Shown here: positions 1-64,000 of the stretch, piece by piece
Position numbering within the stretch: position 1 is the first letter of the stretch
How the letters are laid out: the number at the start of each line of letters is the position of its first letter
NCBI RefSeq assembly: GCF_017313275.1
Contig: NZ_JAFLNM010000001.1
Coordinates: forward strand, 1,054,001-1,118,000
Direction: 5' to 3'
DNA from: Flagellimonas profundi
GTDB lineage: Bacteria > Bacteroidota > Bacteroidia > Flavobacteriales > Flavobacteriaceae
DNA: 64,000 bases
Notes under the pieces: generated by a model
Database searches by the model: none
The model's input: the letters and a program-made list of their open reading frames with translations, nothing else
What the model was told of the DNA's origin: nothing
Program-made: the position numbers and the translations under genes

Positions 1-561
1 AGTGTACATAATGGTGATAAGGTCCTCCGGATTTTGTTCAAAAGGTTCAAAATCAGTAGGTGTTTTTACAATATCCTCCCATGTATGTTCCTCTTGGATT
101 TCGTAGAGCCCTACCCCAATTTTTGGAATATGGGGAATCCCTGGTTTTTGGGAACCATAATCATCCAGTTTCCCCACTATAATGGCCTTACTTTCACTAT
201 GCACCAAAATTTCGTGAATACTATCGCCGTCCAGGGTGGGATATAAAGGGACGGAAATAAACCCTCCCAGCATAATGGCCAAATCGGCCATAAACCAATG
301 TGCACAGTTTTTGGATAAAAGTGCTACATGATCGCCTCGCTTCAATCCCATACGATGCAAAGCACCGGCAATTTTCAAAGCCTCTTCAAAGGCATCCTGA
401 CGTGAGTACTCAATAAACTTTCGGTTAATGGGCTGTCTTAAAAAAATATGATTCGGGTCTTTTTGCAACCAGTGCAAAAATGCCTCTAGAGGGGTTTTGA
501 AAGTTTCCATAATAGTCTGGCGGTTGGTACTTAAAGGTACTTTATTTTCTGTTAATACCAT
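1..561 (-). CDS. AMP-forming acyl-CoA synthetase/ligase, N-terminal part (cut by window edge)
   Basis: Read on the minus strand, an open frame runs from an ATG at 561 to the left edge (187 residues seen). The protein resembles the N-terminal lobe of long-chain acyl-CoA synthetases: an HFGDRxA-like opening region, then LKRGDHVALLSKNCAHWFMA and GGFISVPLYPTLDGDSI, which is the usual block before the P-loop. The last residues visible are TIMYT, exactly where the YTSGTTG adenylate motif should continue outside the window. An in-frame ATG at 510 (METFKTP) is an alternative start. It follows the nitrilase gene by 43 bp in the same direction, so the two may be cotranscribed; the acid released by a nitrilase could be activated to a CoA thioester, but that link is inference. 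Confidence 0.8.
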   Translation of the reverse strand, partial: MVLTENKVPLSTNRQTIMETFKTPLEAFLHWLQKDPNHIFLRQPINRKFIEYSRQDAFEEALKIAGALHRMGLKRGDHVALLSKNCAHWFMADLAIMLGGFISVPLYPTLDGDSIHEILVHSESKAIIVGKLDDYGSQKPGIPHIPKIGVGLYEIQEEHTWEDIVKTPTDFEPFEQNPEDLITIMYT

Positions 562-604
562 TTTAAGTATGTTCAGAGAACGATGACTTATCTTTAGTGT
601 TCAC

Positions 605-1582
605 TCAAAAATCATCAAAATCCACAATCGCTTGTCTCTCCCTGTTCACAGACAATTTTGTAATGTCCGGTCTGGAATAATGTCCAACAGGATCAAAATT
701 TTGCCGCTCTTCCAAAACCCTGTCAAAATCAATGGTTTGTATTATTAGACCTTCCTTGTCCACCACTGGTTCAAGAATCCATTCACCTGAAGGAGCTGCA
801 ATGCAAGAACCTCCATTCCCCATAACTTCGGGGGCATTTTCGATGATCCTTTCAAAACCTGGAATATCCGAGGTAATGTCCGATTTACGCATTAGACCGG
901 ATACCGAAATAACAAATGAACGCGATTCTCTGGCAATAAACCTTGTAATATCTCGCGTATTATAATCAGAACCGGGCCAAACAGCGATATGTAAATTTTC
1001 CCCCAATCCATATAAGGCCGTTCTCGAAAGAGGCATCCAGTTTTCCCAGCAGTTTAGTCCACCGACAGTAAATTTTTTAAGATTATGGGTCTGTAGACCA
1101 TTGCCATCGCCGGGGGACCACACCAATCGTTCCTCATAGGTGGGTTGTAGTTTTCTGTGGACCGATTTTATGCTGCCATTGGCATCAATATATACCAAAG
1201 AACAATATAGACTATGTCCGCCGCGGTTTCTCGGTCTTTCTATGATTCCCAAATACACGGCGATTTTATACTCTTTTGCCAACGAACAAAGTTCATCCAG
1301 ATCTCCATTTTCTATTTGAACCGAATTGTTGGCATAATGTGCAAACAGTTTTTTCTGATATGATGAATCAAACTCACAGCCATTGGTAATGGAAACCCAA
1401 AACGGATAACCTGGCAACAAGGCTTCACCAAAAACAATGAGTTCGCAGTCACTTTTTCCGGCTTCAATTATGGAGGATTTAATTTTTTCGATGGTTTTGC
1501 CCTTATTGAGCCAAACTGGCGCTATCTGCGCCAACGCAACTTTAAGTTCATTGCCTTTTGCCACTGGTTCATTCATGTTCAA
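605..1582 (-). CDS. Nitrilase (carbon-nitrogen hydrolase family)
   Basis: A 325-residue single-domain enzyme of the nitrilase superfamily, which hydrolyses organic nitriles to acids and ammonia. The catalytic triad is visible: Glu53 in FGEALLPGYPFW, Lys144 in HRKLQPTYEER (with a second Glu at 150/151), and nucleophile Cys178 in GGLNCWENWMPL. The CWEN context is that of true nitrilases (branch 1), not amidases or carbamoylases, and the length fits. No signal peptide, so cytoplasmic. It lies directly upstream of an acyl-CoA ligase on the same strand and is divergent from menB. The substrate cannot be read from sequence; an aliphatic or arylaceto-nitrile is likely. Confidence 0.88.
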   Translation of the reverse strand: MNMNEPVAKGNELKVALAQIAPVWLNKGKTIEKIKSSIIEAGKSDCELIVFGEALLPGYPFWVSITNGCEFDSSYQKKLFAHYANNSVQIENGDLDELCSLAKEYKIAVYLGIIERPRNRGGHSLYCSLVYIDANGSIKSVHRKLQPTYEERLVWSPGDGNGLQTHNLKKFTVGGLNCWENWMPLSRTALYGLGENLHIAVWPGSDYNTRDITRFIARESRSFVISVSGLMRKSDITSDIPGFERIIENAPEVMGNGGSCIAAPSGEWILEPVVDKEGLIIQTIDFDRVLEERQNFDPVGHYSRPDITKLSVNRERQAIVDFDDF

Positions 1583-1750
1583 TAAAAAATTTAAACCAAC
1601 ATCAGGGTATCCTTATTTTATTTGCTCAGATCGGATGTTGTATTGGATTAAAGATAACATTTTTGATGTCTTAAAAATTTAAACCCCTTTTTCTACAATG
1701 GTCATAACCTAGATTTTCCGTTATTTTGTGACACAATAAAATATACAGTT

Positions 1751-2593
1751 ATGGAGTCACCCGACTGGCAAACCGCCATGGAATTTGAGGATATTACCTA
1801 TAAAAAATGTAACGGCGTTGCACGTATCGCTTTCAACCGACCCGATGTTCGAAACGCGTTTCGCCCCAAAACCACTAGTGAGCTTTACAAAGCATTTTAT
1901 GATGCCCAAGAAGACACTTCGATAGGAGTAGTATTGCTATCCGGCGAGGGACCATCTTCCAAAGATGGAAAGTGGGCATTTTGTAGTGGTGGAGACCAAA
2001 AAGCACGTGGGCACAAAGGTTATGTTGGAGATGATGGTTACCACAGGTTGAATATTTTAGAGGTACAGCGATTGATCCGTTTTATGCCAAAAGTTGTTAT
2101 TGCGGTAGTTCCTGGTTGGGCCGTGGGAGGCGGACATAGCCTGCATGTAGTGTGCGATATGACCCTCGCCAGTAAAGAACATGCCATTTTTAAGCAAACC
2201 GACGCCGATGTGACCAGTTTTGATGGTGGTTACGGCTCAGCTTATTTAGCCAAAATGGTGGGGCAGAAAAAAGCGCGTGAAATTTTCTTTTTAGGAAGAA
2301 ACTATTCTGCACAGGAAGCCTACGAAATGGGAATGGTGAATGCCGTTATACCGCATAATGAATTGGAGGATACCGCTTACCAATGGGCTCAGGAAATTCT
2401 GGCCAAGTCCCCAACATCCATAAAGATGTTAAAATTTGCCATGAACCTTACCGACGACGGTATGGTAGGACAGCAAGTGTTTGCAGGTGAGGCTACACGT
2501 TTAGCTTACATGACCGAGGAGGCCAAAGAAGGAAGGAATGCGTTTCTGGAAAAACGAAAACCAGATTTTGGCAAGGATAAATGGATACCTTAA
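1751..2593 (+). CDS. menB: 1,4-dihydroxy-2-naphthoyl-CoA synthase
   Basis: A 280-residue crotonase-fold enzyme that closes the second ring in menaquinone biosynthesis, converting o-succinylbenzoyl-CoA to DHNA-CoA in the cytoplasm. MenB hallmarks are present: RPDVRNAFRPKT near residue 30, FCSGGDQKARG (oxyanion-hole region), the flexible loop with GYVGDDGYHRLN, VPGWAVGGGHSLHVVCDMTLAS, TDADVTSFDGGYGSAYLA, and a C-terminal KRKPDFGKDKWIP tail typical of the family. It stands alone among unrelated genes; other men genes are not in the window. Its stop overlaps the stop of the convergent ATP-grasp gene by 4 bp. Menaquinone is the usual Bacteroidota quinone, so this is core metabolism. Confidence 0.95.
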   Translation: MESPDWQTAMEFEDITYKKCNGVARIAFNRPDVRNAFRPKTTSELYKAFYDAQEDTSIGVVLLSGEGPSSKDGKWAFCSGGDQKARGHKGYVGDDGYHRLNILEVQRLIRFMPKVVIAVVPGWAVGGGHSLHVVCDMTLASKEHAIFKQTDADVTSFDGGYGSAYLAKMVGQKKAREIFFLGRNYSAQEAYEMGMVNAVIPHNELEDTAYQWAQEILAKSPTSIKMLKFAMNLTDDGMVGQQVFAGEATRLAYMTEEAKEGRNAFLEKRKPDFGKDKWIP

Positions 2594-3750
2594 GCCTGTC
2601 GATTGAAGACCCTCTTCGATAGGGAAACAATAATATTTTTTAAAGTCCATGAGTAATGATAAACCGTCATGATAGGATCGTTTATCAAATAAGAAAAAGG
2701 GGTATTGTTCCATAAATACTTCCACCGAAACAACAACAAAGGTTCTTTTTTTAATCGGTACGGTAGCCTTTTGAGGTTCCAGTATTCAATTTCCTTATAA
2801 TCGGGCAATTGGAATTTATCATCAAGAACTATCCGACAATACAACCAGGGGAAATTGATCCCTGCCATACAGGATGCCAAGAGGGTTAACCAATATCGTG
2901 GATTTACTTCCAACACATAATATTGACCGGTCAGGTTGTCATAACGCATATCTACATTGGCAACCCCGTTCCAACGTAGTGATTTCATAAGATCTCTTAC
3001 TATTTTGATTACCTTTTCGTTATGTACGATGTCCAATCCAACTTGTGGAGTATATGCTTTTTTCAAAAACATGTTCCCCACCTGAATGGTATAGGCCATA
3101 ACCTCCCCATCCATACAAATTACATTGCAACCCAAATCATGCCCTTCAATGAACTCTTGTATTAGATAGTCCTTACCTGAATCATGCTTTGATAGAAAAT
3201 CATCCAGTTCCTCCTCATTTTTTATTTTCAAAATACCCAATCCTCCTCCACTGGTAATTGCCGGTTTTGCCAATACGGGATAGTGTTTTTGCAAAATTTT
3301 TGATCCATCGGGACAGTTTTTTATCGGCACCCAATAAGCTGGCGGTGTAATACCAATATCGGACAGGTGAAGTGCCAAAAGGCGCTTATTACGAATGGTG
3401 TCCAGCTGTTTTAGCGTATCGGGGATAAGTGTTTTGTTTTTAACATGTAATTTATGTCTATTTAAAATCAGTTCTTCCAATGTGTCCTCGGAAATGGGCA
3501 TGACAACATCAATTTGATAACGCTCAATACACTCATTGACCTTATTTACCCAACTTTTTGTATTGATGGGACAGTGTATGTACTTCCATACAAAACGCGA
3601 ATATCGCATGCTCGAAGTAGGCTTATCAGATATAACAACAAGTTTTGTGTTTTTAACTCTGGACAAGCATTGGAGTACGGCCATCAAATGATAGTTTTCT
3701 CCATCCAAAAGCAGTATGGTAGTGAGCCTCTCAGGTGGTTTTGATTGCAT
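2590..3750 (-). CDS. ATP-grasp family ligase, unknown substrate
   Basis: The frame is open to 3819, but I place the start at the ATG at 3750 (MQSKPPERL, 386 residues), because the upstream 3794-3930 is a copy of a noncoding repeat. The protein has a Rossmann-like N-terminal lobe (LLLDGENYHLMAVLQCLSR) and an ATP-grasp core like that of carbamoyl-phosphate synthase or carboxylate-amine ligases: YPVLAKPAITSGGGLGILKI (ATP-binding lysine and glycine loop), LIQEFIEGHDLGCNVICMDG, and the metal-binding block YYVLEVNPRYWLTLL with the E-x-N-x-R pattern. It probably joins a carboxylate to an amine or thiol; related orphan ATP-grasp proteins modify sugars, lipids or peptides. Convergent with menB. Confidence 0.75.
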   Translation of the reverse strand: MQSKPPERLTTILLLDGENYHLMAVLQCLSRVKNTKLVVISDKPTSSMRYSRFVWKYIHCPINTKSWVNKVNECIERYQIDVVMPISEDTLEELILNRHKLHVKNKTLIPDTLKQLDTIRNKRLLALHLSDIGITPPAYWVPIKNCPDGSKILQKHYPVLAKPAITSGGGLGILKIKNEEELDDFLSKHDSGKDYLIQEFIEGHDLGCNVICMDGEVMAYTIQVGNMFLKKAYTPQVGLDIVHNEKVIKIVRDLMKSLRWNGVANVDMRYDNLTGQYYVLEVNPRYWLTLLASCMAGINFPWLYCRIVLDDKFQLPDYKEIEYWNLKRLPYRLKKEPLLLFRWKYLWNNTPFSYLINDPIMTVYHYSWTLKNIIVSLSKRVFNRQA

Positions 3751-3793
3751 ACCTGTGGATTGTAGAGTTGTAGCAGGGAAAGTTACTAAAAAA

Positions 3794-3930
3794 GAAAAGA
3801 GCCTTGCCACTTGGGTCAAGACTCTTTTACGAGAACACTATATGAAAATGAAAAAATTACTTTCTGAATTAATTACAATGTAAATGTACCTCGTAACTCC
3901 GCTTTGATGAAATTATTGTTGTGAAGTGCC
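3794..3930. repeat. 137-bp intergenic structured repeat, copy 1
   Basis: This segment matches 4292-4428. The first about 71 bp are identical apart from one C/T difference, the middle has diverged, and the ends match again (GAAATTATTGTTGTGAAGTG). It begins with a stem AAAAGAGCCTTG / CAAGACTCTTTT, followed on the minus strand by a T-rich run, so it may act as a terminator or attenuator 44 bp upstream of the ATP-grasp start. On the plus strand the short frame MKMKKLLSELITM stops at once, so it is not a gene. Confidence 0.75.
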
Positions 3931-4291
3931 ATTTACTTGTTGTCATCTGAACATTTTCTGTAATCCTGTGCTTCATTTTTGACATGGTAAGGGGTCATTC
4001 GGAAAGAGTAAACTACGGAAGAATATAGATTTTTCGACTGTAATCGAAATCTAAATAAAAAAAGAATGCACATTCTCTTGGCTCTTGAATCAATTAGAGC
4101 AATTCGTGGAAATCGTGTACATGAACACTCCTGTTTGAATCAATTCAAGGTTATACTAAAGGAGAATAGCGACTGTAGCATATGAATCAATTTGAAGGTT
4201 GAGATTCTTCGCTTTGCTCAGAATGACATCTATTTTACCACATCGAGCGCAGTCGAGATGGCACATAACAACTTAAGGGTGGCCCAAAATT
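3931..4291. other. Intergenic stretch between repeat copies
   Basis: No convincing reading frame. It holds three spaced copies of a TGAATCAATT-type word (near 4086, 4135 and 4185) and, at about 4200-4262, a flavobacterial-style repeat: a TTCTTCGCTTTGCTCAGAATGACA element followed by the palindrome-like CATCGAGCGCAGTCGAGATG (4240-4260). Confidence 0.5.
4240..4260. repeat. REP-like palindromic element CATCGAGCGCAGTCGAGATG
   Basis: A short imperfect palindrome (TCGA...TCGA arms) preceded by a 'cgctttgctcagaatgaca' word. Such short elements recur between genes in flavobacterial genomes; a diverged relative lies at 53968-54008 in this window. Family assignment rests on recollection and resemblance. 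Confidence 0.5.
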
Positions 4292-4428
4292 GAAAAGAGC
4301 CCTGCCACTTGGGTCAAGACTCTTTTACGAGAACACTATATGAAAATGAAAAAATTACTTTCGTTTTTATTACATGGTAAAACTACCCATAGTGTTCCCG
4401 TAAACGAAATTATTGTTGTGAAGTGGCC
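4292..4428. repeat. 137-bp intergenic structured repeat, copy 2
   Basis: Second copy of the element at 3794-3930, same orientation and same length. Besides the shared AAAAGAG...CTCTTTT hairpin it has a long internal inverted repeat: TTTACGAGAACACTAT (about 4323-4339) faces ATAGTGTTCCCGTAAA (about 4389-4404), so the element could fold into two stems. A 38-codon plus-strand frame (MKMKKLLSFLLHGKTT...) lies inside, but copy 1 breaks it, so I do not call it a gene. It sits 42 bp past the stop of the minus-strand serine hydrolase. Confidence 0.75.
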
Positions 4429-4470
4429 GTATCCTGTGGTTTTTTGGACGTTTTAGTATATCTCATCGAT

Positions 4471-5805
4471 TTAAGGTACCGCTTTTACGATGTTTGACAG
4501 TACGCCGTTTATATCAAAATATGGTTCCTCGGCCAAACCTGTCCGCACAACGACCAAGTCTTTGGAAGGAATCATAAAAACATGCTGACCCTCAAAACCA
4601 TTGCAGGAAAACATATCCTTGGGCACATCGGGATATTTGCCTTCGGCATTGAGCCAAAAATGAGCTCCATAGGTGCCGTCGGAATTAGCAGTGGGCTCGC
4701 TTATATAATCAACCCAAGTGGAATCGAACAGTTGCTCTCCATTCCAGTTACCCCTATCCAAATGTAATTGTCCAAATCGTGCCCAATCCCTAGTGCTGGC
4801 CCATGCGTAGGAAGATCCTACATAATTTCCTGCGATGTCTGCCTCCAAAACCATGGAATACATCCCAATTTTATCGATCAAAGCGGAGTAAGGGAAATCC
4901 AAATACTCTTGGTGACTCCGAAACTGTTGCCTTAGAATTCCGGATAGTAGATTGGTTGTTCCAGAAGAATAGTTCCAAACTTCTGTAGGTTCTGCAATTG
5001 CTTTTTTATTACGCTGGGCCTGGGTCATGTCGCTGTCCAAGAACAACATTCGGGTAACATCGGATATCCCTGTGTAATCTTCATCCCAGGCCAAACCACT
5101 TTGCATACGAAGTAAGTGGTTCAAGGTTATATTCTTTCGCTCATCATCTTTCCATTCTGGAATAGGAGCCGGCCAATCCATTTCCAATTTTCCCTGGTGT
5201 TCCAAAATCCCATAACAAGTGGCCAAAACACTTTTTGTCATGGACCAACCTAAAATAGGGGTGTCCTTATCAAAACCATTAATATATTTTTCAGCGATTA
5301 AGTGGCCCTTGTAAAGAATTAGTAGCGTTCTTGTTTTTTGTGTTTCAGGCTCCGCAAATGCCATGGCAATCGCCTTATTGATTTGGTCCATATTTACTTC
5401 CGGAAGAACACTGTCAATAGGGGCAGCTTGTCCATAAGGATACGGAATAGTATCTGCTAGTTGGGTTCTTTGTGGACGAATGGTCAATTTTTCTGGGTCG
5501 TAATCGTCATTGATCAAAACCGCTCCAAGCCCATCCCTATAAACCGCTGTACGTTCCATAAGACCGTAAACCGTTGATGATGCGGATTCTTCACTTTCAT
5601 TCACCTCGGTCGAAGCTATTTCAATAAGGGGAGCACTATTATCATATTGGTTCATGCTAGCTGCTGAACGCTGGGCCACAAATACCCCGGAGGCCATATT
5701 TTTGGCCGCATAACCAGAGATAATATTCAATTTGGGATAATTAAAATAGATGGCTGCTCCGATTACGATAATAAGGAGCAGTAAAACACGCTTAAGTAGT
5801 TTCAT
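4471..5805 (-). CDS. Membrane-anchored serine hydrolase (beta-lactamase class C family)
   Basis: I start at the ATG at 5805 (MKLLKRV, 444 residues), which puts a single uncleaved membrane segment LLLLIIVIGAAIYF at the N-terminus; an ATG at 5850 adds 15 charged residues and would nearly abut the divergent pirin gene. The body is the serine beta-lactamase-like / penicillin-binding transpeptidase fold: nucleophile motif GWSMTKSVLA (Ser-x-x-Lys), a second motif WNYSSGTTN in the Tyr-x-Ser/Asn place, and a C-terminal GFEGQHVFMIPSKDLVVVRTG that fits the third, usually HxG-like, strand. Such proteins are mostly D-aminopeptidases or esterases rather than resistance enzymes. Likely periplasmic, inner-membrane tethered. 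Confidence 0.85.
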   Translation of the reverse strand: MKLLKRVLLLLIIVIGAAIYFNYPKLNIISGYAAKNMASGVFVAQRSAASMNQYDNSAPLIEIASTEVNESEESASSTVYGLMERTAVYRDGLGAVLINDDYDPEKLTIRPQRTQLADTIPYPYGQAAPIDSVLPEVNMDQINKAIAMAFAEPETQKTRTLLILYKGHLIAEKYINGFDKDTPILGWSMTKSVLATCYGILEHQGKLEMDWPAPIPEWKDDERKNITLNHLLRMQSGLAWDEDYTGISDVTRMLFLDSDMTQAQRNKKAIAEPTEVWNYSSGTTNLLSGILRQQFRSHQEYLDFPYSALIDKIGMYSMVLEADIAGNYVGSSYAWASTRDWARFGQLHLDRGNWNGEQLFDSTWVDYISEPTANSDGTYGAHFWLNAEGKYPDVPKDMFSCNGFEGQHVFMIPSKDLVVVRTGLAEEPYFDINGVLSNIVKAVP

Positions 5806-5856
5806 GGTTATAGGATGTATTTGTAACTTTCTGCGTCTAAATATAAACATTTATAC

Positions 5857-6729
5857 ATGTCCAACATCGGATTGATTATTGAAGAACGGAGTAGGGATAT
5901 CGGCGATTTTTTAGTGGGGAGACTTATTCCTTTCCGAAAAAAGCGGATGATCGGTCCGTTTATTTTTATAGACCACATGGGACCCACAAAATTGGGACCC
6001 ACAAAGTATATGGATGTAGACCAGCATCCGCACCTGGGTCTATCCACTTTGACTTTTATGTTGGAAGGGGAATTGATCCATGAGGACAGTCTTGGTACCC
6101 ATCAACGTATTAAACCCGGTTCTGTAAACTGGATGACGGCAGGGAAGGGGGTGACCCATACGGAAAGAACACCTGAGGATTTACGCAATGGCAATTCATT
6201 TATCGCCCATGGTTATCAAATTTGGGTGGCGCTACCAAAAGAATTGGAAGATATGGAGCCACAATTCCACCATATTGATGAAAAGGATATACCGAAATGG
6301 ACCGACGGCAATACCGAATTTAAATTGGTGGCCGGAGAAGGTTATGGCAAAAAATCGCCCGTCCCCGTTCACTCCAATCTTTTTATGGTAGAGGTCAAAA
6401 ACAAAGATGCCTACACCCTCAATGTAAATGGAGATTTAAAAGGAGAAATAGGTATTTGCATTGTAGAGGGAAGTATAGAGGCCTGCGGTGAAACGGTGGA
6501 GGAAGGAAACATTTTGGTATCCAAAGTGGAGGACACCTGTAACATCAAGCTTAAACCCAACACCCATTTAATGTTGTTTGGTGGAGAGCCTTTTCCTGAA
6601 GAACGCTATATTTATTGGAATTTTGTTTCTTCCAGTAAAGAAAAGCTGGAACGGGCCAAAAAGTCATGGAGGGATAAAACTTTTCCGATGATGCAGAATG
6701 ATGGCACCTATGTTCCATTGCCAAACTAA
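5857..6729 (+). CDS. Pirin family protein
   Basis: A 290-residue bicupin. The metal site of the N-terminal cupin is visible: HPHLGLSTLTFMLEGELIHED gives the paired histidines, and GVTHTERTPED supplies the third His and Glu. GSVNWMTAGKG is the family signature. The C-terminal cupin holds NVNGDLKGEIGICIVEGSIEACG and LMLFGGEPFPEERYIYWNFVSSS. Pirins bind Fe and some have quercetin 2,3-dioxygenase activity or act as redox-sensing cofactors; which applies here is unknown. No signal peptide, cytoplasmic. It is divergent from the serine hydrolase and 23 bp ahead of the cytochrome/FG-GAP gene, so it may head that operon. Confidence 0.92.
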   Translation: MSNIGLIIEERSRDIGDFLVGRLIPFRKKRMIGPFIFIDHMGPTKLGPTKYMDVDQHPHLGLSTLTFMLEGELIHEDSLGTHQRIKPGSVNWMTAGKGVTHTERTPEDLRNGNSFIAHGYQIWVALPKELEDMEPQFHHIDEKDIPKWTDGNTEFKLVAGEGYGKKSPVPVHSNLFMVEVKNKDAYTLNVNGDLKGEIGICIVEGSIEACGETVEEGNILVSKVEDTCNIKLKPNTHLMLFGGEPFPEERYIYWNFVSSSKEKLERAKKSWRDKTFPMMQNDGTYVPLPN

Positions 6730-6752
6730 AATCTTAACACCAAAACCAACTA

Positions 6753-8240
6753 ATGCCAGACCAATTAAGAGTATCTTATTCGATTACCATGCTTGCGCTC
6801 CTTGTTTTAATGGGGTCCTGCAAAAAAGAAAAACCAAAACAAGAAGAAGCACAACTTTACAACAAATACTGCGCAAGTTGCCATTTAGCCCCAAAAATTG
6901 AAGAATTGACCAAAGAAGTTTGGAAAAAATCCGTACTACCGGCCATGGTAGCTCGCATGGATGTTGAAGGAATGTATCAGGACCCGAATGAAGTCAAGCC
7001 TGGTTTTAGACCACAAATCACTTTAAAAGAGTGGGCGCAACTGGAAAATTATATCATATCCAATGCTCCGGAAAAGTTGGAAACAATACAAGTTCCCAAG
7101 GCGGACACCCTGCAATCTTTCACGGTCAGACCATATGCCTTGGATAGTCAGAACGGAGCCCTTATCACCTATGTGGAGTTCATGAACGGAGAGAATCCCT
7201 TATTCTTTGGAGACCTTACAGGAAATTTGAGCTCTTTTGATTTTTCAGAAGAAACCACAGAGCAACTTTATCAAGGAAAAACCCCAGTCACCTGGTATAG
7301 CAAAAAAGACTCGGTTGAAATTATCAGTGAAGTGGGGATTTTGGGACCATCCGAATTGGAAAAAGGAAAACTGACCCGTAAAATTGGAAAAGACACCATA
7401 TCCTTACAAAACAGCTTTCACAGGCCAGTGCATACCCTTCTGGAAGACTTAAATGGCGATGGCAAAAACGAAATTGTGGTCAGTGAATTCGGAAATGAGG
7501 CCGGGAGATTATCCCTTTTGATTCAAAACGAATCGGGACAATATGACAAAAAAGTATTATTGAACCTACCTGGAGCAATAAGAACGGTAGCTCGAGATAT
7601 GGACGGTGATGGAAAAACGGATATTGTGGCCTTAATGACCCAAAGCAATGAAAGCATCACTATTTTTTATCAAACCGACGATTTGGAGTTCCAAGCCAAA
7701 AAAGTATTGGAATTTAGCCCAGTTTATGGGACCAGTTGGTTCGAGCTCGTCGATTATAATGGTGATGGCCTCGAGGATATTATCACTGTACAGGGGGACA
7801 ATGCCGATATTTCCTATGTGAACAAACCCTACCACGGAATGAGAATACATCTCAATAATGGGGATGGCACATATTCCGAATCGTACTTTTATCCGTTATA
7901 TGGAGCTACAAGAGTGGTATCCAGGGATTATGACCAAGATGGTGACCTAGACTTTGCATTGATCAGTACCTTCCCTAATTATTTGGAGTTTCCCGAGCTC
8001 ACTTTTGTTTACTTGGAAAACAAGGACTCCGAAAATTATGTCTTTTCCACTAAGATTCTGGAAGACCCCACTTTAGCTCGTTGGTTTTTAATGGACGCCG
8101 CTGATATTGACAATGATGGGGATGAAGACATCGTTTTAAGTTCCCTTACACTGGGCTTTACACCGGTTCCCGAGGTTTTATCGGAACGATGGAAAGAAAG
8201 CAATGTCGATATTGTGGTTTTGGAAAATTTATTGCATTGA
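6753..8240 (+). CDS. Cytochrome c-like lipoprotein with FG-GAP/VCBS repeats
   Basis: 495 residues. The signal peptide ends in a lipobox LMGSC (Cys23); a start at the internal ATG of codon 13 would still carry it. Next comes one haem c motif, C40-A-S-C43-H44, with a short cytochrome-like helix region ending at about residue 110, including a methionine (VLPAMVARMD) that could be the distal ligand. From about residue 215 on there are FG-GAP-type beta-propeller repeats with calcium-loop signatures such as DLNGDGKNE, DMDGDGKTD, DYNGDGLED, DYDQDGDLD and DIDNDGDED. Bacteroidota use this cytochrome-plus-propeller layout in surface or periplasmic proteins of unclear function. The stop codon overlaps the TTG start of the next gene. 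Confidence 0.85.
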   Translation: MPDQLRVSYSITMLALLVLMGSCKKEKPKQEEAQLYNKYCASCHLAPKIEELTKEVWKKSVLPAMVARMDVEGMYQDPNEVKPGFRPQITLKEWAQLENYIISNAPEKLETIQVPKADTLQSFTVRPYALDSQNGALITYVEFMNGENPLFFGDLTGNLSSFDFSEETTEQLYQGKTPVTWYSKKDSVEIISEVGILGPSELEKGKLTRKIGKDTISLQNSFHRPVHTLLEDLNGDGKNEIVVSEFGNEAGRLSLLIQNESGQYDKKVLLNLPGAIRTVARDMDGDGKTDIVALMTQSNESITIFYQTDDLEFQAKKVLEFSPVYGTSWFELVDYNGDGLEDIITVQGDNADISYVNKPYHGMRIHLNNGDGTYSESYFYPLYGATRVVSRDYDQDGDLDFALISTFPNYLEFPELTFVYLENKDSENYVFSTKILEDPTLARWFLMDAADIDNDGDEDIVLSSLTLGFTPVPEVLSERWKESNVDIVVLENLLH

Positions 8241-8674
8241 AAAAATGGATCGCCACAGCATTTATAATATTCATTGCTTGTTCACCAAAAGAGCAAGCAC
8301 CGGCAGAGCCTATTTCAAAATATAAGTGGTACGGTCACCAAGTTACGGCATCGGCCTACAATTCCGTTTATTGGCAAACTGATAGTATTAGCCCAACAGT
8401 AGCGGCCTGGGGAGATACATTAAAACCTGGAATGAAAAGTATTGCTGTCTCAAGAGACCTTGTAGAATTGGGGCTGACCCATAACACCATGGTCAAAATA
8501 GATACTTTTCCCGATACGTTTTATGTAAAGGACAAAATGCATTATCGGTGGAAAAACCGAATCGATATTTATATGGGCAAAGACGTAAAAAAAGCAAGGG
8601 AATGGGGTAAAAAACAAGTAATGATATGTTACGCGGTTCCTATGGATATTGACACAAATAATACCACTAAATGA
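8237..8674 (+). CDS. 3D-domain lipoprotein (MltA/RlpA-like double-psi barrel)
   Basis: I take the TTG at 8237, which overlaps the TGA of the previous gene (TTGA), giving LKKWIATAFIIFIAC, a proper lipoprotein signal (145 residues). An ATG at 8189 would put a charged, cysteine-rich leader in front. The mature part is the 3D domain named for three aspartates: TAWGDTLKP-type strand (AAWGDTLKPGMKSIAVSRDLVELGL), MVKIDTFPDTFYVKDKM, and the final NRIDIYMGKDVKKAREWGKKQV. The fold is shared with lytic transglycosylase MltA and binds or cleaves peptidoglycan. Overlap with a peptidoglycan amidase downstream supports a cell-wall role. Confidence 0.8.
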   Translation: MKKWIATAFIIFIACSPKEQAPAEPISKYKWYGHQVTASAYNSVYWQTDSISPTVAAWGDTLKPGMKSIAVSRDLVELGLTHNTMVKIDTFPDTFYVKDKMHYRWKNRIDIYMGKDVKKAREWGKKQVMICYAVPMDIDTNNTTK

Positions 8675-9339
8675 AAAAAGCTGGCATTGCTATAACATTT
8701 TTGATTGTTTTTGGGGCATGCTCCACGCATAGGGAAATCGTGGATATTCCCATTATTTTTGATGAGCAACGGATTGAATTGACCAAGGAATACTTGTTGA
8801 ACAGGTACGAACTTGATCAGGATACTCCCGAGATAGTCCCCAAAATGGTAGTCCTACATTGGACCGCCATACCTTCCCTAAAAAAATCGTTTGAAGCCTT
8901 TAATAGATCTACATTGCCCAATTGGCGGCCCGATTTGGAGAATGTGAGCGGCTTGAATGTTTCCTCGCACTTCCTTGTTGATCAAGACGGCACCATTTAC
9001 CGGTTAATGCCCGAAACCACCATGGCAAGACATACCATTGGCTTGAACCATTGTGCCATTGGCATCGAAAATGTTGGCGGTACCGATGGAATGCCCTTGA
9101 CCAGGCAACAGCTCAAATCCAATATTTTTTTGGTGGACTATTTGGCATCAAAATATGACATTGACTATGTGATCGGTCATCAAGAATACACCTTGTTCGA
9201 AGGGCACCCCCTTTGGCTGGAAGTGGACGATGGGTATCGAACCGAAAAAACAGACCCAGGAATGGATTTTGTTGAAAAAGTAAGGAATGCCACTAAAAAA
9301 TTTAATTTTAAACCTGTACCAAGAAAAAAACACGAATGA
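8671..9339 (+). CDS. N-acetylmuramoyl-L-alanine amidase (amidase_2/PGRP fold)
   Basis: 222 residues with a lipobox signal (FLIVFGAC). Zinc amidase features: first histidine in MVVLHWTAIPSLKKSF, central SSHFLVDQDGTIYRLMPETTMARHTIGLNHCAIGIENVGG, and IGHQEY near residue 170, which in AmpD-like enzymes carries the proton-relay/ligand region; the final ligand Asp appears in KTDPGMDF. It cleaves the bond between muramic acid and the stem peptide, here probably in the periplasm. The ATG overlaps the upstream stop (ATGA at 8671), and its own stop overlaps the next start, so the three genes are translationally coupled. Confidence 0.9.
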   Translation: MKKAGIAITFLIVFGACSTHREIVDIPIIFDEQRIELTKEYLLNRYELDQDTPEIVPKMVVLHWTAIPSLKKSFEAFNRSTLPNWRPDLENVSGLNVSSHFLVDQDGTIYRLMPETTMARHTIGLNHCAIGIENVGGTDGMPLTRQQLKSNIFLVDYLASKYDIDYVIGHQEYTLFEGHPLWLEVDDGYRTEKTDPGMDFVEKVRNATKKFNFKPVPRKKHE

Positions 9340-10781
9340 AAAAGCAGCTTTTACCTTTATTGATAGTACTGTTCGGATTTTCCCTGCAAGCACAGGACAA
9401 ACTCACATCCCAACTCTACGAGACGTACGAGAACTACAAAGAATCAAGCATTGGGGAACGAAGAATAAAACATGCCGACATTCAACCTTTGATTCAAAAA
9501 TTTAAGGCCAATCCCAAGTTTGAGGTTCAAAAAGTTGGAGCCTCCATTGAAGGCAGGGATTTACACTTGATCAGTATAGGTTCGGGGGACAGCAATATTT
9601 TTTTATGGTCGCAAATGCACGGAAATGAACCTACTGCCACCCAAGCGATTTTTGACATTCTTAATTTTTTGGATGCCCCTGAGTTCAAAGAAGAGAAGGA
9701 AGCGATACTTTCCAAACTGAAGCTTCACTTTTTACCTATGCTCAACCCTGATGGGGCGGAAGTGTTCACTCGAAGAAACGCCCTGGGAGTCGATATTAAC
9801 AGAGATGCCCTTCGGTTACAGTCTCCAGAAGGACAGACCCTAAAACGACTTCGAGACAGTCTGGATGCCGATTTCGGTTTTAACCTTCATGATCAGAGCA
9901 AATACTACAATGCCGAACGTACCGAAAAACCCGCCACCATATCGTATTTGGCCACGGCTTACAATTACGAAAAGGACATCAACGAAGTACGTGCCAATGC
10001 CATGAAAGTGATTGTGTACATGAACAAGATCATACAAAACTATGCCCCAGGTCAAGTAGGCCGCTATAGTGACGATTTTGAGCCTAGGGCCTTTGGTGAT
10101 AATATTGCCAAGTGGGGCACAAGCTTGATCTTGATTGAATCTGGAGGGTACCCAAGGGATCCGGAAAAGCAGGAGATCCGTAAACTCAATTATGTATCCA
10201 TTCTTTCCGCCCTATACACCATGGCCAACGAGTCTTACAAGGATATTCCTATAGAGGATTATGAAAAAATTCCACGTAACAATCGAATGTTGTTCGATCT
10301 TAAAATTGAAAATGTGAGCTACGAGCTTTTAGGGGATGATTATATTCTTGACCTGGGGATTTTTAACAATGAAGTGGATTTGGAAAACCACAACGAATTT
10401 TATTTCAGAAGCACAGTTGCCGATCAAGGTGACCTGTCCACTTACTACGCCTACAAAACTTTTGATGCCGAAGGCTACACCGTAGTTCCACCAAAAGTCT
10501 CGAAAGTGGATCGGATTGAAGATCCCATGCGTTTATTAAAAGATGGTGTTGCCTATGTTAAAATAGAAAGGCCGGAAAAGAGTGCCTTTGTGCATTTTCC
10601 ATTGATGTTGGTGGACGAAAAATTCGAAATAACGGACTTTAGGCTTCAGCCCGGCATCAACCCGACCTTCTTTTTAAAGAAAGATGGAAAACTGACACAC
10701 GCCGTGGTCAATGGTTTTCTGATAGACCTATCTAAACCTTTGGATGCACAGCATACCGGTAATGGTTTGATTCTAGATTAA
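9336..10781 (+). CDS. M14 family zinc carboxypeptidase, secreted
   Basis: 481 residues. Signal peptide LLPLLIVLFGFSLQAQ. Zinc site: HGNEPTATQ (His-x-x-Glu, about residue 90) and the third ligand in FGFNLHDQSKYYN (about 188); MLNPDGAEVFTRRNALGVDINRD is the classic M14 substrate-binding block with Asn-Arg, and SLILIESGGYPRDP carries the general-base Glu. A C-terminal beta-rich part of about 130 residues follows, as in periplasmic Bacteroidota members. Starting on ATGA within the amidase stop, it may trim stem peptides released by the amidase, or act on peptides in general; the substrate is inference. Confidence 0.9.
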   Translation: MKKQLLPLLIVLFGFSLQAQDKLTSQLYETYENYKESSIGERRIKHADIQPLIQKFKANPKFEVQKVGASIEGRDLHLISIGSGDSNIFLWSQMHGNEPTATQAIFDILNFLDAPEFKEEKEAILSKLKLHFLPMLNPDGAEVFTRRNALGVDINRDALRLQSPEGQTLKRLRDSLDADFGFNLHDQSKYYNAERTEKPATISYLATAYNYEKDINEVRANAMKVIVYMNKIIQNYAPGQVGRYSDDFEPRAFGDNIAKWGTSLILIESGGYPRDPEKQEIRKLNYVSILSALYTMANESYKDIPIEDYEKIPRNNRMLFDLKIENVSYELLGDDYILDLGIFNNEVDLENHNEFYFRSTVADQGDLSTYYAYKTFDAEGYTVVPPKVSKVDRIEDPMRLLKDGVAYVKIERPEKSAFVHFPLMLVDEKFEITDFRLQPGINPTFFLKKDGKLTHAVVNGFLIDLSKPLDAQHTGNGLILD

Positions 10782-10821
10782 TGTTTATGGGTTTAATTAT
10801 ATCCCAAAACTTCATTCCTAT

Positions 10822-11286
10822 ATGAAAACAAGAGCGATTTTATTAAGTCTTTTGACTGTGATACTGTTCTATGGTTGTGGCCAAGATCGATCAAAACTTC
10901 TGATCAATAACTTTGTTGATGAATTGGTTGTTTCTGGTAAAATTGAAAACATTGAAGAATTTCTAGGTCTAGGTGAAGAAGTTAAGTCCAAGCCTAACTA
11001 TCTTGCGTTTTTAGAAAAGTACTTTATATATATGAGGAAGGAATTGGTGGATGATTGCAACATGGATTACGAAGTGTTAAGCTTTGACGAAGTTGAAAAT
11101 TCCAACTTGAGTACTTTTCATCAATACGAAAAAAATTATTCGAAATTTAAACAAGTATATTTTATCATCTGTAGTGGAGAAATAGTATTGCCCATTATTA
11201 TCGAAAACAATAGGATTATCTCTTTTCAAAGTAATATTCTTAAAAAATCGGGAGGGGATTATTCCCCCTTTCTGCTGAACAAATAA
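10822..11286 (+). CDS. Hypothetical lipoprotein
   Basis: 154 residues with a lipobox signal (TVILFYGC). I recognise no domain. The mature part is predicted mixed alpha/beta, with a helical KIENIEEFLGLGEEVKSK segment and a hydrophobic strand pair VYFIICSGEIVLPIIIENNRII near the C-terminus; a Cys pair (DDCNMD, IICSG) could form a disulfide. It follows the carboxypeptidase by 40 bp and precedes a DUF1080 gene by 44 bp, all on the same strand. Confidence 0.65.
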   Translation: MKTRAILLSLLTVILFYGCGQDRSKLLINNFVDELVVSGKIENIEEFLGLGEEVKSKPNYLAFLEKYFIYMRKELVDDCNMDYEVLSFDEVENSNLSTFHQYEKNYSKFKQVYFIICSGEIVLPIIIENNRIISFQSNILKKSGGDYSPFLLNK

Positions 11287-11330
11287 TATAAAAACTTAAT
11301 TATAAACTAAACAACCTTATTTTAAATCAA

Positions 11331-11930
11331 ATGAAAAAACAAATTTTGGTAGGACTTTGCCTGTTGGTGGCACAATTGACTTTCGCCCAAGAACCCATTG
11401 CCCTTTTTAACGGGGAGAACCTGGATGGTTGGATCAATCACGGAGAAGAAAAATGGTTTGTGGAGGATGGCGAACTCATCTGCGAAAGTGGCCCAAAAGC
11501 TGAGTATGGCTATTTATCCACGGAAAAATTCTATAAGGATTTTGAATTGACCTTGGAATTTAAGCAAGAGGCCGACGGTAATAGTGGTGTTTTTATCCGA
11601 TCCACGTTTGAAGGCACCAAAGTAAGTGGCTGGCAGGTTGAAGTGGCTCCTCCTGGAAAAGATACGGGTGGTATTTATGAATCCTACGGTCGTGGTTGGT
11701 TGATAAAACCTGACCCCGAAAAAGACAAAGCCCTAAAAATGGGGGAGTGGAACACCATGAAAATCCGTGTGAAAGGCCCTGAGGTCACTTCTTGGCTCAA
11801 TGGTGTGGAAATGGTTCATCTAAAAGATGAAAAAATTGGGGAAGGCGAAGGTGCCATTGCCCTCCAGATACATGATGGTGGCGGTATACGAGTAAAGTGG
11901 AGAAACATTCAGCTCGTTCCTTTGGATTAA
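11331..11930 (+). CDS. DUF1080 (3-keto-disaccharide hydrolase-like) secreted protein
   Basis: 199 residues: signal peptide LVGLCLLVAQLTFAQ, then one DUF1080 jelly-roll domain. Signature pieces: IALFNGENLDGWINHGEEKWFVEDGELIC, the STEKFYKDFELTLEFKQEADGNSGVFIRS block, VEVAPPGKDTGGIYE, and IALQIHDGGGIRVKWRNIQL. Members include enzymes that hydrolyse 3-keto-glycosides; most are uncharacterised. It ends just before a bidirectional terminator and faces a longer DUF1080 paralogue on the other strand. Confidence 0.88.
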   Translation: MKKQILVGLCLLVAQLTFAQEPIALFNGENLDGWINHGEEKWFVEDGELICESGPKAEYGYLSTEKFYKDFELTLEFKQEADGNSGVFIRSTFEGTKVSGWQVEVAPPGKDTGGIYESYGRGWLIKPDPEKDKALKMGEWNTMKIRVKGPEVTSWLNGVEMVHLKDEKIGEGEGAIALQIHDGGGIRVKWRNIQLVPLD

Positions 11931-11937
11931 CAACAAA

Positions 11938-11970
11938 AGAAAAGCCCGATTTTCAAATCGGGCTTTTTTT
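11938..11970. terminator. Bidirectional rho-independent terminator
   Basis: AAAGCCCGATTT / AAATCGGGCTTT, a 12-bp perfect stem with a 2-nt loop and T/A runs on both sides, between the stops of two convergent DUF1080 genes. Confidence 0.9.
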
Positions 11971-11989
11971 ATCTCTAAACCAATAGCTG

Positions 11990-12937
11990 TTAATTTTTCA
12001 AAGGAGTTACTTCAAAGCTTTTGTACTCAATAGGGCCGTGGTCTCCCTGAATCATGAACGGACCTGGTTCCCCCTCTTTACTGTCCAAAGCGCCTCCTGT
12101 GATTCCAGGGATAGTGGCATCGGAAATTACGGTTTTCCCGTTCAGCGTTACGGTAACCCTTCGTCCAATTAAAGTGATATCGTAGGTCTGCCATTCACCC
12201 GCTGGCTTGGAAGCATTTTCATTCGGTTCCAAAAAGCCGTATACACCACCTAGATAAATATCGGAAGGTTCGTACCCTTCGCTATCCACAATCTGAACCT
12301 CATAACGTCCACGCAAGTAAATACCACTGTTACTTCCTTCGGGGTAGCGGAATTCCACGTGTAGTTTAAAATCTTGGAATTTTTCATCGGTAATCAAGTT
12401 GGAACCGGATTCGGGACTGGTCAAAATACCATCTTTTACCATCCATTGGTTCTTTTCCCCATCTACATGCCATCCCGAAAGATCTTTACCGTTGAAGACA
12501 TCAATGGTCTTTCCCCACTTCGGGTTTTCCGTGTACTCCAATTCAGGTGCTTTTACACCGGTCCAATGAATAATGGAACCATCGGTATAAATCATGGTTC
12601 CCTTTAATGTATCACCGTCCAGCTCACCGTGGAAAATCATATCGCTACCCTTTGGTTCCCATTGGTTGGGAATACTAAAAGTGAATTTGTTCTCACCAAA
12701 GGTTTTTACTTCGGCAACGGGCCTTGCGCTACCAAAAGCAAAAACAAAACGGCCTACGAGTGTAGCAGTTCCCGAATGTCTAATTTCCAACCAAGAAGGG
12801 GATGTCTTCCCCATAAAATCCATTTCCAGGTCCCATCGGCCCTCTAAAGGACTGATATGCTGGGCGTATATATGGCTTGTAAAACCTAAAAGTAAGGCGC
12901 AAATAAAAGTGTAAACTGTTTTTCTTTGGGTATTCAT
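11990..12937 (-). CDS. DUF1080 protein with N-terminal lipocalin-like domain, secreted
   Basis: 315 residues. Signal peptide YTFICALLLGFTSHIYAQ. Residues about 28-125 form a small beta domain (LEGRWDLEMDFMGKTSPSWLEIRHSGTATLVGRFVFAFG...) like that in other glycoside-acting Bacteroidota proteins, followed by a DUF1080 jelly roll: TIDVFNGKDLSGWHVDG, FKLHVEFRYPEGSNSGIYLRGRYEVQI, YGFLEPNENASKPAGEWQTYDITLIG, and GGALDSKEGEPGPFMIQGDHGPIEYKSFEV. It is longer than the convergent DUF1080 neighbour and more like the family's 3-keto-glycoside hydrolase members. Secreted or periplasmic. Confidence 0.88.
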   Translation of the reverse strand: MNTQRKTVYTFICALLLGFTSHIYAQHISPLEGRWDLEMDFMGKTSPSWLEIRHSGTATLVGRFVFAFGSARPVAEVKTFGENKFTFSIPNQWEPKGSDMIFHGELDGDTLKGTMIYTDGSIIHWTGVKAPELEYTENPKWGKTIDVFNGKDLSGWHVDGEKNQWMVKDGILTSPESGSNLITDEKFQDFKLHVEFRYPEGSNSGIYLRGRYEVQIVDSEGYEPSDIYLGGVYGFLEPNENASKPAGEWQTYDITLIGRRVTVTLNGKTVISDATIPGITGGALDSKEGEPGPFMIQGDHGPIEYKSFEVTPLKN

Positions 12938-13009
12938 ACGTATGTTTAGTTAAATTGAAGAACAAGATACGTATAATCCAAAAATTAACTGATTCCAGAA
13001 GCGCTTGAT

Positions 13010-14098
13010 CTATTCGCAACCTCCGGTGAAGCCATTGGCGCTGAACTTGGTCTGTACGGCTCCTTGGAGTCCATTGTGTGCAAGCTGGATCACCAAGTTG
13101 CTTTCACCGCTACCATCACGTTTTGGGGTACAATATTCGAACAGGTAATAGCTACCTGCCTGTTCCTCGACCCGCTGTGAGATATCGTTGAAGGTATTTT
13201 CCAATTCCTCGGAATTACTGGCAAATACACTGGCGGTCTTTCCAATTTGTGTCAACACTTCGGTATCGATTTCGGCACCTAATCCAATGGTGAAGAAGGA
13301 GATGTTTCTATCTGCCTCCTCAACGGCCTGTAGGGCGTCGGACTCCCTGTAGCGAGATGCTTGGTCCGTTCCATCGGTGAACAATACCACGGAAGCCGCA
13401 TTGATGACTTCGGCATTCTCGGCCAACAAATCGGCTGCGATGTTTGTCGATTTTATCACAGCACCATATAGATCCGTTGATGGATCGTTGCTGATGTCGG
13501 CAGTTATTCCGTCCACGGACGCGGTTAATTCGGCAGCCGACGATGTCAACGGGTTCAATAAATGAAGTTCGTCCTCACCATCGAACCAATAAATGGCCAT
13601 TCTATAAGATTCGGAGCCTGGTGATGGCATTACATTATTGATAAAGCTCGTGGTGGCCGCTTTTAACTCATCCAAACTGCCCTCCAATACACTATTGCTC
13701 AAATCCAGTACCAATAGGGTGTTGTTGTTGAACACCTGTGAGTTTGGGGAAATTCGCGCAAAGGATTCCGAAGAGGATATGGAATTGAAGCAGTCATCGT
13801 TTCTTCCTTGTTCATAAATGGAAAATTGGTCTGCGGATAAGCCCGAAATGGGGTTGCCCATTAAATCTGACACCCGAAACAGTATGGAAACCTTACCAGG
13901 CAAGGTTGTAAATTCATCCTGAATGGACAATAGCAATTCATTCTCTCCAAATCCAAGGCAATCATCAGGTTCTTCACCAAGGCCAAGTTCCCTGTCGTTT
14001 ATATCAAAACTGACATCGTCATCCGAGTTTCCGCAGGAAAACAAAATAAGGCTAAATGATAATAGGATTGTAAATTGAAGTATGTGTTTCATTTTCAT
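13010..14098 (-). CDS. VWA-domain lipoprotein
   Basis: I start at the ATG at 14098 (MKMKHILQ, 362 residues), which puts a lipobox at SLILFSC; the frame is open to 14152 but the extra 18 residues lack signal-peptide character. A short beta domain precedes a von Willebrand factor A domain with an intact metal-dependent adhesion site: NTLLVLDLSNSVLEGS (Asp-x-Ser-x-Ser), a threonine in DPSTDLYGA, and ASVVLFTDGTDQASRY (Asp). The C-terminus has a YYLFEYCTPKR strand and ends in GGCE. Likely surface- or periplasm-exposed binding protein. Partner unknown. Confidence 0.85.
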   Translation of the reverse strand: MKMKHILQFTILLSFSLILFSCGNSDDDVSFDINDRELGLGEEPDDCLGFGENELLLSIQDEFTTLPGKVSILFRVSDLMGNPISGLSADQFSIYEQGRNDDCFNSISSSESFARISPNSQVFNNNTLLVLDLSNSVLEGSLDELKAATTSFINNVMPSPGSESYRMAIYWFDGEDELHLLNPLTSSAAELTASVDGITADISNDPSTDLYGAVIKSTNIAADLLAENAEVINAASVVLFTDGTDQASRYRESDALQAVEEADRNISFFTIGLGAEIDTEVLTQIGKTASVFASNSEELENTFNDISQRVEEQAGSYYLFEYCTPKRDGSGESNLVIQLAHNGLQGAVQTKFSANGFTGGCE

Positions 14099-14308
14099 AT
14101 TAAAGTTAGGGTCCACCATGCACAACGCTGAATAAGGCGGAAAAGTATGCATAATCCAAAGAATTAAACTAAAGAAAAGTTAAAAGAAATTTGCACTTGT
14201 TAAAATGATAGGGTTCCCATCAATTTTTAATATTTTCACCCTCAACAAAACCTACCGACCTATCTAACCAAAAATCAAAATAAACAATAACACTAATAGG
14301 TTGATACT

Positions 14309-14560
14309 ATGACAATACTTTTGTTTGGAGCTACCAAAGATATTATCGGAACCCCAACGCTTTCTGTTCCTACAGCTAGCCTAAGCGGCAAAAAAATTCC
14401 AAATACGGTAGGAGAGCTTAAAAAGTTTCTTGAACATACGTACCCGGAACTCAAATCCATCTCCAAGGTAACCGTTGCCGTGAACCAAAATTACGCTTCG
14501 GATAATGATCAAATAAACTCTTACGACGAAATTGCCCTCATTCCTCCGCCTCGGGTGTGA
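14309..14560 (+). CDS. moaD: MoaD/ThiS-type sulfur carrier protein lacking the terminal Gly-Gly
   Basis: 83 residues of ubiquitin-like beta-grasp fold: MTILLFGATKDIIGTP, a helix TVGELKKFLEHTYPELKSI, then VAVNQNYASDNDQINSYDEIALIPP. This matches the small subunit of molybdopterin synthase. In that family the chain ends in PPVxGG and the last glycine is thiocarboxylated; here it ends in PPPRV and a stop (TGA at 14558). In the +1 frame the same bases would read PP-A-S-G-V, so a one- or two-base change may have destroyed the tail; a sequencing error is possible. It is 16 bp before mobA, which supports molybdenum cofactor work. No other moa genes are here. Confidence 0.75.
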   Translation: MTILLFGATKDIIGTPTLSVPTASLSGKKIPNTVGELKKFLEHTYPELKSISKVTVAVNQNYASDNDQINSYDEIALIPPPRV

Positions 14561-14576
14561 TATGTAAACCAACATT

Positions 14577-15206
14577 GTGAAGCTAAAATCCACATCATCA
14601 CGTGAAAATGTATCCAAATTATTTGGGTTGGTGTTGTCGGGTGGCGCCAGTACCCGGATGGGGAGGGACAAAGGCCTGTTGGATTACCATGGTATCCCAC
14701 AACGTGAGTACGTGTACAACCTCCTTGACCAAGTATGCGATAAAGTATTCTTAAGCATTAGAAACGAACAGTTGGAAACCGTGCCCGAAGGGTTCAAGAC
14801 CATCGTGGACCAAAACAGGTACAAGGGGCCTTTCAATGGTATCTTAAGTGCTTTTGATGCGTATCCCGATGTGGGCTGGCTCGTGCTGGCCTGTGATCTT
14901 CCTTTGATGAATTTGAAAGCTTTGCAACACCTGGTAGCGGAAAGACAACCCAATACATCAGCAACCGCCTTCGCAAGCCCCGAAACCGGGGAACCGGAAC
15001 CGTTGGCCTGTATTTGGGAACCCAAAGGATTGGAAAAGGCCAAAGCCTTTTTGCAAAACTCTGATCAAAAAAGCCCAAAAAAATTTTTGATGAATACTGA
15101 TAGCACCTTGGTGCATGCAAAAGATGACCAAGTACTTTTCAATGCCAATTCGGTGTCGGATCATGACATTGTAAAGAAGAAATTGTTGGAGCGGGAGGGA
15201 AGCTAG
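14577..15206 (+). CDS. mobA: Molybdenum cofactor guanylyltransferase
   Basis: 209 residues from a GTG start. The GTP-binding signature of nucleotidyltransferases is clear: LFGLVLSGGASTRMGRDKGLL. Also present are IVDQNRYKGPFNGILSAF and the metal-binding WLVLACDLPLMNLKAL (Asp), then FASPETGEPEPLACIWEP. MobA attaches GMP to molybdopterin to give the bis-MGD cofactor of DMSO-reductase-type enzymes, in the cytoplasm. It follows the moaD-like gene on the same strand. Its stop overlaps the end of a small antisense frame. Confidence 0.92.
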   Translation: MKLKSTSSRENVSKLFGLVLSGGASTRMGRDKGLLDYHGIPQREYVYNLLDQVCDKVFLSIRNEQLETVPEGFKTIVDQNRYKGPFNGILSAFDAYPDVGWLVLACDLPLMNLKALQHLVAERQPNTSATAFASPETGEPEPLACIWEPKGLEKAKAFLQNSDQKSPKKFLMNTDSTLVHAKDDQVLFNANSVSDHDIVKKKLLEREGS

Positions 15207-15349
15207 ATTTTAGTGGCCCTACTTTTATGACCGTCCAGATCCAAAGTCTCTAAATCTTGAAAAGTTCCGCAAGAAATCTGTCTTTTTACAAGCGATTTGG
15301 ATTTCTTTCGCTTGGTGCGTGTTTCTATTTCTTTGTTCAGGTAATTCAT
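15203..15349 (-). CDS. Possible 48-residue basic small protein
   Basis: A minus-strand frame from ATG at 15349 to TAG at 15203 encodes 48 residues: a highly basic first half (KEIETRTKRKKSKSLVKRQ) and an acidic second half (LETLDLDGHKSR). Its stop overlaps mobA's stop by 3 bp, so it occupies otherwise empty space between mobA and the GntR gene. Codon choice looks ordinary. I recognise no family; it may be a real small gene or chance. Confidence 0.4.
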   Translation of the reverse strand: MNYLNKEIETRTKRKKSKSLVKRQISCGTFQDLETLDLDGHKSRATKI

Positions 15350-15406
15350 TGTGAACTATTTTTCCTAAAACGAAATTAGCGTTATTTTATTTTGACAATC
15401 AGAAGA

Positions 15407-16045
15407 TTAACCATTTTTAACTTGAATTTGTGCTTCGATATGCTCCAAAATGGACATCCAATGCATTCGCAGGATCAGGGCCGCTGTAGGTACATTATCT
15501 TGTTGGATCGCCTCTACAACCGAACGGGTCTGTGAATTCAGTTTTTTGAAGAATTCAAAATCTTCGATAAAATCGTGTTCGTAAAAATGGAGTCGCAGTT
15601 TAAGGTCCTTCAAAATTTGCAACAGCACTTTATTGGTGCAATGTTGAACCAAGTGATTATGGAAATTGAATCGGGCCCTAAGTCCTTCCGCAATAGTTGT
15701 GGTAGCCTCCATTTCAGAATGCAGTTTGGCCAAAACTTCCATTTCTTCTGGCTTGAACTCGGATTGCTCCAATGCCATTACTTCCAACTGGGCCACAATT
15801 TCGATAAGGTTCTTGACTTCGGTCTTGGAAAGCTTTGCTACCACAAAACCCCGATTGGGAACGGCTTGCAACACCTGCGCATGCTCCAATTGGCTCAAGG
15901 CTTCGCGAATAGGGGTGACGCTAATCCCCGTAGCTCTGGAAAGCGCTGCCAAATTAATGGTCTTGCCCACCTGTAATTCACCATTTTGTATCTGAAACAA
16001 CAGATGTTCCTTGATGCTATCCCTTAAAACATGTCTTTTGCCCAT
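15407..16045 (-). CDS. GntR family transcriptional regulator (FCD/FadR subgroup)
   Basis: 212 residues. The N-terminal winged helix (about 5-70) reads LRDSIKEHLLFQIQNGELQVGKTINLAALSRATGISVTPIREALSQLEHAQVLQAVPNRGFVVAKL, the standard GntR wing. The rest is an all-helical FCD ligand domain with histidines (FNFHNHLVQH, MHWMSILEHIEAQ) that in relatives bind a metal and an organic acid. It is divergent from the periplasmic trehalase and a 14-bp perfect palindrome lies between them, so it probably controls itself and the trehalase. Ligand unknown. Confidence 0.9.
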   Translation of the reverse strand: MGKRHVLRDSIKEHLLFQIQNGELQVGKTINLAALSRATGISVTPIREALSQLEHAQVLQAVPNRGFVVAKLSKTEVKNLIEIVAQLEVMALEQSEFKPEEMEVLAKLHSEMEATTTIAEGLRARFNFHNHLVQHCTNKVLLQILKDLKLRLHFYEHDFIEDFEFFKKLNSQTRSVVEAIQQDNVPTAALILRMHWMSILEHIEAQIQVKNG

Positions 16046-16059
16046 AGCACTAAAATAGA

Positions 16060-16073
16060 AATCGTATACGATT
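16060..16073. promoter_or_regulatory. Palindromic operator for the GntR regulator
   Basis: AATCGTATACGATT, a perfect 14-bp palindrome 15 bp upstream of the GntR start and 59 bp upstream of the trehalase start. The GTATAC core fits operators of FadR/FCD-type GntR proteins. Binding is inferred. Confidence 0.7.
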
Positions 16074-16131
16074 AAACGGAATCCTATTGGGCTTATTATT
16101 ATATATTTAAGCCTATAAAATTCTAAAAATC

Positions 16132-17718
16132 ATGAAAAAACTGTTGTTGGGTCTATTGGTACCATTGTTTATTGTGGCATGTAAACAATCCGAAACCACC
16201 ACAAAAGAACCTATCGGTCTCTACGAAACAGAACTGTTCAAGGCTGTGCAGCTATCGGGTGTTTTTGAGGATTCCAAAACCTTTGTGGACCTAGTTCCCA
16301 AAAAGGATATAGCAACACTTGAGGAAGAGTACCTTAATACTAAAGATAATCAGGGATTTAGACTAGATATTTTTGTACTCAAAAATTTTGAGGACAAATC
16401 CCTCGAAGGGCTTCAGTTTAAGCTGGATACCACCAAAAACATGTACGAACATATCTCTAATATGTGGGATATTTTAAAGCGAAGCCCGGATAGTGTCATT
16501 GCCAATTCATCCCGTATTGCCCTTCCGTACAACTATATTGTTCCCGGAGGACGTTTTCAGGAAATCTATTATTGGGACAGTTATTTTACCTTGGAAGGGC
16601 TTATGGTAGATGGTGAAGAGGAAGTTGCCCAAGGAATGGTGGACAATTTTGCGTTTTTGATAGATTCCTTGGGATTCATACCCAATGGCACTCGAGATTA
16701 TTACAAAACACGTTCGCAACCGCCTTATTTTTCCTTGATGGTGGATGCCATTGCCCGTGACAATGAAGCATTACTGCTCGAATACCTTCCGCAAATGACC
16801 AAAGAGTACAACTATTGGATGGACGGTGCCAAAGTAGGGGATAGCCTAAATCCAACAAAACGGGTGGTGAACCTTGGGGATGGTCACACCTTGAACCGAT
16901 ATTGGGATGCTGGCAATACGCCCCGTCCCGAATCGTACAAAGAAGATTATCTGCTTGCTGAACATTTGGAGTCAGATTCGTTAAAACAACAGCTTTATAA
17001 AAATTTACGTTCTGCCGCCGCATCGGGTTGGGATTTTAGCAGCAGATGGTTTGGTGAAGCAGGGGGACTTGCCTCCACGGAAACCATTTCCATATTGCCC
17101 GTAGACCTTAATTGTCTGCTTTATTTTATGGAAAAAACAATAGCCAAGGGCCATGGCTTAAAAGGTGACGAAGCATCCCAACAACGCTATTTGGCTTTGG
17201 CCGAGACCAGAAAGGCTTTGATTCAAGCGTATTTTTGGAACGTGACCGAAGGGTTTTATTTCGATTACAATGTTGAGGACAATTCCATGACCCCTCAACT
17301 TACCTTGGCAGGTGTTACCCCTTTATTTTTTGAAATTGCCACTCCAGAGCAAGCAGCAAAAGTCAAAGATGTGATCATGAACACCTTTTTAAAAGAAGGT
17401 GGGTTGGTCACCACATTGGAGCACAGTGGGCAACAATGGGACGCACCGAACGGTTGGGCACCTTTGCAATGGTTGGCCGTGAACGGATTGCTGAACTATG
17501 GTTATGTGGACGAGGCCAAGGAAATTATGACACGATGGTTGACACTCAACGAAAAGGTTTACGCCAACACAGGTAAAATGATGGAGAAATACAACGTAGA
17601 GGATTTGTCCCTACTATCCGGAGGAGGGGAGTACCCGACACAGGATGGTTTTGGTTGGACCAACGGTGTGGCCTTGGGATTTAAAAAAATATTGGAGGAT
17701 TTGAATCGCCCAAACTAA
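16132..17718 (+). CDS. treA: Alpha,alpha-trehalase, periplasmic lipoprotein
   Basis: 528 residues of glycoside hydrolase family 37, which splits trehalose into two glucose molecules. A lipobox signal ends at Cys17 (LFIVAC), so it is exported and membrane anchored. Both trehalase signatures are present: PGGRFQEIYYWDSYF at residues 138-152, and QWDAPNGWAPLQW near residue 435. RDYYKTRSQPPYFSLMV and ESGWDFSSRW-like ASGWDFSSRWFGE match the catalytic cleft. The divergent GntR gene and the palindrome between them point to substrate-linked control. Symbol treA is used because of the export signal. Confidence 0.95.
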   Translation: MKKLLLGLLVPLFIVACKQSETTTKEPIGLYETELFKAVQLSGVFEDSKTFVDLVPKKDIATLEEEYLNTKDNQGFRLDIFVLKNFEDKSLEGLQFKLDTTKNMYEHISNMWDILKRSPDSVIANSSRIALPYNYIVPGGRFQEIYYWDSYFTLEGLMVDGEEEVAQGMVDNFAFLIDSLGFIPNGTRDYYKTRSQPPYFSLMVDAIARDNEALLLEYLPQMTKEYNYWMDGAKVGDSLNPTKRVVNLGDGHTLNRYWDAGNTPRPESYKEDYLLAEHLESDSLKQQLYKNLRSAAASGWDFSSRWFGEAGGLASTETISILPVDLNCLLYFMEKTIAKGHGLKGDEASQQRYLALAETRKALIQAYFWNVTEGFYFDYNVEDNSMTPQLTLAGVTPLFFEIATPEQAAKVKDVIMNTFLKEGGLVTTLEHSGQQWDAPNGWAPLQWLAVNGLLNYGYVDEAKEIMTRWLTLNEKVYANTGKMMEKYNVEDLSLLSGGGEYPTQDGFGWTNGVALGFKKILEDLNRPN

Positions 17719-17724
17719 AACAAG

Positions 17725-18195
17725 CTACCTACGTTCGTAAACATACGTAGCGATTCCCGGCAGTTCACTGGCCACCACTTTGATCATGGTATTATTGCTC
17801 AATTGCAATGTTCCCAACAAGGAACTGCCCTGGAAAACAATCTCCATTCCATCGCTGGCCCAAGCGCCAGTGGCACGCGACGCACCGGAACACTGCACAG
17901 CATATTGGTTGTTGGTTATTGGGGTAAGATTAAAATTTGATAGTTCAAATTGATACGTGGTGTCATCTCGTAAAATAATAGATCCAGAGATGCAATCCTC
18001 TTCATCCAATAAGTTTTTTGATGAGCTTCCATCTCCGTTAACATCCACCGCTGAACTCACGTTTACCGCAACCAAATCCCATGTTCCCACAAGCGCTGCA
18101 CTGGAAAAACCACCGTTGCCGCCATCGTCATCGCTACAGGAAACAATAATCAGAAACATGGAGAGGTAAACAAAAAACGACTTGATCTTTTTCAT
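17725..18195 (-). CDS. Lipocalin-like lipoprotein
   Basis: 156 residues. Lipobox FLIIVSC then a Ser/Asp/Gly-rich tether (SDDDGGNGG), the pattern of surface-exposed flavobacterial lipoproteins. The body has a lipocalin-like opening LVGTWDLVAVNV and strands GSIILRDDTTYQFELSNF and MEIVFQGSSLLGTLQLSNNTMIKVV. A pair of cysteines (EEDCISG, VQCSG) may form a disulfide. Function unknown. Convergent with the trehalase, 6 bp between stops. Confidence 0.75.
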   Translation of the reverse strand: MKKIKSFFVYLSMFLIIVSCSDDDGGNGGFSSAALVGTWDLVAVNVSSAVDVNGDGSSSKNLLDEEDCISGSIILRDDTTYQFELSNFNLTPITNNQYAVQCSGASRATGAWASDGMEIVFQGSSLLGTLQLSNNTMIKVVASELPGIATYVYERR

Positions 18196-18340
18196 GAAAT
18201 CCCTTTTTAGGTTTTGATGAAAATACTACAATTTCAAGAATATTATTTGAATTGCCCCCGCATTTCATCGATCAGGAATAGTTTAAAGCACTAAAATTCT
18301 CGGAAACTCGTTACTGCATCATAAATAATAAACCAATAAA

Positions 18341-19129
18341 ATGAAAAAACTTACCCAAAAAATCTTATCGATTGCTTTCATTGGTGCCACGCTAATTGGT
18401 TTTCAATCCTGTAGCGAAGATGCCATACCAGGAGAAGGCGAAGAACTTACCCAAGCGGAATTAAAAACTATTTTGACCACCGATGAAATCGCAGGAACTG
18501 CGGATACTGCTCTGGCAGAGCTTTTTGTTGGAAGTTCGGCCAAAGTGTCCACAGCCAAAGAAGGGGATTGTTATATGGCCGAGTATACCGAAACCGGATT
18601 TGTGGCAACCTTTAACAATTGCGTGCTCAACGGAACGGACAATGTAAACGGAACCGTTACCGTAACCTATGAAGCAGGGCAGGAGGCTTCCTCTTTTACA
18701 GCGACCTATCAGGATTTTTATGTGGGCACTGTTAAAATCAACGGAACAAGAAGTTACGAAATCACCGCAAGTGGAGACCAAACATCCGTTTCCTTTACGG
18801 TGGTGAGCGATATGTCCGTAGAAATGGAAGACGGCAGTATTATTTCCGAAAATGGTACCAAAACATTTAGCATCACCTTTGGTGATTCGTTGGAAACCAC
18901 CATTTTCAGTCTTTCCGGTAATTGGACCGTAGAGGCCGATGGAAACACGTATTCCGTAACCACCTTGGAAGACCTTCAAGGAAACGCTTCCTGTGAATTT
19001 ATAACCACCGGTTCCATGAGTGTATCCAAAAATGGATTGGCCGTTACCGTTGATTTCGGGAGCGGAGAGTGCGACAATGTGGCCACCATCATTTATCCGA
19101 ACGGAGCTACCGAAGAGATTACGTTGTAA
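18341..19129 (+). CDS. Hypothetical beta-rich surface lipoprotein
   Basis: 262 residues. Lipobox LIGFQSC (Cys27) followed by an acidic tether SEDAIPGEGEE, then a Thr/Ser-rich beta-sheet protein with repeated strands such as VNGTVTVTYEAG, TVKINGTRSYEITASGDQTSVSFTVVSDMSVEMEDGS and LSGNWTVEADGNTYSVTTL. The end VTVDFGSGECDNVATIIYPNGATEEITL is typical of a Bacteroidota lipoprotein family without known function. It is followed by a terminator at 19154. Confidence 0.75.
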   Translation: MKKLTQKILSIAFIGATLIGFQSCSEDAIPGEGEELTQAELKTILTTDEIAGTADTALAELFVGSSAKVSTAKEGDCYMAEYTETGFVATFNNCVLNGTDNVNGTVTVTYEAGQEASSFTATYQDFYVGTVKINGTRSYEITASGDQTSVSFTVVSDMSVEMEDGSIISENGTKTFSITFGDSLETTIFSLSGNWTVEADGNTYSVTTLEDLQGNASCEFITTGSMSVSKNGLAVTVDFGSGECDNVATIIYPNGATEEITL

Positions 19130-19153
19130 TTTCCTGCAAAATATATGTGAAAG

Positions 19154-19179
19154 AGCGCCAGTAACCCTGGTGCTTTTTT
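19154..19179 (+). terminator. Rho-independent terminator
   Basis: AGCGCCAG-taacC-CTGGTGCT stem (one G.T pair) followed by a T run, 24 bp after the stop of the surface lipoprotein gene. Confidence 0.75.
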
Positions 19180-19232
19180 ATTTTGATAGCATTCCTGTTT
19201 AGTTTGGTTATATTTAAAGAAACAATCAGTTT

Positions 19233-20603
19233 ATGGTGAAGGAATTGGTGGCTGCCCAAAACGACTTTTTTGCCACACAGAAAACCAAGGATGTCGGCTT
19301 TAGAAAACAGTATCTCAAAAAACTACAGCAAGAGATTGTAGCACAAGAAGATGCCATTTGCGATGCACTGTATGCCGATTTTAAAAAACCAAAGTTCGAG
19401 AGCCTGGCCACCGAGACCCAATTGGCACTGGCCGAACTAAAGCACGCCATAAAAAACATGGATACCTGGAGCAGACCTGAGCGGGTTTCGGCCTCTTGGT
19501 CCAATTTTCCCGCTAAAGAATGGATACAGCCCGAACCTTATGGAAAGGTGCTCATTATTTCCCCTTGGAACTATCCGTTCATGTTGGCCATTTCCCCTTT
19601 GATCGGTGCATTGGTGGCAGGGAACACGGCCATCATAAAACCATCGGAGTTCAGTACGCACACCTCCAAGATGCTTGCGCAGATCATTAAAAAAGTGTTT
19701 CCGCCCGAATACGTTACGGTGGTCGAAGGTGGAGTAGAGGTCGCTACGCAATTACTGGCCGAAAAATGGGAGTACATTTTTTTTACGGGAAGTACCAAAG
19801 TGGGCAAGATCGTCTATAAAAGCGCTGCCGAGCATTTAACTCCCGTTACCCTGGAGCTGAGCGGCAAAAATCCCTGTATTGTGGACGAAACGGCTTCCAT
19901 AAAACTGGCCGCCAAACGAATTGCATGGGGAAAATTGATCAATGCAGGGCAAACCTGTATTGCGCCAGACTATATATTGGTGCACAAAAGCGTAAAAGAT
20001 GAGCTGGTGAACCATATCCAACAGCATATCACGGAGTTTTATGGTCAAAACATAGAAGCATCCAGCGATTTTGCCCGAATAGCGACCCATAAACACTATG
20101 AGGAACTTAAAGCAATGCTTGAAGGACAGCAGGTGTTGTTTGGAGGGGATTTTAAGGACGAAGACCAATATATAGCGCCCACTTTAGTGGATGAGCCCGA
20201 ACTGGACAGTACCATTATGGAAGGCGAGATATTCGGTCCCATATTACCGATCATCAGTTATGAGGATGAAAGTGAACTGGATACCTATATTTCCAAATAC
20301 CCGAATTCGCTGGCGTTTTATGTGTTTTCGGGCAATAAAAAGTTTCAAAAACGGTTGATGGACCATTATTCCTTTGGTGGCGGAACCATAAACGATACCG
20401 TGGTACACATCAGCAATAAGGATTTACCGTTTGGCGGCGTGGGCCGGTCAGGAATTGGCGGTTACCACGGAAAATATACGTTTGATCTATTTTCCCATCA
20501 CAAAGCAATTTCCAAAAGAGGCACTTGGTTGGATGTACCATTGCGATATCCGCCATATACCATTCCCATAGGTTTGATAAAGCGAATAAAGCATTTATTT
20601 TGA
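19233..20603 (+). CDS. Aldehyde dehydrogenase (class 3-like)
   Basis: 456 residues, NAD(P)-dependent, oxidising aldehydes to acids. Catalytic residues are in place: Glu208 in VTLELSGKNP and Cys242 in NAGQTCIAPDY; IISPWNYPFMLAISPLIGALVAGNTAIIKPSE and FFTGSTKVGKIV form the cofactor site. Length near 455 and the C-terminal hydrophobic tail (YTIPIGLIKRIKHLF) match class 3 / fatty-aldehyde dehydrogenases, which are often membrane-associated. It stands alone and is the last core gene before the accessory island. Confidence 0.93.
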   Translation: MVKELVAAQNDFFATQKTKDVGFRKQYLKKLQQEIVAQEDAICDALYADFKKPKFESLATETQLALAELKHAIKNMDTWSRPERVSASWSNFPAKEWIQPEPYGKVLIISPWNYPFMLAISPLIGALVAGNTAIIKPSEFSTHTSKMLAQIIKKVFPPEYVTVVEGGVEVATQLLAEKWEYIFFTGSTKVGKIVYKSAAEHLTPVTLELSGKNPCIVDETASIKLAAKRIAWGKLINAGQTCIAPDYILVHKSVKDELVNHIQQHITEFYGQNIEASSDFARIATHKHYEELKAMLEGQQVLFGGDFKDEDQYIAPTLVDEPELDSTIMEGEIFGPILPIISYEDESELDTYISKYPNSLAFYVFSGNKKFQKRLMDHYSFGGGTINDTVVHISNKDLPFGGVGRSGIGGYHGKYTFDLFSHHKAISKRGTWLDVPLRYPPYTIPIGLIKRIKHLF

Positions 20604-20659
20604 TTGGTTTTGCACCTTTGGGTAGTGGAGTTTGACATTTTCTATTTTACATAACATAA

Positions 20660-20671
20660 ATTATAGTACAA
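20660..20671. repeat. 12-bp direct repeat, left island edge
   Basis: ATTATAGTACAA, an exact match to 25928-25939, so a 5.3-kb stretch of accessory genes is bracketed. Could be an attachment-type or target repeat, or part of a dispersed repeat family. Confidence 0.5.
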
Positions 20672-20757
20672 ACATTAACGTATAGTAAATTGCGTATAGC
20701 TTTGCTATTTGATATGATGTAAAAAGAAATTCTGCTAATATCTCCAACGCCTCATCT

Positions 20758-20812
20758 CGCCATCAAATAAAATTATCCAGTGGATGAATTTATTCGCCAT
20801 GTGTCCAGCGCC
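20758..20812. repeat. Hairpin-bearing intergenic repeat E1
   Basis: CATCTCGCC..., an A-rich arm, the stem TATCCAGTGGATGA, a T-rich arm, and ...CGCCATGTGTCC. The same frame with other hairpin sequences recurs at 21999, 22180 and 25127. Confidence 0.6.
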
Positions 20813-20975
20813 ATTAAAAGCTCATCATTTCGTATTTATTGAAACCTTTGGTTTAAGAGTGAATTTTGGAAAGAAAAATTTCACAATCTTTTCGTCCGCT
20901 TGTCGCAAAAGCTTAAAATTTCTCTGCGAGAAAATTTCTTAGCCCTTGCTTAACTTTATTTTGATTTTTTAGAAA

Positions 20976-21473
20976 TTAAAATAGTTGTTGAATTGTCTTC
21001 ATTGGCAAAAACATTTTACCACTATCTGGAAGCTTTATAAAACCATATTTAGTGTAAAAGTTTTCCGCGTCTTCATCGATTGGATCCACAATAACAGCAA
21101 ATGACCCAATCTCTTTTGAAATCAAATAACTCCTTTTCAGTGCTTCAATTAGGAGTAGTTTTCCAAGACCGTTTCCCTTGAACTTCTTACCAACTGCTAA
21201 CCTTCCTAATAAAGTTGTTGGAATTGAAGCGTACGACTTAGGAAGCTTTTTTTTAAAGCTTTCCGGAACCTGTTCAAGAGGAATCCCATTATTTGACAAG
21301 GTATAATATCCTTGTACTATTTTATCTTCCCCAACAAAAACAAAGCAAGCCGATAATTTTCTTTTTACATCTTGGCTTGCTTGTTTCTGAATATAATTGT
21401 CGAGCATTTCTTTTCCGCAAGAAAACTCCTTTTTAATATGAGAACTATCTAAAGTTTCTGTTAGGAAACTCAT
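20976..21473 (-). CDS. GNAT acetyltransferase toxin of a type II toxin-antitoxin pair
   Basis: 165 residues with the GNAT acetyl-CoA site: LLGRLAVGKKFKGNGLGKLLLIEAL (R/QxxGxG/A pattern) and the FYTKYGFIKLP core. The opening LDSSHIKKEFSCGKEMLDNYIQKQASQDVKRKLSACFVF is diagnostic of the TacT/AtaT branch, which acetylates the amino group on aminoacyl-tRNA and so stops translation. Its start overlaps the stop of the DUF1778 antitoxin gene by 4 bp, the standard arrangement. AT-rich compared with flanking core genes. Confidence 0.88.
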   Translation of the reverse strand: MSFLTETLDSSHIKKEFSCGKEMLDNYIQKQASQDVKRKLSACFVFVGEDKIVQGYYTLSNNGIPLEQVPESFKKKLPKSYASIPTTLLGRLAVGKKFKGNGLGKLLLIEALKRSYLISKEIGSFAVIVDPIDEDAENFYTKYGFIKLPDSGKMFLPMKTIQQLF

Positions 21474-21775
21474 TTCGAAACTGATTCATTGTAGTGTTTG
21501 GCAGCTTCAATTAAACTTTCATTAGGCTTACCTGCATTAACAATAGCATCAAAGAAAATTTCGCTATCTTTTTCACTTTCAATAACTTTTTCCCAATCGC
21601 TAACAATTAATTTTGCTTTTTCTTGAGTAGCAGATATAACAAAATCAGTCAGACTGCGAAAGCCTCCTAAACTAGCTGCCCTCTCAAAAAATACTTTTTG
21701 CTTCTTAGGAAGTCTAGTATCGAATCTGGCTTTTTCTTCGTTAATCGCTTTTGCTTTCATGATTATTTTTTTCAA
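21470..21775 (-). CDS. DUF1778 ribbon-helix-helix antitoxin
   Basis: 101 residues. The N-terminal part (ARFDTRLPKKQKVFFERAASLGGFRSLTDFVISATQEKA) is the RHH DNA-binding fold of TacA-type antitoxins; the C-terminal tail (EIFFDAIVNAGKPNESLIEAAKHYNE) is the part that wraps the GNAT toxin, with the familiar Asn/Pro-x-x-x-Leu region. It precedes and overlaps the toxin gene. Repeated TGTACG words just upstream are probable operator sites for autoregulation. Confidence 0.88.
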   Translation of the reverse strand: MKKIIMKAKAINEEKARFDTRLPKKQKVFFERAASLGGFRSLTDFVISATQEKAKLIVSDWEKVIESEKDSEIFFDAIVNAGKPNESLIEAAKHYNESVSK

Positions 21776-21830
21776 ATGTACGTATAATTTCCATACAATA
21801 CAGATAATTGTACGCTTTTTTTCCGTACAA
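21776..21830. promoter_or_regulatory. Probable operator region of the toxin-antitoxin pair
   Basis: ATGTACGTAT at 21776-21786 and the inverted repeat TTGTACG (21808-21814) / CGTACAA (21824-21830) lie directly upstream of the antitoxin start. RHH antitoxins bind such short repeats. Confidence 0.6.
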
Positions 21831-21998
21831 CAACAACTACTATTATAAAAAATCTATTACCACATTCTAATATTATCCATTCCCTTTCTTTTTCCTTGAT
21901 AAAAAAGAATCAAAAAAATCAAAAAGAAATGCGAAGCATTCACGAATACCTTTGAAAATAATAAAAGTGATATGAGTAAAATATGCTTCACAACCACA

Positions 21999-22054
21999 TC
22001 ATCTCACCAAAAAAAGCAATCAGCCTGAGGCTAATTCCTTTTTATTGTGCCTTG
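21999..22054. repeat. Hairpin-bearing intergenic repeat E2
   Basis: CATCTCACCAAAAAAAGCAA..., stem CAGCCTGAGGCTA, then CCTTTTTATTGTGCC. Same frame as E1, E3 and E4, with a different stem sequence. Confidence 0.6.
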
Positions 22055-22179
22055 TGTCTTATAGCTTCGCTATTTGGGCGTAAACACCCATGCACAGGGC
22101 CGAAACGTAAAGAAAAGGTCTGGTAGACCTTTTTAGTGTAGGAGCCAGGTGGTGCGTTGGCGGCAATGCTCCACTACTC

Positions 22180-22234
22180 CATCTCGCCGAAAAAAGCAAT
22201 CATCCACTGGATAATCACTTTTTATCGCGTGTGC
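22180..22234. repeat. Hairpin-bearing intergenic repeat E3
   Basis: CATCTCGCCGAAAAAAGCAA..., stem ATCCACTGGAT, then CTTTTTATCGCG. The A-rich and T-rich arms can pair, extending the stem outside the variable hairpin. Confidence 0.6.
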
Positions 22235-22339
22235 CAAGCCACAAATGCGCAGCATTCATGAATTCCTTAAAAAAACAATAGACAAGCCCATGAGTAAATT
22301 CACCCCAACGCCAGCCCGCATTTTCTTCTAGCCAATCAT

Positions 22340-22750
22340 TCATTTATCAATGTCAGCTGTGCCCAATTCTCTGTAGTTTTTAACCAAATCTTCCCAAATT
22401 TGAGGTTCTAAATGTCCAACATGTTGATCAACGAAGTCACACCCTTCTTTCGACAAACGTCCTTTTTTTGAAAATGGACCCCAATTTTCTAATTTTATGA
22501 GTTTGGCAGGTATTAAAAAGGAATTTTTGTTGATTATTTTATATTTTTTGCCGTTTTCGTCAACCTTTTCGAAAAAATTATCTTCCATAGCAATATTTTC
22601 AGGGTATTTACCAGATGTAGTTATGATTGAACCTACAAAACATTCCTTATCCAATGGTTCGATGTAAATAATAAAATGAAATCCTGCATTTCTTTTTCGA
22701 TTCCTTGCCATCAAGATGTCACCTGCACTAAACATATCACTGTTACTCAC
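22340..22750 (-). CDS. MazF/PemK-like small protein, last gene of the four-gene operon
   Basis: 136 residues. I do not recognise it with certainty. The order of elements suggests the MazF/PemK SH3-like barrel: SAGDILMARN at the start, a strand FHFIIYIEP, FVGSIITTS, then NSFLIPAKLIKLENWGPFSKKGRLSKEGCDFVDQHVG, which parallels the LSxxKxGxLs...v tail of PemK proteins. If right it would be an RNA-cleaving toxin or a phage-responsive relative. Its start overlaps the end of the previous gene by 8 bp, so it belongs to the operon. Confidence 0.6.
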   Translation of the reverse strand: MSNSDMFSAGDILMARNRKRNAGFHFIIYIEPLDKECFVGSIITTSGKYPENIAMEDNFFEKVDENGKKYKIINKNSFLIPAKLIKLENWGPFSKKGRLSKEGCDFVDQHVGHLEPQIWEDLVKNYRELGTADIDK

Positions 22751-23267
22751 CGTTGAAATTATTTTTAATATAATTCATGCCTGTTTCAGATATACGGTAG
22801 CCACCTTTATGCTTGAATACTTTTTTGGTTGCCATATTAGCTTGCATAGACGCCGATGGGTTACTCAATTTTACCCCTTGTTCTACCAATAATGAAGAAG
22901 CATCTCTTGTAGAAAAAATCCTGTCATCAGAATTCTTTTGGGCAAAATAACCGGCTAACAGCATTTTATCTACATCTTTAGCACTATTAGGCATTTTGTT
23001 ATATAACTCTCCAAATGATGGTTCTTCCTCGATTTCATAGCTAGACTTATTTTTGCTATCATCATCTTTTCTTATGGGCGAAGAATCTTGTTCGTCTGGC
23101 AAAGTTCGATTAGTTTTTTGAGAGTTACCTTGATAATTACCATCATCATAAATTTTTTCTAAAAAAGAATCTATGGTTAGATTGTATTTGGCAATAAATT
23201 CTTCACTTCCTTGTATTTCAACTTCTCGCGTGGTTAGATTAATTCTAATCTTTGATGAATCATTCAT
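22743..23267 (-). CDS. Unknown protein, paralogue of the first operon gene (N-terminal domain plus winged helix)
   Basis: 174 residues in three parts. The N-terminus KIRINLTTREVEIQGSEEFIAKY...FLEKI matches the first operon gene (KIRFSLKSKEFEISGNENFVNEQ...LEKL). A polar, low-complexity linker (about 45-75) follows. The C-terminal 90 residues look like a winged helix: KMLLAGYFAQKNSDDRIFSTRDASSLLVEQGVKLSNPSASMQANMATKKVFKHKGGYRISETGMNYIKNN. Both paralogues share the pattern, so a gene duplication around the HEPN gene is likely. No cofactor motif. Spaced 2 bp from the HEPN gene. Confidence 0.7.
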   Translation of the reverse strand: MNDSSKIRINLTTREVEIQGSEEFIAKYNLTIDSFLEKIYDDGNYQGNSQKTNRTLPDEQDSSPIRKDDDSKNKSSYEIEEEPSFGELYNKMPNSAKDVDKMLLAGYFAQKNSDDRIFSTRDASSLLVEQGVKLSNPSASMQANMATKKVFKHKGGYRISETGMNYIKNNFNGE

Positions 23268-23269
23268 TT

Positions 23270-24034
23270 CTAATATTTTAATTTTAAAATTATTTTTTCT
23301 GCTTCTAAAATTCCTTTCGGAGAAATATCACATGTGCCATCCCCCCTCATTTCAATTAATCTTTCCTTATGTAAAGGCTTAAGCACTAGTTGGGAAAAAT
23401 TAGGCCGATTTTTATATTCTATTATACTCCTCATATCTTCAATTTCTCTAGGGCTTGAATCGAATAAGAGAATCAATACTTGGTCTTTTGCAGGAAGCTT
23501 GGTATCAAGAATCCTTTCAAAACCATCCTCTTTCCATATTAAGTCTAAATTTCTCTCAATGATTTTATCAATTAACTCTTGGGTATCAGAGATACTGAGT
23601 CCAGATGCTAGTCGCACAATTTCTGCAAGCACCCATTTGACGGAATAGAAAATATAAGTAGCATCCATTTTATTTGGAGAAATTGCCCCAACATGCCCTA
23701 CTCCTCTTTTATTTCGAATATTAAAAATTGCTTTAAGTGTTCTTGGTATCAAGATTCTATATGACTCATGGATGCCAGAACAGTTTTCATATCCCTTAAG
23801 TACTTGATCACTAAAGTTTGCAAGCTTATCATTATAAGAGGTAGCATTGCCGAATAATTCTATCTCTAATATACGTCTTGCTGATTCAACAAAATGACCC
23901 GCATCAAGTTCACTTGGTTTCCACTTTTGTAAGACATAATTTTCTTCGATTTCTTTATATGAATCGAGAAGTTTATCCGCAACCTCAGTACCATACTTAG
24001 ACTCCAATATAGTATGAACCTTGCCTCTACTCAT
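23270..24034 (-). CDS. HEPN-type RNase candidate (RNxxxxxH motif)
   Basis: 254 residues, mostly helical. The key feature is R107-N108-K-R-G-V-G-H114 in AIFNIRNKRGVGHVGAISPNKMDATYIFYSVKWVLAEIVRL: an Arg-x6-His with a polar residue after Arg, the HEPN RNase signature found in many toxins and abortive-infection proteins. The GVGHVG...PN.MDAT.....WVLAE.VR block is, from memory, widespread in unnamed proteins of other phyla. The C-terminal 60 residues (VLILLFDSSPREIEDMRSIIEYKNRPNFSQLVLKPLHKERLIE) look like a small winged-helix-like domain. It sits between two paralogous genes, which suggests they regulate or target it. Confidence 0.75.
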   Translation of the reverse strand: MSRGKVHTILESKYGTEVADKLLDSYKEIEENYVLQKWKPSELDAGHFVESARRILEIELFGNATSYNDKLANFSDQVLKGYENCSGIHESYRILIPRTLKAIFNIRNKRGVGHVGAISPNKMDATYIFYSVKWVLAEIVRLASGLSISDTQELIDKIIERNLDLIWKEDGFERILDTKLPAKDQVLILLFDSSPREIEDMRSIIEYKNRPNFSQLVLKPLHKERLIEMRGDGTCDISPKGILEAEKIILKLKY

Positions 24035-24620
24035 CCTTAAGCTTATATATCAATTCCTCTGCAGCTTTAATTCCTGGCCTAATTAATTTTGCGGATTGGG
24101 ATTGTCCCGAGCCACTAATCAAAAAATACTTTTTTTGATTATTCATAATTGCCGAAAAATTTCCCCGGTCAATTTCGCCATAATCTGTACAAACCTCTCT
24201 CAATTCTTTAAATGATATTTCGTTATGTCCAAGTTTCATTTTCCCCCACATATAAAGTAGAATGACACTAATCATTTTCTTAGATGTGGTATTTCCTGGT
24301 ACGTCAGCTATCACCTTTACAATCTCACCGTCAATTACCACAACATCTTGAAAATCAAGAATATCTTTTTCAGAGGCAGTATTCTTTTCTTCAACATAAT
24401 CTACCACATCGATTTCCTCAGTAGAGGGTAAATACATCTTAGATTTAGGAGGTATGGACATTTCATCCTGTATAACCAGTTTTTCAAGACTACCCTGGAT
24501 AATAGACTTAAAATTTTCAATCTGTTCATTAACAAAATTTTCATTGCCAGAAATCTCAAATTCTTTGCTCTTCAATGAGAACCTTATTTTGGCCTTATGT
24601 GATTTCTCATTTTCACTCAT
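24027..24620 (-). CDS. Unknown protein, first gene of the HEPN operon (paralogue of the third)
   Basis: I start at ATG 24620 (MSENEKSHKAKIRF, 197 residues); ATG 24650 adds ten residues without support. The N-terminal 45 residues (KIRFSLKSKEFEISGNENFVNEQIENFKSIIQGSLEKL) form a small alpha/beta domain shared with the gene at 22743-23267. An acidic linker (about 65-95) follows, then a C-terminal helical, winged-helix-like domain (KKMISVILLYMWGKMKLGHNEISFKELREVCTDYGEIDRGNFSAIMNNQKKYFLIS...LIRPGIKAAEELIYKL). It may be a repressor or adaptor. Its stop overlaps the HEPN start by 8 bp. Confidence 0.7.
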   Translation of the reverse strand: MSENEKSHKAKIRFSLKSKEFEISGNENFVNEQIENFKSIIQGSLEKLVIQDEMSIPPKSKMYLPSTEEIDVVDYVEEKNTASEKDILDFQDVVVIDGEIVKVIADVPGNTTSKKMISVILLYMWGKMKLGHNEISFKELREVCTDYGEIDRGNFSAIMNNQKKYFLISGSGQSQSAKLIRPGIKAAEELIYKLKDE

Positions 24621-24743
24621 GATAAAAATATTTTTAATTAATGAAAACATTTTATCAATATGTATGCCATAATTAATAATTTGTGGCAGGGCTTTTTAAG
24701 TTCAGTATATTTTATCGACAATAAGCATATAAATTTGATTAAG

Positions 24744-24770
24744 TGTCAGTTACTGACAATGCTACTGACA
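24744..24770. promoter_or_regulatory. Palindromic operator upstream of the HEPN operon
   Basis: TGTCAGT-T-ACTGACA (24744-24758) is a perfect inverted repeat, followed by a third half-site ACTGACA (24764-24770), about 124 bp upstream of the first operon gene. Likely binding site for a dimeric regulator, either the XRE protein next door or one of the winged-helix paralogues. Confidence 0.65.
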
Positions 24771-24990
24771 TTTTCAAGATTAACATGACAAAAATTCACT
24801 TTTGAATAAGGACTAAACTGTCATTCACAATAAAATAATTAATCTAAATAAATATTTTTTTATATTTTTATACTTTACAAAATGCTGTTTATAAGATTAT
24901 TATAATAAAATATAAAAATATTTTTATTATTTATAAACATGTATTTTAAATGTTTTTTTAAAGTAAAATATTAAAATTTAAATCGTCCCA

Positions 24991-25036
24991 CTCCATACAC
25001 TTTCACCTCCCCCACTCTCCTTCGACTTCTCTCAGG
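24991..25036. repeat. 46-bp direct repeat, copy A
   Basis: About 40 of 46 bases match 25878-25923 (CCATACACTTTCAnCTCCCC core, then GACTTC-CTC). The pair brackets the XRE gene and the 75-residue gene. Confidence 0.65.
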
Positions 25037-25126
25037 ATAGGTTCAGGTTCGGCAAAACAGTATTCCATTACATTTTTTAAAAGGAAATTTTTAGAAGAAA
25101 TTTTTCAGGAAGTGCAGTACAAACTT

Positions 25127-25179
25127 TGCCAACGCACCATCTCGCTCAAAAAAGAAAAGGTCTAACAGACCTTCACTTT
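25127..25179. repeat. Hairpin-bearing intergenic repeat E4
   Basis: CACCATCTCGCTCAAAAAAG, then stem AAGGTCTAACAGACCTT, then CACTTTTATGCCG. It has the same frame as E1-E3; its stem resembles the GGTCTGGTAGACC hairpin near 22118. Confidence 0.6.
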
Positions 25180-25248
25180 TATGCCGTACCAAAGCTAAAG
25201 TTCCATAATGCAGAACATTATAATGTAAATACAGCTGATGCGTTAGCG

Positions 25249-25452
25249 CTATTTTGTAGAAACCAAAAGCTCCCGAATATCCACATCAAGAATTTCTGCA
25301 ATTCGTTTGAGATCTTTTAAATGTGGTTGGGATTTATTGTTGCAGATAGCGGTTATTGAAGTCGTGCTTTTTCCAAGTTTCTCTGCAAGCCAAACTTGTG
25401 ACTTTCCTTGGATTACCAACACTTCTTTTATCCTGTTAATTCTATCTGCCAT
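25249..25452 (-). CDS. XRE family helix-turn-helix regulator
   Basis: 67 residues, a bare Cro/C1-type HTH: INRIKEVLVIQGKSQVWLAEKLGKSTTSITAICNNKSQPHLKDLKRIAEILDVDIRELL. There is no extra domain. It is transcribed towards the HEPN operon, 600 bp away, and is a candidate to bind the TGTCAGT palindrome, although self-regulation is equally possible. A cluster of GATA(T)-rich words upstream (25453-25480) may be its own site. Confidence 0.85.
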   Translation of the reverse strand: MADRINRIKEVLVIQGKSQVWLAEKLGKSTTSITAICNNKSQPHLKDLKRIAEILDVDIRELLVSTK

Positions 25453-25643
25453 GATATTGTTTAGATACTACAAGATATAATTCAGGCTTGTTAAAATGTA
25501 ACTTCAACTTTCATTTATATAACCAATACTTTGCTCTTAAAATATTTTTATATAAGTTTATCTTAACTTTATTTAATTCTGTTTTATATAAATAAAAGTC
25601 ATGGTTAACCTCTAGTTGTTAATAACTTTACACTAATAGTCAT

Positions 25644-25871
25644 ATGATTCCCAAAGAGATTAACCTACTCCCCCTTATCTCCTACTTTGAAGTTTGCCAT
25701 GAAGGAGACTTGCTTTGCTTTGTCCAATGGTTGGACAAGACCATTTATATGTTGCATTACCTACCTGTAGATGCTTTTACAGAAACGGAGCGCCAAAATG
25801 TATGTCATGTGCTTATGGAGCTTAAAGAGGCTGTTCTAAAAATCCATATGGAGCAAATCAATTCTGCCTAA
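25644..25871 (+). CDS. Hypothetical 75-residue protein
   Basis: Small acidic protein (FEVCHEGDLLCFVQWLDKTIYMLHYLPVDAFTETERQNVCHVLMELKEAVLKIHMEQ) with a beta half and a C-terminal helix. No recognised domain and no export signal. It lies between the XRE gene and direct repeat copy B, so it is part of the accessory segment. The frame is clean and codon use looks coding. Confidence 0.55.
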   Translation: MIPKEINLLPLISYFEVCHEGDLLCFVQWLDKTIYMLHYLPVDAFTETERQNVCHVLMELKEAVLKIHMEQINSA

Positions 25872-25877
25872 ACTCCA

Positions 25878-25923
25878 TTCCATACACTTTCAACTCCCCC
25901 ACTCCCCTTGGACTTCGCTCTGG
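25878..25923. repeat. 46-bp direct repeat, copy B
   Basis: Partner of 24991-25036, same orientation, about six mismatches; it begins a few bases after the stop of the 75-residue gene. Confidence 0.65.
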
Positions 25924-25927
25924 GCAC

Positions 25928-25939
25928 ATTATAGTACAA
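25928..25939. repeat. 12-bp direct repeat, right island edge
   Basis: ATTATAGTACAA, identical to 20660-20671. Confidence 0.5.
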
Positions 25940-25988
25940 GCCGAAGTGCAAATAGCTTATATTAGTAGCGGATCTCTAAAAAATACCC

Positions 25989-27203
25989 ATGTACAAGAAA
26001 ATGATACTGTTGAGCTTGGCCCTTGTTGTTTTGCAGACCGGTCATGGCCAACAGAACGAAGGAACCCCTGCTGGTTCGACCGCTTACTATACAGACGTCA
26101 CCACATCGCATTTGCCATACAAAGACCTACAATTGCTCAGCATGGATGCCGGAATCGCTGATTTGGACCAGGATGGGGACATGGATATTTTGATCGCCAA
26201 TGAGCACAGGCCCAACATTCTGCTCATCAATAATGGAAAAGGAAGCTTCACTAACGAGAGTGCCTTGCGGATACCTCAGGTAGATCATGATAGTGAGGAT
26301 ATCGGCTTTGCCGATTTTGACTTGGATGGCGACCTGGACATCATCGTGGTCAGTGAGGACGACAAGACCAATGAGCTCTACTTGAACAATGGCGATGGTA
26401 CTTTTAGCGATGGTGGCGACAGGATTCCGGTGACCGGAACTTCCAATTCCGTAGTTGTTTTTGATATCAATTCCGATGGTAGCCCCGATATTTTGATCGG
26501 CAACAATGGCCAGAACAATATGTTGATCAATGACGGAACGGGTCATTTTAAAGATGAGACCCTTGAGCGGTTTGGTGCATTTATAGATGTTACACAAGAC
26601 CTTACCCTTGCCGATGTGGACAAGGACGGGGACCAAGATGTACTGGTGGGCAATGAGGATGCCAATAGAATATTGATCAATACCGGAAATGGCTTTTTTG
26701 AAGATCAATCTTCCGATAGGCTCCCCTACCGCAGTGAACCCGAGGAAACCCGCGAAGTGGTTGTAGCGGATATAGATGGGGATGGTGATCTGGACATCCT
26801 ATACGGCAATGTTCAGGCTTTTGTGGACAATGCCCTGAGGCAAAACCGGTTATTACTGAACGACGGAAAAGGCTTTTTCACGGATATTACTGCCACCCAT
26901 TTACCCAAAGATGACAATCGTTGTTTTGGAGTGGCCTTTTTGGACATTGATCGTGATGGTGATCCGGACATTATGACCGGAAATACAAATGGGCCCCGAT
27001 TTGGCGGCAACACACCATACAGCGTTTACCTGAACAATGGTGAAGGAAAGTTTACCGAAGGAACTGAGAAGATCATTCCAGAGGGCATATCCGGTAGAGG
27101 TTTTGATATCGATTTTGTGGATTTGAACGGGGATGGCATCAATGATCTTTTCTTAAGCAATCGCGGTTCACAGGATTTTCTGCTTTTGGGTGTCAAAAAA
27201 TAA
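25989..27203 (+). CDS. Secreted FG-GAP/VCBS repeat protein
   Basis: 404 residues: signal peptide MILLSLALVVLQTGHGQ and then a seven-bladed-propeller-like run of FG-GAP repeats, each with a calcium-loop signature: DLDQDGDMDILIA, DFDLDGDLDIIVV, DINSDGSPDILIG, DVDKDGDQDVLVG, DIDGDGDLDILYG, DIDRDGDPDIMTG and DLNGDGINDLFLS. Each is followed by an N-N/D-G-x-G-x-F turn. No catalytic domain is visible, so a surface or periplasmic binding role is likely. It lies just outside the right edge of the accessory island. Confidence 0.88.
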   Translation: MYKKMILLSLALVVLQTGHGQQNEGTPAGSTAYYTDVTTSHLPYKDLQLLSMDAGIADLDQDGDMDILIANEHRPNILLINNGKGSFTNESALRIPQVDHDSEDIGFADFDLDGDLDIIVVSEDDKTNELYLNNGDGTFSDGGDRIPVTGTSNSVVVFDINSDGSPDILIGNNGQNNMLINDGTGHFKDETLERFGAFIDVTQDLTLADVDKDGDQDVLVGNEDANRILINTGNGFFEDQSSDRLPYRSEPEETREVVVADIDGDGDLDILYGNVQAFVDNALRQNRLLLNDGKGFFTDITATHLPKDDNRCFGVAFLDIDRDGDPDIMTGNTNGPRFGGNTPYSVYLNNGEGKFTEGTEKIIPEGISGRGFDIDFVDLNGDGINDLFLSNRGSQDFLLLGVKK

Positions 27204-27317
27204 GCATTGGACAAGGTAGTTTAAACCACACCTTTATTTAGAAAGTGCTAGATTAACTTTTCATCAGGATCGGGCAGTAAGCTTTGCTTGTCTTAGGCCA
27301 ACGCTTCATTACTTTGT

Positions 27318-27701
27318 TTATTTCCTTTTGGATACGGCCAGCCTAAAACTCAATAATACCAATACAATGGATAAAGGGGTAAAAATGGTTCGTTCCATAG
27401 CTCCCTTGGCCATTATGTTTCCTATTAGACTTATGGCAAAAAAGCCCCCCATTATCCAAATAGCGATATCCGCAACCTTTTGTAATCTCTTGATCTTAAG
27501 GTAATCCAATTTAATGCTAACCATCAAAATGAATACAAGGGTCAACACAATAGCAAATCCCTCATAGGCGATTACTTGCGATTTGTCCTGAATTGACCCA
27601 CCCCAAGTTTGATCGTAGGGTAGCACATCCAATAGTACCAATACATGAAATACGACCAATAATGATAAAAGCATCAAGAGGAGCCTTCCTGCTATTTTCA
27701 T
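27318..27701 (-). CDS. Small integral membrane protein
   Basis: 127 residues with four predicted membrane helices: LLLMLLSLLVVFHVLVLL, AYEGFAIVLTLVFILMVSI, IAIWIMGGFFAISLIGNIM and IFTPLSIVLVLLSFRLAV. The conserved-looking loop DVLPYDQTWGGSI between the first two is extracellular by charge. I know no function. It stands alone; a start further upstream is not supported. Confidence 0.75.
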   Translation of the reverse strand: MKIAGRLLLMLLSLLVVFHVLVLLDVLPYDQTWGGSIQDKSQVIAYEGFAIVLTLVFILMVSIKLDYLKIKRLQKVADIAIWIMGGFFAISLIGNIMAKGAMERTIFTPLSIVLVLLSFRLAVSKRK

Positions 27702-27987
27702 ATTGCAATGATTGAATACAGAACAATGTATAAAAAAACGAAGAAAACCAATGGTAGTAGCGTATCTCCTGTAATTTGTTCTTATGCTTCAGCTTCAACA
27801 CAAACGTAGTGGTGTCCTATTTTGAGGGTTTACCATGTGAAAAAGGAAGAAAAGTGTACAGTTTTAATAAAAAACAAATCAAATTTGGATACTACACCAT
27901 TAAATATTCAAAGAAAATCCTTTTTTACTAGGATTTCTGCAAAAAAGTATTAGATTATAATAAGGAATTGTAAACTAAAATTAATAT

Positions 27988-28848
27988 ATGAGGCAACTAA
28001 AGATTACCAAACAAATTACGAACAGGGATACCAAATCATTGGAAAAATATTTTCAAGAAATTTCCAAAATCGATTTGATAACTGCAGAAGAAGAAGTAGA
28101 ACTGGCCAGAAGAATTCGTGAAGGTGATCAAGCTGCACTTAATAAATTAGTAAATGCCAACCTGCGTTTTGTGGTGTCCACCGCAAAACAATACCAAGGA
28201 AGTGGATTACGGCTTTCCGACTTGATCAACGAAGGAAACATAGGTTTGGTGAAAGCAGCCAAACGTTTTGATGAAACAAGGGGATTTAAATTTATCTCCT
28301 ACGCGGTTTGGTGGATCAGACAGTCCATACTACAGGCCATTTCACAAAACTCCCGAATGATACGGTTACCCCTCAATAAAATCGGTGAAATAAGTAAGAT
28401 AAAGAAGGTCGTTTCATCTTTGGAACAAACCCATCAAAGAACTCCAAGCGCGGCCGAAATAGCCAATGAGCTTGATATGAGTTCCGCCAAGGTAAAACTG
28501 GCCATGAAAAATACAGGAAAACACTTGTCCATGGATGCGCCTTTTAGGGATGGTGAATCTTCCAACCTTTACCATGTCATAGAATCAAAGAACGCTTCGA
28601 GCCCCGATGATAAAATGATAAAGGATTCCCTAAGCGCCGATATTAACCAAGCATTAAAAACCCTCCCAGATCGTGAGAGCGAAATTATACGACTTTATTA
28701 TGGTCTTGGACAACGGACTCCAAAAAGTCTAGGTGAGATAGGCGAACTATTTGGTATTACCCGGGAACGTGCGCGACAAATTAGGGAAAAAGCCATCCGA
28801 ATATTGAGAAAGCGTTCGCACAACCAGGTATTACAGGCCTATTTGTAG
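27988..28848 (+). CDS. RpoD-like sigma-70 factor (probable second, group 2 copy)
   Basis: 286 residues. Regions 1.2 to 4.2 are all there: KYFQEISKIDLITAEEEVELARRI (1.2), LVNANLRFVVSTAKQYQ...LSDLINEGNIGLVKAAKRFDETRGFKFISYAVWWIRQSILQAISQNSRMIRLP (2.1-3.0) and SLGEIGELFGITRERARQIREKAIRILR (4.2). The vegetative flavobacterial RpoD, as I recall it, reads NQGLTLPDLINEGNLGL, whereas this one has GSGLRLSDLINEGNIGL, so it may be a paralogue rather than the main factor. It recognises the TTTG/TAnnTTTG promoters of the phylum. A perfect-stem terminator follows. Confidence 0.9.
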   Translation: MRQLKITKQITNRDTKSLEKYFQEISKIDLITAEEEVELARRIREGDQAALNKLVNANLRFVVSTAKQYQGSGLRLSDLINEGNIGLVKAAKRFDETRGFKFISYAVWWIRQSILQAISQNSRMIRLPLNKIGEISKIKKVVSSLEQTHQRTPSAAEIANELDMSSAKVKLAMKNTGKHLSMDAPFRDGESSNLYHVIESKNASSPDDKMIKDSLSADINQALKTLPDRESEIIRLYYGLGQRTPKSLGEIGELFGITRERARQIREKAIRILRKRSHNQVLQAYL

Positions 28849-28865
28849 TGAGCGGCAAATAATAT

Positions 28866-28899
28866 ACAGAAAAGCCAACCTTAAGGTTGGCTTTTCTGT
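28866..28899. terminator. Bidirectional rho-independent terminator
   Basis: ACAGAAAAGCCAACCTT / AAGGTTGGCTTTTCTGT, a 17-bp perfect palindrome between the convergent sigma factor and flavin reductase genes. Confidence 0.92.
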
Positions 28900-28923
28900 T
28901 TTTGATTATACTGGCATTTCCTT

Positions 28924-29595
28924 TTAGGACAACTCTTCAGCTACCATTTGGTCTTTTGTAATACCGAGTGCTTCCAAATCTTTTTGTACGGACTTCATCA
29001 TGGGTGGTGGTCCGCAGAGATAAAACTTGGCGTCCTTATCCGTAATGTGCTCTTTTAAAAACTGGGAGTCTATAAAACCGTGCGGATACTTACTGCTCTG
29101 CTCATCGGAAAGAATATTGATAAAATCCTTACCCAGCCATTTTTCAAATTCCGCTTGCATTATAATATCCCTTTCGCGCTTATTGGCGAACAACAACCGA
29201 TTTCCTTCCAACTGGTTCTTTTGGGCCAAATCCCTAAAGATGGCAATAAAGGGGGTTACCCCTGCCCCACCGGCCAAAAATACGCCGGGACCCTGGTAGG
29301 ATATGGCGCCCCAAACGTCTTCCAACAACAAATGGTCGCCTTGTTCCAGCGTTTGTAACATATCGGTTACGCCATTATGGTCGGGATATACTTTTATGGT
29401 AAACTCCAAAAAGCCATCGTCGGGAAGTCCCGTAAAGGTAAACGGGCGCTTTTTTTCCCGCCAGCCTTCCTTATCCAGCGCAACTTCGGTAGCCTGACCG
29501 GGCTCAAAATCATAATCGGCCGGTCGTTGGGTCCGAATTTGAAGTACGTTATGGGTTATAAAACCTATTTCTTGAATTTTTACTTTATGTGGCAT
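28924..29595 (-). CDS. Ferredoxin/flavodoxin-NADP reductase-like oxidoreductase
   Basis: 223 residues of the FNR superfamily. The FAD-binding domain has the R-x-Y/F-T-[FS] motif as KRPFTFTGLP, and the NAD(P)-binding domain has VFLAGGAGVTPFIAIFRDL, LLFANKRERDIIMQAEFEKW and FYLCGPPPMMKSVQKDLEALGI. No iron-sulfur or globin domain is attached, so it passes electrons between NAD(P)H and a separate partner. It ends the operon led by the Crp/Fnr regulator gene and may supply electrons for the old yellow enzyme's redox stress function; the partner is unknown. Confidence 0.88.
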   Translation of the reverse strand: MPHKVKIQEIGFITHNVLQIRTQRPADYDFEPGQATEVALDKEGWREKKRPFTFTGLPDDGFLEFTIKVYPDHNGVTDMLQTLEQGDHLLLEDVWGAISYQGPGVFLAGGAGVTPFIAIFRDLAQKNQLEGNRLLFANKRERDIIMQAEFEKWLGKDFINILSDEQSSKYPHGFIDSQFLKEHITDKDAKFYLCGPPPMMKSVQKDLEALGITKDQMVAEELS

Positions 29596-29711
29596 GTAGT
29601 GTTTTTGGTCGTTAAAAAATGTATTCTCTTCTTTTTTAGGGTGTCCGCCCTTAAAAAGCTACGTTACCTTTTAAACGTGAGCACCCTTCTCCTATCAACG
29701 GATGCCCAGCA

Positions 29712-30134
29712 CTACTTTTTTAAAGTGACTTTTAGATGAATATCCGCTTTTAGCAATTTTGAAATGGGGCATACCTCTTTGGCCTTATGTGCAATTTGCT
29801 GGAATTGCTCAGCATCTATCTCGGGAATGTCACCCTCTAAATCCAAATTGATGGTGGTCACCTCTCCATCTTCAAAGGTTACGGTGGCAGCTGTATCCAA
29901 GCTATCGGGCGTAAATCCTTCCTCACCCAATAAAAAACTTAACTGCATCGCAAAACAACCGGCATGTGCCGCCCCTACCAATTCTTCGGGATTGGTACCT
30001 TTTTTTCCATCCTCAAAGCGGGTGTGAAACGAGTAGGACGTTTTGTCCAATATCCCACTTGCTGTGCTTAATGTTCCTTTTCCTTCTTTGCCCGAACCTT
30101 TCCACTGGGCATGTGCGTTTCTTGTAAATTTCAT
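29712..30134 (-). CDS. osmC: OsmC family peroxidase
   Basis: 140 residues. Thiol peroxidase of the OsmC/Ohr group: the two redox cysteines are in EELVGAAHAGCFAMQLS and KAKEVCPISKLLKADI, with the catalytic Arg in the N-terminal part (TRFEDGKKGTNPEEL gives a plausible region). The spacing and the CPISK motif are those of OsmC rather than Ohr. It detoxifies organic hydroperoxides. It lies 117 bp from the reductase gene and 32 bp from the old yellow enzyme gene, all on one strand. Confidence 0.92.
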   Translation of the reverse strand: MKFTRNAHAQWKGSGKEGKGTLSTASGILDKTSYSFHTRFEDGKKGTNPEELVGAAHAGCFAMQLSFLLGEEGFTPDSLDTAATVTFEDGEVTTINLDLEGDIPEIDAEQFQQIAHKAKEVCPISKLLKADIHLKVTLKK

Positions 30135-30165
30135 GTATTATCTTTTTAATTTTATTTAAATCTAT

Positions 30166-31266
30166 TTATGCGTTTTGTTTGGCATTGGCCATGGGATAAT
30201 CCGTATACCCTTCTTTACCGGGGGTGTAAAAAGTATCCTTGTCCCATTCGGCCAGTTCAAGACCTTGCTCAAACCGCTCTACCAAGTCCGGATTGGAAAT
30301 AAATGGTTTACCGAAGGCCACCAAATCCGCATTTCCCGAGGCAATGACCTCATTTCCGGAATCCTGGTCGAATCCTGCATTGATCATTAATGTACCATTG
30401 TACAAAGGCCTAAAATGTTTCGCAATTTCCGTTACCGCGTAGGGTATATCGGAAACATCCGTAAATGGCTCAGATAAATGGATGTAGGCCAAATTGTAAT
30501 CATTCAATTTTTTGATGATGTATTCAAATGTGGGAATGGTGTCTTCATCCATGGTCATTCCAAAAACCCCGTTTAGCGAAGGATTGAATCGAGCTCCGAT
30601 TTTTTCCTCTGGAATAACTTCCTTGACCGCGTCCAATACTTCAAAAAAGAACCTTGCTTTATTCTCATGGCTTCCACCATATTCATCGGTCCTTTTATTG
30701 GAGGTGCCATTAAAAAACTGATGGAAGAGATAGCCGTTGGAGGAATGGATCTCTACGCCATCAAACCCTGCTTCTACTGCATTTTTGGCAGCATTCTTAA
30801 AATCTTCCACCGTGGTTTTAATATCGGCTTTGGTCATTTCCTTTGGGGTTACGGTATCTTTAAAACCATCGGGGGTGTACGATTGCTCGTTTGGATTTAT
30901 CGCTGATGGCGCCAAAGGCAATTCCCCATCATGAAAATCCGGATGTGATATTCTACCGACATGCCATAACTGGATAAAGATTTTACCGCCTTTGTCGTGA
31001 ACCCGTTTGGTCACCTTTTTCCATCCCTCTACTTGGGCTTTGGTATGTATTCCGGGGGTGTTTACATATCCTACCGCACGTTCGGATACTTGGGAACCTT
31101 CGGTGATGATTAAACCCGCAGAGGCACGTTGTTCATAATATAGCCCTTGGAGTTCGTCGGTCGGCTTATTTTCGTCGTTAACAGCCCTGCTTCGGGTCAT
31201 TGGTGCCATAACGACACGGTTTTTTAAGCTTATATTCTTGTTGTAAGGAGTAAGTAAGTTTTGCAT
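30166..31266 (-). CDS. nemA: Old yellow enzyme family alkene reductase
   Basis: I start at ATG 31266 (MQNLLTPY, 366 residues); ATG 31311 would add 15 residues that overlap an operator-like site. FMN-binding OYE barrel: NRVVMAPMTRSRAV, IQLWHVGRISHPDF, the His pair and substrate pocket in FKNAAKNAVEAGFDGVEIHSSNGYLFHQFFNG, YGGSHENKARFFFEVLDAV, and the phosphate-binding GNADLVAFGKPFISNPDLVERF. It reduces activated alkenes such as N-ethylmaleimide and reacts with electrophiles. Nearby Crp/Fnr, OsmC and reductase genes suggest a redox-electrophile operon. Confidence 0.92.
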   Translation of the reverse strand: MQNLLTPYNKNISLKNRVVMAPMTRSRAVNDENKPTDELQGLYYEQRASAGLIITEGSQVSERAVGYVNTPGIHTKAQVEGWKKVTKRVHDKGGKIFIQLWHVGRISHPDFHDGELPLAPSAINPNEQSYTPDGFKDTVTPKEMTKADIKTTVEDFKNAAKNAVEAGFDGVEIHSSNGYLFHQFFNGTSNKRTDEYGGSHENKARFFFEVLDAVKEVIPEEKIGARFNPSLNGVFGMTMDEDTIPTFEYIIKKLNDYNLAYIHLSEPFTDVSDIPYAVTEIAKHFRPLYNGTLMINAGFDQDSGNEVIASGNADLVAFGKPFISNPDLVERFEQGLELAEWDKDTFYTPGKEGYTDYPMANAKQNA

Positions 31267-31315
31267 ATTTCTAATTTTGTTCACCAGAAATATACAATGA
31301 GAAAAAGCCAAAATG

Positions 31316-31331
31316 ATTGACCTAGATCAAT
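31316..31331. promoter_or_regulatory. FNR/CRP-type box upstream of the OYE operon
   Basis: ATTGACCTAGATCAAT: TTGA-N6-TCAA, the usual half-site layout for Crp/Fnr proteins, 50 bp before the OYE start. The regulator gene lies immediately upstream and ends at 31331. Confidence 0.65.
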
Positions 31332-31921
31332 TAGGTTTTTTTTAACGCTTTCATTTTTCTTCGAGCACGGCTAAGGCCCTCTGCGGAAACACCCAAGTAA
31401 TTAGCTATTTGATAGTTGGGAACACGGTCCTCAATATTTGGATAACTTTCGCAGAATTCCATATACCGTTCTTTAACGCTTTTTCCCAAGGAGGATAGAA
31501 TACGTTTACGGAGCGAGATAAACGCACTGGTGACCAATAGCCTAAAATAACGTTCAAATATGGGAGCTTGCTGAAATAGGGTCTGTAAATCATCGTGATT
31601 GATGGCCAATAAGGTGGAATCTTCCAGGGCTTCAATATACAATTTGGAAGGCACCCCATTGTAAAATGCGTCAAAATCGCCGAGCCACCAGTTCTCTATG
31701 GCAAATTGAACAATGGTCTTGTTTCCCTTCTTGTCCAAATAATAAGCGCTTAAACAGCCCTCTACCACAAAATACTCGTGTTTTACATAGGTATTCGGAC
31801 GTAATAAAAATTTGCCTTTGGCAACAGCGACTTCCCTAAGTTTTGAGGCGAACAAAAGCAAATCCTCTGGTCTTGCAGCCACCTGGTTCTTCACGTGCTC
31901 AATTAGCGGTTCATGGGTCAT
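31331..31921 (-). CDS. Crp/Fnr family transcriptional regulator
   Basis: 196 residues. The cyclic-nucleotide-binding-type beta-roll domain (about 15-120: LLFASKLREVAVAKGKFLLRPNTYVKHEYFVVEGCLSAYYLDKKGNKTIVQFAIENWWLGDFDAF) is followed by a winged HTH (RVPNYQIANYLGVSAEGLSRARRKMKALKK). There are no cysteine clusters for an iron-sulfur cluster, so it resembles the flavobacterial Crp/Fnr-like regulators of unknown ligand. It heads the OYE-OsmC-reductase group, and an FNR-type box overlaps its stop. Confidence 0.88.
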   Translation of the reverse strand: MTHEPLIEHVKNQVAARPEDLLLFASKLREVAVAKGKFLLRPNTYVKHEYFVVEGCLSAYYLDKKGNKTIVQFAIENWWLGDFDAFYNGVPSKLYIEALEDSTLLAINHDDLQTLFQQAPIFERYFRLLVTSAFISLRKRILSSLGKSVKERYMEFCESYPNIEDRVPNYQIANYLGVSAEGLSRARRKMKALKKT

Positions 31922-32083
31922 AAAACTATAAAAAAGTTAGTGTTAGGGGTATATTCTTATGGTTGTGTTCAATGGAAAGTAGCGCATGTGCACGAACAAG
32001 AACACTATTCTTTCATAAAGACCATACAGTGCTGCCATGGTAGATTGTCGGCATTCATTTCCTTGACAGCCTGTGCTTCGGAT

Positions 32084-33787
32084 TTAATACCCAGCAGCTT
32101 GACCATCCTTTCTTGATTCTGATGCACCTGTATAAACTCGGTTCTCCAAATCAACCCCTATAGCTTGGTATCCACCGAACATCCCCACGCCAAAGCCAAT
32201 ACGGTGGCCTTTTTTACGTAATTCCCTCAGTGTTTCCGTATCAAAACCGCTTTCAAGATATAAGGTACCCCCATTGGTCATTTTGGACCCTGTAGGTTGC
32301 GAACTACCGCGGTGCCGCATTCTTGGAGCATCCCCAGCTTCTTGCAAGTTCATTCCAAAATCAACGATGTTCACTACAATCTGTGCATGGCCCTGAGGCT
32401 GCACCGCTCCACCCATAAGACCAAAACTTATCCACGGTTTACCATCTTTGGTTATAAATGCTGGGATAATGGTGTGAAATGGGCGTTTACCGGGCTCCAA
32501 TGCATTGGCATGGCTTCTATCTTGAACATTGAACATTTGACCGCGGTTCTGAAGTACAAAGCCCAATCCATCAGGCACCATCCCGGATGCAAACTCGGAA
32601 TAGATACTTTGTATAAACGAAACCATGTTACCATCTTTGTCGGCTACGGTCAAATAGGTTGTATTTCCTGTTTCTATTTCCATATCACCAGCGGGATAGG
32701 TATCAGCCGGTTTGTCGGGGCTCATAAGGTTCCTTCGTTGCGAAGCATATTCCTTTGACAACAGCGTTTCCAAAGGAATCTTGTTGAATTCCGGATCGGC
32801 ATAAAACTTGGCCCTGTCCTCATAGGCCAACTTTTTGGCTTCTGTGAGCACATGTAGGTATTCGGCACTACCAAAACCCATTTCGCCGATATCAAAGCCT
32901 TCAAGAATATTCAACATCTGCAGCGCAGCGGTACCTTGTCCGTTGGGTGGAAGTTCCCAAACGTCGTAACCCCGATAGTTCACGGAAACCGGCGTTACCC
33001 AATTGGAGGTGTGACTGGCCAAGTCCTCATAACTTAAAAATCCGCCATGTTTTTTCATGTAGCTGTCAATAGTCTTCGCAATGGAACCTTTATAAAAGGC
33101 ATCACGACCCCCTTGGACAATTTGTTTATACGTGTTGGCCAAATCCTGGTTTACAAATACTTCTCCTTTAACGGGAGGTCTTCCAGAAGGCATATAGGTT
33201 TGGGCGAAACCCGGTTGATCTTTTAGTCCTTCGTAACTGGACGCCATTTCATAGGCAATGACCTCCGATACCGGAAATCCATTGTTTCCATAATCTATGG
33301 CCGGTTGCAAAATATCCTCCATGGATAACCGTCCAAATTTCTCATGCAATGTGAACCAGCCATCTACGCATCCTGGAACCGATACCGGTAATGGACCATA
33401 AAGAGGGACATATTTCATCCCTTTTTCCATAAAATAATCAATGGATAAGGATTGGGGTGCCCTGCCACTACCGTTTAAACCATATAATTTCTGTTCTTCG
33501 GCAGACCAAACTATGGCAAATACATCTCCCCCGATACCACAACTTGCTGGTTCTACAAGCCCAAGTACAGCGTTGGCCGCTATGGCAGCATCAATTGCGC
33601 TACCTCCTTTTTTTAGGATATCCAAAGCAACTTGTGTGGCCAAGGGTTGACTTGTTGCGGCCATACCGTTCTGTGCTAAAATTTCAGAGCGTGTGGTGAA
33701 GGTTTCCCCTGTCAATCGGTCTTGTGCATTAACCATGCCTCCCAAGAAGACCATGGCAATGAAGGAAGATAAAATTTTCATTTTCAA
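32084..33787 (-). CDS. ggt: Gamma-glutamyltransferase (glutathione hydrolase)
   Basis: 567 residues, Ntn-hydrolase. Signal peptide MKMKILSSFIAMVFLGGMVNAQ, so periplasmic. The chain is cleaved before the nucleophile threonine in the ETGNTTYLTVADKDGNMVSFIQSIYSEFASG block; upstream are AAIAANAVLGLVEPASCGIGGDVFAIVW and ELPPNGQGTAALQMLNILEGF, and downstream QSIYSEF...GFVLQNRGQMF and PFHTIIPAFITKDGKPWISFGLMGGAVQPQGH. It hydrolyses glutathione and related gamma-glutamyl compounds, usually feeding amino acid uptake. Stands alone. Confidence 0.94.
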   Translation of the reverse strand: MKMKILSSFIAMVFLGGMVNAQDRLTGETFTTRSEILAQNGMAATSQPLATQVALDILKKGGSAIDAAIAANAVLGLVEPASCGIGGDVFAIVWSAEEQKLYGLNGSGRAPQSLSIDYFMEKGMKYVPLYGPLPVSVPGCVDGWFTLHEKFGRLSMEDILQPAIDYGNNGFPVSEVIAYEMASSYEGLKDQPGFAQTYMPSGRPPVKGEVFVNQDLANTYKQIVQGGRDAFYKGSIAKTIDSYMKKHGGFLSYEDLASHTSNWVTPVSVNYRGYDVWELPPNGQGTAALQMLNILEGFDIGEMGFGSAEYLHVLTEAKKLAYEDRAKFYADPEFNKIPLETLLSKEYASQRRNLMSPDKPADTYPAGDMEIETGNTTYLTVADKDGNMVSFIQSIYSEFASGMVPDGLGFVLQNRGQMFNVQDRSHANALEPGKRPFHTIIPAFITKDGKPWISFGLMGGAVQPQGHAQIVVNIVDFGMNLQEAGDAPRMRHRGSSQPTGSKMTNGGTLYLESGFDTETLRELRKKGHRIGFGVGMFGGYQAIGVDLENRVYTGASESRKDGQAAGY

Positions 33788-33993
33788 CTTTTTAAAAGGT
33801 AGTTCCGATTTGAACCAAAGTGATTCAAAATCATTGGATTAATTCAATTGTTGGTTTGTTCCTTTAAATATAGGCATAGTAGAGCCAATTCACTTGGCTA
33901 TCCGAAAAAAGTTGCTATTGAAATCAGAGTTAAGACATTTTAATTACTTGTAGATAGGTTATCGCTTTTGTTCCCAACCTATAATATTTAACC

Positions 33994-34025
33994 ATAAAAA
34001 AAACCACCCAAAGGGTGGCTTTTCT
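33994..34025 (-). terminator. Rho-independent terminator of the FKBP gene
   Basis: CCACCC-AAA-GGGTGG stem (34004-34018) with flanking AAAA/TTTT; on the minus strand it is followed by a run of eight T, 38 bp past the stop of the FKBP gene. Confidence 0.85.
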
Positions 34026-34062
34026 ACTCTTTTATAAAAGAGCGTATATTAAAATGGTATGC

Positions 34063-34491
34063 TTATAGAATCTCAACCACTTCTAGGTCGAATACCAAAT
34101 CTTGTCCGGCCAAAGGATGGTTGGCATCAATGATAATGTCTTCCTCCTCTACCTTAGCTACCCTAAATTGTTGCTCTTGACCAGCAGCATTGGCTCCAAC
34201 CAAGCCCATTCCAACTTCTGGTGTAAGGTCTTCCGGCAATTGTGACTTGGATATCTTTTGGAAAAGTGCATCGTTTACCTCTCCATACGCATCTTTTTTA
34301 TCGATGGTGATGGTTTTCTTTTCATTAACGGCCATATCTATAAGTCCCTTTTCAAAACCAGGTATCAACTGACCTTCGCCCAATTTTATTTCTAACGGAT
34401 CTCTTTGCAATGAGCTGTCAAAAACCTGCCCATTGGTCAATTTACCCGTGTAATGAACTTTTACAGTGTCATTTTCTTTTACTTTACTCAT
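34063..34491 (-). CDS. FKBP-type peptidyl-prolyl isomerase, SlyD-like
   Basis: 142 residues, cytoplasmic. KENDTVKVHYTGKLTNGQVFDSSLQRDPLEIKLGEGQLIPGFEKGLIDMAVNEKKTITI is the FKBP catalytic domain, interrupted by an insert-in-flap domain (about 65-125: EVNDALFQKISKSQLPEDLTPEVGMGLVGANAAGQEQQFRVAKVEEEDIIIDANHPLAGQDLVFDLEVVEIL) characteristic of SlyD chaperone-isomerases. No histidine-rich tail, so no nickel storage role. A TATATTTG promoter word lies 35 bp upstream and a terminator follows. Confidence 0.92.
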   Translation of the reverse strand: MSKVKENDTVKVHYTGKLTNGQVFDSSLQRDPLEIKLGEGQLIPGFEKGLIDMAVNEKKTITIDKKDAYGEVNDALFQKISKSQLPEDLTPEVGMGLVGANAAGQEQQFRVAKVEEEDIIIDANHPLAGQDLVFDLEVVEIL

Positions 34492-34525
34492 AATGTTTGT
34501 TTACAGTTTTAAAATCAAAACGTTG

Positions 34526-34533
34526 CAAATATA
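34526..34533 (-). promoter_or_regulatory. Candidate -7 box (TATATTTG) for the FKBP gene
   Basis: On the minus strand TATATTTG matches TAnnTTTG, 35 bp upstream of the ATG at 34491; a weaker TTTA lies 16 bp further upstream (34550-34553). Confidence 0.4.
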
Positions 34534-34620
34534 TGAGGTATAAAATGGTTAAACGAAAGAGTTGGCCCTTGCTTTCTGAAAAATGGGATTTTAAACAAAT
34601 ATTTAACGGTATAAGCCCAT

Positions 34621-36054
34621 TTATTTTTCAATAATCAAATTTTCGGCATAGCGTATCCCCGAGGCGATCATGTTTTTACGGTTTTTGGCTTTTGCTTCAA
34701 AAGAATCCAGGGTACTTCTATCCAATTTTCTGCCCATTATAAAAACCGTGGATGGATGTTGCAATGTAGAAAGATCCGATAAGGGGTTACGGTCCACCAA
34801 TATGAAATTTGCGACCTTCCCTCCTTCAATGGTTCCCATGTTGTGCATGATCGAATGTGTTTGGGCAGCATTTACGGTAGCCGTTTTCAGTACTTCGTAA
34901 TTGGACAGCCCCGCTTCTTTATAAAACTCCAGTTCTTTATGAATGGAAAACCCAGGGGCTGTAACACCGATACCGGCATCGGTGCCGCAAATGATCTTCA
35001 CATTGGCTTCATGCAGTTTTTTTATGATGTACAAATGAAATTCATGTTGATCCTTAATCCGTTCCGTTACCGAAGCGTCTTCCAGTTTGCTATTGTGCCA
35101 TCTATCAAACTGCGCCTTGCTATCCTCCTTTCTGATCAATGGGTTGATATATTCCAATGCCTTGGATTCCAAGATATTATCGTCTATCAACATCTGATAG
35201 ATATTATGGTAAACAACCAATGTTGGGCAATGGGCACTGTATTTTGCTCCCGCATACAGATCGATCACTTCTTTTAGTTTAACCGTATCCAAGGTATAAT
35301 TCAGTGGTTGTTGAATAAACTCTTCCGTATGTTCTATGGATTTAATCTGAGGGTCAAAATGATAGGAATACGGTACTTTTTGCGAAGGATGGGCAACAAT
35401 ATCCACATTTGATACTTTGGTTTGTTCAAGAACGGCTTCAAATATGTCCGGGGTCAACCCGTAATAGGTTTTGATAAAATCGTAACCACGCTCCTTATAG
35501 GAAACCACTTTGTCCTTTGCCTCTTCTGGAGTTGTCAAATTCAAGTTATCATCACCTATAAACTCAGGCCCTGTAAGTTTTGGACCGGAAGTAAAGAACA
35601 GGGGTGAAACAATTTCATTGGAATTCACATCTTCCTTTATCCGTAAGTGCATGGGCATGCCCCATACATTTCGAACGGCAGTAACGCCATTGGAAAGGTA
35701 AAGCCCCAATTCGTATCTGTCCCAAACATGGACATGCATATCAATTAAACCCGGCATTAGATAGCTGTTTTCAGCATCAATGACATCCACACCCTCGATA
35801 GCAATATTTGCTGCAACGTCCTGAATAACTCCATCTTTGATGTACACCATTTGATCTTTAAGAACAGTGTCGTTAGTCATCGGGATAACATTCGCATGCG
35901 TGATCAGATAAGTGTCGACATTCCCATCGGACAGATTGTCAATTTTCAAATAACTCGTTTTTTGGGAATCGACCCCGATAATGATAAGAACGGCGATGAT
36001 CAGAAGACCAACAAGAGCAAAAACAATCTTTACGAATCGTTTTAGAATTTTCAT
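34621..36054 (-). CDS. Membrane-anchored amidohydrolase
   Basis: 477 residues. An N-terminal hydrophobic segment KIVFALVGLLIIAVLIIIGV anchors it to the inner membrane with the rest outside. It is a metal-dependent amidohydrolase barrel: LMPGLIDMHVHVWDRYELGLYLSNGVTAVRNVWG (His-x-His), YDFIKTYYG (candidate carbamylated Lys), VDIVAHPSQ, and IICGTDAGIGVTAPG (Asp). The C-terminal beta-sandwich has GTIEGGKVANFILVDRNPLSDLSTL. Substrate unknown; imidazolone- or prolidase-type relatives act on amides or cyclic amides. Confidence 0.87.
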   Translation of the reverse strand: MKILKRFVKIVFALVGLLIIAVLIIIGVDSQKTSYLKIDNLSDGNVDTYLITHANVIPMTNDTVLKDQMVYIKDGVIQDVAANIAIEGVDVIDAENSYLMPGLIDMHVHVWDRYELGLYLSNGVTAVRNVWGMPMHLRIKEDVNSNEIVSPLFFTSGPKLTGPEFIGDDNLNLTTPEEAKDKVVSYKERGYDFIKTYYGLTPDIFEAVLEQTKVSNVDIVAHPSQKVPYSYHFDPQIKSIEHTEEFIQQPLNYTLDTVKLKEVIDLYAGAKYSAHCPTLVVYHNIYQMLIDDNILESKALEYINPLIRKEDSKAQFDRWHNSKLEDASVTERIKDQHEFHLYIIKKLHEANVKIICGTDAGIGVTAPGFSIHKELEFYKEAGLSNYEVLKTATVNAAQTHSIMHNMGTIEGGKVANFILVDRNPLSDLSTLQHPSTVFIMGRKLDRSTLDSFEAKAKNRKNMIASGIRYAENLIIEK

Positions 36055-36159
36055 GGATATATTAAATAAATTTTTACTGTCCTATCTGACGCTTTGATTT
36101 CAAATCTGTTACGTTATTTAGCAAAATTTTCCTTAGTCAACCTTTTCCATCCAAAGTTT

Positions 36160-37251
36160 TCAAGGTTCATTCACCAAGACTTTTTTTGCAGTCACCATCT
36201 TTTGCTTTGTTCTTAAACCGAACAGTGGCCGTAAAAACCAAACCCTACGGATCAGGAACTCATAAATAAGATAACACACGGCAAAAGTGAAAACAATTAT
36301 TCCCAACAATTGAATCCATGGGTCAATCCTTAAAGGCAAGATCAACAGAGCTCCAAAATACATGACGAACATATGGATGATGTATACCGGATAGGCGGCC
36401 TGGCTCAAATAACCCAATATTCGGTTCGGTTTGTTAAGATAGCGATATCCAAGTCCGAACACGCCAAAAATCCAGCAATTGGACTCCAAAGCCATAAGAT
36501 AACCCGGTGCTTCCAATTGGAATTCAAGATAACGCACCACATACAATACCAGGGCAAGGGCCAAATAGCCCCAATGCCATTTTTTAACGGTGTCCCAAAA
36601 ATGTTGACCGCTGTAAACCAATAGATAACCAAAAAAGAAAGCCAATCCTCCTAAAAAGAAGCCGTGCCAGGTTTCCGCATACAAGGAATATATCTGTGGC
36701 TTTACCCAAATGGCCTCCAACATAAAAATCAGGGACACCAACAATGGGCCAAAGGGATTGGACATCAGCTTGTTCAAAATTTGCTTGAACTTCCCTCCTT
36801 CCCTATGCTTTAACAAATAGAAGATGGGCAAAAACAACAACACGTAGCTAAAAATGTTCCCCAGAAACCACAAGTGGCCCATGTGCGGATAATACCCTAA
36901 TGGCAAATTATAGAATTTTTGAAAGATGAACATGTGCAAGGGGGCGATGGCAACGATCCCGAATAACAAGGGCAACAAGATCCGTCTGTACCTTTCGCCT
37001 ATCAATTGTTTCCAGTTCCGTTTGCGCATGGCAAAATAAAGTCCCATGCCCGATACAAAGAACAAGATCGGAATACGCCACACATTGAGCATGGTCATCG
37101 GTATCCATAAACCCTCCAAAGGTTGTTCACTTTTTACAAAGCCTATAAACATGGCCCAAGGCTGAAAAATAATCGCAATATGATACATTAAAAGCAGGGC
37201 AATGGTGATGACCCTTAACCAATCAATATCGTGTCTACGTGTTGTTTTCAT
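36160..37251 (-). CDS. Acyltransferase family 3 membrane protein
   Basis: 363 residues with about ten membrane helices. The family start motif RRHDIDWLRVITIALLLMYHIAI contains the catalytic His. PILFFVSGMGLYFAMRKRNWKQLIGERYRRILLPLLFGI matches the second conserved block. Members O-acylate sugars, glucans or exopolysaccharides, or osmoregulated glucans. It is 20 bp before the stop-to-start boundary with the ankyrin lipoprotein gene (downstream in transcription), so they may be co-transcribed; the two share no obvious function. Confidence 0.87.
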   Translation of the reverse strand: MKTTRRHDIDWLRVITIALLLMYHIAIIFQPWAMFIGFVKSEQPLEGLWIPMTMLNVWRIPILFFVSGMGLYFAMRKRNWKQLIGERYRRILLPLLFGIVAIAPLHMFIFQKFYNLPLGYYPHMGHLWFLGNIFSYVLLFLPIFYLLKHREGGKFKQILNKLMSNPFGPLLVSLIFMLEAIWVKPQIYSLYAETWHGFFLGGLAFFFGYLLVYSGQHFWDTVKKWHWGYLALALVLYVVRYLEFQLEAPGYLMALESNCWIFGVFGLGYRYLNKPNRILGYLSQAAYPVYIIHMFVMYFGALLILPLRIDPWIQLLGIIVFTFAVCYLIYEFLIRRVWFLRPLFGLRTKQKMVTAKKVLVNEP

Positions 37252-37271
37252 GACTGTTGTTTTTTGTTTGA

Positions 37272-37859
37272 TTACTGTAGCATTACGGCAATGGTAGGAC
37301 GTGCTTTTTCTACCTCGGCCAAATCCAGTTGTAGTCCAATCGGAGCCAATTGCTGCTGCATCATTTCATAAATAGGTTTCATATCCTCAAAAGAACCCAT
37401 AACGGTCTCGCGCGGAGTCGCGCCAAAATTGTTTCTTGCGGACTTGTCGGCTCCGGCATCCATCAACATTTGAACGGCCTCAACCCTACCAAAGAAAGCG
37501 GCCACGTGAAGCGCAGTGGCGCCATCGTTGTTTTTGATCGTCAAATCTGCATCGGCATCGACCAATGCTTGGGCAATATCCCTTTTATCAAAAGTAATGG
37601 CCGTAATCAATGGGGTAGATCCGCTCAACGCATCCTTTTCGTTAATATCGGTTCCTGCCGCAATATGCTGTTTAACCGCATCCAAGTTTCCAGCGACCAC
37701 GGCAGCAGAAAGGGCCATGTCTGGCGCTTTAACTTCTGTTTGGGCTGTTGATACCCTATCGAACCCTGACTTTTTTTGTCCGCAAGCGGACAAGCTTGTC
37801 GTTACAATAAGGAGCGCATACATTACATTTTTCATTGAATTGTTTTTAAAATTTTTCAT
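37272..37859 (-). CDS. Ankyrin-repeat lipoprotein
   Basis: Start at ATG 37859 (MKNFKNN, 195 residues) or at ATG 37835 (MKNVMYALL); the open frame to 37928 has no signal-like leader. A lipobox is visible at LSAC (CGQKKSG). Three to four ankyrin repeats follow: DMALSAAVVAGNLDAVKQHIAAGTDINEKDALSGSTPLITAITFDKRDIAQALVDADADLTIKNNDGATALHVAAFFGRVEAVQMLMDAGADKSARNNFGATPRE. Exported protein-protein interaction module, partner unknown. Confidence 0.85.
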   Translation of the reverse strand: MKNFKNNSMKNVMYALLIVTTSLSACGQKKSGFDRVSTAQTEVKAPDMALSAAVVAGNLDAVKQHIAAGTDINEKDALSGSTPLITAITFDKRDIAQALVDADADLTIKNNDGATALHVAAFFGRVEAVQMLMDAGADKSARNNFGATPRETVMGSFEDMKPIYEMMQQQLAPIGLQLDLAEVEKARPTIAVMLQ

Positions 37860-38017
37860 GACTTTTCGTTTTAAGTGTTGAACAATAAATTTTACATTAC
37901 AAAGGTTCCCCAAAACATGATGCAGCACTAATCACCTATGCTGCGTTGTATATAAGTCCTGCACAGTCCATAAAAATTATGATGCAGTGATATGAATTAT
38001 GCGGCAAAACCTTCATT

Positions 38018-38047
38018 TTTGCCCTGAAAAGGAATCGTTTATCTTTG
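38018..38047 (+). promoter_or_regulatory. Bacteroidota promoter, TTTG-N18-TATCTTTG
   Basis: TTTG at 38018-38021, an 18-bp spacer, then TATCTTTG at 38040-38047, an exact match to the Bacteroidota -33/-7 consensus; predicted start near 38055, 27 bp before the regulator's ATG. Confidence 0.75.
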
Positions 38048-38081
38048 TTAAGTCCATGCAGCTATTAATCTGCAAACCACC

Positions 38082-40145
38082 ATGCTAGACAAACCGAAAG
38101 GGCAGAAATTTACCGAGGAAGCCAAATCCATTGTTCTACAACATCTTAGCGATGAACACTTTGGCGTATCGGAACTGGCCAATGCCATGAACATGAGCCG
38201 CTCCAGTCTGCTGCGTAAATGCAAAAAACAAACAACATTGTCGGCCAGTCAGTTTATTCGGCAAATACGTTTGGAGGAGGCTATGGAATTGCTCCATGAT
38301 TCCGATCTTACTGTTTCGGAAGTGTCTTATCAGGTAGGTTTTGGCAGTACCTCTTATTTTATCAAATGTTTTCGGGAACATTACGGTTACCCTCCCGGTG
38401 AAGTTGGCAAACAGGGCATGGAAGAAAAAAAAGAGCTGGTATCGCCTTCTTTTCTAAAAATCTATAGATGGGCTTTTGTAGCCTTGGCCATTTTAATCGG
38501 TGGTGGTATCGCATATATCCTAATGCCCTCCTACCCTCGTACTGCGGATACAGTGGAAAAAACGAGCTTGGAAAAATCCATTGCGGTACTTCCATTTAAA
38601 AATGAGAGCAGTGATACCACTAACTTATATTTTGTAAATGGTTTAATGGAAGCTTCGTTGGGCAACCTTCAAAAAATTGAAGATTTGCGGGTAATCAGTC
38701 GGACATCGGTGGAAAAGTATCGAAATTCCGATCAGAACATAGGTGATATTGCTTCAGAATTGAATGTAAATTACATTGTGGAAGGCAGTGGTCAGAAAGT
38801 GGGCGATCAAGTAATGCTCAACATCCAGTTGATAGATGCAATTACCGATACTCGAATTTGGGGCGAACAATATACCCACGAATTGGTGGATATTTTTGCC
38901 GTGCAGAACGAAGTGGCCAAGAAAATTGCCGACGCCATCAAGGCGAAGGTGACTCCGTCGGAATTGGAACAAATCGATAAAAAGCCTACCGAAAATATAG
39001 CGGCCTACGATTATTATCTACAGGCAATGGAGCCATTTAACCGGGGAACTGCCGAAGGACTCGAAGAAGCGATTCCATTGTTCAAAAAAGCCCTGGAAGA
39101 AGACCCAAGCTTTGCATTGGTCTACGCAGATTTGGCGATTGCTTACTATTATCTTGATATCTACAAAAAGGAAAAACAGTATACGGAAATCATCAATAAC
39201 TATGCTGACAAGGCGCTCTTGCACGATTCCAAACTGACCGAAAGCTTGATTGCAAAGGCCTTGTATTATATGCACATCGGGGATTATAGATTAGCAGTCC
39301 CGCATTTGGAAAAAGCTTTGGAATACAACCCCAATTCTTCGGCGGTAGTGAATATGTTATCCTCCCTTTACGCCAATAGCCTGCCCGATACAGGAAAGTA
39401 TTTGGAATATGCCCTAAAGGGCATTCAACTGGATGTTGCGGATAACGATACGGCCAAGAGCTTTATATATCTGCATCTGAGCAATGCCCTGATACAGTCT
39501 GGATTTACAGATGAGGCTTTGGAATATATCGACAAGTCACTTGAACTATTTCCCCAAAACCCTTATGCCCCTTACCTAAAAGCCTATATTCAGTATGCGA
39601 AGAACGGGGACATCGAGCAAACCTTAAATGACCTTAAACGAGAACTTCAAAAAGATACTTCCCGATTGGATCTTTTACAGGAAGTGGCCAAACTACATTA
39701 TTTTCAAAAGGAGTATGATAGTGCGTATCATTACTACAAGCCCTTTCATGATATTAGAGAGCAAAGAGGGTTAACTATTTACCCGCAGGAGGATATTAAA
39801 ATCGGGGTTGTTTATGAGAAAATGGGATTCCAAAAAGAAGCCGATGAATTATTGAAATCCTACACCGAGTATTGTGAAAACGACCAATCCATGTATCAAC
39901 CGGCAAGTATGGCCGTAAAATATGCCTACGAAGGAAAAACGGACCAAGCCATTGAACAATTGGAGGCATTTGCCAAAAAGAACCATTTTCAATATTGGAT
40001 CCTTTTGTTTATGGGATTGGACCCCAACCTTCAAAAACTTGAGACTAACCCAAAATACGAAAAGGTGATGCAAAAAATAGAGGATAGGTTTTGGGAGAAC
40101 CATGATCGGCTCAAGGAAATCCTGCAAGAGAAAGAGTTGCTTTGA
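38082..40145 (+). CDS. Transmembrane regulator: AraC HTH, TM helix, FlgO-like and TPR domains
   Basis: 687 residues. An AraC-type HTH pair at the N-terminus (about 14-108: FGVSELANAMNMSRSSLLRKCKKQTTLSASQFIRQIRLEEAMELLHDSDLTVSEVSYQVGFGSTSYFIKCFREHYGYPP) is followed by a single membrane helix at about 129-148 and then a periplasmic FlgO/adenylate-cyclase-associated domain (SIAVLPFKNESSDTTNLYFVNGLMEASLGNLQKIEDLRVISRTSVEKY, continuing to about 290). TPR repeats fill the rest (about 300-680), for example ALEEDPSFALVYADLAIAYYYL and PHLEKALEYNPNSSAVVNMLSSLY. It probably senses an envelope cue and regulates from the membrane. Confidence 0.88.
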   Translation: MLDKPKGQKFTEEAKSIVLQHLSDEHFGVSELANAMNMSRSSLLRKCKKQTTLSASQFIRQIRLEEAMELLHDSDLTVSEVSYQVGFGSTSYFIKCFREHYGYPPGEVGKQGMEEKKELVSPSFLKIYRWAFVALAILIGGGIAYILMPSYPRTADTVEKTSLEKSIAVLPFKNESSDTTNLYFVNGLMEASLGNLQKIEDLRVISRTSVEKYRNSDQNIGDIASELNVNYIVEGSGQKVGDQVMLNIQLIDAITDTRIWGEQYTHELVDIFAVQNEVAKKIADAIKAKVTPSELEQIDKKPTENIAAYDYYLQAMEPFNRGTAEGLEEAIPLFKKALEEDPSFALVYADLAIAYYYLDIYKKEKQYTEIINNYADKALLHDSKLTESLIAKALYYMHIGDYRLAVPHLEKALEYNPNSSAVVNMLSSLYANSLPDTGKYLEYALKGIQLDVADNDTAKSFIYLHLSNALIQSGFTDEALEYIDKSLELFPQNPYAPYLKAYIQYAKNGDIEQTLNDLKRELQKDTSRLDLLQEVAKLHYFQKEYDSAYHYYKPFHDIREQRGLTIYPQEDIKIGVVYEKMGFQKEADELLKSYTEYCENDQSMYQPASMAVKYAYEGKTDQAIEQLEAFAKKNHFQYWILLFMGLDPNLQKLETNPKYEKVMQKIEDRFWENHDRLKEILQEKELL

Positions 40146-40234
40146 ACGTGGTTTTTTTCAACAATCCGAACCTCCTCAAGAACTATCTCATTTTTTCATA
40201 TCTTGGTAGCTTAAGTCATCAATAAACTAACTAA

Positions 40235-43200
40235 ATGAAAAAAAATCTCTACCTCTTGGCCTTGGCCATGTTTTTAGGGTTTTCAACGCTTTTCGCGCAG
40301 GACAAAAAGCAAGAAACCGACAGTACCAAAAAAGCAACCAAGGAACTTCCCCTAGAACCTGAAAGAACAATCTCCTTTACCACCGAAGAAGGCACTTGGC
40401 TTTCTTTGGACGTTAGCCCGGATGGCAAAACCATCATTTTTGATATGATGGGCGATTTATACACCATCCCGGTACAAGGAGGAAAAGCCACCAAAGTCAC
40501 CGAAGGAATGGCCTATGATGTACACCCAAGGTATAGCCCCGATGGAAAATCCATTGTATTTATTTCCGATAAAAGTGGCTCCGATAATATTTGGACTTTG
40601 GATTTGGAATCCGAAGAAACCAAACAGATCACCAAGGATAAAAATCAGAACTTCTTTTCAGCCGATTGGAGTCCCGATGGTGAATATATCGTTGGTGCAC
40701 GCGGTCGCCGAAACATAAAACTGCACATGTACCATAAAGATGGTGGCAGCGGTGCACAGCTGATCGATAAACCCGACAACCTGAAAACCATCGACCCGGA
40801 GTTTGCCCCGGACGGCAAGCTCATTTATTTTTCAAGAAGGATGAGGGCATGGAACTATAATGCACAACTGCCGCAATATCAATTGGGCACTTATAGTATG
40901 AGTGATGGTGGCGTTTCTACCATTACCTCCCGATATGGCTCTGCATTTACCCCTACCCTTTCCCCAGATGGCAAATGGTTAGTGTACGGAAGCCGATTTG
41001 AAACAGAAACAGGACTAGTACTGAGAAACCTGGAGAATGGTGATGAGCGCTGGTTGGCCTATCCGGTTCAAAGGGACGAACAGGAATCCATTGCTCCCCT
41101 TGGTGTATTGCCAGGTATGGCCTTTACTCCAGATAGTAAAAATTTGGTGGCCAGCTACGGAGGTAAAATTTATACGATCAATATTGAGTCCAATACGGCC
41201 ACAGAAATACCTTTTGAAGTAGATGTAAACATTGAGTTGGGACCACAACTCAAATTTAAATACCCCATTGAAGATACCCCTGAAGCTTTGGTCACACAGA
41301 TTCGTGATGGAGTACCCTCGCCAGATGGGAGCAAATTGGTCTTTACAGCTTTAAATAGGCTGTATGTGATGGACTTGCCCAACGGAACACCGGAGCGATT
41401 GACCAAAAACGATTTTACAGAAGCCCAGCCCACTTGGTCGCCAGATGGGGAAAACATTGTTTTCTCCTCTTGGGAAACAGATGGTGGCCATTTATACAAA
41501 GTGAATGCCAATGGACGTGGAAGGGTCGAAAGGTTGACCCAAGAAGCAGCTATATACAGCAACCCGGCCTGGTCCTATAAAAACAACCGGATTGTATTTA
41601 CAAAAGGTTCCGCGCAAGTTTATAGGGACGCTATCGGACCAAGGGCCAGAGGCGCGCAAGAAGATTTGGCATGGATTTCTGCAAATGGTGGAAAAGTTAC
41701 CGTTATCGACAAAGCAGAGGGGCGTTCAAATCCGCACTTTACCAAAGTGGACGATCGTATTTACTTAAACAAAGGAAAAGACCTACTCTCCATTCGTTGG
41801 GACGGTACCGACCAAAAAGAACATTTAAAATTAAGCGGTATCACAACTTATGGCTCCTCCTCTTTTGGGTTTCATGATGAAAATGGTGGGCACAATATCC
41901 TGCCGGGTTCAGAGCAATACCAAGAACCACAGGATAAATCGTCTTCACCATCGGAAATAAAAATATCCCCTGATGGAACCACTGCACTGGCCAAGATCAA
42001 CAATGATATTTATACGGTGACCATTCCAAAATTTGGAAAAACTCCTAAAATTTCGGTCGCCAACGCCGATAAAGCGGCATTTCCGGCCAAAAAACTAACG
42101 GTGATGGGGGGTGAATTCCCTGCATGGGCCGGTAACAGCAAAGATGTACATTGGTCCTTGGGAGCAAGCCATTTTATTTATAACATCCCAGCAGCTAAAG
42201 CCTATGCGGACAGCGTAGCTACCGCCAAAAAAGAGGCCGAAAAATTGGAGGATGAAGAAAAGGATGAGGATGATGAAAAAGATGAGGATAAAGAAGACAA
42301 GGAAGAGGATAAAGGGTACACAGCGAAGGAATTGAAGGTAAAAGTAACCTACACCAAAGATATTCCGGAAGGTACGGTACTGCTTAAAGGCGCTAGGATC
42401 ATTACCATGAAGGATGATGAGGTTATTGAAAACGGTGATATCCTAATCGAGAACAATCGCATAAAAGCAGTAGGAACATCGGGCTCTTTGGATGTACCCA
42501 GAGGAACCGTTGAAATAGATGCGAACGGCAAAACGATTACCCCGGGCTTTGTGGATACCCATGCCCACATGTGGCCCAATTGGGGAATCCATAAAAATCA
42601 GATATGGATCTATTCCGCCAACTTGGCCTACGGTGTAACCACTACCCGCGACCCACAAACGGCAACTACCGATGTGTTGACCTATTCCGATATGGTGGAT
42701 GCCGGTATGATGCACGGGCCACGTGTATACAGCACGGGACCCGGTGTTGGTTATTGGGCCTATAAGATCAAATCCTTGGAGCATGCCAAAGAAGTGTTGA
42801 AGCAATACAGCGAGTACTACGACACCAAAAGCATAAAAATGTATTTGGTAGGAAATCGTCAAATGCGCCAATGGATCATTATGGCGGCCAAAGAATTGGA
42901 ATTAATGCCCACTACCGAAGGTGGATTGGATTTTAAACTGAACATGACACAAATGTTGGATGGATACCCGGGGCATGAACATTCGTTCCCTATTTATCCC
43001 ATTTACAATGATGTGGTGCATTCCGTTGCCGAGTCCAAAATGGCTGTGACCCCTACCCTTTTGGTATCCTACGGTGGACCATGGGCAGAGAACTATTATT
43101 ATGCAACCGAAGAACCCTATCACGATCAAAAGCTCCAATACTTCACGCCTTATGAAGAGTTGGCACAAAAATCACGCAGAAGAGGCGCTTGGTTTATGCC

Positions 43201-43627
43201 TGAGGAACATGTATTCCCCAAGCATGCCGAGTTTATGAAAGATTTGGTAGAAGATAATGGACTTGGCGGTGTTGGAAGCCACGGCCAGTTGCAAGGATTG
43301 GGTTACCATTGGGAGCTATGGTCAGTCGCCAGTGGCGGCATGGAGAACATGGATGCCCTAAAAGTAGCCACCATTTTGGGTGCCGAAGCCCTTGGCTTGG
43401 ACGGGGATTTGGGAAGTATCGAAGAAGGTAAATTGGCAGACCTGCTCATTCTGGATGAAAATCCGTTGGAGGATATCCGAAATACCAATACGCTTACCCA
43501 TGTGATCAAAAACGGTAAGGTCTACGATGCGGACACGCTTGATGAAGTGGCTCCTGTGACAAAGGAAGCAGAACCCTTCCACTGGCAAACCAAAAAACCG
43601 GAAGGCGTGCCAGGCATGAAGAAATAA
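40235..43627 (+). CDS. Secreted TolB-like propeller-amidohydrolase fusion
   Basis: 1130 residues. Signal peptide MKKNLYLLALAMFLGFSTLFAQ. Residues about 45-640 are PD40/TolB-type WD40-like propeller repeats (SPDGKTIIFDM, SPDGKSIVFIS, SPDGEYIVGA, SPDGKWLVYG, SPDGENIVFSS). A strongly acidic linker (about 665-690, EEKDEDDEKDEDKEDKEEDKG) joins them to a C-terminal amidohydrolase: VDTHAHMWPNWG (His-x-His), ... MAVTPTLLVSYGG, GVGSHGQLQGLGYHWE, LGSIEEGKLADLLILDENPLEDI. The layout matches a family common in Bacteroidota and of unknown substrate, probably peptide- or cyclic-amide-directed. It is followed by a strong terminator. Confidence 0.9.
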   Translation: MKKNLYLLALAMFLGFSTLFAQDKKQETDSTKKATKELPLEPERTISFTTEEGTWLSLDVSPDGKTIIFDMMGDLYTIPVQGGKATKVTEGMAYDVHPRYSPDGKSIVFISDKSGSDNIWTLDLESEETKQITKDKNQNFFSADWSPDGEYIVGARGRRNIKLHMYHKDGGSGAQLIDKPDNLKTIDPEFAPDGKLIYFSRRMRAWNYNAQLPQYQLGTYSMSDGGVSTITSRYGSAFTPTLSPDGKWLVYGSRFETETGLVLRNLENGDERWLAYPVQRDEQESIAPLGVLPGMAFTPDSKNLVASYGGKIYTINIESNTATEIPFEVDVNIELGPQLKFKYPIEDTPEALVTQIRDGVPSPDGSKLVFTALNRLYVMDLPNGTPERLTKNDFTEAQPTWSPDGENIVFSSWETDGGHLYKVNANGRGRVERLTQEAAIYSNPAWSYKNNRIVFTKGSAQVYRDAIGPRARGAQEDLAWISANGGKVTVIDKAEGRSNPHFTKVDDRIYLNKGKDLLSIRWDGTDQKEHLKLSGITTYGSSSFGFHDENGGHNILPGSEQYQEPQDKSSSPSEIKISPDGTTALAKINNDIYTVTIPKFGKTPKISVANADKAAFPAKKLTVMGGEFPAWAGNSKDVHWSLGASHFIYNIPAAKAYADSVATAKKEAEKLEDEEKDEDDEKDEDKEDKEEDKGYTAKELKVKVTYTKDIPEGTVLLKGARIITMKDDEVIENGDILIENNRIKAVGTSGSLDVPRGTVEIDANGKTITPGFVDTHAHMWPNWGIHKNQIWIYSANLAYGVTTTRDPQTATTDVLTYSDMVDAGMMHGPRVYSTGPGVGYWAYKIKSLEHAKEVLKQYSEYYDTKSIKMYLVGNRQMRQWIIMAAKELELMPTTEGGLDFKLNMTQMLDGYPGHEHSFPIYPIYNDVVHSVAESKMAVTPTLLVSYGGPWAENYYYATEEPYHDQKLQYFTPYEELAQKSRRRGAWFMPEEHVFPKHAEFMKDLVEDNGLGGVGSHGQLQGLGYHWELWSVASGGMENMDALKVATILGAEALGLDGDLGSIEEGKLADLLILDENPLEDIRNTNTLTHVIKNGKVYDADTLDEVAPVTKEAEPFHWQTKKPEGVPGMKK

Positions 43628-43650
43628 GAACATACCTTTATAAAAAGAAA

Positions 43651-43674
43651 AAGGCGCACTGATCAGTGCGCCTT
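43651..43674. terminator. Bidirectional rho-independent terminator
   Basis: AAGGCGCACTGA / TCAGTGCGCCTT, a 12-bp perfect palindrome flanked by A and T runs, between the convergent amidohydrolase and aminotransferase genes. Confidence 0.93.
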
Positions 43675-43697
43675 TTTTAATGTCTTTACTTTGTCAA

Positions 43698-44975
43698 CTA
43701 CCCCAACCTCTCTACCAGTTTCAAGGCGGTATCAATTTCTGCTTTGGAATTATAAATATGAACGGAATGCCGAAGCATCTTACTCCCAACAGAGCGGGGC
43801 TGCAACCTTTCTTTTTCCCACATATATTTCTGTAGTTCCGGCCCGCTCATGCCCTCCACGCCATAGGTAGTGATACCCGCGGCCATGTCTTCATTAGTGG
43901 AGGAATAAAAAGTAACATGTTTCATTTCTTTAAGGCCATCACGCAAATAGTTGCCCAATTCCTTTACCCGGTCCAACCACACATCATGACCGATGGTATT
44001 AAAGAAATCCACAGCGGCATCATACCCTGCCATAAGTCCAGCATTGCCTGTTCCGTTTTGCATCAAACGGAAACCATGGTCCTCTTGATTGTCCCAGTTA
44101 TAACTCGCAATGGTCGTCCAAATATCGCCCACCACATCTTTATTGATGTACAACAACCCGCTGCCCGAAGGGGCCAACAACCATTTGTGCAAACTGGAAT
44201 AATAGGCATCACAACCAATATCCTTAACATCCACCGGAATTTGACCAACACACTGCGCTCCGTCCAACACGGTAAAGATTCCACGCTTCTTCGCCTCGGC
44301 ACAGATTTCCTTTACGGGCATAACCGTTCCAAAGCCCGATACGATATGTGGAATAGCGATTACTTTGGTCTTTGGAGTGACTTCTTTAAAAATGGCATCC
44401 ACAATTTCCTGGGGGTCATTTGCAGGTTCGGGCATGGTGGCCTGTTTGTAGACGCAGCCTTTGCGTTTGGCCAACAATTGCCACGCACCAAATCCACCGC
44501 CGTGTTCTTGGTTGGTATTGAGCAACTCGTCCCCTGCTTTTAGATTGAGCCCCATGCCCACGTAGTTCATGCCAAAGGTGGCATTTTGGGTGAGGGAGAT
44601 TTCCTTAAAATCACAGTTGATGATCTTGCCCAATTTGGTTCGCAGTTCCTCATAAGGGAAATAGCCCGTCAACAACTCAGGCCCGGAACCATTTTTATAG
44701 TCCACCGTAGCGGCTTCCACGTTCCAGTGCATCATATGATCGAACATTTTATCTAGCACATAACCGGGAGTAGGTCCCATGGTTCCGTTGTTAAAATAAG
44801 TCTGTCCTTCTTTCAATGGAAATTGTTTACGCACCATGTTCCAGTACGCTTCATCTTTGGGAGCCTTGGTTTGCAAGGGTGCAATGGACCAATCTTTTTG
44901 AGGGTCAAAAGAAATAAAGGGCATCGACAGCATCGCTGCCGCACCTTGCTTAAGAAATTTTCTGCGTTGTGACAT
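43698..44975 (-). CDS. Class V aminotransferase with Tat signal
   Basis: Start at ATG 44975 (MSQRRKFLKQG, 425 residues): a twin-arginine motif RRKFLKQGAAAMLSMPFISF, so exported folded. The frame is open to 45008, but that adds only a polar leader. PLP-dependent class V fold (cysteine desulfurase/isopenicillin-epimerase-like): FNNGTMGPTPGYVLDKM, VLDGAQCVGQIPVDVKDIGCDAYYSSLHKWLLAPSGSGLLY with the PLP lysine in SLHKWL (about residue 264), and NGTGNAGLMAGYDAAVDF. Reaction unknown; exported members are rare-substrate enzymes. Confidence 0.88.
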   Translation of the reverse strand: MSQRRKFLKQGAAAMLSMPFISFDPQKDWSIAPLQTKAPKDEAYWNMVRKQFPLKEGQTYFNNGTMGPTPGYVLDKMFDHMMHWNVEAATVDYKNGSGPELLTGYFPYEELRTKLGKIINCDFKEISLTQNATFGMNYVGMGLNLKAGDELLNTNQEHGGGFGAWQLLAKRKGCVYKQATMPEPANDPQEIVDAIFKEVTPKTKVIAIPHIVSGFGTVMPVKEICAEAKKRGIFTVLDGAQCVGQIPVDVKDIGCDAYYSSLHKWLLAPSGSGLLYINKDVVGDIWTTIASYNWDNQEDHGFRLMQNGTGNAGLMAGYDAAVDFFNTIGHDVWLDRVKELGNYLRDGLKEMKHVTFYSSTNEDMAAGITTYGVEGMSGPELQKYMWEKERLQPRSVGSKMLRHSVHIYNSKAEIDTALKLVERLG

Positions 44976-45051
44976 ATCGGTTGGGTTGATTGGTTCTAAA
45001 ATAACCAATATTCCCCAATGTTAAACAACCGACTCGGACATTGGCAAAGGT

Positions 45052-45426
45052 CTATTTGGAAACAATCATACCCTTTAAGGACCATAAAACAGAAAGAACA
45101 TCTTTCTTGGAATCCTCATCAATTCCGTTTGCATCCAAAGCAAGCATAATATCATCCATTACATGAAAATATTCACCAGGACTAATATTCATTCCTGTAT
45201 GAGCAGCTACCATGTCCAAACCGGTATAATTTGCTGGACCACCACTGCCCATGCTGAAAAAATCAATAGTATGATCTTTTATTATCCGTAAACGCTCCGG
45301 TTGGTCCTTTAAAGGCAGAAACCTGGCATTTACTGCAGGGTTCTCCATATGATTGTTTACAGTGGTGTCCACAATGGCGGAAATACCTTCTCTTCCTCCA
45401 AGTCGTTCAAAAAGTGTGCGTTCCAT
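45052..45426 (-). CDS. Truncated hemoglobin (group 1)
   Basis: Start at ATG 45426 (MERTLFERLGG, 124 residues). 2-on-2 globin: LFERLGGREGISAIVDTTVNNHMENPAVNARF (helices A-B with the Gly-Gly), the proximal haem histidine in MVAAHTGMNISPGEYFHVMDDIMLAL, and a C-terminal helix DVLSVLWSLKGMIV. It binds O2 or NO in the cytoplasm, usually for NO detoxification or redox sensing. The frame extends to 45486 but the added residues are a poor leader. Confidence 0.88.
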   Translation of the reverse strand: MERTLFERLGGREGISAIVDTTVNNHMENPAVNARFLPLKDQPERLRIIKDHTIDFFSMGSGGPANYTGLDMVAAHTGMNISPGEYFHVMDDIMLALDANGIDEDSKKDVLSVLWSLKGMIVSK

Positions 45427-45486
45427 GTTATGTTTGTTTAGGTTGTTACTTGTACCAAAATATCGTTCGTGGCAGAGGGTAAACAA

Positions 45487-45814
45487 TAATTAAATTAATA
45501 GAGATGGGAAGGGGAATTTTATTGAGCAGATATTTATCTACCTATATTTCAACAAGTTAATTAAAATATATTAAACCATGGAGGTTCGCTGGGATTAATA
45601 GATATCTAGGCACAAAAAATGTTCTTGTGAAGCTCAAGAAAGCAAAACATCTTTTCAAAAAAGAAATCCACTTTGAAAAACATTTCGTGTCTTATAATTT
45701 GAGAGGTCCTTTTCAACGAAAATGCAAATTCTTTGAAAATTTGGCATCACTTCTTGCCTTTTTACTTCATTACCTTTAAACAATCCCTTAAATTTAGGGA
45801 GCTAATTCAAAACA
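45487..45814. other. Gene-free intergenic region upstream of the M28 peptidase
   Basis: No gene, no clear repeat and no consensus promoter pair found; AT-rich DNA between divergent globin and peptidase genes, so both promoters should be here. Confidence 0.5.
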
Positions 45815-48010
45815 ATGAAAAATAAATTACTTTCCCTACTCCTTCTTTTAGGAGTAATCAGCGTCTCGGCCCAGGACAACATTATTGGGTTCAGTGAAAC
45901 AGCTTCGGAAGCACAAGAACAGCTCGAAGCAGCATACGAAAAACAACTTTCCGCCGACAATCTCGACCAATGGATGAAGCGCATGGCCGCCGAACCCCAC
46001 TGGGTAGGTACCGAATATGGCGAAGAGAACGTAAAATGGATGGAAAAGCAGTTTAAATCGTGGGGATACAAGACCCGTATCGATACCTACCAAGTGCTTT
46101 TTCCCTATCCCAAGGTACGGGTGCTGGAGCTGACCGCTCCCACCACATACACCGCCTCTTTGGAAGCCATTCCCGTAGAGGGCGACCCGTACACGGCCCA
46201 GGGCGACAAACTATTGCCCAGCTACAACGCCTTCTCCACCGATGGCGACGTAGAGGCCGAACTGGTCTTTGTGAACTACGGTATTCCTAGCGATTATGAG
46301 GAACTTGAAAAAATGGGGATTGATGTAAAAGGTAAGATCGTTATTGCCAAATACTATGGTTCTTGGCGAGGCATCAAACCCAAACTGGCCGCCGAAAAAG
46401 GGGCCATTGGCTGTATCATCTATTCCGATCCGGAGGATGATGGCTACTACCAAGGCGATGTATACCCCAAAGGTGCCTTTAAAAACAAAACAGGCGTGCA
46501 GCGTGGTTCCGTAATGGACATGCCCCTGTATCCCGGTGATGTATTGACGCCCGGCTATGCCGCTACCAAAAATGCGAAGCGTTTGGACCGCGAAGAGGCC
46601 CCGACCATCACCAAAATCCCGGTACTGCCTATTTCCTACGAGGATGCACAACCGTTGTTGGAGGCATTGGAAGGCCCTGTGGCCCCAGCTTCTTGGCGAG
46701 GCGCCCTGCCCCTTACCTATCATATTGGGCCCGGACCTGCCAAGGTGCACCTGAAATTGGAGTTCGACTGGCAATTGAAGCCTGCCCACAACCTGATTGC
46801 CACTTTGGAAGGCGATGAATTCCCAGACGAGTGGGTAATCCGTGGCAACCACCACGATGCATGGGTACATGGTGCCAGCGATCCCATTAGTGGTATGGTC
46901 GCCCTAATGGAAGAAGCCCGCGTAGTGGCCCAATTGGCCAAGGAAGGCAACAAGCCCAAACGTACCATGGTCTACTGTGCCTGGGATGCTGAAGAGCCTG
47001 GATTGATTGGTTCCACCGAATGGGTGGAGGACCATATTCCAGAATTAAAAGAAAAGGCCGTGGCCTACATTAATACCGATGGTAACAGCCGTGGGTATTT
47101 GGGCGTTGGAGGTTCCCACTCCCTACAGGCCATGGTGGGCCAGGTGGCCAATGCGGTGACCGACCCACAAAAAGGCGTTTCCGTTGCGGAACGTCGCAAG
47201 GCCGCCAACGTCATGCGCGGTGGCGACAACTCGTTTAAATTGTCTGCTTTGGGCTCTGGTTCGGATTATACGCCTTTTATACAGCATACGGGCATTGCCT
47301 CGTTGAACTTGGGCTACGGTGGCGAAGGCCGTGGTGGGGAATACCACACCATTTACGATACCTACACCCACTACACCCGTTTTAAAGACCCTGGTTTTGA
47401 CTATGGTGTGGCTTTGGCCAACACCGCAGGGCGTATTTCGTTACGTTTGGCGAATGCCGAGGTATTGCCGTTTGAACTTACCCAATGGCACAGCACCATT
47501 GAAGGCTATTTGGGCGAAGTCATGAAAACATTGGAGGACATGCGTGCCGAAGTGGAAAAACACAACAAACTGGTAAAGCAGGACGCTTACCAACTGACCA
47601 TGGACCCCAAAAAACCCGTGGCACCCGCAACAATGAAGGACGAAGTACCGTATTTGGACTTTTCGCCCATACAAAATGTGGTTGCCGAACTAAAGAAAAG
47701 TATAGCCACCTTTTCCAAGGCCGATGTACTTGCCCTGTCCAGCGCCAAAAAGGCACAACTGAACCAAGAGTTGATGGGCATGGAGCAGGTATTGCTGCAG
47801 GATAAGGGACTGCCCCGTAGGGATTGGTTCAAGCACCAGATCTACGCCCCCGGATTTTACACTGGCTATGGGGTAAAAACACTTCCAGGCGTGCGCGAGG
47901 CCATTGAACAGAAGGAATGGAAAGAAGCACAGGAACAAATCGGGGTATTGGCCACTACCCTAAAGAATTTTAATGCGCAGGTACAACAACTGAACAGCAT
48001 AGTGCAGTAA
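45815..48010 (+). CDS. M28 family metallopeptidase, glutamate-carboxypeptidase-II-like
   Basis: 731 residues. Signal peptide LLSLLLLLGVISVSAQ. An N-terminal PA-type insert (about 115-300: ELVFVNYGIPSDYEELEKMGIDVKGKIVIAKYYGSWRGIKPKLAAEKGAIGCIIYSD) precedes the di-zinc peptidase: RGNHHDAWVHGASDPISGMVALMEEAR (His, Asp), CAWDAEEPGLIGSTEW (catalytic Glu-Glu), INTDGN, and TIYDTYTHY (last His). A C-terminal dimerisation helix bundle with LPFELTQWHSTIEGYL follows. This is the PSMA/transferrin-receptor branch; exported; likely removes C-terminal acidic residues. Confidence 0.93.
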   Translation: MKNKLLSLLLLLGVISVSAQDNIIGFSETASEAQEQLEAAYEKQLSADNLDQWMKRMAAEPHWVGTEYGEENVKWMEKQFKSWGYKTRIDTYQVLFPYPKVRVLELTAPTTYTASLEAIPVEGDPYTAQGDKLLPSYNAFSTDGDVEAELVFVNYGIPSDYEELEKMGIDVKGKIVIAKYYGSWRGIKPKLAAEKGAIGCIIYSDPEDDGYYQGDVYPKGAFKNKTGVQRGSVMDMPLYPGDVLTPGYAATKNAKRLDREEAPTITKIPVLPISYEDAQPLLEALEGPVAPASWRGALPLTYHIGPGPAKVHLKLEFDWQLKPAHNLIATLEGDEFPDEWVIRGNHHDAWVHGASDPISGMVALMEEARVVAQLAKEGNKPKRTMVYCAWDAEEPGLIGSTEWVEDHIPELKEKAVAYINTDGNSRGYLGVGGSHSLQAMVGQVANAVTDPQKGVSVAERRKAANVMRGGDNSFKLSALGSGSDYTPFIQHTGIASLNLGYGGEGRGGEYHTIYDTYTHYTRFKDPGFDYGVALANTAGRISLRLANAEVLPFELTQWHSTIEGYLGEVMKTLEDMRAEVEKHNKLVKQDAYQLTMDPKKPVAPATMKDEVPYLDFSPIQNVVAELKKSIATFSKADVLALSSAKKAQLNQELMGMEQVLLQDKGLPRRDWFKHQIYAPGFYTGYGVKTLPGVREAIEQKEWKEAQEQIGVLATTLKNFNAQVQQLNSIVQ

Positions 48011-48030
48011 TTGGATTCCACTGAAAACCC

Positions 48031-48068
48031 AAAACCGCCCCAGCAAATAGCGTTAGGGCGGTTTTTTT
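48031..48068 (+). terminator. Rho-independent terminator
   Basis: AAAACCGCCC ... GGGCGGTTTT stem (48031-48040 with 48056-48065), followed by T, 20 bp after the peptidase stop. Confidence 0.85.
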
Positions 48069-48144
48069 ATGCCCGACCGCCATTTTTGCTTTTTTCGCGG
48101 GCATGGACTACCTTGCCCAGACCCAAATGTTATAAACACCTACC

Positions 48145-48765
48145 ATGAACGTACGGCTTACCAAAGAACAAAAGATCAAAGTGCTCAACTCCGCGGACAT
48201 ATATAAGATCATGCAGCAGATATTGCTGCGCGAAAACAAGATACGCCGCAACCAAGAGCATTTTTGGGTGGTGGGCCTTAACCACAACAACAAGATCCTG
48301 TTTGTGGAACTGATCGGTCTGGGGGCCAGCAACCGGGTGAATGCCGACCCGCCCGATGTGTTCCGCATGGCGATCTACAAACTGGCCAGTAAACTGATTT
48401 TGGTGCACAACCACCCCAGCGGCTCGCACGAGGTTACCGATGCCGATATTACCTTTACCGATCACATGCTAAAAGCAGGAAAATTGATCAAGGTGGAGGT
48501 GTTGGACCATTTGGTGATCACCGAAACCAACTACACCAGTTTTGCCGACCAAGGCGTAATGGACGAGCTCCTAAAAAACGGCCTGTTTGAAATTATGGGG
48601 CCCGAAAGGCAGGAGTTGGAAGCCTTTAAATTGGAAACGGAACGCAAACGTGCAGAAAAAGAAAAGGCAAAAGCTATTGCCAAAAAGATGAAGAAGGACG
48701 GACTTGATGCCGATACCATTAAAAAGTATACTGGATTGAGCAAGAAGGAGATTGGGGGGATTTAA
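48145..48765 (+). CDS. radC: RadC-like JAB/MPN protein
   Basis: 206 residues. JAMM-type metal site: ILVHNHPSGSHEVTDADITFTDHMLKAGKLIKVEVLDHLVI (His-x-His-x7-Asp), the hallmark of RadC/JAB1 proteins. The C-terminal third is a charged coiled-coil-like stretch (LEAFKLETERKRAEKEKAKAIAKKMKKDG), unusual for core RadC. Shorter than housekeeping RadC, which has an N-terminal HhH; such stand-alone versions often sit in mobile or defence regions, consistent with the neighbouring operon. Its stop overlaps the stop of the nuclease gene by 4 bp, tail to tail. Confidence 0.85.
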   Translation: MNVRLTKEQKIKVLNSADIYKIMQQILLRENKIRRNQEHFWVVGLNHNNKILFVELIGLGASNRVNADPPDVFRMAIYKLASKLILVHNHPSGSHEVTDADITFTDHMLKAGKLIKVEVLDHLVITETNYTSFADQGVMDELLKNGLFEIMGPERQELEAFKLETERKRAEKEKAKAIAKKMKKDGLDADTIKKYTGLSKKEIGGI

Positions 48766-49799
48766 TCCGACAACCCATTAATCTCCTTTTCAATTAACTT
48801 GTATTTATCCTTTACATCCTCACCCATATAAAAATCCAATAAGTCCTTTTTAGTAAGCGTTCCATCCTCCAAGAACTTGGAAAGATACTCTTGATTGAAA
48901 TTCATGAGCAGAATGCTCTTTTCCAATTGCTTTAATATTGATTTGTTGTTTTCGATGTTACCCTCTACCATCCTTTTGATGCTGGTAATTTGGTTGATGT
49001 CCTTAATTATTCGGTTAACAATGATGGCTAAAACGTCTTTATCCAATTCCACATCTTTAGCATTCATGGCAATATCACGAGCCAACATATAAGCAATCGC
49101 AAGGTTTGAATAATCTCCTTTTTGTGAATCGATGATAGCCACAAACCCTATCGATTGGATAAAGCCGACGTTCTCGAATATTTTAAGGATACTATTATCC
49201 ACTAATGAGATATCGAAAACGATGATGCTCACTTTTGAAGCTCGGTTAGCATCTGACTCTATCAACTGACTCCAAGCCGTATCATATTTTCGGGTAAAAA
49301 CGTCTTTACTGTCAATGTCCCCGAGCTTGATGCTTTTGTCAAATTTACACTCGATGGAAATTTTTAAATCAGAGTCGCCATTTATTCTACAAATAATGTC
49401 TCCTGTTTTGTTTCTTTGGAGATTACCCGCTTCATTGCCCGTTAATAAAGCAATGTCTTTTATTCTTTTCTCCTTAAAATATTCGTTTAAAAACTCCGCA
49501 ATATCATCTTCTGCCAAAGAACCTTTTATGGTCGTTTTATAAAAAAGCTCCTTTTTCATTTCAAAGATCATCTTTAAACTTTCTAACTCTGTACCAAGTT
49601 CATTAGTTGTTTTGGAAAGAAAGGCAGAAAGACGATCTTCCATTAAAGCCAAAACACCTATATAAAGAGCCTTGAACAAATTTTCTTCTCTTTCAGAAAC
49701 AGGAAGATTATCGAAATAATTGAAAACAATAGCATTATCTACTTCAAAGTCTTTGACCTCTACCCTATTTAATTTTTGATTCAATTTGATTTTAGTCAT
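48762..49799 (-). CDS. PD-(D/E)XK-type nuclease candidate, third gene of the RloC-like operon
   Basis: 345 residues. No named family is recognised. The nuclease case rests on the pattern KGSLAEDDIAEFLNEYF (helix before the core), KTGDIICRINGDSDLKISIECKFDKS, i.e. Asp134 ... Glu150-Cys-Lys152, then hydrophobic strand SIIVFD, which fits the D-x(n)-E-x-K restriction-enzyme fold with a strand between. The N-terminal 60 residues and the C-terminal 120 (QLEKSILLMNFNQEYLSKFLEDG) are helical. Its ATG overlaps the stop of the ATPase gene (ATGA at 49796), so it is translated together with it. Predicted DNA or RNA nuclease effector. Confidence 0.7.
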   Translation of the reverse strand: MTKIKLNQKLNRVEVKDFEVDNAIVFNYFDNLPVSEREENLFKALYIGVLALMEDRLSAFLSKTTNELGTELESLKMIFEMKKELFYKTTIKGSLAEDDIAEFLNEYFKEKRIKDIALLTGNEAGNLQRNKTGDIICRINGDSDLKISIECKFDKSIKLGDIDSKDVFTRKYDTAWSQLIESDANRASKVSIIVFDISLVDNSILKIFENVGFIQSIGFVAIIDSQKGDYSNLAIAYMLARDIAMNAKDVELDKDVLAIIVNRIIKDINQITSIKRMVEGNIENNKSILKQLEKSILLMNFNQEYLSKFLEDGTLTKKDLLDFYMGEDVKDKYKLIEKEINGLSD

Positions 49800-52123
49800 T
49801 CACCTACAATTTCAACAAGTTCATCAAAATGTTTCCTATCAAGTTTTTTAATAATTTTCATCACATCCTTTACAATGTTGTCACTTTCACTTAAAATGTT
49901 ATCAATAGAGTTATCAAATGCCTCAATATGATCACTATGTGAATATTTATTTATAAATCTATAAACTCTTTCTCTCATTATATCATCAGACTTACTGGGC
50001 AAAGCATTATTGAGTAATTGTGCGAAATCATTTCTTTTCTTTGGAAATTTGAAGTTCAAGAAAATCTCTAAAAGTTTACGCGATATGTTTGCAACTGAAA
50101 AACACTGTTCAACCGATAACTTTGATTGATTTAAAAAAGTGTTTAACTTCATAAACAAGTAATGATATTCAGTGCTGTAAAGTAACAAAGTATTATCTGC
50201 ATTTTCAATAGATGATTGTCTTACTCCATTTCTGTAATCGCTAATAATATTATAAATACTATACTTTCTTTGAAAAAATACTTTTCCAGTTGAATCTTTC
50301 TTCTTTTTAGTCTTTTTCATCATCCAATCACGAACAAGTCTGTAAAATGTGAAGTTATGTGTCAACACAAATAATTGCTTTGAATCGTTACAAATATTAT
50401 TTATAAAAGAATATGCATTGAATAAATGATTTGAATCAAAGCTCGATATAGGATCATCTATTACAATTATGGTTTCTTTTAATTCACCTTCTTTTTCCAA
50501 AAGTTTTGTCAAAAAGTAAACAAAAGAGATTGCTGTTTTTTCGCCTTCACTTAAATTACTTCCCTTTTCACTTTTTTTCCCAACTCTTCTGATTATTTCA
50601 TAACCGTTCTTTGAAGAATTAAATCTTAAACTGATATCGCTATGATTTAAAAATCTATGGAGCTTATTATTAAATTCTTCTGCACCTAGAATCTCATCAT
50701 TTAGAGATGCATTTAACACCCTAATCTTTTTAGTTAAAACAGGTTTCTTCTCACTTAATTTTTCCAATTGTCTCTCATTGGCTTTGTTTAATCTAATTTT
50801 TGAAAAATACTTGCTTTTCTTAACCTCTTTCTGAGCTATTGACAATTCTAACTTTTTCTTTGCTTTATCAACAAAGTTTTCAAAATCATCGGAAGTTTCA
50901 TTATGTCTTTTAACAATATCTACTATACCATCTATAGTCGCATTAAATTTATTAATCTCTTCATGTGCAATTTCAATTACTCCAATCTCATAATTGAATG
51001 GGTTCTTATATTTTAAATTTAACGTGTCAATTGATTTATTTAAGGAATTCTCTATACTTACCTTTAACGACCTAAACTCTGAAAGAAATTTTAGATATTC
51101 CTTCCTTAAAAATGGATATAATTCAACATCCAACAAGAAATCAGTTAGTATTTCACTTTTAAATGTTTCGAATTTCCTAATAACTACTTCCAAATCCATT
51201 TGCAGACTTCTGAAGTCTTCATTAAAATGGGCGTTTAATTCACTTAACCTGCTTTCAGAAATTGGATTTTTACAAAATTTACATCGCTTTGAATTGTTAT
51301 GAAACTTTAAGCCTTCCTCCACCCACATACTAACCTGTGTGTTTTTTTGAAGAGAGGAAATAGTGTCAGCAACTATATTTTTTTTAATTAGTAAATTAGC
51401 CTCAGTTTGAAGTTCTCGAATTGAATCATAATCAATTTTTTCAGGAATTAGAGCATCGATTTTATCCAAATATTCTAATCTTGCAGTTAGTTTCAAACTG
51501 TCAATTTCCTTTGTTTTAGCAATAAGTTTAGTCTTTTTTATTTCTGAGATGTTATCGTCAATTAATTTTTTTAAACGTCTTTTATCGTAATTGAGATAAT
51601 ATTTGTCTTCAGTACTTAAAATTTTAAATTCATTTTTTATTTCTTTTGCTCCATTTATGAGAAATGTGTCCAGTTCATTTGCAGTTTTTTCAATTTCATT
51701 TTCCTTTTTGTTAATCTCAACTTCAAGCGAATTAAATTCGTCGGTCAGATTATCCAAATTCTTCTTATCCTCAACTTTCTTTTTTGATATATAAAGCAGT
51801 TTCTTAGTTATATTATCCCAATCAATATTTTCATCTACAAAATGCTCATTAAATACTTCTATTTTTAATCCCTCGGGAATGTTATCTATACTTTTTGAAT
51901 TAAGAACTATTCCATCATCTGTTCTAAAACTGAATGCTCCTTTTTTAAATGAATCATTTAAGGTTTTAGATTTCAAACAATTAAACAACTTTGAAAAAGT
52001 AGATTTCCCACTTCCATTCCAACCATAAATGAGATTATATTTTTCAAAACCTTGAATTTGACCAGTGTTTGAAATATCTTTCAATATTCCAAAATCCTTA
52101 ATAAACTCAATTTTACTTATCAT
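49796..52123 (-). CDS. RloC-like SMC/AAA ATPase with zinc-hook and anticodon-nuclease-like C-terminus
   Basis: Start at ATG 52123 (MISKIEF, 775 residues), overlapping the upstream stop as ATGA; a start at 52132 is less likely. Walker A GWNGSGKS (34-41); long coiled coils with a CxxC hook (C281-K-F-C284); ABC signature NLSEGEK (523-529); Walker B TIIVIDDPISSFD (551-563); H-loop VLTHN. After it comes a PrrC/RloC-like nuclease signature: R682-x3-E686 (SRKLLE) and H729 (YSHS), plus RERVYRFINKYSHSDH. RloC is a wobble-base-excising tRNase activated by DNA damage. Length, hook position and motif order agree well with RloC as I remember it, but I cannot compare sequences. AT-rich relative to the flanks. 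Confidence 0.75.
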   Translation of the reverse strand: MISKIEFIKDFGILKDISNTGQIQGFEKYNLIYGWNGSGKSTFSKLFNCLKSKTLNDSFKKGAFSFRTDDGIVLNSKSIDNIPEGLKIEVFNEHFVDENIDWDNITKKLLYISKKKVEDKKNLDNLTDEFNSLEVEINKKENEIEKTANELDTFLINGAKEIKNEFKILSTEDKYYLNYDKRRLKKLIDDNISEIKKTKLIAKTKEIDSLKLTARLEYLDKIDALIPEKIDYDSIRELQTEANLLIKKNIVADTISSLQKNTQVSMWVEEGLKFHNNSKRCKFCKNPISESRLSELNAHFNEDFRSLQMDLEVVIRKFETFKSEILTDFLLDVELYPFLRKEYLKFLSEFRSLKVSIENSLNKSIDTLNLKYKNPFNYEIGVIEIAHEEINKFNATIDGIVDIVKRHNETSDDFENFVDKAKKKLELSIAQKEVKKSKYFSKIRLNKANERQLEKLSEKKPVLTKKIRVLNASLNDEILGAEEFNNKLHRFLNHSDISLRFNSSKNGYEIIRRVGKKSEKGSNLSEGEKTAISFVYFLTKLLEKEGELKETIIVIDDPISSFDSNHLFNAYSFINNICNDSKQLFVLTHNFTFYRLVRDWMMKKTKKKKDSTGKVFFQRKYSIYNIISDYRNGVRQSSIENADNTLLLYSTEYHYLFMKLNTFLNQSKLSVEQCFSVANISRKLLEIFLNFKFPKKRNDFAQLLNNALPSKSDDIMRERVYRFINKYSHSDHIEAFDNSIDNILSESDNIVKDVMKIIKKLDRKHFDELVEIVGE

Positions 52124-52410
52124 AAAGCACAAATAATCTCATCCATTGCTTTATCATCTGGGTTATAGCCATCTCGTGGACCATTAAAGGTTTCAGTCAA
52201 TATTTCAAGTCCATCTGCATTGTTTAAGTCATAAAGTTTCCAACCCATTCTTCCAGAGCTGCTAAATCCATCTACTTGATATGCCCTCAAAACAGTGTTT
52301 CCAGCAGTGGAAACACCTAAGCAATGAGGTTCAACTGTCCTAGAATATCCATCATAGTCAAACTCAATAATTTTTTGATTTTCAATTGCTTCAGAAATTA
52401 AATCTTCCAT
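52120..52410 (-). CDS. Stand-alone WYL-like ligand-sensing protein, first gene of the operon
   Basis: 96 residues and no DNA-binding domain. The pattern (LISEAIENQKIIEFDYDGYSRTVEPHCLGVSTAGNTVLRAYQVDGFSSSGRMGWKLYDLNNADGLEILTETFNGPRDGYNPDDKAMDEIICAL) fits stand-alone WYL-fold proteins: an F-x-Y-x-G-x-x-R-x-V-E-P-H strand, then W-K-L-Y-D-L. WYL domains bind small ligands or nucleic acid ends and control many defence operons. It heads the operon and its stop overlaps the ATPase start. Whether it acts as sensor or structural subunit is unknown. Confidence 0.7.
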   Translation of the reverse strand: MEDLISEAIENQKIIEFDYDGYSRTVEPHCLGVSTAGNTVLRAYQVDGFSSSGRMGWKLYDLNNADGLEILTETFNGPRDGYNPDDKAMDEIICAL

Positions 52411-52592
52411 ATTTTATAAATTTAAAGGTTAGTGTTTGCGTCAATTCAAACGTTAAGCTTAAATGGTGAAGGCGGTCATTAAAAATGTATTTTTCTTTGA
52501 CCTTAAAAATGAGGCATTTAAATATAGGGTTTCAATTTGTTAAACAATTACAGAAAAGCGTCATAAAAACTGGGGTTTTCCCCTAATACAAA

Positions 52593-52617
52593 CAAAAAAA
52601 GCCCCCAAAGGGCTTTA
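52593..52617 (-). terminator. Rho-independent terminator
   Basis: AAAGCCC-ccaaa-GGGCTTT stem (52598-52616) with a run of T on the minus strand, 37 bp past the stop of the DUF302 gene. Confidence 0.8.
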
Positions 52618-52653
52618 CCAACTATTCCAAAAAATCCAACTATCCCACCTTCC

Positions 52654-53031
52654 CTAAAAAGCAATAATCCCCTGCACCCGTTCCAACAGCTCATCGGCCA
52701 TTTCAGGCTTCAACCCATAATCCTGTAAACTGCCCACAGGGTTTTTAAAACTCAGTTGGGTGGTGTGGGCATCCACTTGGTGCAGTACCAGTTTTAAGGG
52801 GATATCGTTTATGGCCAAAGGATCGTTCGCCATGATCTGGGCAATGTATTTGGGTTCAAAAAAGAGCAATTGGGTTAACGGGGGTATGGTTATGCCCTGT
52901 TGGGCCACAATGGCCTGGGTGTCTATCTCGTGCAGGAGCAAAAAGCCGTGCTCCACAATGCGTTTTTTCAACGCACCGTACAATTGCCCAAAGGGCACGG
53001 GCAGGGTTTGGTGTATTACATGTGCTTTCAT
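52654..53031 (-). CDS. DUF302 family protein
   Basis: 125 residues, cytoplasmic, one domain with two beta-alpha halves: LYGALKKRIVEHGFLLLHEIDTQAIVAQQG and LLFFEPKYIAQIMANDPLAINDIPLKLVLHQVDAHTTQLSFKNPVGSLQDYG, with the conserved FFxP and P-x-x-L segments of DUF302. These proteins are small and of unknown role, often near stress or transport genes. It lies 9 bp from the AraC gene and is probably its partner target. Confidence 0.8.
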   Translation of the reverse strand: MKAHVIHQTLPVPFGQLYGALKKRIVEHGFLLLHEIDTQAIVAQQGITIPPLTQLLFFEPKYIAQIMANDPLAINDIPLKLVLHQVDAHTTQLSFKNPVGSLQDYGLKPEMADELLERVQGIIAF

Positions 53032-53040
53032 AACAAAAGG

Positions 53041-53925
53041 TTACGCCATGGCGGAACGGGCAAAGCCCACGGTTTCGCGATAGGTTTTGGGCGAGATGTC
53101 CGCATTGTTCTTAAAAAATCGGCTAAAGTAGTGCTCGTCGTCGTACCCGAGGTCGTAAGCGATCTCCTTTACCGTTTTGTTGGTCAGGTACAGTTCGCGC
53201 TTGGCCTCGATTATGATCCGTTCGCTGATCAGGTTGGTCATGGTCTTGTTAAAATGGTTCTTGGTCATTTTGGCCAGCGCCTTGGGGCTTATGTTCAACA
53301 GGTCGGCATATTCGCCGGCGGAGTGTATGGTCTTGTAGTGCGTCTCTATCAGGTTTTTGAGCTTCTGGAGGATAAAGGGCTCCTTTTCGTCCGGGGTGCC
53401 CTCCAAGGCTTCGGGCTGTTGCTTGGCCTTGGCACGGGAGGCCGTGATCAAAAATATTTTAAGGTAAGAGACCAACAGCTCGTACTGCGCCAGCTCCGAT
53501 TTTTGCACCTCGGTGTACATCTGCTCCAGCATCAGTTCAAAATTGTGACACATTTCTTCGGTAACACAGAGCATGGGCGGACTGTAAATATTGTTAAAGA
53601 GCACCCCATTGCAAGCCACCTGTTCGTGGTGCTTGTGGATGCAGAAAAAATCGGGGTGAAAATGCAACACCACGCCCTCCAACGGTTCTTCCTCGGTAAT
53701 GGTAAACGGTTGATAGGGCGTTACGGCAATTAAGGTATTTGGCGTAAAGGTGTACTCCAAAAAGTCCACATGGGCGGTGCCCCTCCCCTTTTTTATCCAG
53801 ATCAAGGAATAGTGATTCAACCGTTGCGTATCGCAGAACTGGCAGCTATCGTCAAAAGAGGATAGTTTAAAGGCCAGGTTGCCCGTTTGTTCGTCGATGA
53901 GCGTGTGGGTGTTGTAGATGTCCAT
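53041..53925 (-). CDS. AraC family transcriptional regulator
   Basis: Start at ATG 53925 (MDIYNTHTL, 294 residues). The frame is open to 54006, but that stretch holds a REP-like repeat. N-terminal cupin-type sensor (about 15-110: HYSLIWIKKGRGTAHVDFLEYTFTPNTLIAVTPYQPFTI) and a C-terminal double HTH: AGEYADLLNISPKALAKMTKNHFNKTMTNLISERIIIEAKRELYLTNKTVKEIAYDLGYDDEHYFSRFFKNNADISPKTYRE. It likely controls the DUF302-DUF1348-YHS neighbourhood; ligand unknown. Confidence 0.9.
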   Translation of the reverse strand: MDIYNTHTLIDEQTGNLAFKLSSFDDSCQFCDTQRLNHYSLIWIKKGRGTAHVDFLEYTFTPNTLIAVTPYQPFTITEEEPLEGVVLHFHPDFFCIHKHHEQVACNGVLFNNIYSPPMLCVTEEMCHNFELMLEQMYTEVQKSELAQYELLVSYLKIFLITASRAKAKQQPEALEGTPDEKEPFILQKLKNLIETHYKTIHSAGEYADLLNISPKALAKMTKNHFNKTMTNLISERIIIEAKRELYLTNKTVKEIAYDLGYDDEHYFSRFFKNNADISPKTYRETVGFARSAMA

Positions 53926-53967
53926 TTTTTGATTGTATAGGTTGAATATCGGCAACCCCTCAAAAAA

Positions 53968-54008
53968 ATGTCTTGTCGAGCCTTTCGACTGCACTCGACC
54001 TGACACAT
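53968..54008. repeat. REP-like palindromic element
   Basis: TGTCTTGTCGAGCCTTTCGA-ctgcactCGACCTGACACATC: arms TGTC...TCGA / TCGA...TGACA around a short centre. It is a diverged relative of the CATCGAGCGCAGTCGAGATG element at 4240-4260, located between the AraC and DUF1348 genes. Confidence 0.5.
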
Positions 54009-54013
54009 CTTGA

Positions 54014-54436
54014 TTAAAGTCGCCTTTCGGTTTCGTCTATGGGCAGGTCGTTGATACTGGCAAAGCGCTTTTGCATAAGCCCGTGTTCGTTGAATTCCCA
54101 ATTCTCGTTCCCATATGCGCGAATCCACGCTCCTTCGGCATTTTGGTATTCGTATTCAAAACGAACTGCAATCTTATTGTCGGTATAGGCCCACAATTCC
54201 TTTCTTAATTTGTAATTTTTTTCTTTTTGCCACTTCTCCGTCAAAAAGGAAACTACTTCCTTGCGCCCGTTGATAAACTGCGAACGGTTGCGCCATTCGG
54301 TGTCCACCGAGTAGGCCTTGCTTACCTTTTCGGGGTCTTGGCTGTTCCAGGCATCTTCGGCCAATTGTACTTTTTCGCGTGCGGTTTCCTCGGTAAAGGG
54401 TGGCAGGGGATATTTTTTTTCTATTTCCATGGTCAT
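54014..54436 (-). CDS. DUF1348 (NTF2/SnoaL-like) protein
   Basis: 140 residues. Small cone-like fold: [120 protein letters not shown]. The W-R-N-R and D-x-x-W-R-N...G-R patterns are those of DUF1348, related to SnoaL-type cyclases and binding proteins, but no enzyme function is known for it. Cytoplasmic, probably cotranscribed with neighbours. Confidence 0.85.
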
Positions 54437-54448
54437 GAATTTTTAAAA

Positions 54449-54486
54449 CAAAAAAAGGGCAGGACCTATGGCGGGGCCCTACCCTA
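54449..54486 (-). terminator. Terminator after the YHS gene
   Basis: On the minus strand AGGGTAGGGCC ... GGTCCTGCCCT pair (two G.T) and are followed by a T run, 15 bp past the stop of the YHS gene. Confidence 0.65.
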
Positions 54487-54500
54487 TGAGCTAATTAAAA

Positions 54501-54968
54501 CTACTTGCTACGTTGCACTTTGGGCCAATTGGCGTGTGCCGCCTTTTTTAGCACCGAAGTACGTTGTGCCCAATCTTCGTAGGTATTAAAGGGCTCTCCG
54601 TTAAAAGGTCCGTTAAAGAACAGGTACAGTTTACCATCGATCACCGCATATGTTTCCGGGTTGATGGGAAACTTAGCCTCTTTTGCACCAATGCCCCAGG
54701 CACAATAGCCATCAAACTGGGGTAAATAATTGTTCGGGGATTTTTTAAAGGCATTCTGGTTCGCCTTGCTGGCAAAGTAATACGTAGCACCATGATGCTT
54801 TACCGCATAACTTTTGCTGCCTTTTTGTGCTTCTCCAGAAAAATAGGAGACCACATCGTACCCACCAATGGCCAGACCGTTATCGTCTACCGGAGGGGTT
54901 TGGGCCTGTACACTGATAGCAGCAAACCATAGGATCCCAAAAAGAAAAAGATTTCTAAATGTTTTCAT
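54501..54968 (-). CDS. Secreted YHS-domain protein
   Basis: 155 residues. Signal peptide NLFLFGILWFAAISVQAQ. A metal-binding-type YHS domain: AIGGYDVVSYFSGEAQKGSKSYAVKHHGATYYFASKANQNAFKKSPNNYLPQFDGYCAWGIGAKEAKFPINPETYAVIDGKLYLFFN. Related YHS proteins bind copper or iron, or haem-associated ligands; the invariant Y-C-A-W-G pattern suggests a metal or thiol site. Periplasmic. Located between DUF1348 and the AhpD-like gene. Confidence 0.82.
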   Translation of the reverse strand: MKTFRNLFLFGILWFAAISVQAQTPPVDDNGLAIGGYDVVSYFSGEAQKGSKSYAVKHHGATYYFASKANQNAFKKSPNNYLPQFDGYCAWGIGAKEAKFPINPETYAVIDGKLYLFFNGPFNGEPFNTYEDWAQRTSVLKKAAHANWPKVQRSK

Positions 54969-54997
54969 TTGTATTTGATTTTAAGATTACTGATTGA

Positions 54998-55543
54998 TTA
55001 TACCGTAGCGGCTTCCACTACTGGAAAATCGATATCGGTGTTGGCCGTATTGTTGAAGTAATTGGTGAATACGTTCAAGGCCACGTGTGCCACGATCTCC
55101 CCCACGGCTCCATCGGTATACCCGGCCGCTTTTACAGTTTCCACATCTTCAGAGGAAACGCGTCCGTTTTTGGCGATCAAGGTTTGGGCAAACTGAAGTG
55201 CGGCAGCCACTTTAGGGTCCGCATTAATGGCCTCTCTTGCCGATTGCAAGGTGTTGGTATCGATACCCACCAATTTTTCACCGATAAAGGAGTGCGCGGA
55301 CAGGCAGTAGTTACAGGAATTGGACTCTGCTACGGTCAAGGCCAACAATTCGCCCAGTTTACCACCCAAAGATCCTTTGCCCAAAATATCGCTAAGGTTC
55401 AAATAACCTTCCAAAACGGCGGAGGAGTTCCCCATGGTTCTCATCATGTTGGGCACCATACCCAATTTACCTTGGATGCCTTCAAATAATTCTTTTGATC
55501 TTCCGGTTGCTTCCTTTGGATCTAATGCTTGTAAACGTGTCAT
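54998..55543 (-). CDS. Carboxymuconolactone decarboxylase/AhpD-like protein
   Basis: Start at ATG 55543 (MTRLQALDP, 181 residues); an upstream ATG at 55588 lies in a palindrome. The helical AhpD-like domain carries the Cys-x-x-Cys...His motif ESNSCNYCLSAHSFIGEKL (about residue 75) used for peroxidase or disulfide relay. A second helix pair follows (TVKAAGYTDGAVGEIVAHVALNVFTNYFNN). These proteins reduce peroxides with a disulfide partner. It fits the oxidative-stress character of the neighbourhood. Confidence 0.85.
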   Translation of the reverse strand: MTRLQALDPKEATGRSKELFEGIQGKLGMVPNMMRTMGNSSAVLEGYLNLSDILGKGSLGGKLGELLALTVAESNSCNYCLSAHSFIGEKLVGIDTNTLQSAREAINADPKVAAALQFAQTLIAKNGRVSSEDVETVKAAGYTDGAVGEIVAHVALNVFTNYFNNTANTDIDFPVVEAATV

Positions 55544-55573
55544 AACTTTCTGTTTTTTAATGAATAATTCGTT

Positions 55574-55587
55574 TGTCAATATTGACA
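55574..55587. promoter_or_regulatory. Perfect palindrome upstream of the AhpD-like gene
   Basis: TGTCAATATTGACA, 14 bp perfect inverted repeat, 31 bp upstream of the AhpD-like start; a TTTG lies next to it. Operator-like; protein unknown. Confidence 0.6.
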
Positions 55588-55780
55588 TTACAAAGGTGCG
55601 GTGATGTTGTCGTGAATAAAATGGACAGATGTCGCAAGTCCTTGGACAATTTTCCTTTAGATTTAAACTTGCTGAATTTTGGTCATTTCAAATAGGGCAT
55701 TCCTCAATCCAAAGGAGGTATGCATCAATTAAGTGCGCAAAATAATTGCGTATACTGTAGTTTGCCCAAAAAAATAGGAT

Positions 55781-55900
55781 ATGACTACCTTGGAAACTAT
55801 AAACACCTTGCAGATCATCTGTTTGGTGTTGTTGGGATGGATCATTTTTATGGTAGGTTGGTTGGCCGGTGCCATTTGGGGGAAAAGAAATAGGTTTTAG
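55781..55900 (+). CDS. Possible 39-residue membrane peptide
   Basis: ATG at 55781 to TAG at 55898: MTTLETINTLQIICLVLLG then IIFMVGWLAGAIWGKRNRF. One hydrophobic helix with a basic C-terminal tail, like small bacterial membrane peptides. The start is well defined and the region is otherwise empty, but short length makes chance possible. Confidence 0.5.
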   Translation: MTTLETINTLQIICLVLLGWIIFMVGWLAGAIWGKRNRF

Positions 55901-56090
55901 GACAATACGCTAACTTTATACACGTTGAACCCAATCCAAACCTACTTAAACCTACATTGCCATTTTTTGGAAAGACCCCCATATTGCATGCATACTGGCC
56001 TACTTTGGAGATAGGCAGTTTACCGTTAAAATAGACCGATTACACACCGGGGAAATACGGTATTTATGCTGGCACAAAAGCAATAGTATT

Positions 56091-56327
56091 TTGGCGAAAC
56101 CCAATCTAATATTAAGGAACGGAAAAACAAAAAAGGCTTCCAATGGTGAAACCACCGAATATATTTTCCTGCACGATGAACAGGTTTTTACCGTGGAGCA
56201 CATCCCCCCGACAACAAATGGGGGTGCCCATTTCTTTTTTCTAGAGGTATCGGATGAAAGCCATAAAAAAAGTACTTGGAAAATGGAACAAATGCCCATA
56301 CCCAAGTACTTAATTGATATTTCTTAA
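56091..56327 (+). CDS. Hypothetical protein without a usual start codon
   Basis: Read from a TTG at 56091 the frame gives 78 residues (MAKPNLILRNG ... PKYLIDIS) with a natural-looking beta-rich sequence (EYIFLHDEQVFTVEHIPPTTNGGAHFFFLEVSDES). The same frame is open upstream to 55950, adding a further sequence of similar quality (AIFWKDPHIACILAYFGDRQFTVKIDRLHTGEIRYLCW), but no ATG, GTG or good TTG starts it there. It may start on a rare codon, or be a 5'-truncated or frameshifted gene. No family recognised. Confidence 0.5.
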   Translation: MAKPNLILRNGKTKKASNGETTEYIFLHDEQVFTVEHIPPTTNGGAHFFFLEVSDESHKKSTWKMEQMPIPKYLIDIS

Positions 56328-56330
56328 TGA

Positions 56331-57530
56331 TTATCCTTTATAGGTCACCCGGTAAATGGCATTGCCCTCATCGTCGGAAATCAGCAAAGAGCCATCTTCC
56401 AAGAACAATAGATCCACAGGTCTACCAAAGGCTTCTTGTGATGCTTCATCCAACCAGCCATCAATAAATGGCTCGTAACTTACGGCCTCACCATTTTCCA
56501 ATGTTACTAAGCTTACCCTGTACCCCACTTTGGAAGAGCGGTTCCAAGAACCGTGTTCCGCCAAAAATGCCTGTCCTGTGTAGGCATCCGGAAACATGGG
56601 CCCTTGAGCAAATTTAACCCCCAAAGCTGCTACGTGGGCTCCGAGCTGTTGTACGGGAGGCACAAAATCGGAGCATGGACGCTGATCACCAAACTCTGGG
56701 TCCTTTACCGTTCCCCCATGGCAAAATGGATAGCCGAAATGTTGGCCCACTTCGGTAAGTTTGTTCAATTCGCCCGGAGGTACATCGTCGCCCATCATGT
56801 CCCTACCGTTATCGGTGAACCAAAGTTCGTTGGTATCCGGGTGCCAGGTAAAGCCAACGGTATTCCGAACCCCATGTGCCACAATTTCCCTGTTGCTCCC
56901 ATCGGGATCCATTCTGGTGATGGTCCCGAAACGTTCATCTTCGTCGGTGCGGTCACAAATATTACAAGGGGCACCTACGGGAACATATAATTTATCATCG
57001 GGCCCAAAGGCGATGTATTTCCATCCATGGTGAAATTCGGTCGGGTAATCGTCATAAATCAATTCGGGCTCCGCAGGGTTTTCCAACTGCGACTCAATAT
57101 CCGAATACTTGTACAAACGGCTAACTGCGGCAACATACAAAGCACCGTCCCTAAAGGCCATTCCGTTGGGTTGCTCCAAATCCGTGGCTATGGTATAGGT
57201 TTCATCTACCCGGTAATCCCCATCCACATCTTTTAATGCATAAACACTTCCTTCATTTCGGGTACCTACAAAAAGGGTTCCATCGGTACCCATAGCCATG
57301 GAACGGGCTCCTTCAATGTTTTCCGCATAAACATCTATGCTAAAACCTTCTGGTAGATTGAGGCGGTCCAAGGGCAGGTCACCGGTATATTCCGGTGCTT
57401 CTTCTGCATTCTCCGCTACTTCCTCGGTAGTTTCCTCCTCTTTACTTTCTTTGTTTCCTTTACATGCTATAAATCCCACTGAAAGTAGCAGCATCAGCAC
57501 AGACCTTAAGGTCAACGTATACATTCTCAT
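56331..57530 (-). CDS. Sorbosone/PQQ-type sugar dehydrogenase-like lipoprotein
   Basis: 399 residues with a lipobox (LLSVGFIAC) and an acidic tether (EEETTEEVAENAEEAPE). A six-bladed NHL/GSDH-like propeller follows: LPEGFSIDVYAENIEGARSMAMGTDGTLFVGTRNEGSVYAL, NGMAFRDGALYVAAVSRLYKY, HGWKYIAFGPDDKLYVPVGAPCNIC, THPDTNELWFTDNGRDMMGDDVPPGEL, AFLAEHGSWNRSSKVGYRV, FGRPVDLLFLEDGSLLISDDEGNAIYRV. These are blocks of the soluble glucose/sorbosone dehydrogenase family. Cys pairs (CNICDR, PFCHGG...RPCSDF) may form disulfides. Electron acceptor and substrate unknown. Faces the gene at 56091. Confidence 0.85.
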   Translation of the reverse strand: MRMYTLTLRSVLMLLLSVGFIACKGNKESKEEETTEEVAENAEEAPEYTGDLPLDRLNLPEGFSIDVYAENIEGARSMAMGTDGTLFVGTRNEGSVYALKDVDGDYRVDETYTIATDLEQPNGMAFRDGALYVAAVSRLYKYSDIESQLENPAEPELIYDDYPTEFHHGWKYIAFGPDDKLYVPVGAPCNICDRTDEDERFGTITRMDPDGSNREIVAHGVRNTVGFTWHPDTNELWFTDNGRDMMGDDVPPGELNKLTEVGQHFGYPFCHGGTVKDPEFGDQRPCSDFVPPVQQLGAHVAALGVKFAQGPMFPDAYTGQAFLAEHGSWNRSSKVGYRVSLVTLENGEAVSYEPFIDGWLDEASQEAFGRPVDLLFLEDGSLLISDDEGNAIYRVTYKG

Positions 57531-57625
57531 CTTGTTATGTTAGGTGTTTTGGTTTTTGAATCAATAAAGCTATAATAAAATGATGGAACCCTCATGCCCC
57601 TTACGGCATTCTTTTGTGATTTGAC

Positions 57626-58183
57626 CTACTCTTCGTCCTTAAATTCGGAAAGATCGCCCTGGTACCACATATTTGTTCGGTGCGTACTGGATATGGTAAG
57701 CCTTGCCCTGCCATTGGGATAAAGCTGGGCAATCACCTGAAATCCTTCGGACTCGTGGTCTATGGTGAAACGCATGGTTTGGCCCGTTCCATTTTTGATG
57801 GGTGAAAACGAGAGTTCTTCGGGAATTCCCTCAAATAGGATCCCTGTATTGTTCTGATTGTAGTAGCCGCCCATTCTGCGTTCCCCATAAAAGGGCAGGT
57901 CGGCCATAACACTATCGCCTACCATGCGAAAATAGCCCCCGGTTCCCGAAACATCAATTCGGCTGGCGGTACTGCCCGGTGGCAATAATCCTGCATTTGC
58001 TATACTGTTTAAACTTTGGGTGGCCATGGGTTGCGCCAGAAGAACTTTGACTTCAAAATGTTTTTGCGCGATCATGTTGTCGAAAGCGGCAAGCTCTTCC
58101 GGAGTGGCCTTGCTTTTGCTCGAAGCGCACGCTATCGAAAACAACAATAGCATATAGGCGCCAATTTTTATCAGGGACTTCAT
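57626..58183 (-). CDS. DUF4251 lipoprotein
   Basis: Start at ATG 58183 (MKSLIKIG, 185 residues) with lipobox LFSIAC; the frame is open to 58222. The DUF4251 domain follows: IAQKHFEVKVLLAQPMATQSLNSIANAGLLPPGSTASRIDVSGTGGYFRMVGDSVMADLPFYGERRMGGYYNQNNTGILFEGIPEELSFSPIKNGTGQTMRFTIDHESEGFQVIAQLYPNGRARLTI. Secreted beta-barrel-like protein known mainly from Bacteroidota; function unknown. It is next to an EamA exporter gene. Confidence 0.82.
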   Translation of the reverse strand: MKSLIKIGAYMLLLFSIACASSKSKATPEELAAFDNMIAQKHFEVKVLLAQPMATQSLNSIANAGLLPPGSTASRIDVSGTGGYFRMVGDSVMADLPFYGERRMGGYYNQNNTGILFEGIPEELSFSPIKNGTGQTMRFTIDHESEGFQVIAQLYPNGRARLTISSTHRTNMWYQGDLSEFKDEE

Positions 58184-58251
58184 TGGTGTAAGAATTAACT
58201 TCCTACAAATTACAAAATCCAAGAACCAATTCCGAGATAAATAACGGTGTA

Positions 58252-59169
58252 TTAACGTTTAAAACGTTCAAAAATGGCCAATGTCTTTTTGGTATTGATA
58301 AAATACACCCCCGTTAAAAGAACGGCAGCCGCGATAATGGATTGTAGGGTAATTTGTTCATCCAAAAAATACCATCCCAGTAGCAGGGCCACTATGGGAT
58401 TTACGTAGGTAGATGTAGCCACTTTTTCTGGGGAAACGGCCTTAAGCAAGTAATTGAAGGAGGTAAAGGCCACAATACTCCCAAAAAAGATGAGCAAAAG
58501 CATGGCAATCTGTACTTCTCCACTCCAAGCCATCGGAGAGGACCATTCCTCACCAAAACCAAGGCTCATCAAACTTAAAATAATGCCGGCAAAAAGCATT
58601 TGATAGCCCGTATTCACAAAATAGTTGGTGGGCAAGTCCGCTTTGGCCACAAAAAGACTGGCATAGGCCCAACAGAGCATACAGAAAAAAATCATGATCA
58701 TGCCCACAATGGACTCTTCCTGTGTTATAATTTGCTTTTGACTCACCAATAAATAAATTCCGACCACTCCAAAAACAACGCCGACCACGGACATGGGCTG
58801 TATTTTTTTGCCCTGTAGGATTCGCATCAGCAATAGGATAATAAGCGGTTGAGAGGAAATTTCGAGGGCGGCAAAACCGGTATCCACATATCGTAAGGCC
58901 CAAACTACCAATCCGTTGCCGATACTCAGGAACAGAATTCCAGCTATTATGGTATTGAAAAGTTGTTTTTGTGTTATCCTGAGCGAAATCCCCATGATTT
59001 TTGCCAGTAGGAAAATGAAAAGACCCGCCAAGGTAAACCTACAACTGGCCAGCATAAACGGTTCCAACTCCAGAACGGCTATCTTGTTCAATAAATACGT
59101 AGACCCCCAAATAACATAGATGGCAAAAAAAGCCATTACGACGAGAGCGGAGTTTGAGGATTTTCCCAT
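58252..59169 (-). CDS. EamA/DMT superfamily transporter
   Basis: 305 residues with ten membrane helices in two EamA halves: VMAFFAIYVIWGSTYLLNKIAVLELEPFMLASCRFTLAGLFIFLLA, and in the second half AMLLLIFFGSIVAFTSFNYLLKAVSPEKVATSTYVNPIVALLLGWYFLDEQITL. The G-S-T-Y-L and F...E-R-x...P motifs are family hallmarks. It exports amino acids, metabolites or drugs; substrate unknown. Confidence 0.9.
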   Translation of the reverse strand: MGKSSNSALVVMAFFAIYVIWGSTYLLNKIAVLELEPFMLASCRFTLAGLFIFLLAKIMGISLRITQKQLFNTIIAGILFLSIGNGLVVWALRYVDTGFAALEISSQPLIILLLMRILQGKKIQPMSVVGVVFGVVGIYLLVSQKQIITQEESIVGMIMIFFCMLCWAYASLFVAKADLPTNYFVNTGYQMLFAGIILSLMSLGFGEEWSSPMAWSGEVQIAMLLLIFFGSIVAFTSFNYLLKAVSPEKVATSTYVNPIVALLLGWYFLDEQITLQSIIAAAVLLTGVYFINTKKTLAIFERFKR

Positions 59170-59263
59170 TCAAAGACAGTTTAACTGCCCTGCAATATTA
59201 CGTATGTTTACGGAAGAAAATAAGGGTGTGCCAAAAATTTTGGAAATTATTTACACGGGTTTT

Positions 59264-59581
59264 TTAATCACGTAGATATGAAGCAAAATCCCGCTCAAGC
59301 TCCTTAAATCGATTTAAGTGATTCACCACTTCTTTGTTGTTGGCGTCAGATAAGTCCAATTCGTGCTTCCTGATTTTGGACATCACCTGTTTCTGGTACT
59401 TTTTATAGTTTTGAATGCTTTTGTTGAGCTCGTAATACTTTTCAAACTGTTGGGGACATTTGGGTTCGTAGGTGTATGAGCTCAGTTTTTCTGACAGGCG
59501 CTGCACCATTCTATTGTTTCGTTCCACCTTTACCAGTAGTTCCTGTTGGTATTTGATACTATTTTGGGTGGCGTTTTGCAT
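59264..59581 (-). CDS. Coiled-coil hypothetical protein
   Basis: 105 residues, almost wholly helical and charged (YQQELLVKVERNNRMVQRLSEKLSSYTYEPKCPQQFEKYYELNKSIQNYKKYQKQVMSKIRKHELDLSDANNKEVVNHLNRFKELERDF). No export signal and no motif. I do not recognise the family. It is flanked by unrelated genes and lies upstream of the OmpA gene in the same direction. Confidence 0.65.
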   Translation of the reverse strand: MQNATQNSIKYQQELLVKVERNNRMVQRLSEKLSSYTYEPKCPQQFEKYYELNKSIQNYKKYQKQVMSKIRKHELDLSDANNKEVVNHLNRFKELERDFASYLRD

Positions 59582-59695
59582 ATACTTAGAAAAGATTTTT
59601 AAGTACTAAGAAATTGACACCCTTGAAGTTAACTAATTTCTGTCAAAATCTTGTCGGCTTAACCCAGATTTAATGGTTTATTTAACATCTATCAA

Positions 59696-59723
59696 TAAAA
59701 AAGCCCGGTAACGACCGGGCTTT
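59696..59723 (-). terminator. Rho-independent terminator of the OmpA lipoprotein gene
   Basis: AAGCCCGGT-aacg-ACCGGGCTT stem (59701-59722) followed by TTTTTT on the minus strand. Confidence 0.88.
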
Positions 59724-59745
59724 ATATACTTAAAAGGAAATCCTC

Positions 59746-60438
59746 CTAGTTTTTGGTTTGCTCGTAAGCCTCCTGTTTCAGCTCATCGCTGGCAATAATC
59801 GCAAGCTCTACACGTCTGTTTGCTGCTTTGCCTGCAGCAGTTTCGTTGCTTTCAACAGGTTGCTCCTCTCCGTACCATTTGGTAGTGAAACGTCCACTTG
59901 AAATACCTTTGGCCACCAAATAACCGGTTACGGCCTGCGCCCTACGCTGGGAAAGTCCCATGTTGTATTCCGCTGCACCATCGCTATCGGTATGGCCTTC
60001 CACCAAGATGTTTGTTTTTGGATATTCTTTAAAGATCCCGGCCAATTTATCCAATGTGTTGGCGGAAGCACCCTTAATGTCGGATTTGTTGGTGTCAAAA
60101 TAAACACCGTTCTCACCGCTGAAGGTAACGTTGATACCCTCACCTACACGTTGTACTTCGGCCCCTGGAATCTCCTGTTCTATTTTTTCGGCTTGGCGGT
60201 CCATTCGATTACCTATATAACCTCCGGCAGCACCACCTACTACGGCGCCGATTATGGCACCCAAGGCCGTATTTCCTTTTCCTACGTTGTTACCGATGAC
60301 ACCACCGATTACAGCGCCACCACCAGCACCGATAGCGGCACCTTTTTGAGTGTTGTTGGCATTTTTAATGGCATCGCAACTAATAATCATGGTCAACGCC
60401 AAAAAAGCCGTTGCCCCTTTTAATACTATATTTTTCAT
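59746..60438 (-). CDS. OmpA family lipoprotein with glycine zipper
   Basis: 230 residues. Lipobox LTMIISC, then a glycine-zipper segment (about 33-75: GAAIGAGGGAVIGGVIGNNVGKGNTALGAIIGAVVGGAAGGYIGNRMDRQ), then the peptidoglycan-binding OmpA-like domain FDTNKSDIKGASANTLDKLAGIFKEYPKTNILVEGHTDSDGAAEYNMGLSQRRAQAVTGYLVAKGISSGRFTTKWYGEEQPVESNETAAGKAANRRVELAII. Anchors the outer membrane to peptidoglycan. Its start is 5 bp from the lipocalin-like gene's stop, so the two are probably one transcript. Confidence 0.93.
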   Translation of the reverse strand: MKNIVLKGATAFLALTMIISCDAIKNANNTQKGAAIGAGGGAVIGGVIGNNVGKGNTALGAIIGAVVGGAAGGYIGNRMDRQAEKIEQEIPGAEVQRVGEGINVTFSGENGVYFDTNKSDIKGASANTLDKLAGIFKEYPKTNILVEGHTDSDGAAEYNMGLSQRRAQAVTGYLVAKGISSGRFTTKWYGEEQPVESNETAAGKAANRRVELAIIASDELKQEAYEQTKN

Positions 60439-60442
60439 GAAA

Positions 60443-60925
60443 TTATTTTTTTGAGAATTCGTAAACTATGGTCACGGGCTGACCTTCAACGGAAACATTG
60501 GATTTAAGCGTCATGGCTTGTTCGGACAAACTAACAATGTTCAACCGATACCCGTAGCCTCCCGAGATATCTTTTCGGTTTTCGTCAATAAACTTGAATT
60601 GAAGTTGGCTCTGGTAATTTTGTTCGGGTTCCACCACGGACCATCTAAAAAAACGGTCCCCTCCTTGGCAGAGCGAACTTGGAGCGATGGTATAGCGTCC
60701 TGTACTGTTATTATCCCTAAAGAACCATTCACTGTCCTCAAAACAGATATCGTCTGCATCGTTAAAAATGACAGACTTAAAGTTACCTGAATTGTTTTCG
60801 TAGTAGACATTGTCCAAATTCCAAGTGCCGCTGAAAAGATTTCGTTGCGTTCTAGCGCTTTTGGAAATTGAACATGACGAGAGCAAAAGTCCCATCACTG
60901 CAATCATTAAAATTGATCGTTTCAT
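60443..60925 (-). CDS. Lipocalin-like lipoprotein
   Basis: Start at ATG 60925 (MKRSILM, 160 residues); 60928 and 60949 are alternatives. Lipobox LLSSC, then a lipocalin-like domain: LFSGTWNLDNVYYENNSGNFKSVIFNDADDICFEDSEWFFRDNNSTGRYTIAPSSLCQGGDRFFRWSVVEPEQNYQSQLQFKFIDENRKDISGGYGYRLNIVSLSEQAMTLKSNV. It lies directly before the OmpA gene, so it is an envelope protein, perhaps of the same operon. Function unknown. Confidence 0.82.
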   Translation of the reverse strand: MKRSILMIAVMGLLLSSCSISKSARTQRNLFSGTWNLDNVYYENNSGNFKSVIFNDADDICFEDSEWFFRDNNSTGRYTIAPSSLCQGGDRFFRWSVVEPEQNYQSQLQFKFIDENRKDISGGYGYRLNIVSLSEQAMTLKSNVSVEGQPVTIVYEFSKK

Positions 60926-61015
60926 CATAGGTGTTAAGTTAATGTTCAAAAAATATACGATTGGGGATATGCTTATAGTTGTTAAATTATTAAAAAATTA
61001 GCTAACCAACTGGTT

Positions 61016-62995
61016 TTAATATTGATATAATTCAATTAATTCCGATTCAAATCGCTTTTTGGGCAAAAAATTGGCTTCCAGCGATTTTGCGAAGGGCACT
61101 GGGGTTTCCAAGCTCCCTACTCTTTTCACTGGGGCGTCCAAAAACTCAAAACAGTTCTCCATTACCATGGCAGAAATATCGCTTGCTATACCTCCAAATA
61201 AAGTGTCTTCTTGCAAAATGATCATCTTGCCTGTTTTTTTGATCGATTTGAAAATGGTTTCCGTATCCAATGGTTGAAGGGTTCGAAGATCAATCAGATC
61301 TACATCGATCTCCGGGTGTTTTTCCAATACTTCAAGAGCCCAATGCACCCCAGCGCCATACGTGACCACGGAAATGGACTCCCCCTCCTGCAAAAGCTTT
61401 GCTTTACCAAAAGGCAAGGTATAATAATCGGTAGGTACATCGCCCTTAATGCTTCTATATAATCCTTTGTGTTCAAAAAACAAGACAGGGTTCGGGTCGT
61501 TTATGGCCGTGTTCAACAAACCTTTGGCATCATAAGGAAAAGCGGGGTACACCACTTTTAAGCCCGGGGTCTTGGTAAACCAGGCTTCATTGGTCTGTGA
61601 ATGGAAGGGACCTGCCCCCACTCCACCACCGCAAGGCATTCGAATGACCACATCGGCGTTCTCATTCCATCGATAATGTATCTTGGCCAAATAATTGACT
61701 ATTGGGTTGAACCCAGAGCTTACAAAATCAGCAAACTGCATCTCAACTACAGCCTTCATCCCGTTAATGGACAATCCCATGGCGGTGGAAACTATCGCTG
61801 ACTCACAAATGGGTGTATTGCGCACCCGACTTTTCCCAAATTTGGGCACAAAACCTTCGGTGATTTTAAAAACACCTCCATAATCCGCCACATCTTGCCC
61901 CATGATAATGAGTTCGTTATGCCTGTACATGGATTGCTCCAATCCTTGGGAAATGGCATCCACGAGCCTTACATTTTGTGTTGTGTTTGATTCTGGTTTA
62001 ATTTCTTGATAATCAAATTCTTGATATACCTCTTTTAACTCCTTACTTTCATATGAAGAAACATCAGGCTCATCAAAGGCCAACTGCAGATTGGAATTGA
62101 TTTCTTCCATGATTTCCGCCTTGTATTCCTCAACGAACTCCTCGGTGAGCACACCTTCTTCCAATAAAAAGCTTTCGTAGTTGGAGATTGGGTCTTTCTT
62201 GCCCCACTCTTTCATTAACTTATCGGGAACATACTTGGTGCCACTCGCCTCCTCGTGCCCGCGCATGCGAAAAGTTTTGAATTCCAACAACACAGGTCTT
62301 GGCCTTCGCCGAATAGCTTTGCACAATTCGTCCACTTTGGCAAATACCTCGAGAATATTGTTTCCGTCAATAATTCTAGACTCGATACCATACCCCTTGG
62401 CCCTATCTGCCAAATGCTCACAGTTGTATTGCTCGTTGGTGGGCGTGGAAAGCCCGTAACCGTTGTTTTCAATACAGAACAACACAGGTAGGTTCCATAC
62501 CGAGGCTACGTTCAAAGCTTCGTGAAAATCTCCTTCGCTGGTAGCACCTTCCCCGGTAAAAACAGCGGTGACACGCTTTTTTCTACGTAGCATATCCGCT
62601 AAGGCAATCCCATCGGCCACCCCTAATTGAGGGCCCAAATGGGAAATCATCCCCACAATCTTGTATTCCTGGGTTCCAAAATGAAAACTTCGGTCCCTGC
62701 CTTGGGTAAAACCACTTTGTTTGCCCTGCCACTGTGCAAAAAGTCGGTTCAGGGGAATGTTTCTTGAGGTGAACACCCCAAGGTTCCGGTGCATGGGAAG
62801 AATGTATTCACTATCCTTGAGCGCTTTGGTAACGCCCACGGAAATTGCCTCTTGCCCTATACCACTAAACCATTTGGAAATTTTGCCTTGCCGAAGAAGA
62901 ATCAGCATTTTTTCCTCTATCAATCTGGGCTTCAGCATGCCTTTGTACAAATCCAACAACTTTTCGCGTTCGAAGCTGCCAACATGATACCTCAT
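61016..62995 (-). CDS. Branched-chain 2-oxoacid dehydrogenase E1, alpha and beta fused
   Basis: 659 residues. The first half (about 15-330) is E1 alpha, the ThDP-binding part: TAVFTGEGATSEGDFHEALNVASVWNLPVLFCIENNGYGLSTP. The second half (about 340-659) is E1 beta: VRLVDAISQGLEQSMYRHNELIIMGQDVADYGGVFKITEGFVPKFGKSRVRNTPICESAIVSTAMGLSINGMKAVVEMQFADFVSSGFNPIVNYLAKIHYRW, ending with the PDH-beta C-terminal block VTYGAGVHWALEVLEKHPEIDVDLIDLRTLQPLD. It decarboxylates 2-oxoisovalerate-type acids for branched-chain acyl-CoA and iso-fatty acids, with E2 and E3 elsewhere. Fused versions are common in Bacteroidota. Confidence 0.93.
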   Translation of the reverse strand: MRYHVGSFEREKLLDLYKGMLKPRLIEEKMLILLRQGKISKWFSGIGQEAISVGVTKALKDSEYILPMHRNLGVFTSRNIPLNRLFAQWQGKQSGFTQGRDRSFHFGTQEYKIVGMISHLGPQLGVADGIALADMLRRKKRVTAVFTGEGATSEGDFHEALNVASVWNLPVLFCIENNGYGLSTPTNEQYNCEHLADRAKGYGIESRIIDGNNILEVFAKVDELCKAIRRRPRPVLLEFKTFRMRGHEEASGTKYVPDKLMKEWGKKDPISNYESFLLEEGVLTEEFVEEYKAEIMEEINSNLQLAFDEPDVSSYESKELKEVYQEFDYQEIKPESNTTQNVRLVDAISQGLEQSMYRHNELIIMGQDVADYGGVFKITEGFVPKFGKSRVRNTPICESAIVSTAMGLSINGMKAVVEMQFADFVSSGFNPIVNYLAKIHYRWNENADVVIRMPCGGGVGAGPFHSQTNEAWFTKTPGLKVVYPAFPYDAKGLLNTAINDPNPVLFFEHKGLYRSIKGDVPTDYYTLPFGKAKLLQEGESISVVTYGAGVHWALEVLEKHPEIDVDLIDLRTLQPLDTETIFKSIKKTGKMIILQEDTLFGGIASDISAMVMENCFEFLDAPVKRVGSLETPVPFAKSLEANFLPKKRFESELIELYQY

Positions 62996-63075
62996 ACAAT
63001 AAAATTCTGTTCGTTAAATGTAGTAAAAAGCCTTTCAAAACACCTTAAAATTCCAAAACCTTCGGCATTATTCCC

Positions 63076-63083
63076 TATTTTTG
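63076..63083 (+). promoter_or_regulatory. Candidate -7 box (TATTTTTG)
   Basis: TATTTTTG matches TAnnTTTG 22 bp before the ATG of the oxygenase gene; no clear TTTG at -33. Confidence 0.35.
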
Positions 63084-63105
63084 GGCAGATTCCAAATATG
63101 ACAAT

Positions 63106-64000
63106 ATGAGTGCTATTCCAAGCGTGGACCTGAAAGATTTTGTTTCAGGCGACCCAAAAAGAAAAGAAAAGTTTGTCAAAGAAATAGGTGCTGCTTTCGA
63201 GGATATCGGTTTTGTGGCCCTAAGCGGACATTTCCTGTCCGATGAACTGGTCGAAGACCTATATACAGAAATAAAAAAGTTCTTTAACCTACCACAGGAA
63301 ACCAAGGACAAATACGAGATTGAAGGTATTGGAGGGCAGCGCGGGTACACCTCCTTCGGAAAAGAGCATGCCAAGGGCAAAAAAGAAGGAGACCTGAAAG
63401 AGTTCTGGCACTTTGGCCAGTATGTGGAAGATAATCCCAAATTGGAAGCGGAATACCCGGATAATGTTACTGTAGAAGAACTTCCCGATTTTAATCGAGT
63501 TGGAAAGGAAACCTATAAAATGCTGGAAAAAACAGCAAAATACGTATTGCGGGCATTGGCCTTGCACTTGGGTCTGGAAGAAACCTATTTTGACGACTAT
63601 ATTAAAAATGGCAATTCCATTTTAAGGCCGATTCATTATCCCCCCATTACCGAAGAACCCAAAAACGCAGTGAGAGCAGCGGCGCATGGCGACATTAATT
63701 TGATCACCTTGTTGATGGGCGCTCACGGAAAGGGGCTTCAGGTAAAGGACCATCAAGGAAACTGGGTGGATGCCATTGCCCAACCGGACCAATTGATGAT
63801 CAATGTGGGGGACATGTTGTCCAGATTATCCAACAACAAGCTTAAATCCACTATTCACCAAGTTGTGAACCCTCCAAAGGAGCTTTGGGGCACATCCAGA
63901 TACTCTATTCCGTTTTTTATGCACCCAATAAGCGATATGCCGCTCAACTGCCTGGAAAACTGTATCGACGAGGAACACCCAAAAGCCTTTGCGAATATTA
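63106..64000 (+). CDS. 2-oxoglutarate/Fe(II) oxygenase (isopenicillin N synthase family), cut by window edge
   Basis: The frame runs from ATG 63106 (MSAIPSVDL) to the window end, 298 residues seen, so the C-terminus is missing. N-terminal DIOX_N part: GAAFEDIGFVALSGHFLSDELVEDLYTEIKKFF. The jelly-roll core has ILRPIHYPPI, AAAHGDINLITLL (the His-x-Asp of the iron site), LMINVGDMLSRLSNNKLKSTIHQVVNPP (the second His) and RYSIPFFMHP (the Arg and Ser that hold 2-oxoglutarate). Non-haem Fe(II) oxygenase; substrate unknown. Divergent from the branched-chain E1 gene. Confidence 0.9.
   Translation, partial: MSAIPSVDLKDFVSGDPKRKEKFVKEIGAAFEDIGFVALSGHFLSDELVEDLYTEIKKFFNLPQETKDKYEIEGIGGQRGYTSFGKEHAKGKKEGDLKEFWHFGQYVEDNPKLEAEYPDNVTVEELPDFNRVGKETYKMLEKTAKYVLRALALHLGLEETYFDDYIKNGNSILRPIHYPPITEEPKNAVRAAAHGDINLITLLMGAHGKGLQVKDHQGNWVDAIAQPDQLMINVGDMLSRLSNNKLKSTIHQVVNPPKELWGTSRYSIPFFMHPISDMPLNCLENCIDEEHPKAFANI

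Follow-up and report, generated by a model that had tools for sequence, protein, structure and literature searches.

Four successive genes at positions 6753-10781 of the + strand of the window (the whole 64,000-nucleotide stretch of Flagellimonas profundi DNA that was analysed) would form, in the reading that we prefer and to which we give a probability of roughly 0.6, a periplasmic cassette for murein fragments accompanied by a dispensable, co-translated, oxidoreductase-like haem c/propeller lipoprotein. These genes encode, in this order, the haem c/propeller lipoprotein, a 3D-like lipoprotein, an Amidase_2 lipoprotein and an M14 peptidase, and are joined by three consecutive 4-base start/stop overlaps, in agreement with a preliminary description of this DNA that had them chained by overlaps including a TTG start. 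The haem gene is often missing or located elsewhere in relatives, and its link to the murein genes looks like one of convenience more than necessity.

The TGA stop codon of the haem gene (gene 1; 6753..8240, +; positions 8238-8240 for the stop) is overlapped by the TTG start codon of the 3D-like gene at 8237, producing a TTGA overlap (8237..8240, +), and the 3D-like/amidase and amidase/M14 junctions are both ATGA (the amidase gene starts at 8671 and the M14 gene at 9336). Start/stop overlaps of 1 or 4 bases are found in 6 of the 42 same-strand neighbour pairs of the window, three of the six being these consecutive ones. In 19 of the 20 linked loci of the genus, the TGA of the haem gene still overlaps a TTG or GTG start (TTGA or GTGA, classified by eye), which argues that the first overlap is not due to chance and suggests that co-translation has been selected in this genus. 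Upstream, a pirin gene (5857..6729, +; Pfam Pirin/Pirin_C) is separated from the haem gene by 23 bases and, judging from this spacing, is probably the first gene of the transcription unit; in 30 of the 39 haem-less loci of the genus, pirin lies at most 120 bases from the 3D-like gene. A Bacteroidota-type promoter consensus had two matches in the window versus 4.1 expected, none of them near the operon, and scans of the window for sigma-70-like promoters (15 versus 17.3) and terminator-like sequences (11 versus 8.6) remained close to chance.

The second gene (8237..8674, +) encodes a lipoprotein of 145 aa, with a putative double-psi-type barrel, in which D60, D74, D99 and D110 are invariant in 68 of 68 aligned rows. 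A start at ATG 8189, inside gene 1, was replaced by TTG 8237, which yields a lipoprotein signal. The label "3D-domain" given to this protein in the preliminary description can be kept only in the looser form "3D-like": the protein misses the Pfam cut-off for 3D (PF06725; 14.8 versus 23.8 bits), but 3D is the sole Pfam family listed for four out of four homologues, and the predicted fold (pLDDT 75) resembles double-psi barrels, with weak matches to expansins and YuiC. The third gene (8671..9339, +) encodes an AmpD/AmiD-type N-acetylmuramoyl-L-alanine amidase lipoprotein, which passes the Pfam cut-off for Amidase_2 (76.2 versus 26 bits) and presents H63, E133, H170, K193 and D195, presumably the zinc and catalytic residues as in AmpD, in all 79 rows; it misses the cut-off of the AmpD equivalog (NCBIfam NF008758; 36.9 versus 143 bits). 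The product of the fourth gene (9336..10781, +; 481 aa) is an M14 zinc peptidase with an N-terminal signal peptide (Pfam 55.7 versus 21.6 bits), whose HxxE...H, Arg and Glu residues (H95, E98, H185, R147 and E268, with roles presumably as in carboxypeptidase A) are conserved in 79-80 of 80 rows; the MpaA equivalog (NCBIfam NF007897) is missed at 18.6 versus 157 bits. By their family membership, these three proteins would constitute a periplasmic/outer-membrane cassette dismantling murein fragments, in which the 3D-like barrel lipoprotein would bind or cleave the glycan, and the AmiD-like lipoprotein amidase would release the stem peptide, which the exported M14 peptidase would trim in an MpaA-like step.

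We compared the locus across 60 genomes of the genus, 120 genomes of the family (one per genus) and 247 genomes of the phylum; co-location in the family was computed from all 25 matched places of the haem gene, 15 of the 47 places of w7 (those in amidase-bearing genomes), all 20 amidase places and, out of 136 M14 places, the 23 of the long form (397 bits or more). The amidase and M14 genes are adjacent in 59/59 genus loci and 20/20 family loci. The 3D-like gene lies within 2.5 kb of the amidase gene in 57 of 59 genus loci and 11 of 20 family loci; outside the genus, the two genes are close together in no more than 10 of 19 genera. A haem homologue is carried by 29 of the 60 genus genomes; in 20 of them it stands next to the murein genes, leaving 39 of the 59 genus murein loci with no adjacent haem gene. 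Among the family genomes, 22 possess a haem homologue, which is linked in 10 (nine intact loci, the one in the window included, and one remnant in G011) and apart in 12. Genome G086 keeps the haem gene and the M14 gene with no matches to the 3D-like and amidase genes, and two others (G025 and G113) harbour members of the linked-haem group with no amidase match. In the phylum sample, the haem family (Bacteroidota, judging by the named relatives) was detected in 27 of 247 genomes at E 1e-40; five of the 27 carry the amidase as well, and the two genes are neighbours only in the genome to which the window belongs. The four genes are thus not found together in most relatives: the amidase and M14 genes are the constant part, and the haem gene is present beside them in 20/60 genus and 10/120 family genomes.

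In a tree that omits two fragments (L030 and L056), a single group of 31 rows (SH-aLRT 95) contains every one of the 27 intact linked haem proteins, indicating that the arrangement is old; the other four rows are apart from murein genes. Whether the haem gene is apart from the others in most relatives, which had been set against the association in advance, therefore has two answers: no within the linked group (27 of 31 rows with murein genes), and yes across all homologues of the family sample (apart in 12 of 22 genomes) and in the phylum sample. On the amidase + M14 tree, the presence of the haem gene in the locus requires 14 changes, at least seven of them forced by supported branches (both trees come from rapid searches in which SH-aLRT was the sole support measure, and this one has long branches that join each other). 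This patchy presence may be caused by repeated gain at one site via recombination. A doubtful alternative is that a block made of menB, serine hydrolase, pirin, murein and VWA genes is kept by inertia, the haem gene being an old insertion unrelated to murein. This would fit with the serine hydrolase gene flanking 57 of the 59 genus loci (the remaining two are on short contigs), with the menB, serine hydrolase and VWA genes flanking most family loci, and with the patchiness of the haem gene at one site. However, the haem gene is located within the overlapping run with its start/stop overlap kept, it persists between genera in which the linked proteins share 37-49% identity, and inertia might have produced more remnants than the one (G011) observed among 10 linked family loci.

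The preliminary description had suggested that a redox or adhesion function is tied to cell-wall turnover. The linkage and the overlap are real and old, but an obligate tie is not supported, since 39 of 59 genus murein loci are haem-less and since the group occurs in G025 and G113 with no amidase match. It is quite unlikely that the haem-propeller protein regulates the murein enzymes or supplies them with redox equivalents, making wall turnover redox-responsive: such coupling would be in line with the three consecutive overlaps, with the start-on-stop geometry retained in the genus and with the single group formed by intact linked members over nine genera including that of the window, yet we know of no redox chemistry in Amidase_2 or M14 enzymes, in addition to the haem-less loci and the group members just mentioned. 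The same retention of the overlap counts against a wholly separable haem gene, for which selected co-translation would be needless. In the preferred reading of a murein cassette with a dispensable haem protein, gene 1 would be a facultative member of the murein transcription unit.

Gene 1 encodes an accessory cassette member of 495 aa, a putative monohaem c-type/VCBS (FG-GAP) propeller lipoprotein. It combines an N-terminal lipobox, LMGSC (read by eye), with a CxxCH haem c attachment motif, YCASCH (C40, C43, H44; residues 40-44; 6870..6884, +), the motif in an exported protein that characterizes monohaem c-type cytochromes, and M65 (6945-6947, +) is the probable axial ligand. C40, C43 and H44 are present in 123/123 distinct full-length homologues and M65 in 121/123, homologues being defined as frames that extend to the propeller end and score 200 bits or higher against a profile including the haem domain (5 partial frames were set aside). 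The CxxCH motif and the propeller, which were expected always to occur in the same protein, do so in all 123 homologues. As a control, CxxCH was detected in 127 of the 128 distinct frames that reach 200 bits, 5 of 11 at 100-200 bits and none of the 53 weakly related FG-GAP frames below 100 bits, so that the haem marks the family of gene 1 and not FG-GAP proteins at large. No cytochrome family of Pfam matched gene 1 at E 0.001, and a profile search of PDB retrieved cytochromes c only weakly, with E values of 0.18 or higher. The same genome encodes a cytochrome c assembly protein (PF01578, above the Pfam cut-off). The downstream DUF1080 (3-keto-disaccharide hydrolase) genes were considered as partners for the haem gene in an electron chain and dropped because they are kept with or without it (w11 in 42/59 and w12 in 46/59 genus loci) and are absent from several haem-positive family loci.

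The remainder of gene 1 scores 92.4 bits with FG-GAP_3 (PF13517; cut-off 26.9) and is predicted to fold as a propeller that terminates the protein (residues 117-495; 7101..8237, +; AlphaFold2 model, pLDDT 89.4, pTM 0.86). In VIA-align, the best match to this model is 4a7y (Z 29.2 over 343 residues), followed by the best integrin (26.9) and CRTAC1 (26.1); the best structural match spans residues 117-494. The list of structural matches consists mostly of integrins and indicates the fold only. K358-x-x-H361-G362 (7824..7838, +) forms, together with R224, E300, D349 and N350, a polar set that hardly varies (K358 in 121/123, H361 in 122/123, R224 in 123/123), suggesting a ligand or active site if these residues group in space. 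We give little credence to an integrin-like propeller that anchors partners or substrate, with a structural haem: the integrin alpha and CRTAC1 propellers are indeed among the best structural matches, but the near-invariant R224, K358, H361 and N350, outside the DxDxDG loops, suggest a site for ligand binding or catalysis, and CxxCH is found in every full-length homologue. The product of gene 1 would most likely bind a small (sugar-like) ligand on its seven-bladed VCBS propeller, which carries this conserved polar site, and pass electrons via the haem of its small N-terminal c-type domain. It is highly improbable that this protein is an enzyme of murein sugars whose propeller, nearest in fold to aldos-2-ulose dehydratase, would oxidise or open the anhydromuramyl or amino-sugar ends delivered by the 3D-like protein, passing electrons to its own haem c, which if true would represent an oxidative route of peptidoglycan breakdown restricted to some species.

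Away from the murein locus, members of the haem family adjoin SusCD, sulfatase, or PhoX and di-haem peroxidase genes (neighbours were tabulated for 49 of 80 named loci of distant relatives, and only some were identified by Pfam); in G012, for instance, the relative of gene 1 adjoins PhoX and CCP_MauG di-haem peroxidase genes. The function of gene 1 would most likely be separable from murein cleavage and common to the relatives that lie in loci for polysaccharides or with phosphatase/peroxidase genes. PMC12758564 describes hydrazine synthase (HZS)-like clusters that combine peroxidase-like subunits with propellers and include an FG-GAP gene; these recall the propeller, c-haem and peroxidase-type proteins around the G012 relative, but the proteins and the haem placement differ there from those of gene 1, and the likeness is one of description, with no homology claimed. 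Word searches of the literature retrieved, among the matches listed, no description of the haem c/VCBS-propeller lipoprotein family, and no paper joining FG-GAP, cytochrome c, flavobacteria and peptidoglycan. Sister species with and without the haem gene at the same site provide a natural experiment on its influence on wall turnover; should the haem protein have no effect, this would call for caution in inferring function from start/stop overlaps.

Each gene can be compared with a known system. The model of the 3D-like protein matches YuiC (4wjt; 20% identity, E 3.7e-3), and its likeness to the MltA/YuiC 3D-domain proteins also includes the invariant Asp residues, although expansins outrank YuiC among its structural matches. 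The amidase has the Amidase_2 domain and the zinc and catalytic residues in common with E. coli AmiD and AmpD and is a predicted lipoprotein, as is AmiD, but unlike both it is encoded in a run with 3D-like and M14 genes. The fourth protein resembles MpaA and M14 peptidases in its Pfam assignment, its HxxE...H zinc ligands and E268, and differs from MpaA in being longer (481 aa) and in having a signal peptide. The propeller of gene 1 is seven-bladed with DxDxDG loops, like those of the VCBS superfamily (the propeller domain of aldos-2-ulose dehydratase (AUDH), CRTAC1 and alpha-integrin), with only 8-14% identity. The likeness to AUDH is a fold match only, PDB sequence searches having given weak matches among which AUDH does not figure. 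AUDH acts on an anhydro-sugar and associates its propeller with cupin domains, whereas gene 1 instead associates it with an N-terminal haem c domain.

Four genes (6753-10781, forward strand) lie head to tail, joined by three 4-base start/stop overlaps: a haem c/FG-GAP propeller lipoprotein gene (gene 1, 6753-8240), a 3D-like gene (gene 2, 8237-8674), an Amidase_2 gene (gene 3, 8671-9339) and an M14 peptidase gene (gene 4, 9336-10781). The preliminary description had proposed that they overlap consecutively, with a TTG start on the stop of the haem gene, and this is confirmed on the forward strand at 8237-8240 (TTGA), 8671-8674 (ATGA) and 9336-9339 (ATGA). Overlaps of 1 or 4 bases occur in 6 of the 42 same-strand neighbour pairs of the window, three of these six belonging to this run. 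The upstream pirin gene stops 23 bases short of gene 1 and, given this spacing, is probably the head of the transcription unit. In 19 of the 20 genus loci in which the haem gene lies beside the amidase or M14 gene (linked loci), the TGA of the haem gene overlaps a TTG or GTG start codon of the gene that follows; outside the genus, of three linked loci where the 3D-like gene directly follows, one has an overlap. The M14 gene is followed by a 154-aa lipoprotein-like orphan (10822-11286), present in just 3 of the 59 genus loci.

Genes 2 and 3 encode lipoproteins and gene 4 a protein with a signal peptide, as judged by eye. The gene 2 protein (145 aa counted from the TTG) has no Pfam match at E 0.001, its 3D match being sub-threshold (14.8 vs 23.8 bits). 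Its predicted model (pLDDT 75), which matches expansins first and YuiC lower (E 3.7e-3, 20% identity), is consistent with a double-psi barrel, and D60, D74, D99 and D110 are invariant in 68/68 rows. Genes 3 and 4 exceed the Pfam cut-offs for Amidase_2 (76.2 vs 26 bits) and M14 (55.7 vs 21.6 bits), respectively. Both enzymes look active from their sequences, since H63, E133, H170, K193 and D195 of the amidase are invariant (79/79 rows) and H95, E98, H185, R147 and E268 of the M14 peptidase are retained in 79-80 of 80 rows; the roles of these residues presumably follow AmpD and carboxypeptidase A, respectively. Genes 3 and 4 did not reach the curated equivalog cut-offs of AmpD and MpaA, so that 'AmpD-like' and 'MpaA-like' serve as descriptions only. 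The M14 match is interrupted by a TGA in two loci (L140 of genome G169 and L135 of G136), suggesting decay or assembly error, and an additional 328-aa reading frame separates the 3D-like gene from the amidase in L132 (G124). With two lipoprotein-like products and a third apparently exported, the trio would act in the periplasm on murein or its fragments, probably by glycan binding or cleavage, amide cleavage and peptide trimming.

Across genomes, the four genes stay together only in part. Of 60 genomes of the genus, 59 have the amidase gene, 59 the M14 gene, 57 the 3D-like gene and 29 the haem gene. The amidase always adjoins M14 (59/59), and no more than 2.5 kb separates the amidase from the 3D-like gene in 57/59, but the haem gene lies beside the murein genes in 20 of its 29 genomes and 39 of the 59 murein loci lack it. 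Of 120 family genomes, one per genus, 22 have a member of the haem family (E 1e-30), 20 have the amidase and 23 the long M14 form; again the amidase adjoins M14 in 20/20, but the haem gene neighbours either in 10/22, one of the ten (G011) being a 152-aa remnant only. The 3D-like gene is near the amidase in 11 of these 20 loci and away from it in 9. In loci L120, L121 and L122 of other genera, it lies beside homologues of the genes at 61016-64000 of the window (which look, by eye, like 2-oxoacid dehydrogenase and 2OG-Fe oxygenase genes), so it has apparently switched between two sites. Among 247 phylum genomes, 27 carry the haem family (E 1e-40) and 12 the amidase (E 1e-30); five carry both, adjacent only in the window's own genome.

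A quick tree was built from 52 proteins of the haem-propeller type. In it, one 31-row group (SH-aLRT 95) unites every one of the 27 intact linked rows with four rows from genes located elsewhere (G025, G113, G169, G161), so the linked arrangement is probably old. Mapped onto a tree of concatenated amidase and M14 sequences (79 loci; 29 of these, the remnant included, have the haem gene), presence of the haem gene requires 14 changes, and well supported branches force at least 7. Of the 20 linked genus loci, 19 have pirin on one side of the haem gene and the 3D-like gene on the other, and the twentieth starts at a contig end. Of the 39 genus loci without the haem gene, 30 show at most 120 bases between pirin and the 3D-like gene. 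Otherwise the block changes little: menB, serine hydrolase, pirin, the murein genes and the VWA gene are mostly retained. The patchy presence is most simply explained by repeated loss, but could also reflect repeated gain by recombination. The divergent serine hydrolase (4471-5850, reverse strand; Pfam Beta-lactamase), starting 6 bases from pirin, is found in 57/59 genus loci; a role as a penicillin-binding protein or D,D-peptidase would be in keeping with the murein theme. Downstream, two convergent genes of the 3-keto-disaccharide hydrolase (DUF1080) type (11331-12937; the first by Pfam, the second by eye) are kept in 42/59 and 46/59 genus loci and absent from many other genera.

Outside the murein locus, a second recurrent partnership is with a PhoX-type gene followed by a CCP_MauG di-haem peroxidase gene (L115, L116, L117), identified by Pfam in G012, with neighbours of matching size in G114 and G074. 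Other relatives lie beside sulfatases (G169 and the uncultured bin L164), TonB/SusC-type and SusD genes (Dyadobacter L153, with ten further loci grouped by cluster membership), CRTAC1-like FG-GAP/UnbV genes (G127), a purple-acid-phosphatase-type gene (a Saprospiraceae MAG, L157) or a creatininase/asparaginase/CutC set (an Algoriphagus MAG, L172). No partner common to all was seen among the neighbour genes looked at. These varied neighbours point to an envelope protein of general use, redox or ligand-binding, that different loci have taken up, with the murein locus as one stable case.

The gene 1 protein (495 aa, a lipoprotein by eye) has its CxxCH at residues 40-44; its FG-GAP_3 repeats score 92.4 bits against a Pfam cut-off of 26.9. 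The haem motif and the propeller always share one protein: CxxCH lies upstream of the propeller in all 123 distinct homologues that extend to the propeller end. In a control comparison, the motif is present in 0/53 distinct frames matching the profile below 100 bits (other FG-GAP proteins of the same loci) and in 5/11 at 100-200 bits. Met65, kept in 121/123 homologues, is likely the second haem ligand. Outside the DxDxDG loops, R224 (123), N350 and H361 (122 each), K358 (121), E300 (119) and D349 (117) are near-invariant, unexpectedly for a mere scaffold, which suggests a putative ligand or active site. The protein most likely shares the compartment of the trio, binds a small ligand on its propeller and relays electrons via haem c; a cytochrome c assembly protein is encoded by the same genome. 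Any tie with the murein genes is optional, since most murein loci of the genus lack gene 1 and the haem gene occurs without any amidase match in G025 and G113. The proposal that a redox or adhesion function is bound to wall turnover is partly supported, by the linkage and the single grouping of linked rows; an obligate tie is not supported. As an operon variant the arrangement is unusual but can be explained, and it raises a testable question, the role of the haem-propeller family.

The AlphaFold2 model of gene 1 is confident (pLDDT 89.4, pTM 0.86), with helices within residues 31-104 and a beta propeller at 117-495. The known structure that it resembles most is the aldos-2-ulose dehydratase propeller from a fungus (Z 29.2; 343 residues aligned at 3.5 A, with 12% identity), followed by integrins (Z 26.9 at best); CRTAC1 also matches (Z 26.1). 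The dehydratase and integrin propellers belong to one VCBS supercluster according to PMC8023676; the fold that gene 1 has in common with them does not establish a common chemistry.
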